A DNA stretch of 37,823 nucleotides from a virus. The translations under genes and the position numbers were made by a program. The stretch is taken from positions 1 through 37,823 of IMG/VR virus record IMGVR_UViG_3300037076_000314; one strand, given 5' to 3'. Under the pieces are notes generated by a model. It searched no databases. It was not told the origin of the DNA and saw nothing but the letters and a program-made list of their open reading frames with translations. Below, piece by piece: positions 1 through 37,823 of this stretch; the first letter of the stretch is position 1; each line of letters opens with the position of its first letter.

Positions 1-168
1 ACGGTATCCGTCACCGCGACCATCGCCGTGAGTGCCGACCAGATGAAGAAGATTCCGTCGTGTGAGCACGCGTTCCAAATGCCGACGAGCTATTGGCTTG
101 ACCTGGAAGGGGCCTTGACCTGGACGTCAACTGGACCGTCATCGCCCAGGGGCGTTCTGCTGCCGTAG
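1..168 (+). CDS. Phage structural protein, partial 3' segment; probably the upstream half of a frameshifted gene
   Basis: Frame 1 is open from the window edge to a TAG at 166-168. It reads TVSVTATIAVSADQMKKI followed by motifs such as SYWLDLEGALTW. Codons up to about position 114 have the strong G/C third-position bias of this genome. After that the bias moves to the -1 frame, which is open from 102 and runs on into the next gene. I infer that this segment and the next belong to one protein, separated by a -1 shift near the GGGG run at 109-112. The shift could be programmed, a true mutation or a missing base. The alternative is a real gene end that overlaps the next gene. The role is probably a virion surface or decoration protein, judged by neighbours only. 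Confidence 0.45.
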   Translation, partial: TVSVTATIAVSADQMKKIPSCEHAFQMPTSYWLDLEGALTWTSTGPSSPRGVLLP

Positions 169-191
169 ACGCTGGGACGAATGTTCTCGAC

Positions 192-1055
192 TTGGCGTCA
201 GACGACAATTCGAACGTCAGGCTGAGCGTCCGCACCGACCTGAAGAAGGACTCGCTTGGGGCTATCGTGGCCTCCGACGCTCCCGGAGTCACCTACGGTA
301 ATGCCAACGTCACGGGCCAGCTGCTCATTGCGAACTTCGATACGATTGGTTACGCATCGGTCACGATGCAGCTGTTCGGGACGTGGACAGGAACAGTCAG
401 TTGGTTCGCTTCGAACGATATGAACGCCGGATACGTTGCGGTCGCGGCTTGGTCCGTAGGTGGTGGCGGTGCCCCCGTCACGACGGCCACAGCTAACGGC
501 ATGTGGTCAATCCCCTGCACTGGTCGCTATCTACGCGTGATCTTTACGACCGCATCCTCTGGTGTGGTGCAAGTATCGCTGCTGCCTAGGCTAACCCCTG
601 CGGTGCATGCGGATACCAGCATTGCCGTGTCCGCCAACACGAACCAAGTCGCCGGCACAGCGACGGTGACGGCAGGTGTTGCCGGACTTCAGGCAATCGG
701 GGGAAACGTCGCCGCGGGCGTTGCTCCTACTGCCAACCCCGTTCCCGTCGGGGCCATCGACCCATCTGGTCTGACCCGCAGGGCGCTGTCGGACGCGACT
801 GGCAGGCTATCCGTCGTAGGACAGCTCGCTTCCGTCATGACAGCACTAGGGGCCGCTGCCGCTCCAGTTGCCACATACGACGCGAAAATGGACAAGGACG
901 GCATCGATCTCAACTATCTACTCGCCGGCATCCTCGTCGAGCTGCGAGTATTGACCTCGTACATTTTTGAACTTCCGCGAATGCTTAGCACTGTCCAGCC
1001 GAGTTGGGATTCTCCCGACGTACTTAGGGCGGACATAACACAGTCACCCTTGTAA
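192..1055 (+). CDS. Phage virion structural protein (decoration or fibre-like)
   Basis: The first in-frame start of a common type is TTG at 192, with no convincing ribosome binding site. The frame is open and coding-like from 102, so the true protein is probably longer (see the entry at 1-168). From 192 the product is 287 aa. Residues 40-130 hold a beta-rich segment with pieces such as GTWTGTVSWFASND and TGRYLRVIFTTASSGVVQV, a pattern often seen in phage fibre and decoration proteins. A later NPVPVGAIDPSGLTRRAL / DATGRLSVVG stretch also recurs in phage structural proteins. The C-terminus (230-275) is more helical. There is no signal peptide or membrane segment. Its place ahead of the capsid genes suggests a head surface protein. 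No family name is certain. Confidence 0.7.
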   Translation: MASDDNSNVRLSVRTDLKKDSLGAIVASDAPGVTYGNANVTGQLLIANFDTIGYASVTMQLFGTWTGTVSWFASNDMNAGYVAVAAWSVGGGGAPVTTATANGMWSIPCTGRYLRVIFTTASSGVVQVSLLPRLTPAVHADTSIAVSANTNQVAGTATVTAGVAGLQAIGGNVAAGVAPTANPVPVGAIDPSGLTRRALSDATGRLSVVGQLASVMTALGAAAAPVATYDAKMDKDGIDLNYLLAGILVELRVLTSYIFELPRMLSTVQPSWDSPDVLRADITQSPL

Positions 1056-1067
1056 GGAGATCACAAA

Positions 1068-1709
1068 ATGGCAACGAATCAGGTACGCATCCGAACACTG
1101 TCCTCAGCTCCCCTCTCAAGCGCTTCTGTAATCGACCAGCAGGCGGGCCCCTACGGCGACGGCCTCGTCACTGAGTTTCATGGACGCCGATACGAGATGG
1201 CGCGGAACAAAATGCTCTTCCACTGCGCCAACCAAGCGGCCACAGTTACCACCGTCGGATTGGCCACGACGTACACGGGATTGTGCCTGAGCAACCCACT
1301 CGGAAGCGGCGTGAACTTGTCCGTGCTCGAAGTCGGGGCGGCGTTCCCAGTGGCCCCTGCGGCAGCTCTCGTGTACGGACTTATGGTCGGGTACAACGGT
1401 GCCACGAACGTCACTCACACCACTCCGGCGGCCCCAAAGTCCAACTACATCGGCGTCGCGCCGACGGCACTTGGTCTGGTCGACGTGTCCTGCACACTTC
1501 CTACCGCCCCGTGGGTTCAACGCGTTCTCGGCAAGGTGGACACCGGCGCCATCACCGTCGACACGCAGGCTGCGCCGATTCTGTTGCAGACAGAGGGATC
1601 CATCGTTCTCGCCCCCGGCGCGTACGTGGCCTTCTTCACCTCGACGGCATCCGCGGCGGCTGGCTTCTTGGCGCATTTCGAGTGGGAAGAGGTTCTCATC
1701 ACCGCGTAA
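1068..1709 (+). CDS. Phage structural protein, hypothetical
   Basis: ATG at 1068 follows a strong ribosome binding site (AAGGAGA at 1054-1060) that overlaps the stop of the gene before it. The 213-aa product begins MATNQVRIRTLSSAPLSS. It contains a conserved-looking core (FHCANQAATVTTVGLATTYT, then GLCLSNPLGSGVNLSVLEV) that I recognise only as a recurrent unnamed phage structural type. It is rich in Ala, Thr, Val and Gly, with a predicted beta content typical of decoration or fibre proteins, and has no membrane segment or signal peptide. A clear intrinsic terminator follows at 1758-1784, so this gene closes a transcription unit with the one upstream. Virion surface function is inferred from context. 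Confidence 0.72.
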   Translation: MATNQVRIRTLSSAPLSSASVIDQQAGPYGDGLVTEFHGRRYEMARNKMLFHCANQAATVTTVGLATTYTGLCLSNPLGSGVNLSVLEVGAAFPVAPAAALVYGLMVGYNGATNVTHTTPAAPKSNYIGVAPTALGLVDVSCTLPTAPWVQRVLGKVDTGAITVDTQAAPILLQTEGSIVLAPGAYVAFFTSTASAAAGFLAHFEWEEVLITA

Positions 1710-1757
1710 CAGCCACAGTTAGGCTTTCGTCGAGCGACGACACCGAAGTTCGGAATG

Positions 1758-1784
1758 GGCGCCAAACCTGGCGCCTTTTTCTTT
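1758..1784 (+). terminator. Rho-independent terminator
   Basis: A perfect 6-bp stem, GGCGCC (1758-1763) and GGCGCC (1770-1775), with loop AAACCT, is followed at once by TTTTTCTTT (1776-1784). This is a classic intrinsic terminator about 50 bases after the stop at 1709. It separates the first two structural genes from the acidic-protein unit that starts near 1917. Confidence 0.85.
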
Positions 1785-1899
1785 AGGTTGACATTTGTAG
1801 TGCGAACGCAGCCGCAACTGCGTGAAACCACTGACGGCGGCGTGGTCGCCATGTAAAGCGCGTCTGTCTAAAACCCATGTGATTCTCGGTAGATACGTT

Positions 1900-1913
1900 G
1901 ACAAGATATTGTC
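1900..1913. promoter_or_regulatory. Short dyad (possible operator or start-site hairpin)
   Basis: GACAA (1900-1904) and TTGTC (1909-1913) form a perfect 5-bp dyad with a GATA centre, four bases before the ATG at 1917. It overlaps a TTGACA hexamer at 1898-1903. No matching -10 box lies 16-18 bases further on, so I do not call a promoter. The 1785-1897 stretch between the terminator and this site shows another TTGACA at 1788 but nothing else clear. Confidence 0.25.
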
Positions 1914-1916
1914 TGT

Positions 1917-2525
1917 ATGGCGGGATGGACGCACACGACCATGACCAGTCAGACAGATCCGCGCAAACTGAAGGCTTTGTTGAGAGACTCCCAGGCCGTC
2001 ATTCCGGAAGCGGATGAAGACGACGAGGAGGCGACTGGTGCGGACGGTTCCGACGGGGCGGACGAAGAGGAAGATACCGACGACAAGGAAGAGGAAGACG
2101 GCGACGAGGGCGAGGCAGAAGGGCTGACTGTCGAGTCGCTGGCCGAGTCTTTCAAGCCGGCTGTCCCGACCATCAACGAAATCATCGACGAGTTCCGCCA
2201 GGGCACGGATGCGCAGCCCGAGGCGGGCATCGAGCAGCTCGAGGAAGAACTCGACCCCGAGCTCGTGCACTCGTTCGTCGCGTGGACGGACGACGTTGGC
2301 AAGCGCGACTTCCGCAAGCTCGGCGAGGCGCTTGAGCTCGAGGACGTCGATGGATTCGTCGGCTGGTGCCGCCAGGTCCACAAGATGGAGCTGGACAACG
2401 GCGACGAGGAATCCGAGGACGAGGACGAAGAGTCCGAGGATGAAGGCGAAGGCGGCGAGGGTGGGGACGAAGGCGGGGAAGAGTCCGACGCCGAAGACAG
2501 TGGCGAGGACGAGGGCGGCGAATAG
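1917..2525 (+). CDS. Highly acidic phage protein, hypothetical
   Basis: The 202-aa product has two very acidic low-complexity blocks, at about residues 33-68 (DEDDEEATGADGSDGADEEE and onward) and 160-202. They flank a folded-looking centre with motifs FKPAVPTINEIIDEF and VDGFVGWCRQVHKMELDNG. No ribosome binding site is clear at ATG 1917. A second ATG at 1941 (MTSQTDPRKLK) may be the real start. It is followed by three very small genes and a structural gene, all before the scaffold and capsid. Such acidic proteins may act as DNA mimics or as assembly or portal-associated factors, but nothing here decides this. I do not recognise a family. Confidence 0.65.
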   Translation: MAGWTHTTMTSQTDPRKLKALLRDSQAVIPEADEDDEEATGADGSDGADEEEDTDDKEEEDGDEGEAEGLTVESLAESFKPAVPTINEIIDEFRQGTDAQPEAGIEQLEEELDPELVHSFVAWTDDVGKRDFRKLGEALELEDVDGFVGWCRQVHKMELDNGDEESEDEDEESEDEGEGGEGGDEGGEESDAEDSGEDEGGE

Positions 2526-2527
2526 CC

Positions 2528-2803
2528 ATGCCCGACCGCCTGAAGAATAGCCTGCGCAAGTTCTCCCATCCCGTTGAGGGCATGGTCAACACGGACCTGT
2601 CGCAGAACCAGCCCGACATTGACCCGCGGTTCGGTGGCGAGCCCGAGCCGTACCCGGCCGAGCCTGCCAGCGGTATCGCGGTGAGCGGGCCGTCGCGCCT
2701 GTCGAAGATCACAGTCAAACACCAGGACGAGCTGGCCAAGACGCTGCCGCCCTACCCGCAACGTGAATTTCCGCTCACAGTGAAGGCGAGGAAGAGGCCA
2801 TGA
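2528..2803 (+). CDS. Small phage protein, hypothetical
   Basis: ATG at 2528, two bases after the previous stop. The 91-aa product is polar and rich in proline, with charged ends (MPDRLKNSLRKFSHP at the start; KARKRP at the end) and motifs such as QPDIDPRFGGEPEPYPAEP. There is no membrane segment or cysteine pattern. Its stop overlaps the start of the next gene (ATGAGC at 2800), which suggests translational coupling. I do not recognise the family. Position and low-complexity composition suggest a minor virion or assembly protein. Confidence 0.55.
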   Translation: MPDRLKNSLRKFSHPVEGMVNTDLSQNQPDIDPRFGGEPEPYPAEPASGIAVSGPSRLSKITVKHQDELAKTLPPYPQREFPLTVKARKRP

Positions 2804-3015
2804 GCACAATTGGAAAAGACATGTCCCCCGGGCGACAGCGGGCACTTGAGACGTCTGGCTCGAACATCGAGGCGGACCATCAGTACATGGCGCCCGACGG
2901 TCACCCGGCCGGTCCCGGGGCTGCGGAAGATATGGCGGCGAAAGCCGTACCGCCGATCAGCGGCGACGCGACGGCACCCAAGGTGATGCGCCGGTCGCCG
3001 TTCTCGAAAAAGTAG
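2800..3015 (+). CDS. Small phage protein, hypothetical
   Basis: ATG at 2800 overlaps the TGA of the gene upstream by 4 bases. The 71-aa product (MSTIGKDMSPGRQRALETSG and onward) is polar, appears disordered and ends in a basic tail (MRRSPFSKK). It resembles its neighbours in being short, proline/glycine-rich and soluble. No domain is recognised. It belongs to the 1917-3193 run of small genes and is probably co-transcribed with them. Confidence 0.55.
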   Translation: MSTIGKDMSPGRQRALETSGSNIEADHQYMAPDGHPAGPGAAEDMAAKAVPPISGDATAPKVMRRSPFSKK

Positions 3016-3037
3016 CGGCGACAACAAGGAGATCACG

Positions 3038-3193
3038 ATGTCCGAAGAGCGAATTCCAACTGACGAGTACGATCAGAAACACGGCACGCCGAAGGGCTAC
3101 GAGCCGACCGAGACCGACACGGGTCCCGCCTCGGCTCCCGAGCACAGTCGGCCGTCGCCGATCAAGCCAAAGTCGGGTGGCGGCGTCGATTAG
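3038..3193 (+). CDS. Small phage protein (51 aa), hypothetical
   Basis: ATG at 3038 follows a strong ribosome binding site, AAGGAGATCAC (3026-3036), the same string that precedes the gene at 1068. The product begins MSEERIPTDEYDQKHG, is rich in Pro, Glu, Ser and Gly, ends in PIKPKSGGGVD, and is probably disordered. The TAG is at 3191-3193. The strong binding site and G/C-rich third positions support it despite its small size. Function unknown. Confidence 0.55.
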   Translation: MSEERIPTDEYDQKHGTPKGYEPTETDTGPASAPEHSRPSPIKPKSGGGVD

Positions 3194-3238
3194 CCGGCGC
3201 CACGACAAGGTCAACAACCCACACGACGAGGATCACCG

Positions 3239-3865
3239 ATGTCCAGCACTACGACTTCCACCACCACCCTTCGAGACAAGCTCAACAGCCCGACCCTTGG
3301 CAAAGAGGCGGATGCCATCCGAGAGGCTCCCCTAGGAGACCTTCTGTCGCTTCTGCTTGACGTGGCCAATCCGGGAACCAGTGTCCCGGCAACCACCGTC
3401 GGAGGGGCCGTTGCCAACACCGGCGTTCAGAGCCCTGCGAACGCCAGCTACACGCAGGCTGACCAGACGGCGCTTGCCACCTGCGCGCTCGCCCTCGTGG
3501 TGCAGATCAACCTGCTCCGCACTGACGTCCTCGCTCTCCGCGCTGCCATGGCGACCGCTCTCACGGGCGTCCTCGGCGGCATGACCGAGACCAGCGTCAC
3601 GGTCACGAGCAACAAGGCGGTCCTCGCCCAGGCCCCGACCCAGAACGGTCTGTTCGTCGTCAACGGAACGACCGGCACCCACACGGGCGTCAAGCAGCTC
3701 GTGAGGGATCCGACCCAGACGCTGGCCACCGGCCAAGTGTATTGGGACGGCGGCGTGAACATCACGTTCGCGGCCATCGACGCCATCACGGTCTGTGACC
3801 TGATGTACTCGAAGAGCGACCTGACGCAAAAGGCGTCCGTTCTTATGCGGCTCGTTTCGCCCTAA
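3239..3865 (+). CDS. Phage structural protein, hypothetical
   Basis: ATG at 3239 with GAGGA at 3228-3232. The 208-aa product starts with a Ser/Thr stretch (MSSTTTSTTTLRDKLN). It has a helical centre at about residues 78-118 (LATCALALVVQINLLRTDVL) and a beta-rich C-terminal part (NGLFVVNGTTGTHTGVKQLV, then TGQVYWDGGVNITFAAIDA). It ends in VLMRLVSP. The helix is not a convincing membrane span. The architecture and the position just before the scaffold and capsid suggest a head decoration or fibre protein. No family is assigned. Confidence 0.65.
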   Translation: MSSTTTSTTTLRDKLNSPTLGKEADAIREAPLGDLLSLLLDVANPGTSVPATTVGGAVANTGVQSPANASYTQADQTALATCALALVVQINLLRTDVLALRAAMATALTGVLGGMTETSVTVTSNKAVLAQAPTQNGLFVVNGTTGTHTGVKQLVRDPTQTLATGQVYWDGGVNITFAAIDAITVCDLMYSKSDLTQKASVLMRLVSP

Positions 3866-3900
3866 TCGGCGACTGCGATCCACGGAGGCCACTCAGTTCA

Positions 3901-4056
3901 ATGTTCATAGTACGCGCCACATGCAGCCCCGGATGTACCGAGGAAGCCACTGTGGCGCTACAAATGACTCGGCAACTTGCGTACTCCAGCCCGTTGAAGT
4001 CGTCACTCGTGACGACGGCGACGATACAGCCGGAAGACCGCGACGAAGACGAGTAG
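3901..4056 (+). CDS. Small phage protein (51 aa), hypothetical
   Basis: ATG at 3901 is preceded by GGAGG at 3884-3888 (12-base spacing, slightly long). The product begins MFIVRATCSPGCTEEATVAL and ends PEDRDEDE before TAG at 4054-4056. It contains a CSPGC pair of cysteines. It sits alone between the structural gene ending at 3865 and the scaffold starting at 4076. Coding-like composition and a good binding site support it. A different frame (ATG 3921) is open but runs into the next gene without support. Function unknown. Confidence 0.45.
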   Translation: MFIVRATCSPGCTEEATVALQMTRQLAYSSPLKSSLVTTATIQPEDRDEDE

Positions 4057-4075
4057 AGCTCACAAGGAGCGAGTC

Positions 4076-4975
4076 ATGGAACCAGCAATCAACGCACCAA
4101 TTCCAAGCCCAAGTCAGCAGCCAGCAGCAGAACCCATTCCCCAGTTTCCCCAGTCGCAGCCACTTGTCCCAGCGAGCACACCCCCAGTCCAGGCATCAGG
4201 CGGAAAGAACGTAATGATCCCAGCAACTGCATTTCGAGAGAGATTGCAGGGCGCGAAGGCCACCGGACGCAAGGAGTACGAGGTGCAGCTCGATAAGGAC
4301 GCCCAGGCTCTCGGCTACGCCAGCCACGCCGCCATGATGGAAATCTTGCGCAGTGGAGCAGGCCACCCGAGGCAGCAGCAACCCCAAGCCCGTCCGGCGA
4401 ACCGACAGACCGTCGTCCAACCGAACAGGCAAGAGCCGAACCAGGATCCCCAGGTCATTCCGCCGAAGAACTCCAAAGACCGCAAGGCCTGGGATCGACA
4501 GCAGGCGAGGATCCGGGACCTCGAACGGCAGAACCGCCAAGCGCAAGAGGAGCGCGCCGCCGAGTCTGCTCGACGGAAGAAGGCCGAGCGCAGGGCGCAG
4601 GCAGCGGAAGCCAGGGCAAATCTGGAGCGCATCGCCGCGGGATGCGGCATCAAGCGAATCGGGCAGGCGATCTACCTGTTCGAGGAAGCGCACAGGGGAA
4701 AGTCAGTCGAGGAGCTAGGCCAGGTCGACGAAGCAAAATTCTTCGAAGGGCTTCGTCAAACGGATTCGTACCTGTTCGGGGAAATGGTTGTGCCGGCGAC
4801 CACTGGCACCAGCGGCACCATTCCGGGTGCGCATGTTCCCCCGAGGCCATCGACCACATCAGTGGCCGCTGGCGAAGCAGCTCAAGTCGACACCATGAAG
4901 ATGAGCGAAGAGGAGTTCGCATTGCACCAGCGCAAGCGTGGATTCCGAAGCGTCTCGTCGGGTGGATTGGGCTAA
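4076..4975 (+). CDS. Putative capsid scaffolding protein
   Basis: ATG at 4076 with AAGGAG at 4063-4068. The 299-aa product has a Pro/Gln-rich disordered N-terminus (residues 1-45), a short folded part (50-90), a Gln/Pro/Asn linker and a long charged coiled coil at about 135-190 (DRKAWDRQQARIRDLERQNR, then AQEERAAESARRKKAERRA). A small C-terminal domain and a basic end follow. A coiled-coil, low-hydrophobicity protein just before the major capsid gene is the usual scaffold arrangement in tailed phages. No protease motif is seen. The role comes from position and composition, not from a sequence family I can name. Confidence 0.6.
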   Translation: MEPAINAPIPSPSQQPAAEPIPQFPQSQPLVPASTPPVQASGGKNVMIPATAFRERLQGAKATGRKEYEVQLDKDAQALGYASHAAMMEILRSGAGHPRQQQPQARPANRQTVVQPNRQEPNQDPQVIPPKNSKDRKAWDRQQARIRDLERQNRQAQEERAAESARRKKAERRAQAAEARANLERIAAGCGIKRIGQAIYLFEEAHRGKSVEELGQVDEAKFFEGLRQTDSYLFGEMVVPATTGTSGTIPGAHVPPRPSTTSVAAGEAAQVDTMKMSEEEFALHQRKRGFRSVSSGGLG

Positions 4976-5036
4976 GGCAGTAAGCACGGGCGAGGAACTC
5001 GAACCCCCACGACGACAATAGAGAGAGAGGAAACAG

Positions 5037-6452
5037 ATGGATTTCTCAGTCATTCAAGCAGACCCCCAAATTCGAGCCCTGGTTCAGGACAACTCGCTCG
5101 TTCGCCAATTCCGCGATCCCCTCATGCCGCGCAACCTGTTCCGCGGCGAGGCGGCGCCCGTGCATCAGCCGGGCAACGCCGGTGACAACTTCGTGTTCAC
5201 GGGAGCCGGCCTCATGTCGCCGAGCCCGAACCCGCGCAACCCGAAGAACGAGCCCGCTCCCAAGGACTACCCCAAGGAGCAGTGGAGCATGCAGCTCCAC
5301 GAATACTACGACCGATGCCCGGACACGCACATGCCGACGTCGATCGTGGCCATCGTCAACCTGCTTAACGAGAACCTCGCGGCTCTCGGCAAGAACGCAG
5401 GCCAGACGCTCGATCGCGCCGTCCGCAACCGTCTGTACAACGCCGGCCTGAGCGGACAGACCGTGGCGACCGCCAACGCTTCGAGCACCACCGTGGCGCT
5501 CGCCCGCCTGAACGGCTTCACGACTTCGCGTCGTCCCGACCTGTCCACCGGCAGCCCGGTGCAGTTCCAGACGGTCAGCAGCAACAACCCGCTCGTGATC
5601 CACTACCTGCACAGTGGCACCGTCTACACCACGACGGTGACGGGCTACACGCCCACGTTCTCGGGTGACGAAGTTGGCCCGGGCACGATCACCACGGCCG
5701 ATGCCGTTACGATCACCGCTCGCGATCCCGTGTGGACCGACGATTCCAGCTACATCGTTCGCTCCGGCGGCGGCACCAGCATCGACGCTCTCACGAGCAC
5801 CTCGACGAACGCGTTCACGTACGACCTCTATCGCCAGGCGATCGGTCGTCTCGAGGACATGAGCGTCCCGAAGTTCGCGGACGGGTACTACCACGTGCAC
5901 ATGAACAGCTACTCGAAAGCGCAGCTGTTCACGAGCGCCGAGCAGCGCCAGCTCCTCACCTCCCTTCCGGACCATTACTGGTTCAAGAAGTTCACGCTGG
6001 GCGAAGTGCTCGGCGGCATCATCTTCAACGACGTCCAGTGCCCGCGGAAGAACACCGTCATCGGTGGCGCCACGAACACGTACGTCGGCGGCGAGGGTGG
6101 CGAAATGTTCGGTGGCGAGACCATCAGCTCCGGCTCGGGCACCCTGGAAGTGCAGCGCCCGATCTTCGTCGGCGCCGAGGCGGTATTCGAGTACTACAAC
6201 GACCTCAGCGGTCTCACGACCGAGGCGGGCGTGTGTGGTGTCGTCGGCGAGTTCCAGCCGGCGCAGCTCACCAACAACGGCGTCGAGATCAACGTGGACC
6301 GCGTGCAGGTCTACATCCGGGCGCCCGTGAACGTGAAGGGCGACATCGTGACGAGCATCTGGCGGTCCATCATGGACTGGCCGACACGCACCGATGCGAC
6401 GACCGGTGACAGCGCGCGGTTCAAGCGGTCCGTTGTTGTCGAGCACGTCTAA
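5037..6452 (+). CDS. Major capsid protein
   Basis: ATG at 5037 with AGAGG at 5026-5030. The 471-aa length suits an HK97-fold capsid subunit. The N-terminal arm (MDFSVIQADPQIRALVQDNS) is followed by a long helix region (HMPTSIVAIVNLLNENLAAL at about 98-117), a beta-rich insertion at 185-260, and a C-terminal part typical of capsid proteins (RQAIGRLEDMSVPKFADGYY; VQVYIRAPVNVKGDIVTSIW). The pattern resembles the N4-gp56-like capsid group, but that subfamily is a guess. Codon use is strongly biased to G/C third positions, as expected for the most expressed gene. It lies directly after the putative scaffold and just before the hairpin-rich gap at 6453-6982. Confidence 0.85.
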   Translation: MDFSVIQADPQIRALVQDNSLVRQFRDPLMPRNLFRGEAAPVHQPGNAGDNFVFTGAGLMSPSPNPRNPKNEPAPKDYPKEQWSMQLHEYYDRCPDTHMPTSIVAIVNLLNENLAALGKNAGQTLDRAVRNRLYNAGLSGQTVATANASSTTVALARLNGFTTSRRPDLSTGSPVQFQTVSSNNPLVIHYLHSGTVYTTTVTGYTPTFSGDEVGPGTITTADAVTITARDPVWTDDSSYIVRSGGGTSIDALTSTSTNAFTYDLYRQAIGRLEDMSVPKFADGYYHVHMNSYSKAQLFTSAEQRQLLTSLPDHYWFKKFTLGEVLGGIIFNDVQCPRKNTVIGGATNTYVGGEGGEMFGGETISSGSGTLEVQRPIFVGAEAVFEYYNDLSGLTTEAGVCGVVGEFQPAQLTNNGVEINVDRVQVYIRAPVNVKGDIVTSIWRSIMDWPTRTDATTGDSARFKRSVVVEHV

Positions 6453-6484
6453 CCGCGCGCCTCAACATCATGAACAAATCGCGG

Positions 6485-6524
6485 GACAGCCGTCACACGA
6501 CCGAGAAGAGCTCGGGCGGCTGTC
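6485..6524 (+). terminator. Nested hairpin just after the major capsid gene (terminator-like or RNA 5' domain)
   Basis: An 8-bp perfect stem, GACAGCCG (6485-6492) and CGGCTGTC (6517-6524), encloses a second stem, CCGAG (6501-6505) and CTCGG (6511-6515), with loop AAGAG. It lies 32 bases after the capsid stop. No uninterrupted T-run follows (TTGCGTCCAAGTTTT), so it may be a weak terminator, a processing site or the first domain of the structured RNA described at 6485-6920. Confidence 0.5.
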
Positions 6525-6920
6525 TTGCGTCCAAGTTTTCCCCTCGTGGGAAATTGCCCTTCGGGGCATTCAATGGGCCTGGGCTTGTCTATGACAGCCG
6601 TAAACACAGACGTTCGTGTCGTTGTGTTCTGGCCCGCCTGCTCTGTGGTTGCACTTCGGTGCTTGCCCATACGAAAGAGCAGGTTCGCCGCACGCGCCTG
6701 ATGGTCGCTGATACGTGTTGCGCCTGCTTGGTCAGTGGGTCTCCACGCCAGCTTTTAGATGGCGAGTTTGGACTGGCTTCGGCCTTGTCCAGATTGTTGT
6801 GTGGCATTCGAACGCTTGCGCGTTCATTTGACGGCTCGGATGTTAATCGTCCGTTGGTGACTTAGGTCATGACGTCCAATTCTCGCCTTACCAGTCCCCA
6901 TCGTCGTGGGTTAAACGACG
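6485..6920 (+). ncRNA. Candidate large structured RNA in the capsid transcript
   Basis: This 436-base stretch lies in a 530-base gap between the capsid gene and the gene at 6983. It holds a chain of local stems. Beyond the nested hairpin at 6485-6524 they are: 6537-6542/6548-6553; 6555-6559/6564-6568 (UUCG loop); 6575-6579/6631-6635, enclosing 6582-6589/6593-6599 and 6603-6612/6617-6628 (UUCG loop); 6637-6644/6676-6683, enclosing 6651-6654/6659-6662 (UUCG loop); 6746-6750/6760-6764; 6769-6777/6782-6791 (UUCG loop); 6810-6815/6820-6825; and 6902-6907/6915-6920. Most are perfect and 5-8 bp long. The region is visibly less GC-rich than its neighbours. The one open frame (6470-6865) is Cys/Arg/Ser-rich, with no ribosome binding site. 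I infer a large structured non-coding RNA or a structured 3' region of the capsid mRNA. No known RNA family is recognised. Confidence 0.6.
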
Positions 6921-6982
6921 TATCTGGCAGCGCTGGAGTTGAACGTCCCGCCATCTTTTTGACCGACGAAAGGTAGGCTCTG

Positions 6983-7405
6983 ATGAGCGTCCTCAGCGAC
7001 AGAACAACCAAACAGCAAGAGAAGGCATCCGCGGCCAAGCCGGAGGTCACGACGATCGACTTGCCGGCGTTCACGGAGGCTTCGGTGGAAGAGGGGGGCG
7101 TGGCTTCGGTCGACGACCTCAAGGTCACGCCCGAGCAGTTCGCGGCCGAGAAGGCTGCGGCTGCCGCCAAGATGGCAAAGGCAAAGAAGCCTGCGGATCC
7201 TCCGGTGCCAGCGAAGAAGGAGACTGTCCCGGCGGTCAAGGCCGATGTCGCTCTCCGTGTTCGCGTGAAGCAGGACGCCGAGTTCTTAATGGGCACGGCG
7301 GTGTGCCGCTTCAAGGCCGGGCAGATCCTGAGCGCGAACCACTACATGCCTAACGCGTTCCGCGAGATCCTCTCGCAAGTCCACACGGAGCCCGTCACCG
7401 AGTAG
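6983..7405 (+). CDS. Phage protein, hypothetical (head-tail region)
   Basis: ATG at 6983 lies after a weak AAAGGTAGG. The 140-aa product has a flexible Ala/Lys/Pro-rich N-terminal two-thirds (AAEKAAAAAKMAKAKKPADP near 52-71) and a compact C-terminal domain from about residue 87 (VALRVRVKQDAEFLMGTAVC, then FKAGQILSANHYMPNAFREI). The domain is short and beta-rich. It is the first gene after the structured gap and opens the head-tail connector block. The role is unknown. A small head-associated or connector accessory protein is plausible by position. Confidence 0.6.
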   Translation: MSVLSDRTTKQQEKASAAKPEVTTIDLPAFTEASVEEGGVASVDDLKVTPEQFAAEKAAAAAKMAKAKKPADPPVPAKKETVPAVKADVALRVRVKQDAEFLMGTAVCRFKAGQILSANHYMPNAFREILSQVHTEPVTE

Positions 7406-7408
7406 CCA

Positions 7409-7822
7409 ATGCTCTCAGAGCCCGAAAAGACCCGCATCCGATACCACCTTGGGTACCCGCAACTCGGGATGAGCCCATCGCTGTCTATCGGCGTGCCGAT
7501 CGATACTCCAATGCTGACCTTGCTGCAGCGGACGTTCGAGCTCCTTTTGCCTCAAGCCGAAGACCTGGTTCGCATGTTGCTCAACCGATGCGACACCACG
7601 GACCAGGCGATCGTGGACGCGCAGATCCGCATGCAGGCCGCCAAGGTCGACGGGGTGGAGCTGCGCAAGGACGAGACGGACGCGCTCGAGCGCGAGTACA
7701 TGCGCCAGGTTGGACGGCTGGCCGACACCCTAGGCGTCACCATTTATCCGTACTCCGAGCGGATCAAGTCGATGCCGTCGTCGGGCATGACCAACGTCGG
7801 AATGATCGGAATCTCCCGATGA
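7409..7822 (+). CDS. Putative head-tail connector (adaptor) protein
   Basis: ATG at 7409, three bases after the previous stop. The 137-aa product begins MLSEPEKTRIRYHLGYPQLG and is largely helical, with a central region LLPQAEDLVRMLLNRCDTTD and a second helix rich in Arg/Glu (ETDALEREYMRQVGRLADTL). Length, helical content and position, with the neck proteins immediately after, fit an adaptor that binds the portal ring. The stop overlaps the next start (ATGA at 7819). The family is inferred from context and general look, not from a diagnostic motif. Confidence 0.5.
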   Translation: MLSEPEKTRIRYHLGYPQLGMSPSLSIGVPIDTPMLTLLQRTFELLLPQAEDLVRMLLNRCDTTDQAIVDAQIRMQAAKVDGVELRKDETDALEREYMRQVGRLADTLGVTIYPYSERIKSMPSSGMTNVGMIGISR

Positions 7823-8208
7823 GCATCCCCGTCGCAATCAATCACGTCGGCGTGCTGACGGCCACGGCCTGGACGAATTCGTTCGGCGCCAGCCCAGTGG
7901 ACACCAGCTTTGCCGCGGTCTACGCCTCGCAGATCAACAACCAGCAGGACATCGTCGGCGCCACGAGCGTCCCGGTCACGCTGCAGCTCGGAAACGTTGG
8001 CAAGGTGCGGGTGCTCATCGCCAGGTGCACAGGCAACGGCGTTGTGCTGAAGCTCACCAGTGCCAAGGGTGCGGAGCAAGCTGTCCCGCTGAGCGGCGGC
8101 GGTATCGTTGTGCTCCATCTGCCTGTGCTGGGAGACGAGCTGACTGCCGTGAAGGTGACGGGGGACGGCTCGACGGTTTCGTACTTCATCGCGGGGGACT
8201 TGGCCTGA
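7819..8208 (+). CDS. Phage neck/structural protein, hypothetical
   Basis: I chose ATG 7819, which overlaps the preceding stop by 4 bases (ATGA), over the longer upstream extension in the same frame, which only shadows the previous gene. The 129-aa product (MSIPVAINHVGVLTATAWTN) is beta-rich, with LGNVGKVRVLIARCTGNGVV and a C-terminal VKVTGDGSTVSYFIAGDLA. It looks like a small beta-sandwich virion protein. No membrane segment. Its place between connector-like genes suggests a neck or head-closure component or a decoration protein. The specific role is not resolved. Confidence 0.55.
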   Translation: MSIPVAINHVGVLTATAWTNSFGASPVDTSFAAVYASQINNQQDIVGATSVPVTLQLGNVGKVRVLIARCTGNGVVLKLTSAKGAEQAVPLSGGGIVVLHLPVLGDELTAVKVTGDGSTVSYFIAGDLA

Positions 8209-8801
8209 TGCAACAGGACCGGACCACTCCGAGCCATGTCCCGGCCGAATCCACGGCCGCATCGGGCAGGCTGCATCCTCTGGCCCCAGGCCAGAAGACG
8301 CTCGGGGAAAGTCTCGGTCCCACGATTGACGTCATTCGCCAGATTGCCACGAGCCTCGGCCTGCGCCCGTACCGCGTCTTTCTCGTGCACTGGGAGTGGC
8401 CGCAGACCAAGGGCATCGGCGCGCCGGTTGAGATTTCGCGCCGGGAGATTATGCCCACCCCGAAGGTGGCCGATATGAGCGGCATGCCGTTCAGCTTGGC
8501 CGCAGTCGGAATGACCGAGATGGGCGGCGTGCGAGTCAGTCAGATCAGCCAGCGGTTCAGCGAGGACGACCTCATCGGTCGCACGCCTGACCTGCGCGAC
8601 ACTGTTCACCCGAAGACCAGCCGCGGAAACGTCGAGTTCTTCTACGAGATCGTCGAGGCCCGCCAGACGGTCCCCCCACCCAAGCCCAGGCGGTTCGTTC
8701 CCCAGGGCGTGCCGATGCTCAACCGCACCGGCATGGAGTGGCGGCTTTCTCTCACCCGCAGCGAGTACACCTACGACGGTGTGGTGGAGGCGGCGCGGTG
8801 A
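8208..8801 (+). CDS. Putative neck/connector protein, hypothetical
   Basis: ATG at 8208 shares its A with the previous TGA. The 197-aa product starts MQQDRTTPSHVPAES. It has a helix (GPTIDVIRQIATSLGLRPYR), a beta-rich core (VFLVHWEWPQTKGIGAPVEI and later EFFYEIVEARQTVPPPKPRR) and a C-terminal strand region ending EWRLSLTRSEYTYDGVVEAAR. It precedes the HK97-gp10-like gene, so head-closure or stopper function is the best guess. I do not recognise a named family. The stop overlaps the next gene's GTG start. Confidence 0.5.
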   Translation: MQQDRTTPSHVPAESTAASGRLHPLAPGQKTLGESLGPTIDVIRQIATSLGLRPYRVFLVHWEWPQTKGIGAPVEISRREIMPTPKVADMSGMPFSLAAVGMTEMGGVRVSQISQRFSEDDLIGRTPDLRDTVHPKTSRGNVEFFYEIVEARQTVPPPKPRRFVPQGVPMLNRTGMEWRLSLTRSEYTYDGVVEAAR

Positions 8802-9403
8802 TTCGCAGGGTGCACGTTCGTGACCTCGCCGGTTACATCGACAAGATGCCCAAGGAGCGCCACGCGGCGGCCGTGAAGCACGTGCGGCGCACCCTCAAGC
8901 AGCGCGGCCGAGTCATCGTACGGGAGGAGATCAACGCTACACCGAAGATCCCGGTGGACTGCGGCGAGTACCTGCGCTCGTGGCAGGTCGTCGACATTCC
9001 CGACGGCGTGCGCATCTTCTCGACGAGCCCCTACGCAAGCATCATCGAGCGCGGCCGGCGCCCTGGCTTCTGGAGCAACATCCAGGCGCTCATCGGATGG
9101 GTTCACAGGCACGGGCTCGTTAACCAATCATCGCTTGCGTCGACCGTTTCAAAGCGCCAGGGAAAATTCGACAATTTCCTTGTCTCGTCGATGTCGGATG
9201 CGAAACGAAGAGCGGCCCATAAGAAGATCGCCAAGTTCTCGCTGGAAGGCGCGGAACGCAGCATCGCCTTCGCCATCGCGGCAGCCATCAAGCGTCGCGG
9301 CTTGCCGGCCAAGCACGTGTTCGAGCGGGCCTCGAAACGCATCATCGAAGAGTGCCGGGACGCGTGCCGGTCTGCCTTCGCCAAACACGAGGACGTGGCC
9401 TGA
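8798..9403 (+). CDS. HK97-gp10-like neck / tail completion protein
   Basis: I chose GTG 8798: GGAGG at 8786-8790 gives 7-base spacing and the start overlaps the previous TGA (GTGA). The product is 201 aa. The first 110 residues show the gp10-like pattern: a basic helix (AVKHVRRTLKQRGRVIVREE), then CGEYLRSWQVVDIPDGVRIF, then the hallmark YASIIERGRRPG, in which a Tyr-Ala pair and a Glu-x-Gly motif follow a strand. In this family the protein joins neck and tail. The C-terminal 90 residues form an extra Arg/Lys/Ala-rich helical part, so the protein is longer than typical members (about 130-150 aa). Confidence 0.65.
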   Translation: MIRRVHVRDLAGYIDKMPKERHAAAVKHVRRTLKQRGRVIVREEINATPKIPVDCGEYLRSWQVVDIPDGVRIFSTSPYASIIERGRRPGFWSNIQALIGWVHRHGLVNQSSLASTVSKRQGKFDNFLVSSMSDAKRRAAHKKIAKFSLEGAERSIAFAIAAAIKRRGLPAKHVFERASKRIIEECRDACRSAFAKHEDVA

Positions 9404-10110
9404 TGCTGCGCGAAGAGTACAGCCACACCGCCACCATGGACGTTCGCGACGCCTGCGCGCTGGCGCTCAAGCGCCTCCTGCTCAGCATCGATCGCACGAT
9501 CGAGGGCGAGCACATTCAATTTGCGCAGGTCTTCGACGAGTGGCCCACCTCGGACGACAAGTTCGACTGCCCGGCCGCCTGCGTACTGCCACCTCCTGAA
9601 TGGCGATACGACGACACCGGCGGAACGCCCAAGCTCATGGAGCAGACCATCGAGCCGCTGCCCATCCCCACGCCTGCGGATGGCGCCATCGTTCCGCCGG
9701 CCTTCGGCCTGTTCAAGACGGCCGAGATGCTCGACGAGTTCGGCATCATCCTGCGGACGACGACGACCGCCAAGCGGTCGATGCTAAAGCTGGCCGTGGA
9801 AGAGGCATTCCAGACCGCGAACGTCACTATGGATCCGAACGGCCAGCGCTACGGCCTACTGCTTGACCTTCCCGAGTATTACGACCTGAAGGCACGAGCC
9901 TCACTTCTCCGCGGTCAGAACAGCGACAGCGACGACGCAGCCATGCGCAACCAGCGCGAGGCCACGTTCGTTGTCTCCATGCAGGCCCCGAAGGTTCAGG
10001 TCGGCGCCGTGTGGCCGCTGGCACTGACAGTCACCAGAGCCACTCAAACCGCTGACGGCGCGACCATCAGCACCGCCGTAGTCCAGATCCCCACTCCCTA
10101 TAGGAGCTAG
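9403..10110 (+). CDS. Putative tail terminator / neck protein
   Basis: ATG 9403 overlaps the previous stop (TGATG) with GAGGA at 9389-9393. The 235-aa product has an N-terminal helix (MDVRDACALALKRLLLSIDR), a middle with YDDTGGTPKLMEQTIEPLPI, a second helical part (TTAKRSMLKLAVEEAFQTAN) and a beta-rich C-terminus ending AVVQIPTPYRS. A gene of this size between an HK97-gp10-like protein and the tail sheath is usually the tail terminator, which caps the tube. That role is inferred from synteny. It could also be a head-side neck protein. Confidence 0.45.
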   Translation: MLREEYSHTATMDVRDACALALKRLLLSIDRTIEGEHIQFAQVFDEWPTSDDKFDCPAACVLPPPEWRYDDTGGTPKLMEQTIEPLPIPTPADGAIVPPAFGLFKTAEMLDEFGIILRTTTTAKRSMLKLAVEEAFQTANVTMDPNGQRYGLLLDLPEYYDLKARASLLRGQNSDSDDAAMRNQREATFVVSMQAPKVQVGAVWPLALTVTRATQTADGATISTAVVQIPTPYRS

Positions 10111-10113
10111 CCG

Positions 10114-11952
10114 ATGTTCATTCTTCGCACAACGTCCATGCCCACACTGGCCCAGCTCACCCAGATCGAACAGATCGTGGCGGTCGACTTGGCTGGCCCG
10201 AATCAGCCGGTGAGCCTCGGCTCTGCTCAAGCCGCGAGCGTCGGCGAAGCTCTGCAAGGCCCGTTCGTGACCAAGATCATGAACAGCCCAGGCGACCTGA
10301 AGGCATACTACCAGAGCGCGGTCCCGGGCCGGTTCGTTCTGCAGAGCCAGAACACCGTGAACGCCGCGGCCGATTCCTCGACGCCAATTCAGGACGGCTC
10401 GGGCGTCGCCTTCGACGGCAACATCATGGCGGAGCTGAAGGGCAAGACCTTCACCGGGCTGGCTATCCAGCGCGTCGACTGCGACATGGTCTCGGCCACG
10501 CCATCGACGACCAAGGTGTTCGTCAAGTTCAGCGTCGTGGTCGATGCGTCCGACACCACGGGGAGCGTGACCAACAAGGACATCGTGATTCCTTCCGGTC
10601 AGCGCTTCGCTGACAATTCCACCCCCACCGTGGTCATCGCCACCAGCCAGGAGGTTCACATCCCGGCCGGCACGACGATTGTGGGCGGCGCGGTGGTCTG
10701 CGGCGTCAACTTCGTCCAGGACGCTGCCTCGGGCATGCTGACCTACTCGACCACGGGTACGCTCATCGGCGTCACGGCCTTCTTCGTGAAGGGAACGTCG
10801 GCGACCACCGCCGGAACGAACCTGATCGACACACTGGTCGACACCGCGATCCCGGGCGTGGTCTCCGTCGTCGGCGGCACTGTCTCGACCATCGGCGCGA
10901 ACGGTTCTGCGGCTGACGCCTACGCTGCCGCTGGCGGCGCCGCGGCCCCGAGCCCGGACACCCTCGCGAACCGCATTGCGGCCTGCTACCCGGCCGCCAT
11001 CAACAAGACGCTTCCCGGCACTCAGGACACGTCGAGCATCATCGCGATCTGGAGCGCCCGCAACTGGGCGATGTCCGCTGCGAACGCCCAGAAGACGATG
11101 CGGAACAACCTTTGGCAGAACGCCATCGCCAGCAGCACCGGCGGTCGCGGACGCGTCGCCTGCGTGACCGTGGCCCCTGCCCTCGGCGTGCTCGCCTCCG
11201 ATGCCACCACGGCAAAGGCGCTCTACACCGGCCTCAAGACGGCGGACAGCATCGCAGCGTCGAACGCGGATGCGGATCGCTTCTGGATCTGTGGTCCCTT
11301 CGCGCAGGTGTGGAGCGACGAGCTCGCCAAGGACATCACCATCAGCGCTTGCGGCGCGCGCGCGGCCATGAAGGTGAATCTGTTCAACGCCGGCAAGTCG
11401 GAGTACCAGACCAGCGTCGGCCCGAGCGAGAACAACCAGCTCCAGGCCGTTGACTCGGTCGAGGCGTGCTTCCTAGCCAACCCTCCACAGGAGGCGGACT
11501 TCATCGCTTTCAAGGCGAACGGCGTGGCCTGGTTCACTCGCGACCCGTCGGCGGGATGGTGGTTCTACAGCGGCGTGACAGCGGCGGATCCGATTCAGTA
11601 CCAGAACCGCGTGGCCGACAACCGACGCAGCTTCGCCGACGAAATCCAGGACATCATCTTCTCGCTGGCGAACAAGTACGCCAAGAAGCCAGGGACGCAA
11701 CAGCGCTCCGATGCGTTCATGACCGACATGGTCTCGTACCTGGAAGCCCTGAAGACGCCCGGTATCGGCGACCAGCGCTGCAAGAACTACCAGGTGCTCG
11801 AGGGCGCCGCCGCTGGAAACACCGACACGCTGAACGCCCACGGCGTCTTTCTTTTCGAGGCCGACGTCCAGATGTTCGGCGATATGAATGCCCTGGTCGT
11901 CAAGGCGATGATCGGGCCCAACGTCATCATCTCGCAGGCTTCCGCGGGCTGA
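10114..11952 (+). CDS. Tail sheath protein (contractile tail)
   Basis: ATG 10114 with AGGAG at 10102-10106. The 612-aa product fits a large myovirus sheath subunit. The N-terminal region is beta-rich with Thr/Val repeats. The centre holds a long domain (TAKALYTGLKTADSIAASNA, WICGPFAQVWSDELAKD). The C-terminal domain has the typical sheath end: NRRSFADEIQDIIFSLANKY, a helical VSYLEALKTPGIGDQRCKNY and a final strand region FLFEADVQMFGDMNALVVKA followed by MIGPNVIISQASAG. In the virion it would surround the tube and contract on infection. It is followed immediately by the tube gene, the standard order. Confidence 0.85.
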   Translation: MFILRTTSMPTLAQLTQIEQIVAVDLAGPNQPVSLGSAQAASVGEALQGPFVTKIMNSPGDLKAYYQSAVPGRFVLQSQNTVNAAADSSTPIQDGSGVAFDGNIMAELKGKTFTGLAIQRVDCDMVSATPSTTKVFVKFSVVVDASDTTGSVTNKDIVIPSGQRFADNSTPTVVIATSQEVHIPAGTTIVGGAVVCGVNFVQDAASGMLTYSTTGTLIGVTAFFVKGTSATTAGTNLIDTLVDTAIPGVVSVVGGTVSTIGANGSAADAYAAAGGAAAPSPDTLANRIAACYPAAINKTLPGTQDTSSIIAIWSARNWAMSAANAQKTMRNNLWQNAIASSTGGRGRVACVTVAPALGVLASDATTAKALYTGLKTADSIAASNADADRFWICGPFAQVWSDELAKDITISACGARAAMKVNLFNAGKSEYQTSVGPSENNQLQAVDSVEACFLANPPQEADFIAFKANGVAWFTRDPSAGWWFYSGVTAADPIQYQNRVADNRRSFADEIQDIIFSLANKYAKKPGTQQRSDAFMTDMVSYLEALKTPGIGDQRCKNYQVLEGAAAGNTDTLNAHGVFLFEADVQMFGDMNALVVKAMIGPNVIISQASAG

Positions 11953-11970
11953 CACAGGAGCAATTGACCC

Positions 11971-12417
11971 ATGCCAAATGCTGATTACCGGATCCTTGGC
12001 CGCGACTCGACGATGCGGCTCACCCAAGACGGGGCCTTGCTCGCGGAGACGAGCGCCCTGTCCAACATCGAGCTCAAGCTCGTGCAGACGCTGCTCAGCG
12101 AGGGTTTCCTCGGCGAGTCAGCGAAGCGGCACCGAGAGATCTTCGACGAGGTCGACATCTCGTGGTCGGTCGAGCCCGAGGGCAAGGAGATCCTCCAGAT
12201 GCAGAACGCGGTCTACCAGCGCGCGCGCACCGGGCAGGGCAACCTGCAGATCAACCTCGGCCTGCGGCTCGCGTTCCCGTCTGGGTTCAGCGCCCGCCTG
12301 ACCATTCCCGATCTGAAGTTCGGCGCCAACGGCGACCTGAGCGTGCCGGGACGTGAGCAGTTCGTGAAGATGGCATTCTCGGCGAAAGCCAGCATGTACA
12401 TCCCGAACTACGTCTAA
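11971..12417 (+). CDS. Tail tube protein
   Basis: ATG 11971 with AGGAG at 11955-11959. The 148-aa product has the size and composition of contractile-tail tube subunits: an N-terminal loop (MPNADYRILGRDSTMRLTQD), a strand-helix core (FDEVDISWSVEPEGKEILQM; YQRARTGQGNLQINLGLRLA) and a C-terminal strand pair (GREQFVKMAFSAKASMYIPN). It lies between the sheath and the tail assembly chaperone, which is the standard place for the tube. It would polymerise into the inner DNA conduit under the sheath. Confidence 0.82.
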   Translation: MPNADYRILGRDSTMRLTQDGALLAETSALSNIELKLVQTLLSEGFLGESAKRHREIFDEVDISWSVEPEGKEILQMQNAVYQRARTGQGNLQINLGLRLAFPSGFSARLTIPDLKFGANGDLSVPGREQFVKMAFSAKASMYIPNYV

Positions 12418-12442
12418 GCGTTTTCATTGAGGAGGAGGCCCC

Positions 12443-12850
12443 ATGTCAGAATCACAGAACATCGCCGCGGGAGCGGCGGACGCAATCGCGCGACTTCCAC
12501 GTTACGACTTCGAGATCAAAGAAGATCCGGCCACGCCCGGCACGATCTTGGAGACTGACCCGAAGAAGGTCACCCTTCGACGCCTGACCTACATGGAAGA
12601 GAAGTCGGCGCTGCAGGCCAAGGACAACGGCGGCCACAGCTACGAGTACGAGGGGGCCATGCGCGCCCTCGACGAAGTGGACGGACGCAAGATCACCTGG
12701 GAAGCCGACGACAAGGTGCGGACGTGGGAATCGTTCTCGCCCGTGGTGCGCGACCTTCTGGCCGGCGGCTTCATGAAATACTGCTTGCCCACGAAGCGTC
12801 AGCGTGACGATTTTTTCGCCAGTGTGAAGGTGCGCCTTCCCGGAGCGTAG
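12443..12850 (+). CDS. Tail assembly chaperone, short frame (G-type product)
   Basis: ATG 12443 after a strong GGAGGAGG. The zero-frame product is 135 aa (MSESQNIAAGAADAIARLPR), polar, with a helical middle (LRRLTYMEEKSALQAKDNGG). It ends RLPGA at TAG 12848-12850. It sits between the tube and the tape measure. In that place tailed phages make two chaperone forms by programmed -1 frameshifting, as with lambda G and G-T. A canonical T TTT TTC heptamer at 12811-12817 lies 34 bases before the stop, with a hairpin just after it, so this ORF is the upstream part of that pair. It acts in the cytoplasm on the tape measure and is not in the virion. Confidence 0.8.
   Translation: MSESQNIAAGAADAIARLPRYDFEIKEDPATPGTILETDPKKVTLRRLTYMEEKSALQAKDNGGHSYEYEGAMRALDEVDGRKITWEADDKVRTWESFSPVVRDLLAGGFMKYCLPTKRQRDDFFASVKVRLPGA
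12811..12817 (+). promoter_or_regulatory. Programmed -1 ribosomal frameshift site (T TTT TTC) with downstream hairpin
   Basis: The zero frame reads GAT TTT TTC GCC, so the heptamer T TTT TTC is in the right phase (X XXY YYZ) for tandem slippage. A hairpin, GAAGG (12826-12830) and CCTTC (12835-12839) with loop TGCG, starts 8 bases after the heptamer, a normal spacer for -1 stimulation. The -1 frame is open from there to TGA 13006-13008 and encodes a chaperone-like second domain. Confidence 0.8.
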
Positions 12851-13008
12851 AAGGCAAGCTCCTCGACGCACTTTGGGACGATGTAGCCTACTGTTGCAGA
12901 TACGGACACCAGCCACTCTCTGAAGTTTTCAGCCTGTCGCGCTTCGAAGTGACCGACTTCAAGGAAGCCCTTAGCAGGCTGGTTGAAGCGGAAAACAAAC
13001 AGAAGTGA
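12817..13008 (+). CDS. Tail assembly chaperone, -1 frameshift extension (T-type domain)
   Basis: This -1 frame segment has no start of its own. It is read after slippage at 12811-12817 and adds 63 residues, giving a fusion of 188 aa from 12443. The added part (EGKLLDALWDDVAYCCRYGH, then PLSEVFSLSRFEVTDFKEAL) is helical. Its spaced Trp-Asp-Asp, Pro and Phe pattern is typical of second-frame tail assembly chaperones. In known systems the long form binds both the tape measure and tube subunits. The fusion ends 4 bases before the tape measure start at 13012. Confidence 0.75.
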   Translation, partial: RQCEGAPSRSVEGKLLDALWDDVAYCCRYGHQPLSEVFSLSRFEVTDFKEALSRLVEAENKQK

Positions 13009-13011
13009 TCG

Positions 13012-14841
13012 ATGACTGAGAACACGACCCAAGTGGAAGGCCTGGACTTCACAGTCCAGGACCACACAAGCGCGCCGACCGAGAAGATGACTCGGTCGGT
13101 GGAGCATTTCCACAGCGCGGTCGAGCGGACGACGGCGAAGCTAGAGAACCTCGGCCACCACACGGCCATGACCGCGCTCGGCGCCGTCGGGCTTGGGATT
13201 GGCTTCCACGCCCTCGCCGAGAAAGCGAGGGACGCGAACACCGAGCTCGAGCAGGCGGCTAAGCGCATCGCGGGCGTGCAGTACACGTTCGGAGGCTGGG
13301 AGAAGGGCATCAGCGGCCAGCAGAAGTGGAACGAGGCCCTCGAGCAGGGACAGGAGATCGTAGAGAGGCTGGAGTCGTCCGAAGGCAAGCTCAAGATGGG
13401 GCGCGACGCTCTGGCCGACATCTACAAATCGACCACGGCTATCAGCGCTCGATACGGTCTGTCCCAGGAGCGACAGCTCGACTACACCGAGAAGCTGGCA
13501 GCGGCCCAGAAGGTTCTCGGGACCAGCGCCGAGGGCGCGTCCATGGTCATCGGCCGGGCCGCGCTCACCGGGAAGATTCGCGGCTTCGACGACTTCAGCA
13601 AGACGCTGCGGTTTGCCGTCGGCGATCTGAAGGCATTCTCAAAGCTGGGCGAGGAGAAGCGCTTCGAGAAGCTGCAGAAGGCGATGGGCGACCTCATGCC
13701 AGCGGCCGAGGGCATGGGAAAGGGGCTTTCCGGATCCCTGTTCGACATCCGTGAAAGCGTCAACCAGCTGACTCGCGACATCAGCGGACCGGTGTTCAAA
13801 GAGGTTACCAAGGAGATCGGCGGCTGGGCCGCGCACCTGAAAGAGGTGCAGGCGAGCGGCCAGAGTCTGGCGCACAACTACGGCGAGAAGCTCGTCACGG
13901 CCTTCGGCTACCTGAAAGACACCACGGCGTTCATCGCCGACCACTGGAAGTCGATCGCGCTGATCTTTGGCGCGAGCAAGCTCGTCGGCATGACCGAGGG
14001 GCTGGCAGCGTGGGGAAAGAAGGGCGGCGCCGCTGGAATAGCTGGAGCGGCGTCGGGCGCGGCCGGGGCCGTCGGCACCATGCAGGTCCGCGCCGGCATT
14101 GTGAATATCGACTCGAGCGGTGCCGCTGGTCTCGGGAAACCGGCGGCCGAGGCGCTGACGACGTCTCTGCGGCCGAGCATGGCCGAGACGGTCGGCAGGT
14201 TTGCCAGCGTGGCCGGCAAGGCTTTGATGGTCACCGAGGCGCTCGGGGCGCTGTATATCGGCGCGGAGGGGCTCGCCAGGTTGCTCGACGCTCAGCAGTC
14301 CAAGCAGCTCGAAACCCAGCGTGCCGCTCCCCGTGCCATGGACGCCCTCACGGCGGGCGCCAAGGCTATGAGCTCGGCACTGAACGAGCGATCGGTGAAG
14401 GAAACCTTTGGCCATCTCAAGAGCGCATTCGACGCCTATGGCCTGAAGGTAGGTCATGGTCAAATGTCGGCCTCGGCAATCGCTGCCGAGCTCAGGAGCA
14501 TGGCGCCAGAGACGGCCGCCAAGCAGCTGGGGATGTTCGGCCTCAAGGGTGTCAGCGCGAAGAGCGTGCAGGGCGCCGGCTTCATCGACGAGGCCGCCGG
14601 CAGGGTGGCGTCGCTTCTGAACGGATTTGCCGACCAGCTGCTCAAGACGTATCCCGACCTGGCAAAGTCCGGATCCGCCATCTCGCGCAAGGCGGACATC
14701 AACCAGACCATCCAGCACCTCGAGATCCACCCGGACTTCAAGGACGCTAACCCCGATCGCGTCTGGCACCAGCTCACCAACGAGGTCATGGACATCGCCC
14801 ACAACCCACGCGGCTCACTCATTCCCGCGGTGGTGCGGTAG
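13012..14841 (+). CDS. Tape measure protein
   Basis: ATG 13012 follows the chaperone extension after 3 bases. The 609-aa product is Ala/Gly/Lys-rich and mostly helical, with an N-terminal coiled coil (EKMTRSVEHFHSAVERTTAK at about 25-44), long amphipathic helices to about 310, hydrophobic stretches at 313-325 (HWKSIALIFGASKL) and a Gly/Ala-rich segment at 340-360 (KGGAAGIAGAASGAAGAVGT). These are typical tape measure features. The gene sets tail length. At 609 residues it predicts a fairly short tail for a myovirus. The next gene starts at GTG 14841, overlapping the TAG. Confidence 0.8.
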   Translation: MTENTTQVEGLDFTVQDHTSAPTEKMTRSVEHFHSAVERTTAKLENLGHHTAMTALGAVGLGIGFHALAEKARDANTELEQAAKRIAGVQYTFGGWEKGISGQQKWNEALEQGQEIVERLESSEGKLKMGRDALADIYKSTTAISARYGLSQERQLDYTEKLAAAQKVLGTSAEGASMVIGRAALTGKIRGFDDFSKTLRFAVGDLKAFSKLGEEKRFEKLQKAMGDLMPAAEGMGKGLSGSLFDIRESVNQLTRDISGPVFKEVTKEIGGWAAHLKEVQASGQSLAHNYGEKLVTAFGYLKDTTAFIADHWKSIALIFGASKLVGMTEGLAAWGKKGGAAGIAGAASGAAGAVGTMQVRAGIVNIDSSGAAGLGKPAAEALTTSLRPSMAETVGRFASVAGKALMVTEALGALYIGAEGLARLLDAQQSKQLETQRAAPRAMDALTAGAKAMSSALNERSVKETFGHLKSAFDAYGLKVGHGQMSASAIAAELRSMAPETAAKQLGMFGLKGVSAKSVQGAGFIDEAAGRVASLLNGFADQLLKTYPDLAKSGSAISRKADINQTIQHLEIHPDFKDANPDRVWHQLTNEVMDIAHNPRGSLIPAVVR

Positions 14842-16079
14842 TGGCCGATACATCGGAAAGCGGTCTGGTAGAGATCGTCCCCCTGGTCGACGGATACCCG
14901 ACGATCAACCTCCGCGCCGGCGGGCTTCCGTTCAAGGGCTTGGAGTTCGGCGGGCAGCAGCGCCTGAAGACGACCTGGTACGTGGGCAACCCGGTCGGTA
15001 CACAGACCGCCGGCGGCCCGATGGTCCTGCCCACGATCATGGGCGGCCGTTGGATGGACGTGGACCTGGGCGAAGGTGGAGCTCGCAGTCTCGTCCTGCA
15101 GTTCGAGGCGCTCCGCGACCGGGCGATCCCGCTTGAGGTGCGTTGGGGCGGCCGACAGCTCGCCAACGGCGAAGACCCGGCCATCGTGCGCCGCGGGAAG
15201 ATCTCGAAGTTCGTCCCGAAGTACAACACGACCTGGCACATCGAGTGGACGTGCGAGTTCGAGTGGTCCGGGGGAGCACCGCAGGCCAAGGCCCCACTGC
15301 TATCGAAGGCATTCACGCCGAGCAACGACTTCAGCGCCCTGTCGGAGCAGCTGCAGGACACGCAGGATCAGACGGAATCTTTCCTCGACACGTTCTTCGC
15401 CTGGCAGAGCGCCGAGGCCGGGGCGCTCCTGACGGTATCGGATACGTTGGACGACGTGCAAAACTCCATCATCGACGCCCTGGACACCATCGACGGTGCG
15501 AGCGCCATGCTTTCCGACGCTGCCAATGGCGGAGGCATCCCGAGCCAGGTTGCCGATCGGGTGCGCGGCGTGTGCGACCACCTGGTGACAGTCTGCCAAA
15601 ACGGGCGGTCTGCGGTGAGCGATGTGGCGGGCCTGTGGACCAGCGGCACGCTGTCCGGGCAGGCGTTCGTGGACGCCGGTACGCTCTTTCGACAGCAGGC
15701 GGCGCGCGCGAAGCTAGCGATGTTCCCGACCGACGATCCGCTGCAGCGACTCGATGGGCAGATCTCGCTTTACGATTTGGTCTTGTCGTGGGACCTGCTG
15801 GCTCAGCAAGCGTTCGTCACCTCCTCGAATCTAGCCAGCCAGCAGGTCCCCGACATCATTGCAATCGTTCGCCCGCCGGTCGGCAGCGACCTCCGCGATC
15901 TGGCCGTGAAATACTACGGCAACGCCGACGACTGGGACGTCATCGCGGACTACAACGATCTGCCAGATTCCGAGGTGCCGCCGAACCCGACCGGGCCGAG
16001 TGACAACGGGGGTCCGCCGATCTACATCCCGCGCATGCCAGACCAGACGATTCAGCCTCGGCAGGGTGGAATCACGTGA
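14841..16079 (+). CDS. Baseplate protein with C-terminal LysM-like domain
   Basis: GTG 14841 overlaps the TAG of the tape measure gene. The 412-aa product opens with a beta-rich domain (to about 145) that contains RSLVLQFEALRDRAIPLEVR and NTTWHIEWTCEFEW, a pattern common in phage proteins next to the hub. A helical middle (TQDQTESFLDTFFAWQSAEA) comes next, and at 338-405 a LysM-like segment (SDLRDLAVKYYGNADDWDVI, then ADYNDL and PPIYIPRM). Such proteins link the tape measure and the hub; relatives are P2 gpX-like and T4 gp53-like. The order tape measure, this gene, hub, spike agrees. Confidence 0.7.
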   Translation: MADTSESGLVEIVPLVDGYPTINLRAGGLPFKGLEFGGQQRLKTTWYVGNPVGTQTAGGPMVLPTIMGGRWMDVDLGEGGARSLVLQFEALRDRAIPLEVRWGGRQLANGEDPAIVRRGKISKFVPKYNTTWHIEWTCEFEWSGGAPQAKAPLLSKAFTPSNDFSALSEQLQDTQDQTESFLDTFFAWQSAEAGALLTVSDTLDDVQNSIIDALDTIDGASAMLSDAANGGGIPSQVADRVRGVCDHLVTVCQNGRSAVSDVAGLWTSGTLSGQAFVDAGTLFRQQAARAKLAMFPTDDPLQRLDGQISLYDLVLSWDLLAQQAFVTSSNLASQQVPDIIAIVRPPVGSDLRDLAVKYYGNADDWDVIADYNDLPDSEVPPNPTGPSDNGGPPIYIPRMPDQTIQPRQGGIT

Positions 16080-18253
16080 CCAGCCCGCAGCCTCGCGACT
16101 ATCGCCCGGCTTGGCTTCTGCGCATGTTCGTTCGCCTCGAGGACTTCGGTGCGGCCGACGACTCGGATGCGCAGGACGGCTCGAAGCCGTACCAGGACGC
16201 TGCTGTCAAGCAGCAGGCCGATGCCGCGATCATCGAGGGCAAGCTCGCCGTCCTTGCAGCCGCCAACCAGGGCCGATCCAAGTCGGCGATGATCGGCCTA
16301 AGCACGATGGCGAAGGCTCTCAGGCGCAACGCCACCAAGGCGCAGCAGCAGAGCGACTCGGCTGCCGGTGACAAGGGTGCCGGCGATGACTTTTCGGTGG
16401 AGTTCATCACGGTTCCGCAGGACCTGGACTTCGAAGACCGAGGCTTTCGCGAGGCAGACCAGCTGACGGCATCGTTCCCGTTTCAGGATCTCCCACTGCA
16501 CCCGCTCATCATTCGCGAGATCCGAGTCGAGGCGTGGGTGGGCACGGTCAGTGTCGAGGACTTCGCTACGCCGGACAGCTGGCGTCTGAAGGCCATTCCA
16601 AGCGACCGGTGCGTGCGCAGGTTCAACGGCTACGTCGACCTTCCGGAGATGGAGCACGACGAGACGAGCGGGACGGTGCACCTGAAGGCCCGCAGCTACA
16701 TCGCGGTCCTGATCGACAACCACATCAACCCGCGCGCCAAGGCGCACCAGATGCAGGCGTCCGAGGAGTACCTCACGACCTACATCAACCGCATCCTGTC
16801 GGAGTTTCCTCCGACGTCGGGCCAGCACGGCGACGCCTTTCGAGCGGTCTGGTACGGTGGCGCGGCAAAGGCTGAGCCGAAACTGTCGCGCAAGATCTTG
16901 CTGCGGTCACTGCAGACGGCGTCCAGCCGAAACGCCGCCGCTGGGCAGACGGCTGGCAATCCCGTGAATGCCCAGCCAGATTCAACCGTCGAAGGTGCGG
17001 ATCCCCAGGGCTTGGGAGACGAGGCGCCAGGTGGTCTAGCCGGCATGCCACCAACCGCAGTCACCCCGGAGGGCATGCCCATATGGGATCTCATCACGCA
17101 GGCGTGTGAGCTGTGTGGCGTGATGCCGCTCTATCGGCCAAGCCTGCCCTCTGCCACGGGGAGCATCGCCGGCGTCGAGCAGACGGTGGATCCTGCCAAC
17201 TGCCTGCTCCTCGTGCCGCCCGAGGCTTTCCTCGACGACATCTCGAGCGGGACTCAGATCTCCGGCGGCTCTCGCGACGGCTTCCGCCGCAACTTCACCG
17301 ACGCGCAGGGGAACGCCTTCGGATCGGACGTCCGGTTTATGGTCTGGGGGCACAACCTTTCGAAGATGAAGCTGGCCCGCAAGATGGGCAAGGCGCGACC
17401 GCAAGCCGTAGAAGTGCACGCCTACAACCCGGACGCCGAGGGCGCCAAGCGGCAGTTGATGAGCCGCTTCCCCAAGCACGTCACCAAGGCGAAAGGCAAG
17501 GGAGGGAAGGGCGGCGGCAAGTCTGCCAGCAAGATGGGCGAGAAGGGGCACGGCAAGATCGACTCGGTCCGCATCTTCGAGGTGCAGGGCATCCGCGACC
17601 AGCTGGCCCTGGACTCGATCGCGGTGTCGCTCTACCACCAGCTTGCCAGGCAAGAGCTGACCATGGAGATCGAGACGGACGAGCTCGCCTCGTACATCGA
17701 CCCGGTGGCCAGCGCAACAAACGGCCAGCTCGTTCCGCTCCAGCACAACGACCAGCCGGACCTGCTGCGTCTCTGCGCCGGGACGCCGGTGCAGGTGACG
17801 GTGGCGAGGCAGTCGACCGATAGCTCCGACCTCACGATTTGCAGCCTGTCGGAGTTCTACGACCTCGGCGGATCCAACGTCCTGAAAGCGCTCACCGAGC
17901 AGAACAACCGCTGGGGATCTTGGCGTACCGACGGAAGCATGGACCCGGGGAAGCTCACGGAAACGGCTCGCAAGATTCAGCGGGCCTACCAGACGGCGAA
18001 GTTGCCGAGCGTCTACTACTGCCGCGGCGTTCAGATGAGCTTCAAGCAGGGCGACGACATCTTCCACGCCCGCCTCGAGCTCACCAACTACATGCCGTCG
18101 AACGACCCGGCGAACATGGACGCCACCAGCCAGGAAATGAACGACCGCCGTAAGCGGAAGGCCACGACAACCACCGGACGCAAGAAGACCGCCGAGGAGA
18201 AGCGAAGCACCGTCGTGGTCGACAACGCCGGAAGGATCGGAGCGAAGCGATGA
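16076..18253 (+). CDS. Baseplate hub protein (gpD / gp27-like)
   Basis: GTG 16076 overlaps the previous TGA (GTGA). The 725-aa product has a polar, Ala/Gln/Lys-rich N-terminal part (30-105), then a domain with typical hub strands (EIRVEAWVGTVSVEDFATPD; RRFNGYVDLPEMEHDETSGT; VHLKARSYIAVLIDN). A long insert (270-340) precedes the second half, which ends with strands of the C-terminal barrel (SVYYCRGVQMSFKQGDDIFH, then ARLELTNYMPS) before a basic Lys/Arg tail. The alternating beta-barrel layout and the spike gene straight after match the gp27/gpD trimer. It is longer than usual (about 400 aa), mainly through the N-terminal and central low-complexity inserts (GKGGKGGGKSASKMGEKGHG). Confidence 0.65.
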   Translation: MTSPQPRDYRPAWLLRMFVRLEDFGAADDSDAQDGSKPYQDAAVKQQADAAIIEGKLAVLAAANQGRSKSAMIGLSTMAKALRRNATKAQQQSDSAAGDKGAGDDFSVEFITVPQDLDFEDRGFREADQLTASFPFQDLPLHPLIIREIRVEAWVGTVSVEDFATPDSWRLKAIPSDRCVRRFNGYVDLPEMEHDETSGTVHLKARSYIAVLIDNHINPRAKAHQMQASEEYLTTYINRILSEFPPTSGQHGDAFRAVWYGGAAKAEPKLSRKILLRSLQTASSRNAAAGQTAGNPVNAQPDSTVEGADPQGLGDEAPGGLAGMPPTAVTPEGMPIWDLITQACELCGVMPLYRPSLPSATGSIAGVEQTVDPANCLLLVPPEAFLDDISSGTQISGGSRDGFRRNFTDAQGNAFGSDVRFMVWGHNLSKMKLARKMGKARPQAVEVHAYNPDAEGAKRQLMSRFPKHVTKAKGKGGKGGGKSASKMGEKGHGKIDSVRIFEVQGIRDQLALDSIAVSLYHQLARQELTMEIETDELASYIDPVASATNGQLVPLQHNDQPDLLRLCAGTPVQVTVARQSTDSSDLTICSLSEFYDLGGSNVLKALTEQNNRWGSWRTDGSMDPGKLTETARKIQRAYQTAKLPSVYYCRGVQMSFKQGDDIFHARLELTNYMPSNDPANMDATSQEMNDRRKRKATTTTGRKKTAEEKRSTVVVDNAGRIGAKR

Positions 18254-19002
18254 AGGGCGGTCGCGCGCGCGGCACCGACGTCCGCGGCGGCATCGATGCG
18301 CGCGCTCTGAGCGAGGCCGTGGCCAGGCCTGGCATTGACACCCGGGCGTGGGTCATGGAGGGCACTGTCTGCACGCTGGACCGTTCTTCTGGCACCTGCG
18401 ACTACGAGGACAACCGAGCGGTGTGGAACAGCCCCGGAGGCGTGCACGTGGACGTGCTGCTGTCCAACGGCCACCACGTGACCGCCCGCTACGCTGGCGT
18501 CCAGGCCGGCGACGTGACCATCCTCGCGCCGATTCGACCTGGCGATCCCGTGGTGGTGCAGAACCCTGGCGGCTCGCTCATGGCGTGCGTGATTGTTGCC
18601 ATCCTGCACACGCGATCGAACCGCCAGCCGACTGACGGCGGAAAGCCGATCTTCGACAACAACCGCCTGCTGATCCACGCGAAGGACGTGCCGATCGACA
18701 TTCGCACTGCCGGCACCGCCGGCAACCCGGGCGTCCAGCTCTTCATCGGCCAGGACGGAACGATCCGCGCTGGCAACCAGGACGCCACCGAGCAGAACGT
18801 GCTGGGCACGAGCTACCGCCAGGCGGAAGACCAGCTCCTCGACGCCATGGAGAAGGCGGCTCAGTCCCTCGCCTCAGCGGCGGCGGGCCCATACAGCGGA
18901 CTGACTCCAGGGTTCACGATGCTCGTCGCTGCATTTGAGGCGTTCAAGCTGGCCGCCACGGCGAAGAAGAGTTTCCTATCAGACGTGGTGTTCACCAAAT
19001 GA
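18250..19002 (+). CDS. Baseplate spike / OB-fold protein (gpV-like)
   Basis: ATG 18250 overlaps the hub stop (ATGA). The 250-aa product has an OB-fold-like section at residues 33-120 (RAWVMEGTVCTLDRSSGTCD; VHVDVLLSNGHHVTARYAGV; RPGDPVVVQNPGG), with the conserved Pro-Gly-Asp turn. A beta region (PVQLFIGQDGT-like, IRAGNQDAT) and a helical C-terminus (YRQAEDQLLDAMEKAAQSLA) follow. This fits gpV/gp5 spikes that pierce the outer membrane. No needle repeat or lysozyme domain is present, so the piercing tip may be another protein. The stop overlaps the next start (ATGA at 18999). Confidence 0.65.
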   Translation: MKGGRARGTDVRGGIDARALSEAVARPGIDTRAWVMEGTVCTLDRSSGTCDYEDNRAVWNSPGGVHVDVLLSNGHHVTARYAGVQAGDVTILAPIRPGDPVVVQNPGGSLMACVIVAILHTRSNRQPTDGGKPIFDNNRLLIHAKDVPIDIRTAGTAGNPGVQLFIGQDGTIRAGNQDATEQNVLGTSYRQAEDQLLDAMEKAAQSLASAAAGPYSGLTPGFTMLVAAFEAFKLAATAKKSFLSDVVFTK

Positions 19003-21419
19003 CCACCGTCCAAGCTGACTTCGTCTACGTCGGTTCTCCACAGCTGTTTCCTGGCTGGTCGGAGATCTTTGCGGGCGTGTGGCAAGCACCTGACGTCGGT
19101 GTTGTGGACTTCGGCACCAGCGTGTGCGACGGGCACGCGCCCGCCGACGGTGAGTTCTTCCTCGCCTACAACGGCAACGTCGGCGCGCCGGACCAGGTGA
19201 AGCAGCAGGTTTTCCAGGTCGTCGACTGCGGCTACCACGTCGTCCTCGGCCTGCCCGTGTTCACGCAGCCGAAAGTCAAAAGGGCCGCCGGTTACGAAGG
19301 TGGCGCCGCCTACGTGGCTGACCTGCGCGTCTACGTCAAGAACGGAACGGTGTACGGCGGTCAGTGGTTGAGCTTGCTCACCGTTCCGCCCGTGCTGCTC
19401 GACCAGGATACGGTCACCTGGCTGGTCGACAACATCTACCCGCCCACGATGAACAACGCGTGGACCGGCCGCGGGATCGGCAACGACACGTACGCCGTTC
19501 AGAAGACCGCCGCCGCAGACTTCCTGGCGCTCTACCCTGACTTCCCAACGCTGGACCAGGCAACCCAAGACGCGATCATCGCGGATCTCAACCGATTGAT
19601 GGCCCAGGTTATGGGCAACGCAGTCATCACGCACGCGCCAGGCTACGGCGGCACCGTGACCACGGCGCCCAACACGGGAGCGGGCTTTGACCTCCCGATC
19701 CCGTCGTTCGTAGTGATGGTCGATGGAGCGGGTGCGTTCTCGTCGCTTTGGTGGAAGTCTGGCATCCCGCCGACCGCATGGGTTCAGGTCGCCGGTAGTG
19801 GTGGAGGCGGCGTCACGCTGTCATCGGACATCCCGCTGCCCGATGGAATCGGGAACGCCGGAGATCTGGCCAGCGGTCAGGCCACGGCCAAGGGGCACGT
19901 TCACCCAGCAAACCCGGCACCGCCACCTCCAGCCACCGCAACGGGGACGCTCTACACGGCGAAGGTCGGAGCGTCGCTTGACATGGGCAGCGTCTATTGC
20001 GCTTTCCTTGGGCCGCACACTCCTCACTCGAACACCCCTATGTTCGAGGTTGACTTTGCCGAGATTTCCCCAGGGGTCATGCAAAGGGATGTGACTGGGC
20101 CGATTCCTGACTCTTGGTTCGACGGGGTAATCGTGACCCCTCCTCGTGGTGAGACTTCTCCTCTCGTTGGCAAGCGAGTGATCGCTTACTACCAGGGCGA
20201 CACGTCTGTGACGGGATTCGAGGAGCCCTATCAGCTCGTCTGGATCATCGACGACGTTGGCTTTCACTGGGAACCGTACTTGGACGCCTACATTGGCGTC
20301 TCCACCTACGCGCGCATGCACCTTGACCCAGCGATGTCCTACTCGGCCGCATGGGGCACTGGGATGAAGTTCTCGGTCGAGAACGGGACTCTGTTTGGAG
20401 GCGGATACTTCACATTTCTGAACACGCCACCGTTCGTGCTGCGGACCACGTTCGTGAGCTGGTCGTGGACGGCCGGCGCCATCCCGGCATCCGATGAGAA
20501 GTGGGAACTGCTCACCGGCCCGCAGATCACGAGCGAAGGCGCGCTCACGACGACGCTGCAGCAGACCGCCACTGGGACCGGCCTCGGCGTCGGCATCGGA
20601 TTCAACGAGACCGAGATGCCGTTGTGGTTCGACACGCTTCTCGGCACGCCGGGCACGGACTTGCTCGCCGGCCCCTATGCATTCGATGCAGAAGACGTCG
20701 GAGCTTCGCCGACCGCTGACCCTGGCGCGCTCGTGGTCCTGCGGGCGAAGCTCTACGACGTCGAGTCGAGCACGATGATTCTGTTCATCGACTTCCCGCT
20801 GCCGCCCGGCGCGGTTGGGTCGAGCCCGGTGCTGGCCCACGCGGTGACCGCCTTGGCATCAACGTACACCTGGACTCCCGGCCACCACCTGCGGCTGAAG
20901 TTCGCGCTCTGGACCGACAGCGCAACGCCCGTGTTGCTCGGCATGACCTACAACAGCGCCTCGCGCGGCACCAAGCTCACGGTGCCGTTCGAGATGCCGG
21001 TCACCGGGGCGAGCGACGGCGTGCACGGCCACCTTGAGGGACGGGACGCCACCGACCAGCACCCGACGAAGGCCGTCAGCCCGGACACCAAGACGGACGT
21101 CACTATCACCGCCGGCGTGATGCCGGCGGTACCCTATGGCTCGTTCGCCAACGTGATCTCGGCAAGCTCCAGCTTCGACTTCATCGACGCCGCGGGATGG
21201 CCGGCCAATGGAGTGCTTGAGGTCTACTTTGGCGTCGCGTGTGCCATTCTAAGCGACCATACGGCAACGGGAACCAACCGCCCGATCCGCACGTATAAGG
21301 GCACGTTCAGTTCATACCAAGTGGTCAACGTTCGCGCGGGCGCCACCGTCATGTTCCGCTTTCGACCAGACCTCGGCTCGTCTGGGATGTGGCTACTCAA
21401 GGAAATGCAGCAGGGATGA
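18999..21419 (+). CDS. Large tail fibre-like protein with an internal duplication
   Basis: ATG 18999 overlaps the spike stop. The 806-aa product has no signal peptide. Two related domains are visible: residues 8-141 and about 320-488. They align best at VYVKNGTVYGGQWLSLLTVP (111-130) and FSVENGTLFGGGYFTFLNTP (458-477), each followed by a Trp-rich strand. Between them lies a phage-fibre linker (NAGDLASGQATAKGHVHPAN and a proline run). A third region (about 500-660) and a C-terminal module follow GVHGHLEGRDATDQHPTKA. The His-Pro linkers are typical of tail fibres. It probably forms a baseplate-attached fibre or collar. The 4-base overlap with the spike gene shows it belongs to the tail operon. 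Confidence 0.7.
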   Translation: MTTVQADFVYVGSPQLFPGWSEIFAGVWQAPDVGVVDFGTSVCDGHAPADGEFFLAYNGNVGAPDQVKQQVFQVVDCGYHVVLGLPVFTQPKVKRAAGYEGGAAYVADLRVYVKNGTVYGGQWLSLLTVPPVLLDQDTVTWLVDNIYPPTMNNAWTGRGIGNDTYAVQKTAAADFLALYPDFPTLDQATQDAIIADLNRLMAQVMGNAVITHAPGYGGTVTTAPNTGAGFDLPIPSFVVMVDGAGAFSSLWWKSGIPPTAWVQVAGSGGGGVTLSSDIPLPDGIGNAGDLASGQATAKGHVHPANPAPPPPATATGTLYTAKVGASLDMGSVYCAFLGPHTPHSNTPMFEVDFAEISPGVMQRDVTGPIPDSWFDGVIVTPPRGETSPLVGKRVIAYYQGDTSVTGFEEPYQLVWIIDDVGFHWEPYLDAYIGVSTYARMHLDPAMSYSAAWGTGMKFSVENGTLFGGGYFTFLNTPPFVLRTTFVSWSWTAGAIPASDEKWELLTGPQITSEGALTTTLQQTATGTGLGVGIGFNETEMPLWFDTLLGTPGTDLLAGPYAFDAEDVGASPTADPGALVVLRAKLYDVESSTMILFIDFPLPPGAVGSSPVLAHAVTALASTYTWTPGHHLRLKFALWTDSATPVLLGMTYNSASRGTKLTVPFEMPVTGASDGVHGHLEGRDATDQHPTKAVSPDTKTDVTITAGVMPAVPYGSFANVISASSSFDFIDAAGWPANGVLEVYFGVACAILSDHTATGTNRPIRTYKGTFSSYQVVNVRAGATVMFRFRPDLGSSGMWLLKEMQQG

Positions 21420-23077
21420 CCATGAACAAGATTCGCATCGCACTCCTCACTCTCGCCGCCCTTGCCATCGGCTACGCAGCCTCGGCAGAGACAGTCACGC
21501 CAGGGACCGACGGCACGAGCGGCGACTACGGCCCAGCCTACCTCGATGCCGCGACCAGCAAGCTATGGTGCTCCCAGGCCCCCGGCATCTCGGTGCAGCT
21601 CCCTAATCAGAGTTCTCCGGTGTCCTGGCCGGCGTGCTCGACGGCGCAGATCATGTCGTCCGACATTTGCACCAACACGGCGGGAGGGTGCCCCATCCTG
21701 GACACCAACAGCAGGCTACCCGTCGCTCAGATGCCTCCGATCACCGTCGTCACGCCGACCGGAATGGCTTGCGCCGGCAAGACTGACACGACGACGAGCA
21801 CGAGCACGGCGACCGGAACGGCAGGGACGACCTTCTACCAGACGGCCGCGCAGCCGGTGACGTGCACCGTGCTCAGCACATCCACAGTTGTTGTTCTCCC
21901 CAACGCCACAAAGACTTGGACAGGCACCTTGACCGTTACTCAGACGGATATCGGTACCACCGCGCAGACCGCGGGCACGATTCCAATCCGCGACGGTACC
22001 GGGCACATCCCTGCTGTCGATGTGCCGCATGCGAGCGGGGACGTGGTGGCCAACACTGCGATCACCGCCAGCGGAGCGACGAACAAGATCGTTCAGTACG
22101 ATGCCAAGGGTCTTGTCGTCAGCGGCGTGGACGCAACGGCGGCTAACATTGGAGCGGTCGCCGGCTCAGGACTGGGGGCAGGCTATCTCACGAAAGCCAC
22201 CGGAGCATCGACGGTAGCCAGCTCCAGCATCTACGACGACGGAGCTGGACATGTCGGAATCGGAGCCACATCGGGCTCCGCATTGACATCTCTCGGGGAT
22301 GCTACGTTTACGGGTACAGTATACGCCAACGGTGTCGCGCTTTGTCAGTCGGACGGCAACAACTGTCCCGCAGGCGGCGGAGGAACTGGAATGGTTTGTA
22401 GCGGGACGTGCACCACGGGGAGCATGGCTAAGTTCTCTGCCGGGCCGGCGCTGACCAATGCGACGGCTGGGACGGACTACACCACACCGGCCAACGTTAC
22501 AACGGCAATCAACACAGCAGTCAACGGGACGACCAACTACGGAACGCAGTTCACAGGAGCCCACGTAGTTGGTAATGCTCCTGTGCAGTATTCCGGTAGT
22601 GACACGTTCATGACAGGAACTGCGCACGCCAACGGAGGATGGGCTCTTTGCCAGTCGAATGGAGTAAACTGCCCACTGTCTGGAATTTGGTCAGATTACC
22701 GATATGGTCCTTACTCAGTAGTGGCGGCAACAGGTGCGACGTGGATGACCGTGGCAACCTACACCTTCACAGCGCCGGCAACTGGGCACCCATCGAACGT
22801 GAACCTGAACGGGGTTGTATCTGCCCTTTCCGGCGGGCCCGGCGGCGTGTGCCACACTGGGTTCTTTATCGACGGGACGACCGCTCCCTACTTGCAATGC
22901 GACGGGACCACGACGGTTATACAAGGTGGCACCGTCACAATCCCAACGGTGTGCCAAGTTGCTGTGACAAGTGGAAGCAGTCACAACATCTATCTCCAGA
23001 TTTCCACAGACTCAGGCAGCTTCAGTTGCTCTGTGGCTGCCAACCAAGCGCACCTCACCGCCATCGGTACGCCTTGA
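21416..23077 (+). CDS. Fibre-like protein with an N-terminal signal peptide
   Basis: ATG 21416 overlaps the previous stop (ATGA). ATG 21422 two codons on is a second candidate and gives the cleaner signal peptide, MNKIRIALLTLAALAIGYAA, with cleavage near AASA-ETV. The mature part, about 530 aa, is Thr/Gly/Ala-rich. It carries phage-fibre traits such as DTNSRLPVAQMPPITVVTPT, DGTGHIPAVDV and a DGAGHVGIGATSG motif. Two repeats contain the Cys pair motif LCQSDGNNCP and LCQSNGVNCP. The C-terminal domain is beta-rich with several cysteines. An exported protein with fibre-like repeats inside a tail cluster is unusual. It could be a host-derived surface protein, an anchoring fibre or a fibre misread as exported. 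The gene converges with the minus-strand lipoprotein gene 1 base away. Confidence 0.6.
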   Translation: MTMNKIRIALLTLAALAIGYAASAETVTPGTDGTSGDYGPAYLDAATSKLWCSQAPGISVQLPNQSSPVSWPACSTAQIMSSDICTNTAGGCPILDTNSRLPVAQMPPITVVTPTGMACAGKTDTTTSTSTATGTAGTTFYQTAAQPVTCTVLSTSTVVVLPNATKTWTGTLTVTQTDIGTTAQTAGTIPIRDGTGHIPAVDVPHASGDVVANTAITASGATNKIVQYDAKGLVVSGVDATAANIGAVAGSGLGAGYLTKATGASTVASSSIYDDGAGHVGIGATSGSALTSLGDATFTGTVYANGVALCQSDGNNCPAGGGGTGMVCSGTCTTGSMAKFSAGPALTNATAGTDYTTPANVTTAINTAVNGTTNYGTQFTGAHVVGNAPVQYSGSDTFMTGTAHANGGWALCQSNGVNCPLSGIWSDYRYGPYSVVAATGATWMTVATYTFTAPATGHPSNVNLNGVVSALSGGPGGVCHTGFFIDGTTAPYLQCDGTTTVIQGGTVTIPTVCQVAVTSGSSHNIYLQISTDSGSFSCSVAANQAHLTAIGTP

Positions 23078-23078
23078 C

Positions 23079-23339
23079 CTACTTTCCGGCGTCTATCCCA
23101 GCGCAGCCCCAAGGCTCGGGCGGGCAGGCTTGTGGCTCGTGCGATATGCAGATCATCGCATCGCACCCCACGGTGCCGTCGGGGCACACGCTTACACGGC
23201 CCCAGGACGTGCACGGGCGTTCGTCGGCATCCACGCCAACCACCTCCGCATCCACCGCATCGACGCCACCGGGCAGGCCGGCGCCTTCGCAAGCCGTGAG
23301 ACCGAACGAAACGACCAGGGACAAAAGTAGGTTCTTCAT
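23079..23339 (-). CDS. Cysteine-rich lipoprotein (minus strand)
   Basis: The start is the ATG at 23339 on the minus strand, with AGGAG just upstream. The 86-aa product begins with MKNLLLSLVVSFGLTAC, a short basic N-terminus, a hydrophobic core and a lipobox (LTAC) with Cys17. The mature part has an Asp/Ala/Val-rich segment (VDAVDAEVVGVDADERP) and seven more cysteines (CTSWGRVSVCPDGTVGC onward), suggesting disulfides in the periplasm or at the outer membrane. It lies 9 bases after the next minus-strand gene and probably shares its transcript. The orientation and cargo type suggest a moron-like insertion. Possible roles are superinfection exclusion, o-spanin or host modification. None is shown by the sequence. 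Confidence 0.6.
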   Translation of the reverse strand: MKNLLLSLVVSFGLTACEGAGLPGGVDAVDAEVVGVDADERPCTSWGRVSVCPDGTVGCDAMICISHEPQACPPEPWGCAGIDAGK

Positions 23340-23348
23340 GGGGTTCTC

Positions 23349-23639
23349 CTATTTGATTCCAACGAGCGAATTGCAGATGCGACTCACGGCCTGGACATGC
23401 CGATACTCCGCGTCGACCATCTGGAGTGCGTGGGACCTCGCCGCTGGATCCGGCGCAAGCTCTGCCCTTTGCTGTCGCTCCACCGCGTGGCCAACGAGGT
23501 CGGAGGCAAAGGTAATCTCGGCCTTGCAGGCTTCCGTCGCGGCAACAAAGCGGGAGACGCAGGCCGCGGCGGGGGATGCCTCATGCGCGCCTGCTTGCGT
23601 GCACCCGGCCATCAAGAGGGCGAAAGCTACCAGTTTCAT
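23349..23639 (-). CDS. Small lipoprotein (minus strand)
   Basis: I chose the ATG at 23639, where GGAG lies six bases upstream, over an in-frame upstream start at 23675 that would put a charged extension before the signal peptide. The 96-aa product has a type II signal, MKLVAFALLMAGC, with lipobox LMAGC and Cys13. The mature part is helical and Ala-rich, with three more cysteines (ACVSRFVAATEACKAEITF; RICNSLVGIK at the end). It is upstream of the other lipoprotein gene in a two-gene minus-strand unit, between plus-strand fibre and baseplate genes. Helical content with a lipid anchor suits an o-spanin-like or exclusion lipoprotein. This is inference only. Confidence 0.6.
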   Translation of the reverse strand: MKLVAFALLMAGCTQAGAHEASPAAACVSRFVAATEACKAEITFASDLVGHAVERQQRAELAPDPAARSHALQMVDAEYRHVQAVSRICNSLVGIK

Positions 23640-23691
23640 AACGTTCTCCACCTCGATCTCCCGAGGCGCGCGCACATCAGGCTCCCGTACG

Positions 23692-23757
23692 GCCTGGCAG
23701 CTGCTTGGGCGACGTGCGCGCGCTCGGAAGGTCGAAGTTCGGTATGGGCTGCCAGGC
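23692..23757. repeat. Perfect 10-bp inverted repeat upstream of the lipoprotein pair
   Basis: GCCTGGCAGC (23692-23701) and GCTGCCAGGC (23748-23757) are perfect reverse complements 46 bases apart. They lie 53-118 bases upstream of the minus-strand lipoprotein start at 23639, in the gap before the gene at 23835. They could form a long stem in the leader transcript, mark an operator or border the inserted segment. No promoter is clear on either strand of 23640-23834. Confidence 0.4.
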
Positions 23758-23834
23758 TCATATCCAAAGCGTACGCCCGTTTCGCATGACGCACAAGATG
23801 AACACCAGTTCAGTGGAGAAGGGTAGGATCAGCC

Positions 23835-24611
23835 ATGCCTAGTTTCACCGTTCGCCGAGCCGTTGCCATTGGTGGTCAGGTAGTCCGCGTGGTGTTTTCC
23901 GAGGAGCCGCGCCACCGCAGCACCGCCGGCATCGACGACGCCCGCAATGCGGCCAACTACGCCGTCGCGATCGTGCAGGGGGCCGGGCAACCACTGCGCG
24001 CCATAGCGGTGTTGCCCGCGGTCGCCGCGTTCCCAGCCTATGGCGTAACCGCAGCCGGCGAGGTGGGCTGTGACGTCCAGGTAGACCGGCCCGTGGTCGT
24101 TGGGCTCACCTACCAGGTGACGGTCAACGCGGCCGTCCGTTCCCTTCTCGGGGACGCACTTGCATCGCCATTCGCAGCTAGCTGCATCGGGGCAAGTAGG
24201 CCGGCGGCGACTCGCCAGCTTCGACGCAAGGTCCTGCCGGTGGATCTGGCGAGCAACCCGTTCGCTGGAGGGATCACGGTCCAGGCCGGCGACTGGGCGA
24301 GCCACCAAGGACTCGAATCGACCAAGAAGCGTGTGTGGCGAATCGTCTTCACGGCGCTCGGCCGTTTCCTGTGGCTGCCAAACTTCGGCCTGAAGGTCGA
24401 CATCAAGAAGCCGGGCACCCTATCGATGCTGAACGGACTGCGGACTGACCTTCGCCAGCAGATTCAGCAGCAGCCCGACGTCGCTTCATCGTCGACCAAC
24501 GCGTCCCTCGACGCTCGGGGATGGGTCGAGCTGGGAATAAAAGGGCAGACCAACAGCGGGGAAACCTTCGACAACACCGTCAAATTCAGCGAGAGTGGGA
24601 TTAAGGTCTAG
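23835..24611 (+). CDS. Baseplate wedge protein with gp25-like (GPW) domain
   Basis: ATG 23835 with AGGA a few bases upstream. The 258-aa product starts MPSFTVRRAVAIGGQVVRVV. It has an N-terminal beta-rich domain (1-150, including TAGEVGCDVQVDRPVVVGLT) and a C-terminal gp25-like part (about 155-250): VWRIVFTALGRFLWLPNFGL, then helix LNGLRTDLRQQIQQQPDV and strands GWVELGIKGQT. In myovirus baseplates gp25/W sits in the inner wedge next to the sheath start. The N-terminal extension is unusual, since gp25 homologues are normally about 110-150 aa. The BaseplateJ gene follows immediately, as expected. Confidence 0.6.
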   Translation: MPSFTVRRAVAIGGQVVRVVFSEEPRHRSTAGIDDARNAANYAVAIVQGAGQPLRAIAVLPAVAAFPAYGVTAAGEVGCDVQVDRPVVVGLTYQVTVNAAVRSLLGDALASPFAASCIGASRPAATRQLRRKVLPVDLASNPFAGGITVQAGDWASHQGLESTKKRVWRIVFTALGRFLWLPNFGLKVDIKKPGTLSMLNGLRTDLRQQIQQQPDVASSSTNASLDARGWVELGIKGQTNSGETFDNTVKFSESGIKV

Positions 24612-24617
24612 GCGCAA

Positions 24618-25742
24618 ATGTCAATGTTAATCACGAGACAGGAACTCGCATCGATCGGCCGCGCCGCCATCGCCGGCACGCCAGGCATTCGGCTCAGCCC
24701 TGCTCTCGTCGACGTACCAGGAAGCGACCTGAACGTCGTCGTCGGCATGTTCTCCGTGCTGGCCGAGAACGTTGCCGCCAGAGGGGCCAAGGGACAGCGC
24801 GGGGCATTCGCCGAGCTCGCGCGCGGGTCGCAGCTCGACCAGCTCATCTCCGATCGCACGGGCAGCCGAATTCTGCGGTTCAGCGCCAACCCTTCGACGG
24901 TAGACCTCGTGCTCAGCCGCCCGGCGCCTGGAAGCTCCACGCCCGGTACCTTCGCCGCCAGCTCGGTGGTGCAGACCGCAAGCGGTGTGCAGTTCGCCAC
25001 GGAGACAGACGCCGTCTTCGGAGGCACCGACACGTCAGCAACCGTCTCGGCCAAGGCGCTCGTCGCTGGCGTCGATGGCAACGTCGGCGCGGGCGAGATC
25101 GTCGGGTTCGGCACCAGCCCGTTCGATAGCCACCTCACGGTGACGAATCCTGCACCGGCCGCGGGAGGACTCGACACCGAGGACGACATCCCGTTCCTGG
25201 GTCGGTACCTGGCTTTCTTCCCGACGCTCAGCCGGGGCACCCTAGGCGCGATTGAGTTTGGTGCCATGCAGGTTCCTGGGATCGCGGTGGCGACCGCCAG
25301 TGAGTCGCTCAATCCGTCCAACAGCATGCCGGCCGCCTTCGTCCAGCTCGTGATCGGCGACCTGAACGGAAATGCCACCAGCGACATGGTAACGGCCGTG
25401 GCCAGCTCGCTTCTCGGCTACCGGGCGCTGGGCATCCCGGTCTCGGTCCTGATTGGGCAGGTGGCCTACCAGGCCGTCCAGTGGGCGCCGGCTTTCACCT
25501 CTGGCACCAATGAGGCTCTTGCCATTCAGCGGCTCACGGCTGTCACGGTGGCGGTGGCGCAGTACCTACCGCCGGGCCCGGGCCGCGGAACGCTCTACCG
25601 GGCCAAGCTGATCACGGCCGCACAGCAGATCCCGGGCCTCATCATCACCGACAGCTCGCTCCGCCTCCCGGCCGGCGACGTCGTTCCCGCCACCACCAAC
25701 ACGATGCTGAGGATCCTGCCCACGCAGGTCACCTATGCCTAA
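24618..25742 (+). CDS. Baseplate J-like wedge protein (gp6 / gpJ-like)
   Basis: ATG 24618 (or 24624, same frame). The 374-aa product has the BaseplateJ pattern: an N-terminal helical part (GSQLDQLISDRTGSRILRFS), strands around residue 95-140, and PAPAAGGLDTEDDIPFLGRY, then a lead into a helical domain with GTLGAIEFGAMQVPGIAVAT. The Gly-Gly-x-Asp-x-Glu-x-Asp signature near 182-190 is typical. In the virion it connects wedge units around the hub. Its 3' end overlaps the next gene by 8 bases (ATG at 25735). Confidence 0.75.
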   Translation: MSMLITRQELASIGRAAIAGTPGIRLSPALVDVPGSDLNVVVGMFSVLAENVAARGAKGQRGAFAELARGSQLDQLISDRTGSRILRFSANPSTVDLVLSRPAPGSSTPGTFAASSVVQTASGVQFATETDAVFGGTDTSATVSAKALVAGVDGNVGAGEIVGFGTSPFDSHLTVTNPAPAAGGLDTEDDIPFLGRYLAFFPTLSRGTLGAIEFGAMQVPGIAVATASESLNPSNSMPAAFVQLVIGDLNGNATSDMVTAVASSLLGYRALGIPVSVLIGQVAYQAVQWAPAFTSGTNEALAIQRLTAVTVAVAQYLPPGPGRGTLYRAKLITAAQQIPGLIITDSSLRLPAGDVVPATTNTMLRILPTQVTYA

Positions 25743-28623
25743 CGTCGAAATCCAACTCACGCAGGGCCAAGCACTGGACATCGTCCGGCGTACCTGCGAC
25801 GAGACTTGGCTGCGAGGCATGCTGAACCAGCCGGACGGGACGGCCATCATCAACGCCGCCACGGCCATCGCGGCGAGGGTGAGCGACGCCGTCGATGAGC
25901 AGACGGCATCGATGCTGATCTCTGACGCTCCGACGGGAGCGGTGGGAACGTGCACCCTGACGGCCACGCGCAGCTCGACGGGAACGACGATCGCTATCCC
26001 GAGCGGCTTCCCATTCGTGACGGGAACCGGCATCGAGATGGTCACCACGAGCGACGTCACGGTCGGATCGTCGCAGTCGACGATTGTCTTTTCGCTGCGG
26101 AGCTTGCGCCAGATTGATCTTGTGAACACCGTCGATCCTGCCTTCGACGATGCTCTGGACGTTGCGGGCAGCATCGTGGCTGCGATCTCCCCGGACGCCC
26201 CGACCATCTACGGCAGCGGCGGCGAGAAGGTGCTGTCACCCAGCTACAGCTCGCTGGACTACGTATCGAGCACGGCCATTGCTGGCGCACAGATGGACTG
26301 GCTGTCGCCGCTTGGGGATGAGCGTGCGTGCCGGCGCCAGGCCGGAGAAGACGGCGAGGCGTACCGGGCCCGCATCCGCCAGATACCCGATGCCATCTCA
26401 CCGATCGCCGTGCAGGAAGCGGTTCGCGGGGCGCAGGCTCAGGCCGGGCTGCCGCCGTGCTACGTGATTGAGCCAGCGCTGGACCAGTCGAGCGACTTGG
26501 CCCGCGCGGCGATTGGGCTCATCTACGGTGACTCGCCCTACGCCGACGACGCCTTTTGCGAGGATGCGCTCGGCGTGGACATTGGGGCCAAGCAGCCGCT
26601 GCGCACGTGCTCCATGCCGTCGATTCGCGAGGGCAGGGCCTATTTCCGCGAGGCGATCCTGGGAAGCGTCGTCGAGCCTGACGACCTGATCTTCTACGCG
26701 GATCGTAGCTTCTGCGATGATCCGGTGGATGGGTATCCTGACGTTCTCCAGCACCCGGTCGTGACGTCTTCATTGGCTGCCGTTCTCGAGGAGATGAACG
26801 CCAAACGTGCCGCCGGAGTGACATGTGATCTCTCGATCGAGAACGCCACCGTGGTGGACATCGTCAACCCGCCGATGGTCTCTCAGGAGCAGGTGTTCCC
26901 CTGCCACATCCCGGATCCGAATCTTCGCCAGCCAGCGCGCGGGCTCGTGTCCTATGGAAGCACTCCGATTATCGCGGGCTACACGCAGATCAGTGGTGTC
27001 AGCACTTTTCAGGCGCCCACGGCCTATGCTTTGACGCTGTCTTCCGCTGGCGGCGGGACCACATTTGCTCAAGACGGCGACGTTTTTCTTTCCGCCATCC
27101 CTGGCACCATTACGCCGTCGAAGTGGTTTGGTCTTTGGGAGGTCCTCGATTGCGGTATCCACTCTCCGGATGGAAGCCCATGGCCAGGAAGCGGCCCAGC
27201 CATCACGACTCGTCCCACCGTTCGTCGCACGACCGATGCCAATACGCCGGCAGGACTCTGCCACGGCATGGTCGTGCAAATCACCGGGGGCGCCGGCGTT
27301 GAGCACAACGGAGATTACTTCACACTCTCGACTGCTGACCCAATTGTCGTCGACACCACGGAGATCAACTTTACACTCCTGTCGAGCTACACGCCGGTTA
27401 CGTCGAAGGAAGAGATACTGTCGACGAACCAGCTCGCCTCGGAAGGCGCACCGACCACGCTCATGGTGGCGGATTCACCCGCGTGGTCGACGTACGAGCC
27501 AAACGGTTTGCAGATCGGCCCAACATTCACGAGCAAACCGATCGGGCACACGTCGATCCCGGCGGGTCCGTTCGGGGCGAGCCTCCTGCTTCGCAACAGC
27601 GTTTCGGCGACGACGTTTGCTGAGGTTCGATGGTGGATCAAGCACGTCGATGACACGACCGATGCGCCGTTCTTGAGCCTGTGGTCCAGCCCTATCGTCG
27701 ATACCTACGACAGCGTCTATGACTTCCAGACGAACTTCGCTGGCCTGACGATTCTGGCAACCGACCGCGTGGAGTGCGGCGTGTTTGCCCACGGAGCGAA
27801 CGACCCACATACCGGCGTCGTCCTCTACTGGACCTTCCAGGACTCGGCTCGGACGTCGCGATTCACAGTCACCTGGCAGGGCAACGAAACCTACGGCGGA
27901 CCGTTCAGCAACGCCTCGTTGTGGCACATCGAACCGCCAACCAACGTCGTCTGGATGTTTCGCGAAGGCTGGGTCGCGTGCCTGTCCAACGGACCGATCG
28001 ATCCGTCGACCGACAGCTACGGGATCCTCATCCACCTGAAAGGCGGAGTGACCATTCGAGCTGGACTGACCAGCGCCCTCGACGGCCTCGTGCTGAGGAC
28101 GTACACGCTCGCCCAACTCGGCTACTACAATCAGGAGATCATCGGCATCGACGGCGTGCTGACTGGGGCTGACAAGTCTTTCCAGCTAATCGGTCACTTC
28201 GCGTTCACGGCGATCGATCTGTCGGAAGTCCCGGAGCCCGTGCCCACGCCAGAGATTGGACCTCTCTCCCTGGACTTCGGCGGGGACCTGAGCGCCGCGC
28301 GGTCGACCCCTTGGGTGGCTGTAAACTCGTGGTCGTGCCGAGTCAGCCTGGGGATCGGCTGGCCCGCCGGCATCATCGGCGCAATCGGTTGCGAGCTGTC
28401 CGGGCATGGGCTCACGGGCACCGCTGGCGCACCTCTTCCGCTCACCGGTCTCACTCAGCCTGCAGGAACCGCGGCCACAGCACTGGTCGCTGGCATCCGG
28501 CCGAAGGGCGCCTCTTTCATCCGGTTCACCTGGACTCCAGGTGTAGGGAACAGTGGGACCGGGAAGTCGTTCACGGACGAATCGGGCGTGAACGGACGCC
28601 TGCCCACACTGGGGCAACCATGA
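25735..28623 (+). CDS. Large baseplate/adhesin protein with a duplicated C-terminal module
   Basis: ATG 25735 overlaps the J-like gene's end. The 962-aa product begins with a baseplate-like domain: helical MPNVEIQLTQGQALDIVRRT and beta region TTIAIPSGFPFVTGTGIEMV. It has DWLSPLGDERACRRQAGEDG, then YRARIRQIPDAISPIAVQEA, a J-family-like motif. The long middle is beta-rich and fibre-like (450-840). The last about 117 residues (from PLSLDFGGDLSAARSTPWVA to SGVNGRLPTLGQP) form a module that is also encoded alone at 30179-30574. It may combine a wedge with an adhesin. The C-terminal module is the only part with a sister copy. Confidence 0.6.
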   Translation: MPNVEIQLTQGQALDIVRRTCDETWLRGMLNQPDGTAIINAATAIAARVSDAVDEQTASMLISDAPTGAVGTCTLTATRSSTGTTIAIPSGFPFVTGTGIEMVTTSDVTVGSSQSTIVFSLRSLRQIDLVNTVDPAFDDALDVAGSIVAAISPDAPTIYGSGGEKVLSPSYSSLDYVSSTAIAGAQMDWLSPLGDERACRRQAGEDGEAYRARIRQIPDAISPIAVQEAVRGAQAQAGLPPCYVIEPALDQSSDLARAAIGLIYGDSPYADDAFCEDALGVDIGAKQPLRTCSMPSIREGRAYFREAILGSVVEPDDLIFYADRSFCDDPVDGYPDVLQHPVVTSSLAAVLEEMNAKRAAGVTCDLSIENATVVDIVNPPMVSQEQVFPCHIPDPNLRQPARGLVSYGSTPIIAGYTQISGVSTFQAPTAYALTLSSAGGGTTFAQDGDVFLSAIPGTITPSKWFGLWEVLDCGIHSPDGSPWPGSGPAITTRPTVRRTTDANTPAGLCHGMVVQITGGAGVEHNGDYFTLSTADPIVVDTTEINFTLLSSYTPVTSKEEILSTNQLASEGAPTTLMVADSPAWSTYEPNGLQIGPTFTSKPIGHTSIPAGPFGASLLLRNSVSATTFAEVRWWIKHVDDTTDAPFLSLWSSPIVDTYDSVYDFQTNFAGLTILATDRVECGVFAHGANDPHTGVVLYWTFQDSARTSRFTVTWQGNETYGGPFSNASLWHIEPPTNVVWMFREGWVACLSNGPIDPSTDSYGILIHLKGGVTIRAGLTSALDGLVLRTYTLAQLGYYNQEIIGIDGVLTGADKSFQLIGHFAFTAIDLSEVPEPVPTPEIGPLSLDFGGDLSAARSTPWVAVNSWSCRVSLGIGWPAGIIGAIGCELSGHGLTGTAGAPLPLTGLTQPAGTAATALVAGIRPKGASFIRFTWTPGVGNSGTGKSFTDESGVNGRLPTLGQP

Positions 28624-28658
28624 TAGAATTCACGCGAGAACAAAGGAGCGCATAGCCA

Positions 28659-30155
28659 ATGGCAGGACAGCGACGACGAATGAATCAGACGAACCTCGAA
28701 CAGGTGCTGTCCTCCGATCTCAATCGGATGGGAAAGCTGGCCGGGGCGGAGCTCGAGGACCACGACCTGCTGCGGTCGTCTCCGTCGGATTCGTACTATG
28801 CGCCGAGCAACACGTTCGATGACTTCGCCGACTACCCGAAGCAGCAGCCGCCGATCTCTGGCCTGACGAAGGCGCCGTACGCAGTCGCGGTGCCAGGCAC
28901 GTACAATCTTCGGATCGGGCCATTCGAGGGCGAGATGTTCAACTCGACGCCGGCGGCCGACGAGTCCGCGTTTCAGCTCCTGCGAACCGGCGGCGAGCTA
29001 GTCGTGTTGTGCCCTGCTCCGGACTCAAGCAATCCCAAAATCTGCCTCATCTGCGCCACGCCAGGCGACGTCCTTACCGACCAAACGAGCCGCAACATAC
29101 TCGTCAACCCGTCTACGCGACAGACGACCGCGGCGAACGTTTTCAAAACAAGCTTCCCGAATTCTGTCTTGACGGTCGTTCCAGGCACGCCGGCCGCGGC
29201 GCCTCTGCCTCCGGCAGTGCCGGTTGGAACTCAGGCCCTGTTCGAGGTCTACCAGCCAGCCGGCGCATCGGACGCGACAGCGTTCCAGATCCTCCGCCGC
29301 GCGTGGCGCCGCATCGAGTTCCCGGGCACCAGCCAGCACGGCATCGTCAAGGGCTGCGTGCCAGCACTCAACGCCACATACTCGTCGTTGCCGGATGGAC
29401 TACATCGCCTCGTCATTGACGGTGAACTGCTCACGTGGTCGCAAACGAAAGGCATCCCTCTACAGGCGGACGCAAACGCTACGCCTGGAGCGGCCCCAGC
29501 GAACAACGACATGCCGACGTTTCTGTACTTGTGCGGTGGGAGGCACAGCCCTTTTCGAATCGTTACGCAGTATCCCACCAGTGATTTCGGCAACTGCGCA
29601 CCCGTAGCCCTGCTAGAAAGCACCACGGCTCCAGACGCATTCGGATACCCGAAAGCCGATCTTGCACTCACTGGACAGTCGTTCTCGCGCTCGGCGTGTT
29701 GTTTTATAGGACTCGGATTTAGGGCCGCTGGCGGGACCGCCCAGCTGCCGGCTTTTTACGAGGGGGACTGGATACGCTCATCGAAGAGCGTGACCGTCTC
29801 AGTGTCCGGTGGACTGGCGATAGCTATCCGAGGATTCAAGGAGCTTCCCAGCACGGGCGTCATTTCCGGAGGCTCACTGGCTCTCGCGTCCCTGCCGAGC
29901 GTTAGCACCGGGATCGAACTGACGATCGGAGCGTACTTCACGACCACTGGGAGCCAGAAACTCTACGCGGGAGGTGAGTACGTTAGCGATTTGTTTTCGC
30001 CAGCCAGCGCAGGATTGCCGTTTACTGGCTACGCTCCAAGGACCGTCGTGCAGCGGTCGCATGCCACGGGGCTCACCATAGACGTTCCCTCTGGATGCAC
30101 AGCACTGGTCGTTCCCTCCGCCTACAACATGCTCGTGCCGCGCCTGGCGCGCTGA
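28659..30155 (+). CDS. Tail fibre / receptor-binding-like protein
   Basis: ATG 28659 with AAAGGAG at 28642-28648. The 498-aa product begins with a phage-tail motif, RMNQTNLEQVLSSDLNRMGK, typical of proteins that attach to the baseplate. Beta-rich parts follow, with two similar helices/strands: AFQLLRTGGELVVLCPAPDS (about 108-127) and AFQILRRAWRRIEFPGTSQH (about 208-227), suggesting an internal repeat. The C-terminal region (350-498) is Ser/Gly/Ala-rich and strand-rich, ending VVPSAYNMLVPRLAR. No membrane segments or signal peptide. It lies between two module-bearing genes and probably belongs to the host-recognition set. Confidence 0.55.
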   Translation: MAGQRRRMNQTNLEQVLSSDLNRMGKLAGAELEDHDLLRSSPSDSYYAPSNTFDDFADYPKQQPPISGLTKAPYAVAVPGTYNLRIGPFEGEMFNSTPAADESAFQLLRTGGELVVLCPAPDSSNPKICLICATPGDVLTDQTSRNILVNPSTRQTTAANVFKTSFPNSVLTVVPGTPAAAPLPPAVPVGTQALFEVYQPAGASDATAFQILRRAWRRIEFPGTSQHGIVKGCVPALNATYSSLPDGLHRLVIDGELLTWSQTKGIPLQADANATPGAAPANNDMPTFLYLCGGRHSPFRIVTQYPTSDFGNCAPVALLESTTAPDAFGYPKADLALTGQSFSRSACCFIGLGFRAAGGTAQLPAFYEGDWIRSSKSVTVSVSGGLAIAIRGFKELPSTGVISGGSLALASLPSVSTGIELTIGAYFTTTGSQKLYAGGEYVSDLFSPASAGLPFTGYAPRTVVQRSHATGLTIDVPSGCTALVVPSAYNMLVPRLAR

Positions 30156-30178
30156 AGAATAGAGAAAGGTAAAAGACA

Positions 30179-30574
30179 ATGATGGGACCACAGAATTTAG
30201 ACTTCGGCGGGGACCTGAGCGCGGCGCGCGCCACCGCTTGGGCGCCAATCGGAACTTGGCCGTCTGGCATCGATGGGCCGAGCGGTGAGAACGTCAGCCT
30301 GGGGATCGGATGGCCGGCTGGCATCACGGGGACCATCGGTTGCGAGCTGTCGAACCACGGCATCTCGGGCGTGGCAGGCGCCCCGTATTCCATGGCCGGC
30401 CTCGCTCAGCCAGCAGGAACAGCGGCGACCGCTCTCGTGACCGGCATTCAGCCGAAGGGCGCGTGCTTCATCCGGTTCACCTGGACCCCAGGCGGCGGGA
30501 ACTCGGGCGCGTCGAAGTACTTCACCGACGACTCTGGGAACGCTGGTCGCAGCCCGACGCTGGGGCAGCCGTGA
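30179..30574 (+). CDS. Free-standing copy of the C-terminal adhesin module
   Basis: ATG 30179 with AAAGG at 30164-30168. The 131-aa product (MMGPQNLDFGGDLSAARATA and onward) aligns nearly end to end with the C-terminus of the 962-aa protein at 25735-28623. Both share LDFGGDLSAAR, VSLGIGWPAGI, AQPAGTAATALV or TQPAGTAATALV, and FIRFTWTPG, and both end PTLGQP. DNA is also similar, with identical runs such as TTCATCCGGTTCACCTGGA. The standalone copy has an 11- to 14-residue insert near WPSGIDGPSGEN. It is beta-rich and may form part of a fibre or replace the fused copy. The next gene begins GTGA inside its stop. Confidence 0.7.
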   Translation: MMGPQNLDFGGDLSAARATAWAPIGTWPSGIDGPSGENVSLGIGWPAGITGTIGCELSNHGISGVAGAPYSMAGLAQPAGTAATALVTGIQPKGACFIRFTWTPGGGNSGASKYFTDDSGNAGRSPTLGQP

Positions 30575-31329
30575 CCGCTCTCGTTGACGTCAGCCTGCCG
30601 ATTCCAGGAAGTGCGATTGCCCTCGCCACCACGAACGCGGCGGGGGCGGTGCCGAGCTGGCTCCCGACCGTGGCGAACAGTTTCGATCCTGTCGTCAGCG
30701 GGTTGGCCGCGGGAACCGTTATCGGAGGCGCGACTGTTGGGTTGGGGACGGTCGTCGTCTCGGTCGACAACTCGAAATCCTGGAAAAAGTGGGGCTCGGC
30801 CGACACAAACTGGATCCCCCTGCACGCCGTCTCCTATACGCTGGGCGCTGCGGCCCAGGCGTGGGCTATCCCCCTGTACTGCGAAGCCGCTGGCGGATTT
30901 ACCATGGAGTTCTCAGGACTTGGCATCAACGTCGATCACTCGGCGTATTTCTCCATTCAAGCGAACGGGGCTATTTTTGCTGGCGCCGTACAGGGCATCA
31001 ACAGCAACAACCCCACTGTGACTGGACACCAAGGCGTCAAAATCGCCGGGGGAATCGGGATTTACTTAGCCCCAACAGACATCTGTTGGATTCGCTACGA
31101 GTGCTTAGGACCTCGCGTCTCAAGCGGGCAGCGTATTGTCCACGCGAAGGGCTGGCACTATGGCACGACACTGGGGGCGCCCTATGTGTACTCGACAATC
31201 GACTCGTCGTTTATCGTGCCGACAGCGAGCGGTGAGATTGCTTCGCTGGGTGCCTTCCTGTCCTCAGTTGGGAACGCCTCGATGATCAACGCTGGCGCCA
31301 TCTGCCGGGTGGGGAACCGCAATCCATGA
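30571..31329 (+). CDS. Fibre-like protein, hypothetical
   Basis: I chose GTG 30571, which overlaps the previous TGA (GTGA). The longer in-frame extension to 30310 only shadows the gene before it. The 252-aa product (MTALVDVSLPIPGSAIALAT) is beta-rich and Gly/Ala/Val-rich, with FTMEFSGLGINVDHSAYFSI in the centre and IASLGAFLSSVGNASMINAG near the end. No signal peptide or enzyme motif. Its stop overlaps the SGNH gene. It may be the structural partner of that enzyme on the tail, though this rests on the overlap alone. Confidence 0.55.
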   Translation: MTALVDVSLPIPGSAIALATTNAAGAVPSWLPTVANSFDPVVSGLAAGTVIGGATVGLGTVVVSVDNSKSWKKWGSADTNWIPLHAVSYTLGAAAQAWAIPLYCEAAGGFTMEFSGLGINVDHSAYFSIQANGAIFAGAVQGINSNNPTVTGHQGVKIAGGIGIYLAPTDICWIRYECLGPRVSSGQRIVHAKGWHYGTTLGAPYVYSTIDSSFIVPTASGEIASLGAFLSSVGNASMINAGAICRVGNRNP

Positions 31330-31985
31330 GCCTAGAAAACTGGGCACACTGGCGAGAGCCCTACATCCCGGCCACTGAGGCCGGTGACAACCATGTGTAC
31401 GCCGGAGACTCGCAGGTCAACTATGACCAGTGGCAGCCTTCGCTTCGCGCTCGGTTGCGCGGGACGCCCACGTACCACAACGTAGGAGTACCCGGACAAA
31501 CGCTGGCCAACTTAGTCGCCCTTGATGCGAGCACGGTAGACCCACTATTCAACCCGAGCGCGGCGGGAAACTATCTGTTCGTTTGGGCGCTTACGAACGA
31601 CTATGCGGGCGGAGCCGCCCCGTCTGAGGCAATGGCATCCGTGGCCGCGTACTGTGCGGCTCGCCGAGCAGTGCACCCGTGGACAGGCATTTTCGTTGCC
31701 ACAACTCTTCCTCGCGGCAACGCTCCGGACCCGACGGCCTACGAAGCGAATCGGCTCGCCGGCAATGTGCTTTTGCGCGCCAATTACCTGTCATACGGAG
31801 CGGACGCTTTGATCGACCCAGCGACCGACCCACGTCTCGGCGCAACTGGCGCGAACACCAACCCCACATATTTCATGACAGAGGTAGGCAATCCTTGGGT
31901 CCACATCAACGCGACCGGTGGGGACATCTTCGCGCGCCTTGCCTACGACCAATACCGAGCTTTGAAGCTGCGACTTTTCGCGTAG
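31326..31985 (+). CDS. SGNH/GDSL-type hydrolase (tail-associated esterase candidate)
   Basis: ATG 31326 overlaps the previous TGA (ATGA). The 219-aa product shows SGNH blocks: GDS at 27-29 (HVYAGDSQVNY; Ser29 the likely nucleophile), a block II-like NVGVPGQTLANL (52-63, Gly in the oxyanion hole), a block III-like ALTND (88-92; Asn91 in place of the usual GxND), and a block V-like PWVHINATGGDIFA (His193). The usual Asp three residues before the His is Pro190 here, so the triad may differ or use another acid. Such esterases deacetylate host polysaccharides. Its position among the fibre genes supports a depolymerising role at the host surface. Confidence 0.65.
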   Translation: MSLENWAHWREPYIPATEAGDNHVYAGDSQVNYDQWQPSLRARLRGTPTYHNVGVPGQTLANLVALDASTVDPLFNPSAAGNYLFVWALTNDYAGGAAPSEAMASVAAYCAARRAVHPWTGIFVATTLPRGNAPDPTAYEANRLAGNVLLRANYLSYGADALIDPATDPRLGATGANTNPTYFMTEVGNPWVHINATGGDIFARLAYDQYRALKLRLFA

Positions 31986-32043
31986 ACCGCCTCCCCGCCG
32001 AAACAGCCCACGACCGAGCCTAGACTGAGCCCCACGTGACCAT

Positions 32044-32082
32044 CGCCCATGCCTGACCTACAAATCCCCGCCCATGCCTGAC
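32044..32082 (+). repeat. 14-bp direct repeat carrying a start-codon motif
   Basis: CGCCCATGCCTGAC occurs at 32044-32057 and 32069-32082, a 25-bp period. Each copy holds an ATG that opens a very short frame: MPDLQIPAHA (32049-32081) and MPDYDQCKQLKELRA (32074-32121). The gap 31986-32131 holds no other feature. It may be a remnant of a tandem duplication of a gene start. Confidence 0.4.
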
Positions 32083-32131
32083 TACGACCAGTGCAAACAA
32101 CTCAAGGAGCTTCGCGCGTAGTAAAAGCATC

Positions 32132-32707
32132 ATGGGACCAGAGGCACTGAAAACACTGAGCGGTTCTGGCACCTTGGGGGCCGTGATGGCGCCCATCCTC
32201 GGGCTACTCGGCGTGGTGATCGGCGTCCTCATCTGGATGCTCAAGGGGATGTTCACGCGGTGGCTTGAGGCTGACAAAGTCAAGGTCCGGGCCGATGAAG
32301 CCAGGGAATCGAAGTACAACGAGTTCATGGCGGCGTTTACCAGCTCGCTGAACGCCATGACGTTGAACCTCCAGGCCACGAGAAGCGACTCTTTGGCGGC
32401 CATTCGCGACACGCAGTCGAATTTGCTCGCGGGCATTCAAGGCGTGATCAGGCTGTCACATGACGAAGCCAAGATTGAGCGCAAAGAGCTGATCGAGCAG
32501 GCTGTCGAAAAGCTCAGTGGCGAAATCACAGGGGCCGCGAATTCGATCAGGAACAGCAACGAAAAGCTGGCCGCCACCTTCGAGAAGCAAATCGACGCGG
32601 CCGAGAGGCAGCGGTTGCTCGAAGAGAAGCGCCGACTGCAAGAGGAGAATGACGATCTGTCCAAGCCTCACACCATCGACGACGCGGCGCCGAGGAGGGT
32701 GCGATGA
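32132..32707 (+). CDS. Membrane-anchored coiled-coil protein, hypothetical
   Basis: ATG 32132 has no close ribosome binding site; AAGGAG at 32104-32109 is 22 bases away, inside a 15-codon frame, so coupling may occur. The 191-aa product has one membrane segment (about 16-37: APILGLLGVVIGVLIWML) and a long charged coiled coil (45-180, ending LLEEKRRLQEENDDL). The short N-terminal side and long soluble tail suit an i-spanin-like, holin-related or membrane-tethering protein. It precedes two more coiled-coil or membrane genes and the endolysin, so a place in the lysis block is likely. Family not recognised. Confidence 0.6.
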   Translation: MGPEALKTLSGSGTLGAVMAPILGLLGVVIGVLIWMLKGMFTRWLEADKVKVRADEARESKYNEFMAAFTSSLNAMTLNLQATRSDSLAAIRDTQSNLLAGIQGVIRLSHDEAKIERKELIEQAVEKLSGEITGAANSIRNSNEKLAATFEKQIDAAERQRLLEEKRRLQEENDDLSKPHTIDDAAPRRVR

Positions 32708-32940
32708 GCGCCGACGACATTGGCGCGATTTTGCGCAAGCTTGATGACCTCGACCGGCGGCTCGACAGCATCGATCGCGAGCACGCTGAGGACATGGAGT
32801 CTCTGCGCGCAAACCTCCGCGTGATTTCGGAATCACATCAGCGATGCACGTTCCGTTGCGAGGTCGCCAATCAAGAGTTGATCTTGGCAGCCCTCAAGTC
32901 ATCGAGTACAAACCTAACGGCAGTGAAGGACAAGGGATGA
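32704..32940 (+). CDS. Small coiled-coil protein
   Basis: ATG 32704 overlaps the previous TGA (ATGA) and has GGAGG at 32692-32696. The 78-aa product starts MSADDIGAILRKLDDLDRRL with heptad-like leucines and charged residues (DRRLDSIDREHAEDMESLRA), then a Cys pair (RCTFRC) and an Ala/Leu helix. It is probably a small dimeric helix protein. It is coupled on both sides (ATGA at 32937), and may work with the membrane protein before it. Family unknown. Confidence 0.6.
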   Translation: MSADDIGAILRKLDDLDRRLDSIDREHAEDMESLRANLRVISESHQRCTFRCEVANQELILAALKSSSTNLTAVKDKG

Positions 32941-33293
32941 GCGGCGAGGTCGACAAGCCTGTTGGGTGGGCCGAAGCCAAGACGCCTAAAATGCCGGTTG
33001 TGTCCGTGCCTGGCATTTCGCATTTCTCCAGAATGTCAGATCGCGAGTTGGAGTCCTACGTTCGCAAGGAGTGGACGGCCCACGCTGACGCTTGCCGGGC
33101 GCCGGGCGGGGCACTCTTTAACCTCGATCAGATGCTCATCCTACGCACAGCCGAACTCCGCGAGCTTCGGGACCACGTAGCCAGCGAGGAGCGCAGCTAC
33201 GTGCAGCGCCGCTGGCTCGAAGTGCTGGCCACGCCGGCCGCCATTGTGCTGTGCACGTTGATCGCGTTACTCTACGTGCATTTGCACCGCTGA
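32937..33293 (+). CDS. C-terminally anchored membrane protein
   Basis: ATG 32937 overlaps the previous stop. The 118-aa product (MSGEVDKPVGWAEAKTPKMP) has a polar helical N-terminal three-quarters and a single C-terminal hydrophobic span (TPAAIVLCTLIALLYVHLH, about 98-116). This topology is tail-anchored and facing the cytoplasm. It lies next to the endolysin and may be part of the lysis apparatus, for example a regulator. It is unlike a usual i-spanin, which has its span at the N-terminus. Confidence 0.6.
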   Translation: MSGEVDKPVGWAEAKTPKMPVVSVPGISHFSRMSDRELESYVRKEWTAHADACRAPGGALFNLDQMLILRTAELRELRDHVASEERSYVQRRWLEVLATPAAIVLCTLIALLYVHLHR

Positions 33294-33310
33294 AAGTACG
33301 GAGGAAGTCT

Positions 33311-33982
33311 ATGAGATTCATCGGCGCTAAGAACTTCATGGTCGCACACCGCGGGGCGGTTGATTGGATTGTCGTCCACGCTACCCAAGGCGCCGAGAAG
33401 CCTCAGCAGGCCATCGCGACGGCGAACCGCTTTGCCGGCATTGGCGAGCCGGCCCCGATCGCATCGGCTCACTACATCGTAGACCCGACCACGGTGATCC
33501 AATGCGTGCTTGAGACCGATGTTGCATGGCACTGCAAGGGCGCCAACCGCCGTGGCATCGGGATCGAGCATTGCGGGATGTCGGAGCAAACGCCAGAGCA
33601 ATGGGCCGACGATGGCAGCGAGGCGGAGCTTCGCCAGAGCGCGGTGCTGGCGGCGGCGATGTGCAGACGATGGGGGATCCCGCCTGTCAAGCTATCCCCG
33701 TCGGACATCGTCCACGGCCAGAGAGGCATCGCCGGCCACATGGACTTCACCGAGGCTTTCAAGACGCCGGGCGGCCACATGGACCCCGGGGCAAGCTTCC
33801 CGTGGCAGCACTACATCGAGCTCGTGGTAGCGGCGATCGACACCTTGACCCCGGCTCCGATCCAGGCCGCCGCTGCGCCAGTCGCGGTGGCAAGTGCCGA
33901 CGATTCCGACCTCGTCACCACGTGCGATGACCCGAACGATGTCTGCGTAGAGGCGGTCTTCGACCCGGAGCACGCCACGTGA
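33311..33982 (+). CDS. N-acetylmuramoyl-L-alanine amidase endolysin
   Basis: I chose ATG 33311 (GGAGGAAG at 33300-33307 upstream) over a longer in-frame extension. The 223-aa product matches the Amidase_2 fold: DWIVVHATQG with zinc ligand His23, the SAHYIVD strand, ETDVAWHCKGANRRGIGIEH (69-87), and a second zinc His in IAGHMDF (His143). DPGASFPW (158-165) provides Asp158 as a probable third ligand. It cleaves the amide between N-acetylmuramic acid and L-alanine. A short C-terminal Ala/Asp-rich tail (180-223) is not a recognised binding domain. No signal peptide, so a holin must release it. The likely holin gene overlaps its stop. Confidence 0.85.
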   Translation: MRFIGAKNFMVAHRGAVDWIVVHATQGAEKPQQAIATANRFAGIGEPAPIASAHYIVDPTTVIQCVLETDVAWHCKGANRRGIGIEHCGMSEQTPEQWADDGSEAELRQSAVLAAAMCRRWGIPPVKLSPSDIVHGQRGIAGHMDFTEAFKTPGGHMDPGASFPWQHYIELVVAAIDTLTPAPIQAAAAPVAVASADDSDLVTTCDDPNDVCVEAVFDPEHAT

Positions 33983-34470
33983 CCAGCATGCAGATCTTCG
34001 AAGCTGTCGCCGCCCGCCGGATGACACCGGAAGACGGCGCGAGTATGATGCTAGACAACCGCAAGAAAGAGGGCACCATGACCGCAATTTGGAACTTTCT
34101 GAAGACTCTCAACCGCTCGAAGGTAGTCAACGGCATCGCGGCGTTTTTCGGTCTCGTGATGCCAATCTTAGCTCTTGTGCTGAAGTGGTTACCTCCAGAC
34201 GTTGGCATCACCCTGGTGGTGTCCAGCGTATTCGGTGTGCTCTCACGGGCGCAGTATGTCTTCCAGGAAGTCGTGCCACTCATGGACGGCTCGGCGGTCG
34301 TGCAAGTCAAGCCGCCCACCCCATCGTCGGTAAGCGGCGTGCAGGCATCTCTTGTATCGGTCGCCGTCAACCCGCAGAAGGTATCGCCGGTCCCCGTGGT
34401 GCAGGCGCCGATGGTTGACCCCGGCGCGAAGAAGATCGTGAACATGAGCGACTTGCCGGGCGGAAAGTAA
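33979..34470 (+). CDS. Holin candidate (two membrane spans, possible dual start)
   Basis: GTG 33979 overlaps the amidase TGA (GTGA), product 163 aa. The first about 33 residues (MTSMQIFEAVAARRMTPEDG) are a soluble helix and resemble a domain seen at the N-termini of some phage membrane proteins. Then come two likely spans: GIAAFFGLVMPILALVLKWL (about 53-72) and ITLVVSSVFGVL (about 77-88). The C-terminal tail is Val/Pro/Ser-rich and polar. A second in-frame ATG at 34078 has AGAGGG just upstream and would give a 130-aa form without the N-terminal helix, as in dual-start holin/antiholin pairs. The lysis role is inferred from the neighbour and topology. Confidence 0.55.
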   Translation: MTSMQIFEAVAARRMTPEDGASMMLDNRKKEGTMTAIWNFLKTLNRSKVVNGIAAFFGLVMPILALVLKWLPPDVGITLVVSSVFGVLSRAQYVFQEVVPLMDGSAVVQVKPPTPSSVSGVQASLVSVAVNPQKVSPVPVVQAPMVDPGAKKIVNMSDLPGGK

Positions 34471-34473
34471 CGG

Positions 34474-34731
34474 ATGGGCCCACAAGCAAAGATCGTCGAG
34501 GTGGCAGTCGAGATACTCAGGACTTACCACGAGCGGGCTCGACTCGATGCCGAGCGGGAAATCGCCGATGATGTTCTGGCCGCCGTCGACCGCAGCTCGC
34601 CCAACCCCGCGTGGACCCGCGCCGTGGAAGAGCGCTCGCGAATTCTCGACGTGCGGGTGGCGGCCGATGCCGCCTTCGATCGCGCCGTAGGGGAAATGAT
34701 CAAAGCCCTGCGAGCCGCGGGCTCGTTGTAG
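34474..34731 (+). CDS. Small helical protein, hypothetical
   Basis: ATG 34474, 3 bases after the holin stop. The 85-aa product (MGPQAKIVEVAVEILRTYHE) is mostly helical and rich in Ala/Arg/Glu (LDAEREIADDVLAAVDRSSP), with no membrane segment or cysteine. The stop is TAG at 34729-34731. The reading frame is open again just beyond this stop, where the HTH gene (34792-34944) lies. Family unknown. Confidence 0.55.
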   Translation: MGPQAKIVEVAVEILRTYHERARLDAEREIADDVLAAVDRSSPNPAWTRAVEERSRILDVRVAADAAFDRAVGEMIKALRAAGSL

Positions 34732-34738
34732 GACTGGC

Positions 34739-34795
34739 ATGATTGCAGAGCACTCCATATCGTTTTCTGGAACCACCTTAGCGACGAAAAAGTGA
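34739..34795 (+). CDS. Short leader-like frame before the HTH gene
   Basis: ATG 34739 with AGGA at 34730-34733 opens an 18-codon frame, MIAEHSISFSGTTLATKK, ending TGA 34793-34795. The stop overlaps GTG 34792 of the HTH gene (GTGA), the same arrangement used by true genes in this window. It may be a leader peptide coupling the HTH start, or chance. Confidence 0.3.
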   Translation: MIAEHSISFSGTTLATKK

Positions 34796-34944
34796 GATCG
34801 GTTTTAGACCTTCGCAGCCATGGATGGCTGCAAAGACAGATCGCTGCCAAACTCGGGGTCGGGCAGCCGATGGTCAGCATGATTCTTTCTCGGAAGAATT
34901 GGAAGCATGTCAGTTCAGACCGACCCCAACCGGAGGCCCAATGA
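34792..34944 (+). CDS. Small HTH-domain protein
   Basis: GTG 34792 overlaps a short leader frame (GTGA), and its TGA at 34942-34944 overlaps the next ATG (ATGA). The 50-aa product contains a helix-turn-helix: GWLQRQIAAKLGVGQPMVSM followed by ILSRKNWKHV. The pattern Gln-Ile-Ala-x-x-Leu-Gly-Val with Ser in the recognition helix is typical of small sequence-specific DNA-binding domains, including those attached to homing endonucleases. With no other domain it could be a regulator of this region. The frame is open from just after the previous stop, so longer forms are possible. The overlap chain favours a real gene. Confidence 0.5.
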   Translation: MRSVLDLRSHGWLQRQIAAKLGVGQPMVSMILSRKNWKHVSSDRPQPEAQ

Positions 34945-35462
34945 AGCTCATTCGCATCCTATCGTTCGCCATCTTCTCTCTATTCATCGTACCGTCAGTG
35001 TCACGTGCCGACATCCAGCTCGATGACATCGCGCCCAAGGTGACGAAGTGCTGGGGCACCACGTGCGTGATGCCGGATGCGGCCGTCAATGCGTCCCTGC
35101 TCAACCTTTCAACCAAGAAGTGGGAAGTTGGTACCACGTCCATCGGCGCCGGGCTCGCTCTGCTCTTCGTGGCCGACTCGCCCTATGCCTCTGGTCTGAC
35201 GGCTCACCTTACGGGCGTGCTCACGCAGACGGCTGGCCAGTCGAGCTTCGCGATGCCCACCATTGGGGCCGTGTTTCTCCGTTATTTTGAGGTCGGATAC
35301 AGCTACCGCCTTTCGGCGAGCGAGCCGAACGCCAGCTATGTCAGCATCGCCGGTAACATTCCGTGGGACGTGTTCACGGGGTTCACGATGCCCACGCGCG
35401 CGAAGATGGCTAGGGAGGCGCGCGCCAAGGGCCAAGTGATGACGGCGAAGGACTTCCGGTGA
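34941..35462 (+). CDS. Exported protein with signal peptide, hypothetical
   Basis: I chose ATG 34941, which overlaps the HTH gene's stop. A longer in-frame extension to 34824 would hide the signal. The 173-aa product has a clear signal peptide (MKLIRILSFAIFSLFIVPSV, cleavage near SRA-DIQ). The mature part has two Cys (KCWGTTC), a hydrophobic stretch (GAGLALLFVADSPYASGLTA) and a strand-rich C-terminal half with aromatic residues (RYFEVGYSYRLSASEP), a composition seen in outer-membrane or periplasmic proteins. It is coupled to a lipoprotein gene (GTGA at 35459), so the pair may act together at the envelope. Confidence 0.6.
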   Translation: MKLIRILSFAIFSLFIVPSVSRADIQLDDIAPKVTKCWGTTCVMPDAAVNASLLNLSTKKWEVGTTSIGAGLALLFVADSPYASGLTAHLTGVLTQTAGQSSFAMPTIGAVFLRYFEVGYSYRLSASEPNASYVSIAGNIPWDVFTGFTMPTRAKMAREARAKGQVMTAKDFR

Positions 35463-35878
35463 TCCGACTCCTTCCCCTCCTCGCGCTCCTCGCGTGCGTT
35501 CATCCTTCGCCGCCCGCGACCACGACCGACGCCGGGGTGTCCGACCTCTTCACCGCGTACCTGACGACGGCGAAGTTCCACGCGTTCAACTGCGCTCTGC
35601 CGGTGGTCGCGGTCGAGCGCGATGCCGCCCGCGGTGACATCACGACATGCCTGCTCAAGGGAGCCGCAGAAGACGTCGAGGCGTGCACGGTCAAGCAGGC
35701 GACGAGCAATTACGACAAGGTCTCGGTGGCCTGCGGCGTGCGGGACATCGGGGCACAGCGGAATGCGGCTTACCTGGCGGGCAACCAGGACCCTGCCGAC
35801 AAGGCTGCGGCGGATGCGGCTCGCCAGTGGATCCATGACCACTGGGCCGCTTACGTCAGTGTGGAGGTTTCGCCATGA
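35459..35878 (+). CDS. Lipoprotein, hypothetical
   Basis: GTG 35459 overlaps the previous TGA. The 139-aa product begins MIRLLPLLALLAC with lipobox LLAC, then a Pro/Thr/Asp-Ala-Gly linker (HPSPPATTTDAGV). The mature part is helical, with four further Cys (NCALPV; TTCLLKG; EACTVK; ACGVRD), suggesting disulfides. The stop overlaps the following gene (ATGA at 35875). A lipoprotein downstream of the endolysin could be an o-spanin, but it is larger than most and is paired with an exported protein rather than with a clear i-spanin. Confidence 0.6.
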   Translation: MIRLLPLLALLACVHPSPPATTTDAGVSDLFTAYLTTAKFHAFNCALPVVAVERDAARGDITTCLLKGAAEDVEACTVKQATSNYDKVSVACGVRDIGAQRNAAYLAGNQDPADKAAADAARQWIHDHWAAYVSVEVSP

Positions 35879-36663
35879 TCGACCACAGCCAGATGAAGAC
35901 CGGACGCCGGCCCGCCAACCTCGCCAAGGTCAAGGCGCATCTTCAGGCCCGCGACGTGCTCAACCTCAGCGTGTTGCCGAGTCGACCGGCCGCGCGCGAT
36001 TGGTCGATGGTCGACGGCGCTCCGCTGGCCTACCAGATGTTCCTCAACAACCTCTACAGCGACTGCGTGTTTGCCTCGGCCTCCAACAGCCAGATCACCC
36101 AATCGGCGAACAGCGGCACGCAGGTGGCGATTCTCGACAGCGAGGTGCAGGACGCCTACACGCGCTTCACCGGATTCAATCCTGATGACCCGAGCACGGA
36201 CAACGGCGCCAACATGCTCGACGTGGGGATGCGCTGCCTTCGAGGAGAGCTTATCGCCGGGCGCAAGCTGCTTGGCTTCGTCGCCATCAACCCGAAGGAC
36301 GACGACATGGTCGCCGCGGCTGCTGAATTCTTCGGCGGACTTTGGACGGGATTCGATCTTCCTATTGCGTGGCAAGGTGCAAGTGAATGGGATGTCGCGC
36401 CCGATGACTCGACGTCGGGCAAGTGGGAGCCAAGGTCATGGGGTGGACACGCTGTCCATCTCCACTCTTATTCCCCTGGCGTGGATCAGCTTACAACATG
36501 GTCAGAAGGTATGCCGCTGACGCCAGCCGCGAGACACCGATACATGGAAGAATGTTACTGTCTAATCTGGAGTGGTCTGTGGAATAGACTTGATAACGGG
36601 CTGTGCCCGCCTGGCATCGACCTGCAGCGCATCTTCGACGTTGGAAAGATCGTAGGCGTATAA
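35875..36663 (+). CDS. Papain-like cysteine protease-like protein, hypothetical
   Basis: ATG 35875 with GGAGG at 35862-35866 and overlap with the previous TGA. The 262-aa product has motifs in the order of a papain-type fold: Cys64 in NNLYSDCVFASASNSQI, and SWGGHAVHLHSYSPG with His192, followed by TTWSEG at 207-212. The Gly-Gly-His-Ala-Val arrangement is the usual basic-residue motif. The N-terminus (NLSVLPSRPAARDWSMVDGA) is also typical of phage proteins that begin this way. The substrate is unknown. Possible roles are prohead processing, peptidoglycan or host protein cleavage. The gene is in the late envelope/lysis block. Confidence 0.5.
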   Translation: MIDHSQMKTGRRPANLAKVKAHLQARDVLNLSVLPSRPAARDWSMVDGAPLAYQMFLNNLYSDCVFASASNSQITQSANSGTQVAILDSEVQDAYTRFTGFNPDDPSTDNGANMLDVGMRCLRGELIAGRKLLGFVAINPKDDDMVAAAAEFFGGLWTGFDLPIAWQGASEWDVAPDDSTSGKWEPRSWGGHAVHLHSYSPGVDQLTTWSEGMPLTPAARHRYMEECYCLIWSGLWNRLDNGLCPPGIDLQRIFDVGKIVGV

Positions 36664-36676
36664 AAGAGTCGCCCAT

Positions 36677-36997
36677 CTACCCCAAGTCCTCCTCGTCCCG
36701 CCACTCGTGAACCGCGCACGATTCGTCGTCTGCTACCACCGGCATTTCGCAGGTACGCCGCACCACTGGTACGCTCTCAAGAGCGTCGTGTAGCGCGACG
36801 TATCGCCAGTGCTCCCCGCCGGCCACCGAATCACCAAACCACGGCACCCGGCGCAAGATGACCGGCGTGCCGTCGACATTGACGAGTAGGTGGGCACCAA
36901 GCGTGGTCCCGCCTAGCAGGAGAGCCGGGAACTCGCGCCCGGCGCAATTCTGATAGATCACCGGCCTGTCTATGCAGTGTCGCATATTGGTGTTCAT
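36677..36997 (-). CDS. Small phage protein on the minus strand, hypothetical
   Basis: The 106-aa frame starts at ATG 36997 on the minus strand (an internal Met at residue 5 is an alternative start). It reads MNTNMRHCIDRPVIYQNCAG and then REFPALLLGGTTLGAHLLV. The Val-Ile-Tyr-x-Asn, Arg-Glu-Phe-Pro-Ala-Leu and His-Leu-Leu-Val pieces recur in small phage proteins. It ends in an acidic tail. No ribosome binding site is obvious. It converges with the protease-like gene, 14 bases away, and diverges from the gene at 37059. Confidence 0.5.
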   Translation of the reverse strand: MNTNMRHCIDRPVIYQNCAGREFPALLLGGTTLGAHLLVNVDGTPVILRRVPWFGDSVAGGEHWRYVALHDALESVPVVRRTCEMPVVADDESCAVHEWRDEEDLG

Positions 36998-37058
36998 GTA
37001 GGGTGGATGCCGGCACCGCGGAAGGGGTTGCAGAGTGCATTCGTGCTAGGGTTGTGGC

Positions 37059-37256
37059 ATGCCCATCCTATCCGTCGTGATTGTCCTCTGCGTCGTCGGC
37101 GTGCTCCTCTGGCTCGTGAACACCTACTTGCCCATGGCGGCGCCGTTCAAAACGATCGTGAACGTCGTCGTCGTGATCGCTGTGGTGCTCTGGCTCTTGA
37201 GCGCGGTCGGAATCCTGGGATCCATCAGTGGAGCGCGTCTTCCACGCGTTCGCTAG
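37059..37256 (+). CDS. Small two-span membrane protein (Thivi_2564-like)
   Basis: ATG 37059 with AGGG about 8 bases upstream. The 65-aa product has two membrane spans (LSVVIVLCVVGVLLWLVNTY, about 4-23; IVNVVVVIAVVLWLLSAVGI, about 33-52) joined by a short loop with LPMAAPFKT. The VGVLLWLVNTYLPM and VNVVVVIAVVLWLL pattern matches the family known as Thivi_2564 membrane proteins, seen in bacteria and phages. Function unknown, with a holin-like role proposed at most by topology. Confidence 0.6.
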   Translation: MPILSVVIVLCVVGVLLWLVNTYLPMAAPFKTIVNVVVVIAVVLWLLSAVGILGSISGARLPRVR

Positions 37257-37293
37257 TCGGCCAAAACCTGCGCAGGCGCGCAATAATAAGGGC

Positions 37294-37593
37294 ATGGACC
37301 GATTCATCGCCCTGTACTATATCGCAACCCTCCTCGCCACCTGGCGCGTCTACCGTCGAGCCGCAAAGGACAACGCCATCCGCATCGAGCACCTGGCAGC
37401 GGCAAACCTGCGCGCATGCGACCGCAACACCGAGCTGATAGCCGAGAACGCCGAGCTGAGAGCGGAGCACGATACCCTGTTGGGCATTGCACACCTCCTC
37501 GAGGAGACCAACTACCGTCTTGCCTGCAAGGCTTACGGCAAGGCCGCCGTTGACCAAGCGATTGGCAAGGCCGGCAAGAGCGCGAGGAATTGA
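37294..37593 (+). CDS. Membrane-anchored coiled-coil protein (i-spanin-like topology)
   Basis: I chose ATG 37294 (AAGGG directly upstream, tight spacing). An upstream GTG at 37228 would overlap the previous gene. The 99-aa product has an N-terminal hydrophobic segment (MDRFIALYYIATLLATWRVY), then a charged helix rich in Glu/Leu/Ala (NTELIAENAELRAEHDTLLG) and a basic end. One N-terminal span plus a coiled coil is i-spanin topology, but the neighbour does not encode a typical o-spanin. Family not certain. Confidence 0.5.
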   Translation: MDRFIALYYIATLLATWRVYRRAAKDNAIRIEHLAAANLRACDRNTELIAENAELRAEHDTLLGIAHLLEETNYRLACKAYGKAAVDQAIGKAGKSARN

Positions 37594-37595
37594 CC

Positions 37596-37823
37596 ATGCC
37601 AGCGGCACCCTGGACGAGAAGCGGCGCGACCGCCCGCCTTCGCCTGCTTTACGCCGACGGTGGCAAGAAGCCGAAGGAGCTCAAGATCTACGTGCTCGTC
37701 TGCGAGGACGAAGCCGGCAAGCCGATGGAGCTAGCTATCAAGGCTGACACCGTCGGCTCGACGATCCGCGGGCTCCTCGACGTGCTGGGCACCACGGCCA
37801 GCATGGCGCTCGAGCGCGGAGCC
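37596..37823 (+). CDS. Class II ribonucleotide reductase C-terminal-like (TSCPD-like) protein, partial
   Basis: ATG 37596 overlaps the previous stop region and the frame is open to the window edge (76 codons). The visible sequence (MPAAPWTRSGATARLRLLYA) has KIYVLVCEDEAGKPMELAIK and then GSTIRGLLDVLGTTASMALERG. This resembles the C-terminal domain of B12-dependent ribonucleotide reductases (Gly-Ser-Thr, then an Ala/Ser-rich helix ending Gly). In phages such free-standing domains occur without a known role. The cysteines of a zinc motif would lie beyond the window. Confidence 0.4.
   Translation, partial: MPAAPWTRSGATARLRLLYADGGKKPKELKIYVLVCEDEAGKPMELAIKADTVGSTIRGLLDVLGTTASMALERGA

Follow-up and report, generated by a model that had tools for sequence, protein, structure and literature searches.

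What occupies the 530 nucleotides (positions 6453-6982) that separate a capsid gene from the next gene in the genome of a tailed phage? The sequence record under study is that of a virus of 37.8 kb; all 37,823 nt were analysed and are called the window below. An earlier note on this DNA had described a long non-coding gap downstream of the capsid gene, which the ORF positions confirm (Table 1), and had suggested that it might hold a new large RNA class. Judged from sequence, and as far as our searches reach, the locus appears to carry a large structured RNA of a class not yet described, which occurs in uncultured tailed phages. That this RNA is real, conserved, structured and without a known family we hold with a probability of about 0.97. 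The evidence for its fold and for its link to the capsid gene is strong, that for its function indirect.

By tblastn, the upstream gene has its best annotated relative in the major capsid protein (MCP) of Kromp, a Streptomyces phage (28% over 97%), and there is a weak match to PHROG 1357, major head protein (E 2.5e-4). The product of the downstream gene has no match in Pfam or PHROGs. Its label as a neck gene rests on position, because Kromp is annotated with head-to-tail connectors shortly after the MCP (directly after it comes a hypothetical protein); the position thus fits the label, and the protein families give no confirmation. Tape-measure-like and baseplate J-like proteins are encoded further downstream. 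As had been claimed, the gap is less GC-rich than its neighbours (0.57 vs. 0.61-0.66 in nearby bins), and it shows a strong T excess. ARAGORN finds no tRNA in the window, and scans of 6200-7100 return neither a promoter-like site nor an intrinsic terminator, that is, a short GC-rich hairpin with an immediate U-run.

The region folds better than shuffled sequence, a check that had been named beforehand: 6479-6957 reaches -204.6 kcal/mol and its dinucleotide shuffles -176.6 +/- 6.2, which gives a z of -4.54. When the window was scanned in 235 windows, 6721-6960 had the lowest plus-strand z of all (-5.33) and the scan window at 6401 the third-lowest. The second-lowest value (-4.95) belongs to 12961-13200, at the start of the tape-measure-like gene, where 12851-13220 folds with a z of -3.4. 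Four reported UUCG-capped hairpins proved to have their loops exactly at 6560, 6613, 6655 and 6778, three of the four being C(UUCG)G. An RNA from the minus strand would also fold well (z -5.2). We nevertheless chose the plus strand and ruled out the other, because G-U cells greatly outnumber A-C cells among the non-Watson-Crick positions (142 vs. 25, read as plus strand) and because C(UUCG)G loops are confined to the plus strand, with none on the minus strand of the region.

A search with the MCP protein recovered contigs that carry the same gap sequence at 70-100% identity. In 14 close members, a model of 22 helices and 137 pairs forms standard pairs in 94.4% of cells, compared with 38-43% when the partners are slid, a control generous to the model because the structure was derived from the same, sequence-based alignment on which it is scored. 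Compensatory double changes are seen in 71 of the 137 pairs, and double-changed cells number 205 in the alignment against 57 in shuffles; kinship among the members inflates double changes in the shuffles, and the excess is still very large. Both homologues downstream of related capsid genes and strong covariation, which had been proposed beforehand as checks, are therefore present. The closing helix of the 3' domain, for example, shows a C-G/U-A exchange in six of 14 members. P1 was left out of the pair count because it misaligns; its arms, picked by eye, are complementary in 12/12 close members despite differing sequences. The multi-branch domains predicted from the single sequence reappear in the comparative structure, which adds a pseudoknot and long-range helices. 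The AAACCC/GGAACC hairpin, carried by most relatives, is lost or replaced in the window. In the window (6946-6960) and in relatives (L009, for example, with CCACCUCUUUUC), the sequence of the 3' tail is similar to the anti-Shine-Dalgarno end of 16S rRNA and might pair with the ribosome-binding site downstream.

Table 1. The capsid-linked RNA, its parts and its neighbours (positions in the window)
Feature	Position	Strand	Remarks
Major capsid protein (MCP) gene	5037-6452	+	directly upstream of the RNA; tblastn to Kromp MCP; weak PHROG 1357
Open frame across the RNA, 131 aa, ATG start	6470-6865	+	no protein-level conservation; few stops in relatives
Large structured RNA, ~480 nt	6480-6960	+	limits inferred from where the conserved helices lie; structure shared by 14 close homologues
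P1, long hairpin just past the MCP stop	arms 6480-6492 / 6517-6529	+	ACACGA-type conserved internal loop, inner hairpin
UUCG-capped hairpin	6554-6569	+	helix 1 of the comparative model, 97.6% paired
Three-way domain, stem 6575-6581/6629-6635 around two hairpins	6575-6635	+	helices 2-4, 96-100% paired
Long bulged hairpin, CUUCGG loop 6654-6659	6636-6684	+	helices 5-7
Multi-branch domain, GCCGCAC 6687-6693 / GUGUGGC 6799-6805, two inner arms	6687-6805	+	helices 8-12
Short hairpin at the usual AAACCC/GGAACC hairpin site	6810-6826	+	alignment columns 353-402
3' domain, long-range closing helix 6830-6834 / 6948-6952	6830-6952	+	helix 16
Two hairpins within the 3' domain	6837-6853 and 6857-6870	+	helices 17-18
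13-bp outer stem around the pseudoknot	6871-6947	+	helix 19, double changes at 8 of its pairs
H-type pseudoknot: CCC 6897-6899 with GGG 6908-6910; 6902-6907 with 6915-6920	6897-6920	+	helices 21-22
U-tract immediately 3' of the closing helix	6956-6960	+	3' T-runs common in relatives
Next gene, putative head-completion/neck gene by position	6983-7405	+	orthologues at the same place in relatives

Behind distant MCPs (44-50% identical), gaps of similar length have the motifs alone in common: the pseudoknot about 60 nt before the next gene and the AAACCC/GGAACC hairpin recur. The hairpin can also serve as the only query. We searched 2.9 million viral contigs with the pattern GCAAACCCTDGB-N(1-14)-CYATGGAACCGC, which fixes the loops together with some of the inner stem and leaves the outer stems unconstrained beyond GC/GC. 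It returned 32 hits, 31 just downstream of this MCP family and one cut off by the end of its contig; homologues found by MCP and those found by RNA motif alone sit at one and the same site. In the clear cases (23 of the 36 parsed), the outer stems of the motif hairpin are complementary with differing sequences. The pseudoknot in its strict form, CCC-stem-GGG-stem', occurs within the last 160 nt in 28 of 43 lineages, where shuffles predict 1.1, and mostly lies 50-90 nt before the next gene (median about 60 nt). By eye, the CCC/GGG stem is apparently replaced by CUG/CAG or CCG/CGG in a freshwater group (L171, L184, L185, L187). R1, a covariance model of the 3' domain built from close members only, detects distant members that it had not been given, at the position where they should lie (L035, E 5.6e-5; L099, 8.9e-5; L037, 7.4e-4) and has no match in the 12 relatives that lack the RNA. 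The gap of L176, 224 nt long, holds a hairpin and a pseudoknot, which look like a minimal core.

Between the MCP gene and the next gene, the RNA is present in 45 of 57 aligned phage lineages and absent from 12 (L040, L163, L166, L168, L174, L180, L183, L198, L199, L205, L207 and L210), in which the gap measures roughly 80-150 nt; these labels were set from gap length, helped by motifs. On the MCP tree, presence and absence change four times, compared with 11 for shuffled labels. The MCP of L040, without the RNA, is 70% identical to that of L035, which has it. Because 12 MCP relatives, including L040, do without the RNA, it is not essential to this capsid. HNH-type ORFs lie between MCP and RNA in three lineages; Pfam (HNH) confirms that of L125, and those of L103 and L160 were judged by CxxC/H motifs. 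Blastn against cultured phages gives no credible match. Among the cultured MCP relatives, Kromp has 58 nt after its capsid gene and phiKX1 no gap. A pattern scan of bacterial genomes returned no copy of the capsid protein, and about 1,190 bacterial genomes sampled from three phyla gave one distant match. Four of 40 stretches from a pattern search of genome contigs gave blastn matches of 22-31 bases, which we took as chance.

With Rfam 15 at gathering thresholds, neither the window nor 15 related loci match any family, and seven more scans over relatives, with E as high as 1 allowed, stay empty as well; a permissive mgtE match on the minus strand of the window (10.7 bits, E 2.4) is chance-level. 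The Rfam models of GOLLD, ROOL, group I and group II introns and HEARO likewise do not match. The view that this is not a known phage RNA, for which the Rfam comparison had been named beforehand, thus stands. Our searches of open-access papers brought up no account of a large RNA next to a capsid gene.

The open frame across the RNA was rejected as a protein gene, as it shows no amino-acid conservation, with the MCP as positive control. Substitutions spread evenly over its codon positions, and single-change codons are synonymous in about 0.2-0.45 of cases, compared with 0.29-0.33 under neutral expectation and 0.62-0.82 in the MCP. A coding frame with low dN/dS, named beforehand as evidence against a new RNA, is therefore not seen, and the proposal of a new large RNA class is supported by the Rfam negative, the fold z, the homologues, the covariation and these non-coding substitutions. 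By new we mean an RNA family distinct in sequence, fold and context; in a looser sense, large phage RNAs without an assigned role already exist.

The gap is nevertheless poor in stops in one frame. This frame begins 16-29 nt past the MCP stop and contains four stops in 11 close members against 20.3 +/- 3.6 by column permutation, a depletion that is overstated because permutation breaks kinship and the start is that of each member's longest frame; frame +1, too, has fewer stops than expected (47 vs. 56). In distant members, the combined open-frame excess is weak; it is seen on the plus strand (Fisher p 0.001), not on the minus strand (p 0.27), in no fixed frame. In L020 and L026, the end of the stop-poor frame overlaps the next gene as ATGA. 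The scarcity of stops hints that ribosomes may enter the RNA region; one possible reason for it is that ribosomes traverse the region so that Rho spares the downstream genes.

What might such an RNA do? Under a relaxed rule, a terminator-like hairpin follows the MCP gene in 10 of 12 RNA-less lineages vs. 9 of 43 RNA-bearing ones (Fisher p 1.4e-4, indicative only because the strict rule was run first and then relaxed, and because lineages are not independent); the stricter rule gives 5/12 vs. 2/44. Within its last 75 nt, the RNA has a run of at least four T in 28 of 43 lineages, where 5.2 are expected. The exchange of hairpins, together with the 3' U-tract, suggests that the RNA occupies the site that a terminator would otherwise have. 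We hypothesize that the RNA would be copied with the capsid gene late in infection and would make up the 3' part of that transcript. Its 3' end would then arise at the U-tract behind the closing helix, which would do the job of the simple terminator in RNA-less relatives. The folded RNA might accumulate and act by its specific shape on a protein or RNA partner in virion production. We give even odds to this best explanation as a whole, i.e. an undescribed ornate RNA class that forms the 3' end of the capsid transcript and acts by its shape. The part that concerns the transcript 3' end, taken by itself, is tentative and in our estimate somewhat below even.

Several points weigh against this 3'-end mechanism. 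Firstly, a 480-nt fold with invariant loops far exceeds the need, as a short hairpin suffices in RNA-less relatives. Secondly, the U-tract is not universal, since 15 of 43 lineages lack a run of four. Further, the helix before the U-tract closes a domain of about 115 nt, unlike an ordinary terminator, and the scan of 6200-7100 found no terminator. L036 and L187, both RNA-bearing, carry a strong terminator-like hairpin between MCP and RNA, so that the RNA may be made separately there. The possible entry of ribosomes, hinted at by the stop-poor frame, points in the same direction.

A role in mRNA stability, which the earlier note had also considered, or at the 3' end is compatible with the data. 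In its purest form, the RNA would be a cis-acting mRNA element without any trans role, which would shield the capsid mRNA at its 3' end and, by lessening read-through into the next genes, might set the MCP-to-neck ratio. The fixed position, the near-constant distance of the pseudoknot from the start of the next gene (median about 60 nt) and the exchange with terminator-like hairpins all argue for it, yet the conserved fold and invariant loops are bigger than such a role requires; we regard it as a plausible minority reading. A trans-acting ornate RNA like GOLLD or ROOL is somewhat unlikely. It would be a discrete molecule, perhaps an RNA-only multimer, derived from the late transcript or from its own promoter, and its role would have nothing to do with control of neighbour genes. 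Its size, its multi-branch build, the pseudoknot and the invariant motifs in internal loops are of the type known from ornate phage RNAs (PMC12286853), and the hairpins upstream of the RNA in L036 and L187 would suit separate production. However, the place beside the MCP gene is constant down to about 45% MCP identity, which is needless for a purely trans-acting RNA, and GOLLD and ROOL lie near tRNA islands, whereas this locus has no tRNA and no promoter-like site.

That a large ornate RNA is made with the capsid protein and is directly active in virion production, for instance as an RNA-only assembly or, alternatively, as an RNA-protein complex with shell or scaffold, seems to us distinctly unlikely. 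An RNA of the packaging motor like that of phi29, or one packed in or bound by the capsid, has its location next to the MCP gene as the one point in its favour; the 12 relatives of the same MCP family without the RNA and the lack of an Rfam match to phi29-type packaging RNA make it very improbable. A protein-coding gene is scarcely credible, as the low stop count and the ATGA overlaps that favour it are set against even substitution of codon positions, a neutral synonymous share, conserved RNA blocks that shift frame between members, a frame that differs between distant members and no Pfam or PHROG match for the gap frame.

Taken together, the RNA keeps to a single gene, that of the capsid protein, even between deeply diverged phages. 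To our knowledge, the phage RNA classes on record with such size and complexity are few and have no assigned role. Because natural RNA-less relatives exist, presence and absence are directly comparable here, and the role of ornate phage RNAs becomes more testable.

The pRNA of phi29 is a phage RNA linked to the virion head; the capsid-linked RNA is much larger, has a different fold and is dispensable in close MCP relatives. With HNH-associated RNAs (HEARO/omega RNA) and phage introns it shares the HNH-type ORF between MCP and RNA in three lineages. Unlike them, most of its members have no ORF, and the RNA is inherited with the MCP. The large phage RNA ROOL has pseudoknots and an intricate secondary structure (PMC12286853). 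Such a complex fold is found here as well (22 helices, H-type pseudoknot), which is a general likeness and not the ROOL fold; unlike ROOL, the capsid-linked RNA has no tRNA nearby and no Rfam match. GOLLD, a large phage RNA that rises during lysis, forms nanocages and lies near tRNA islands, as does ROOL (PMC12286853). The capsid-linked RNA is likewise large, multi-branched and phage-borne, but GOLLD often exceeds 800 nt and keeps to the vicinity of tRNA islands, whereas the RNA described here is half as long and tied to the capsid gene.
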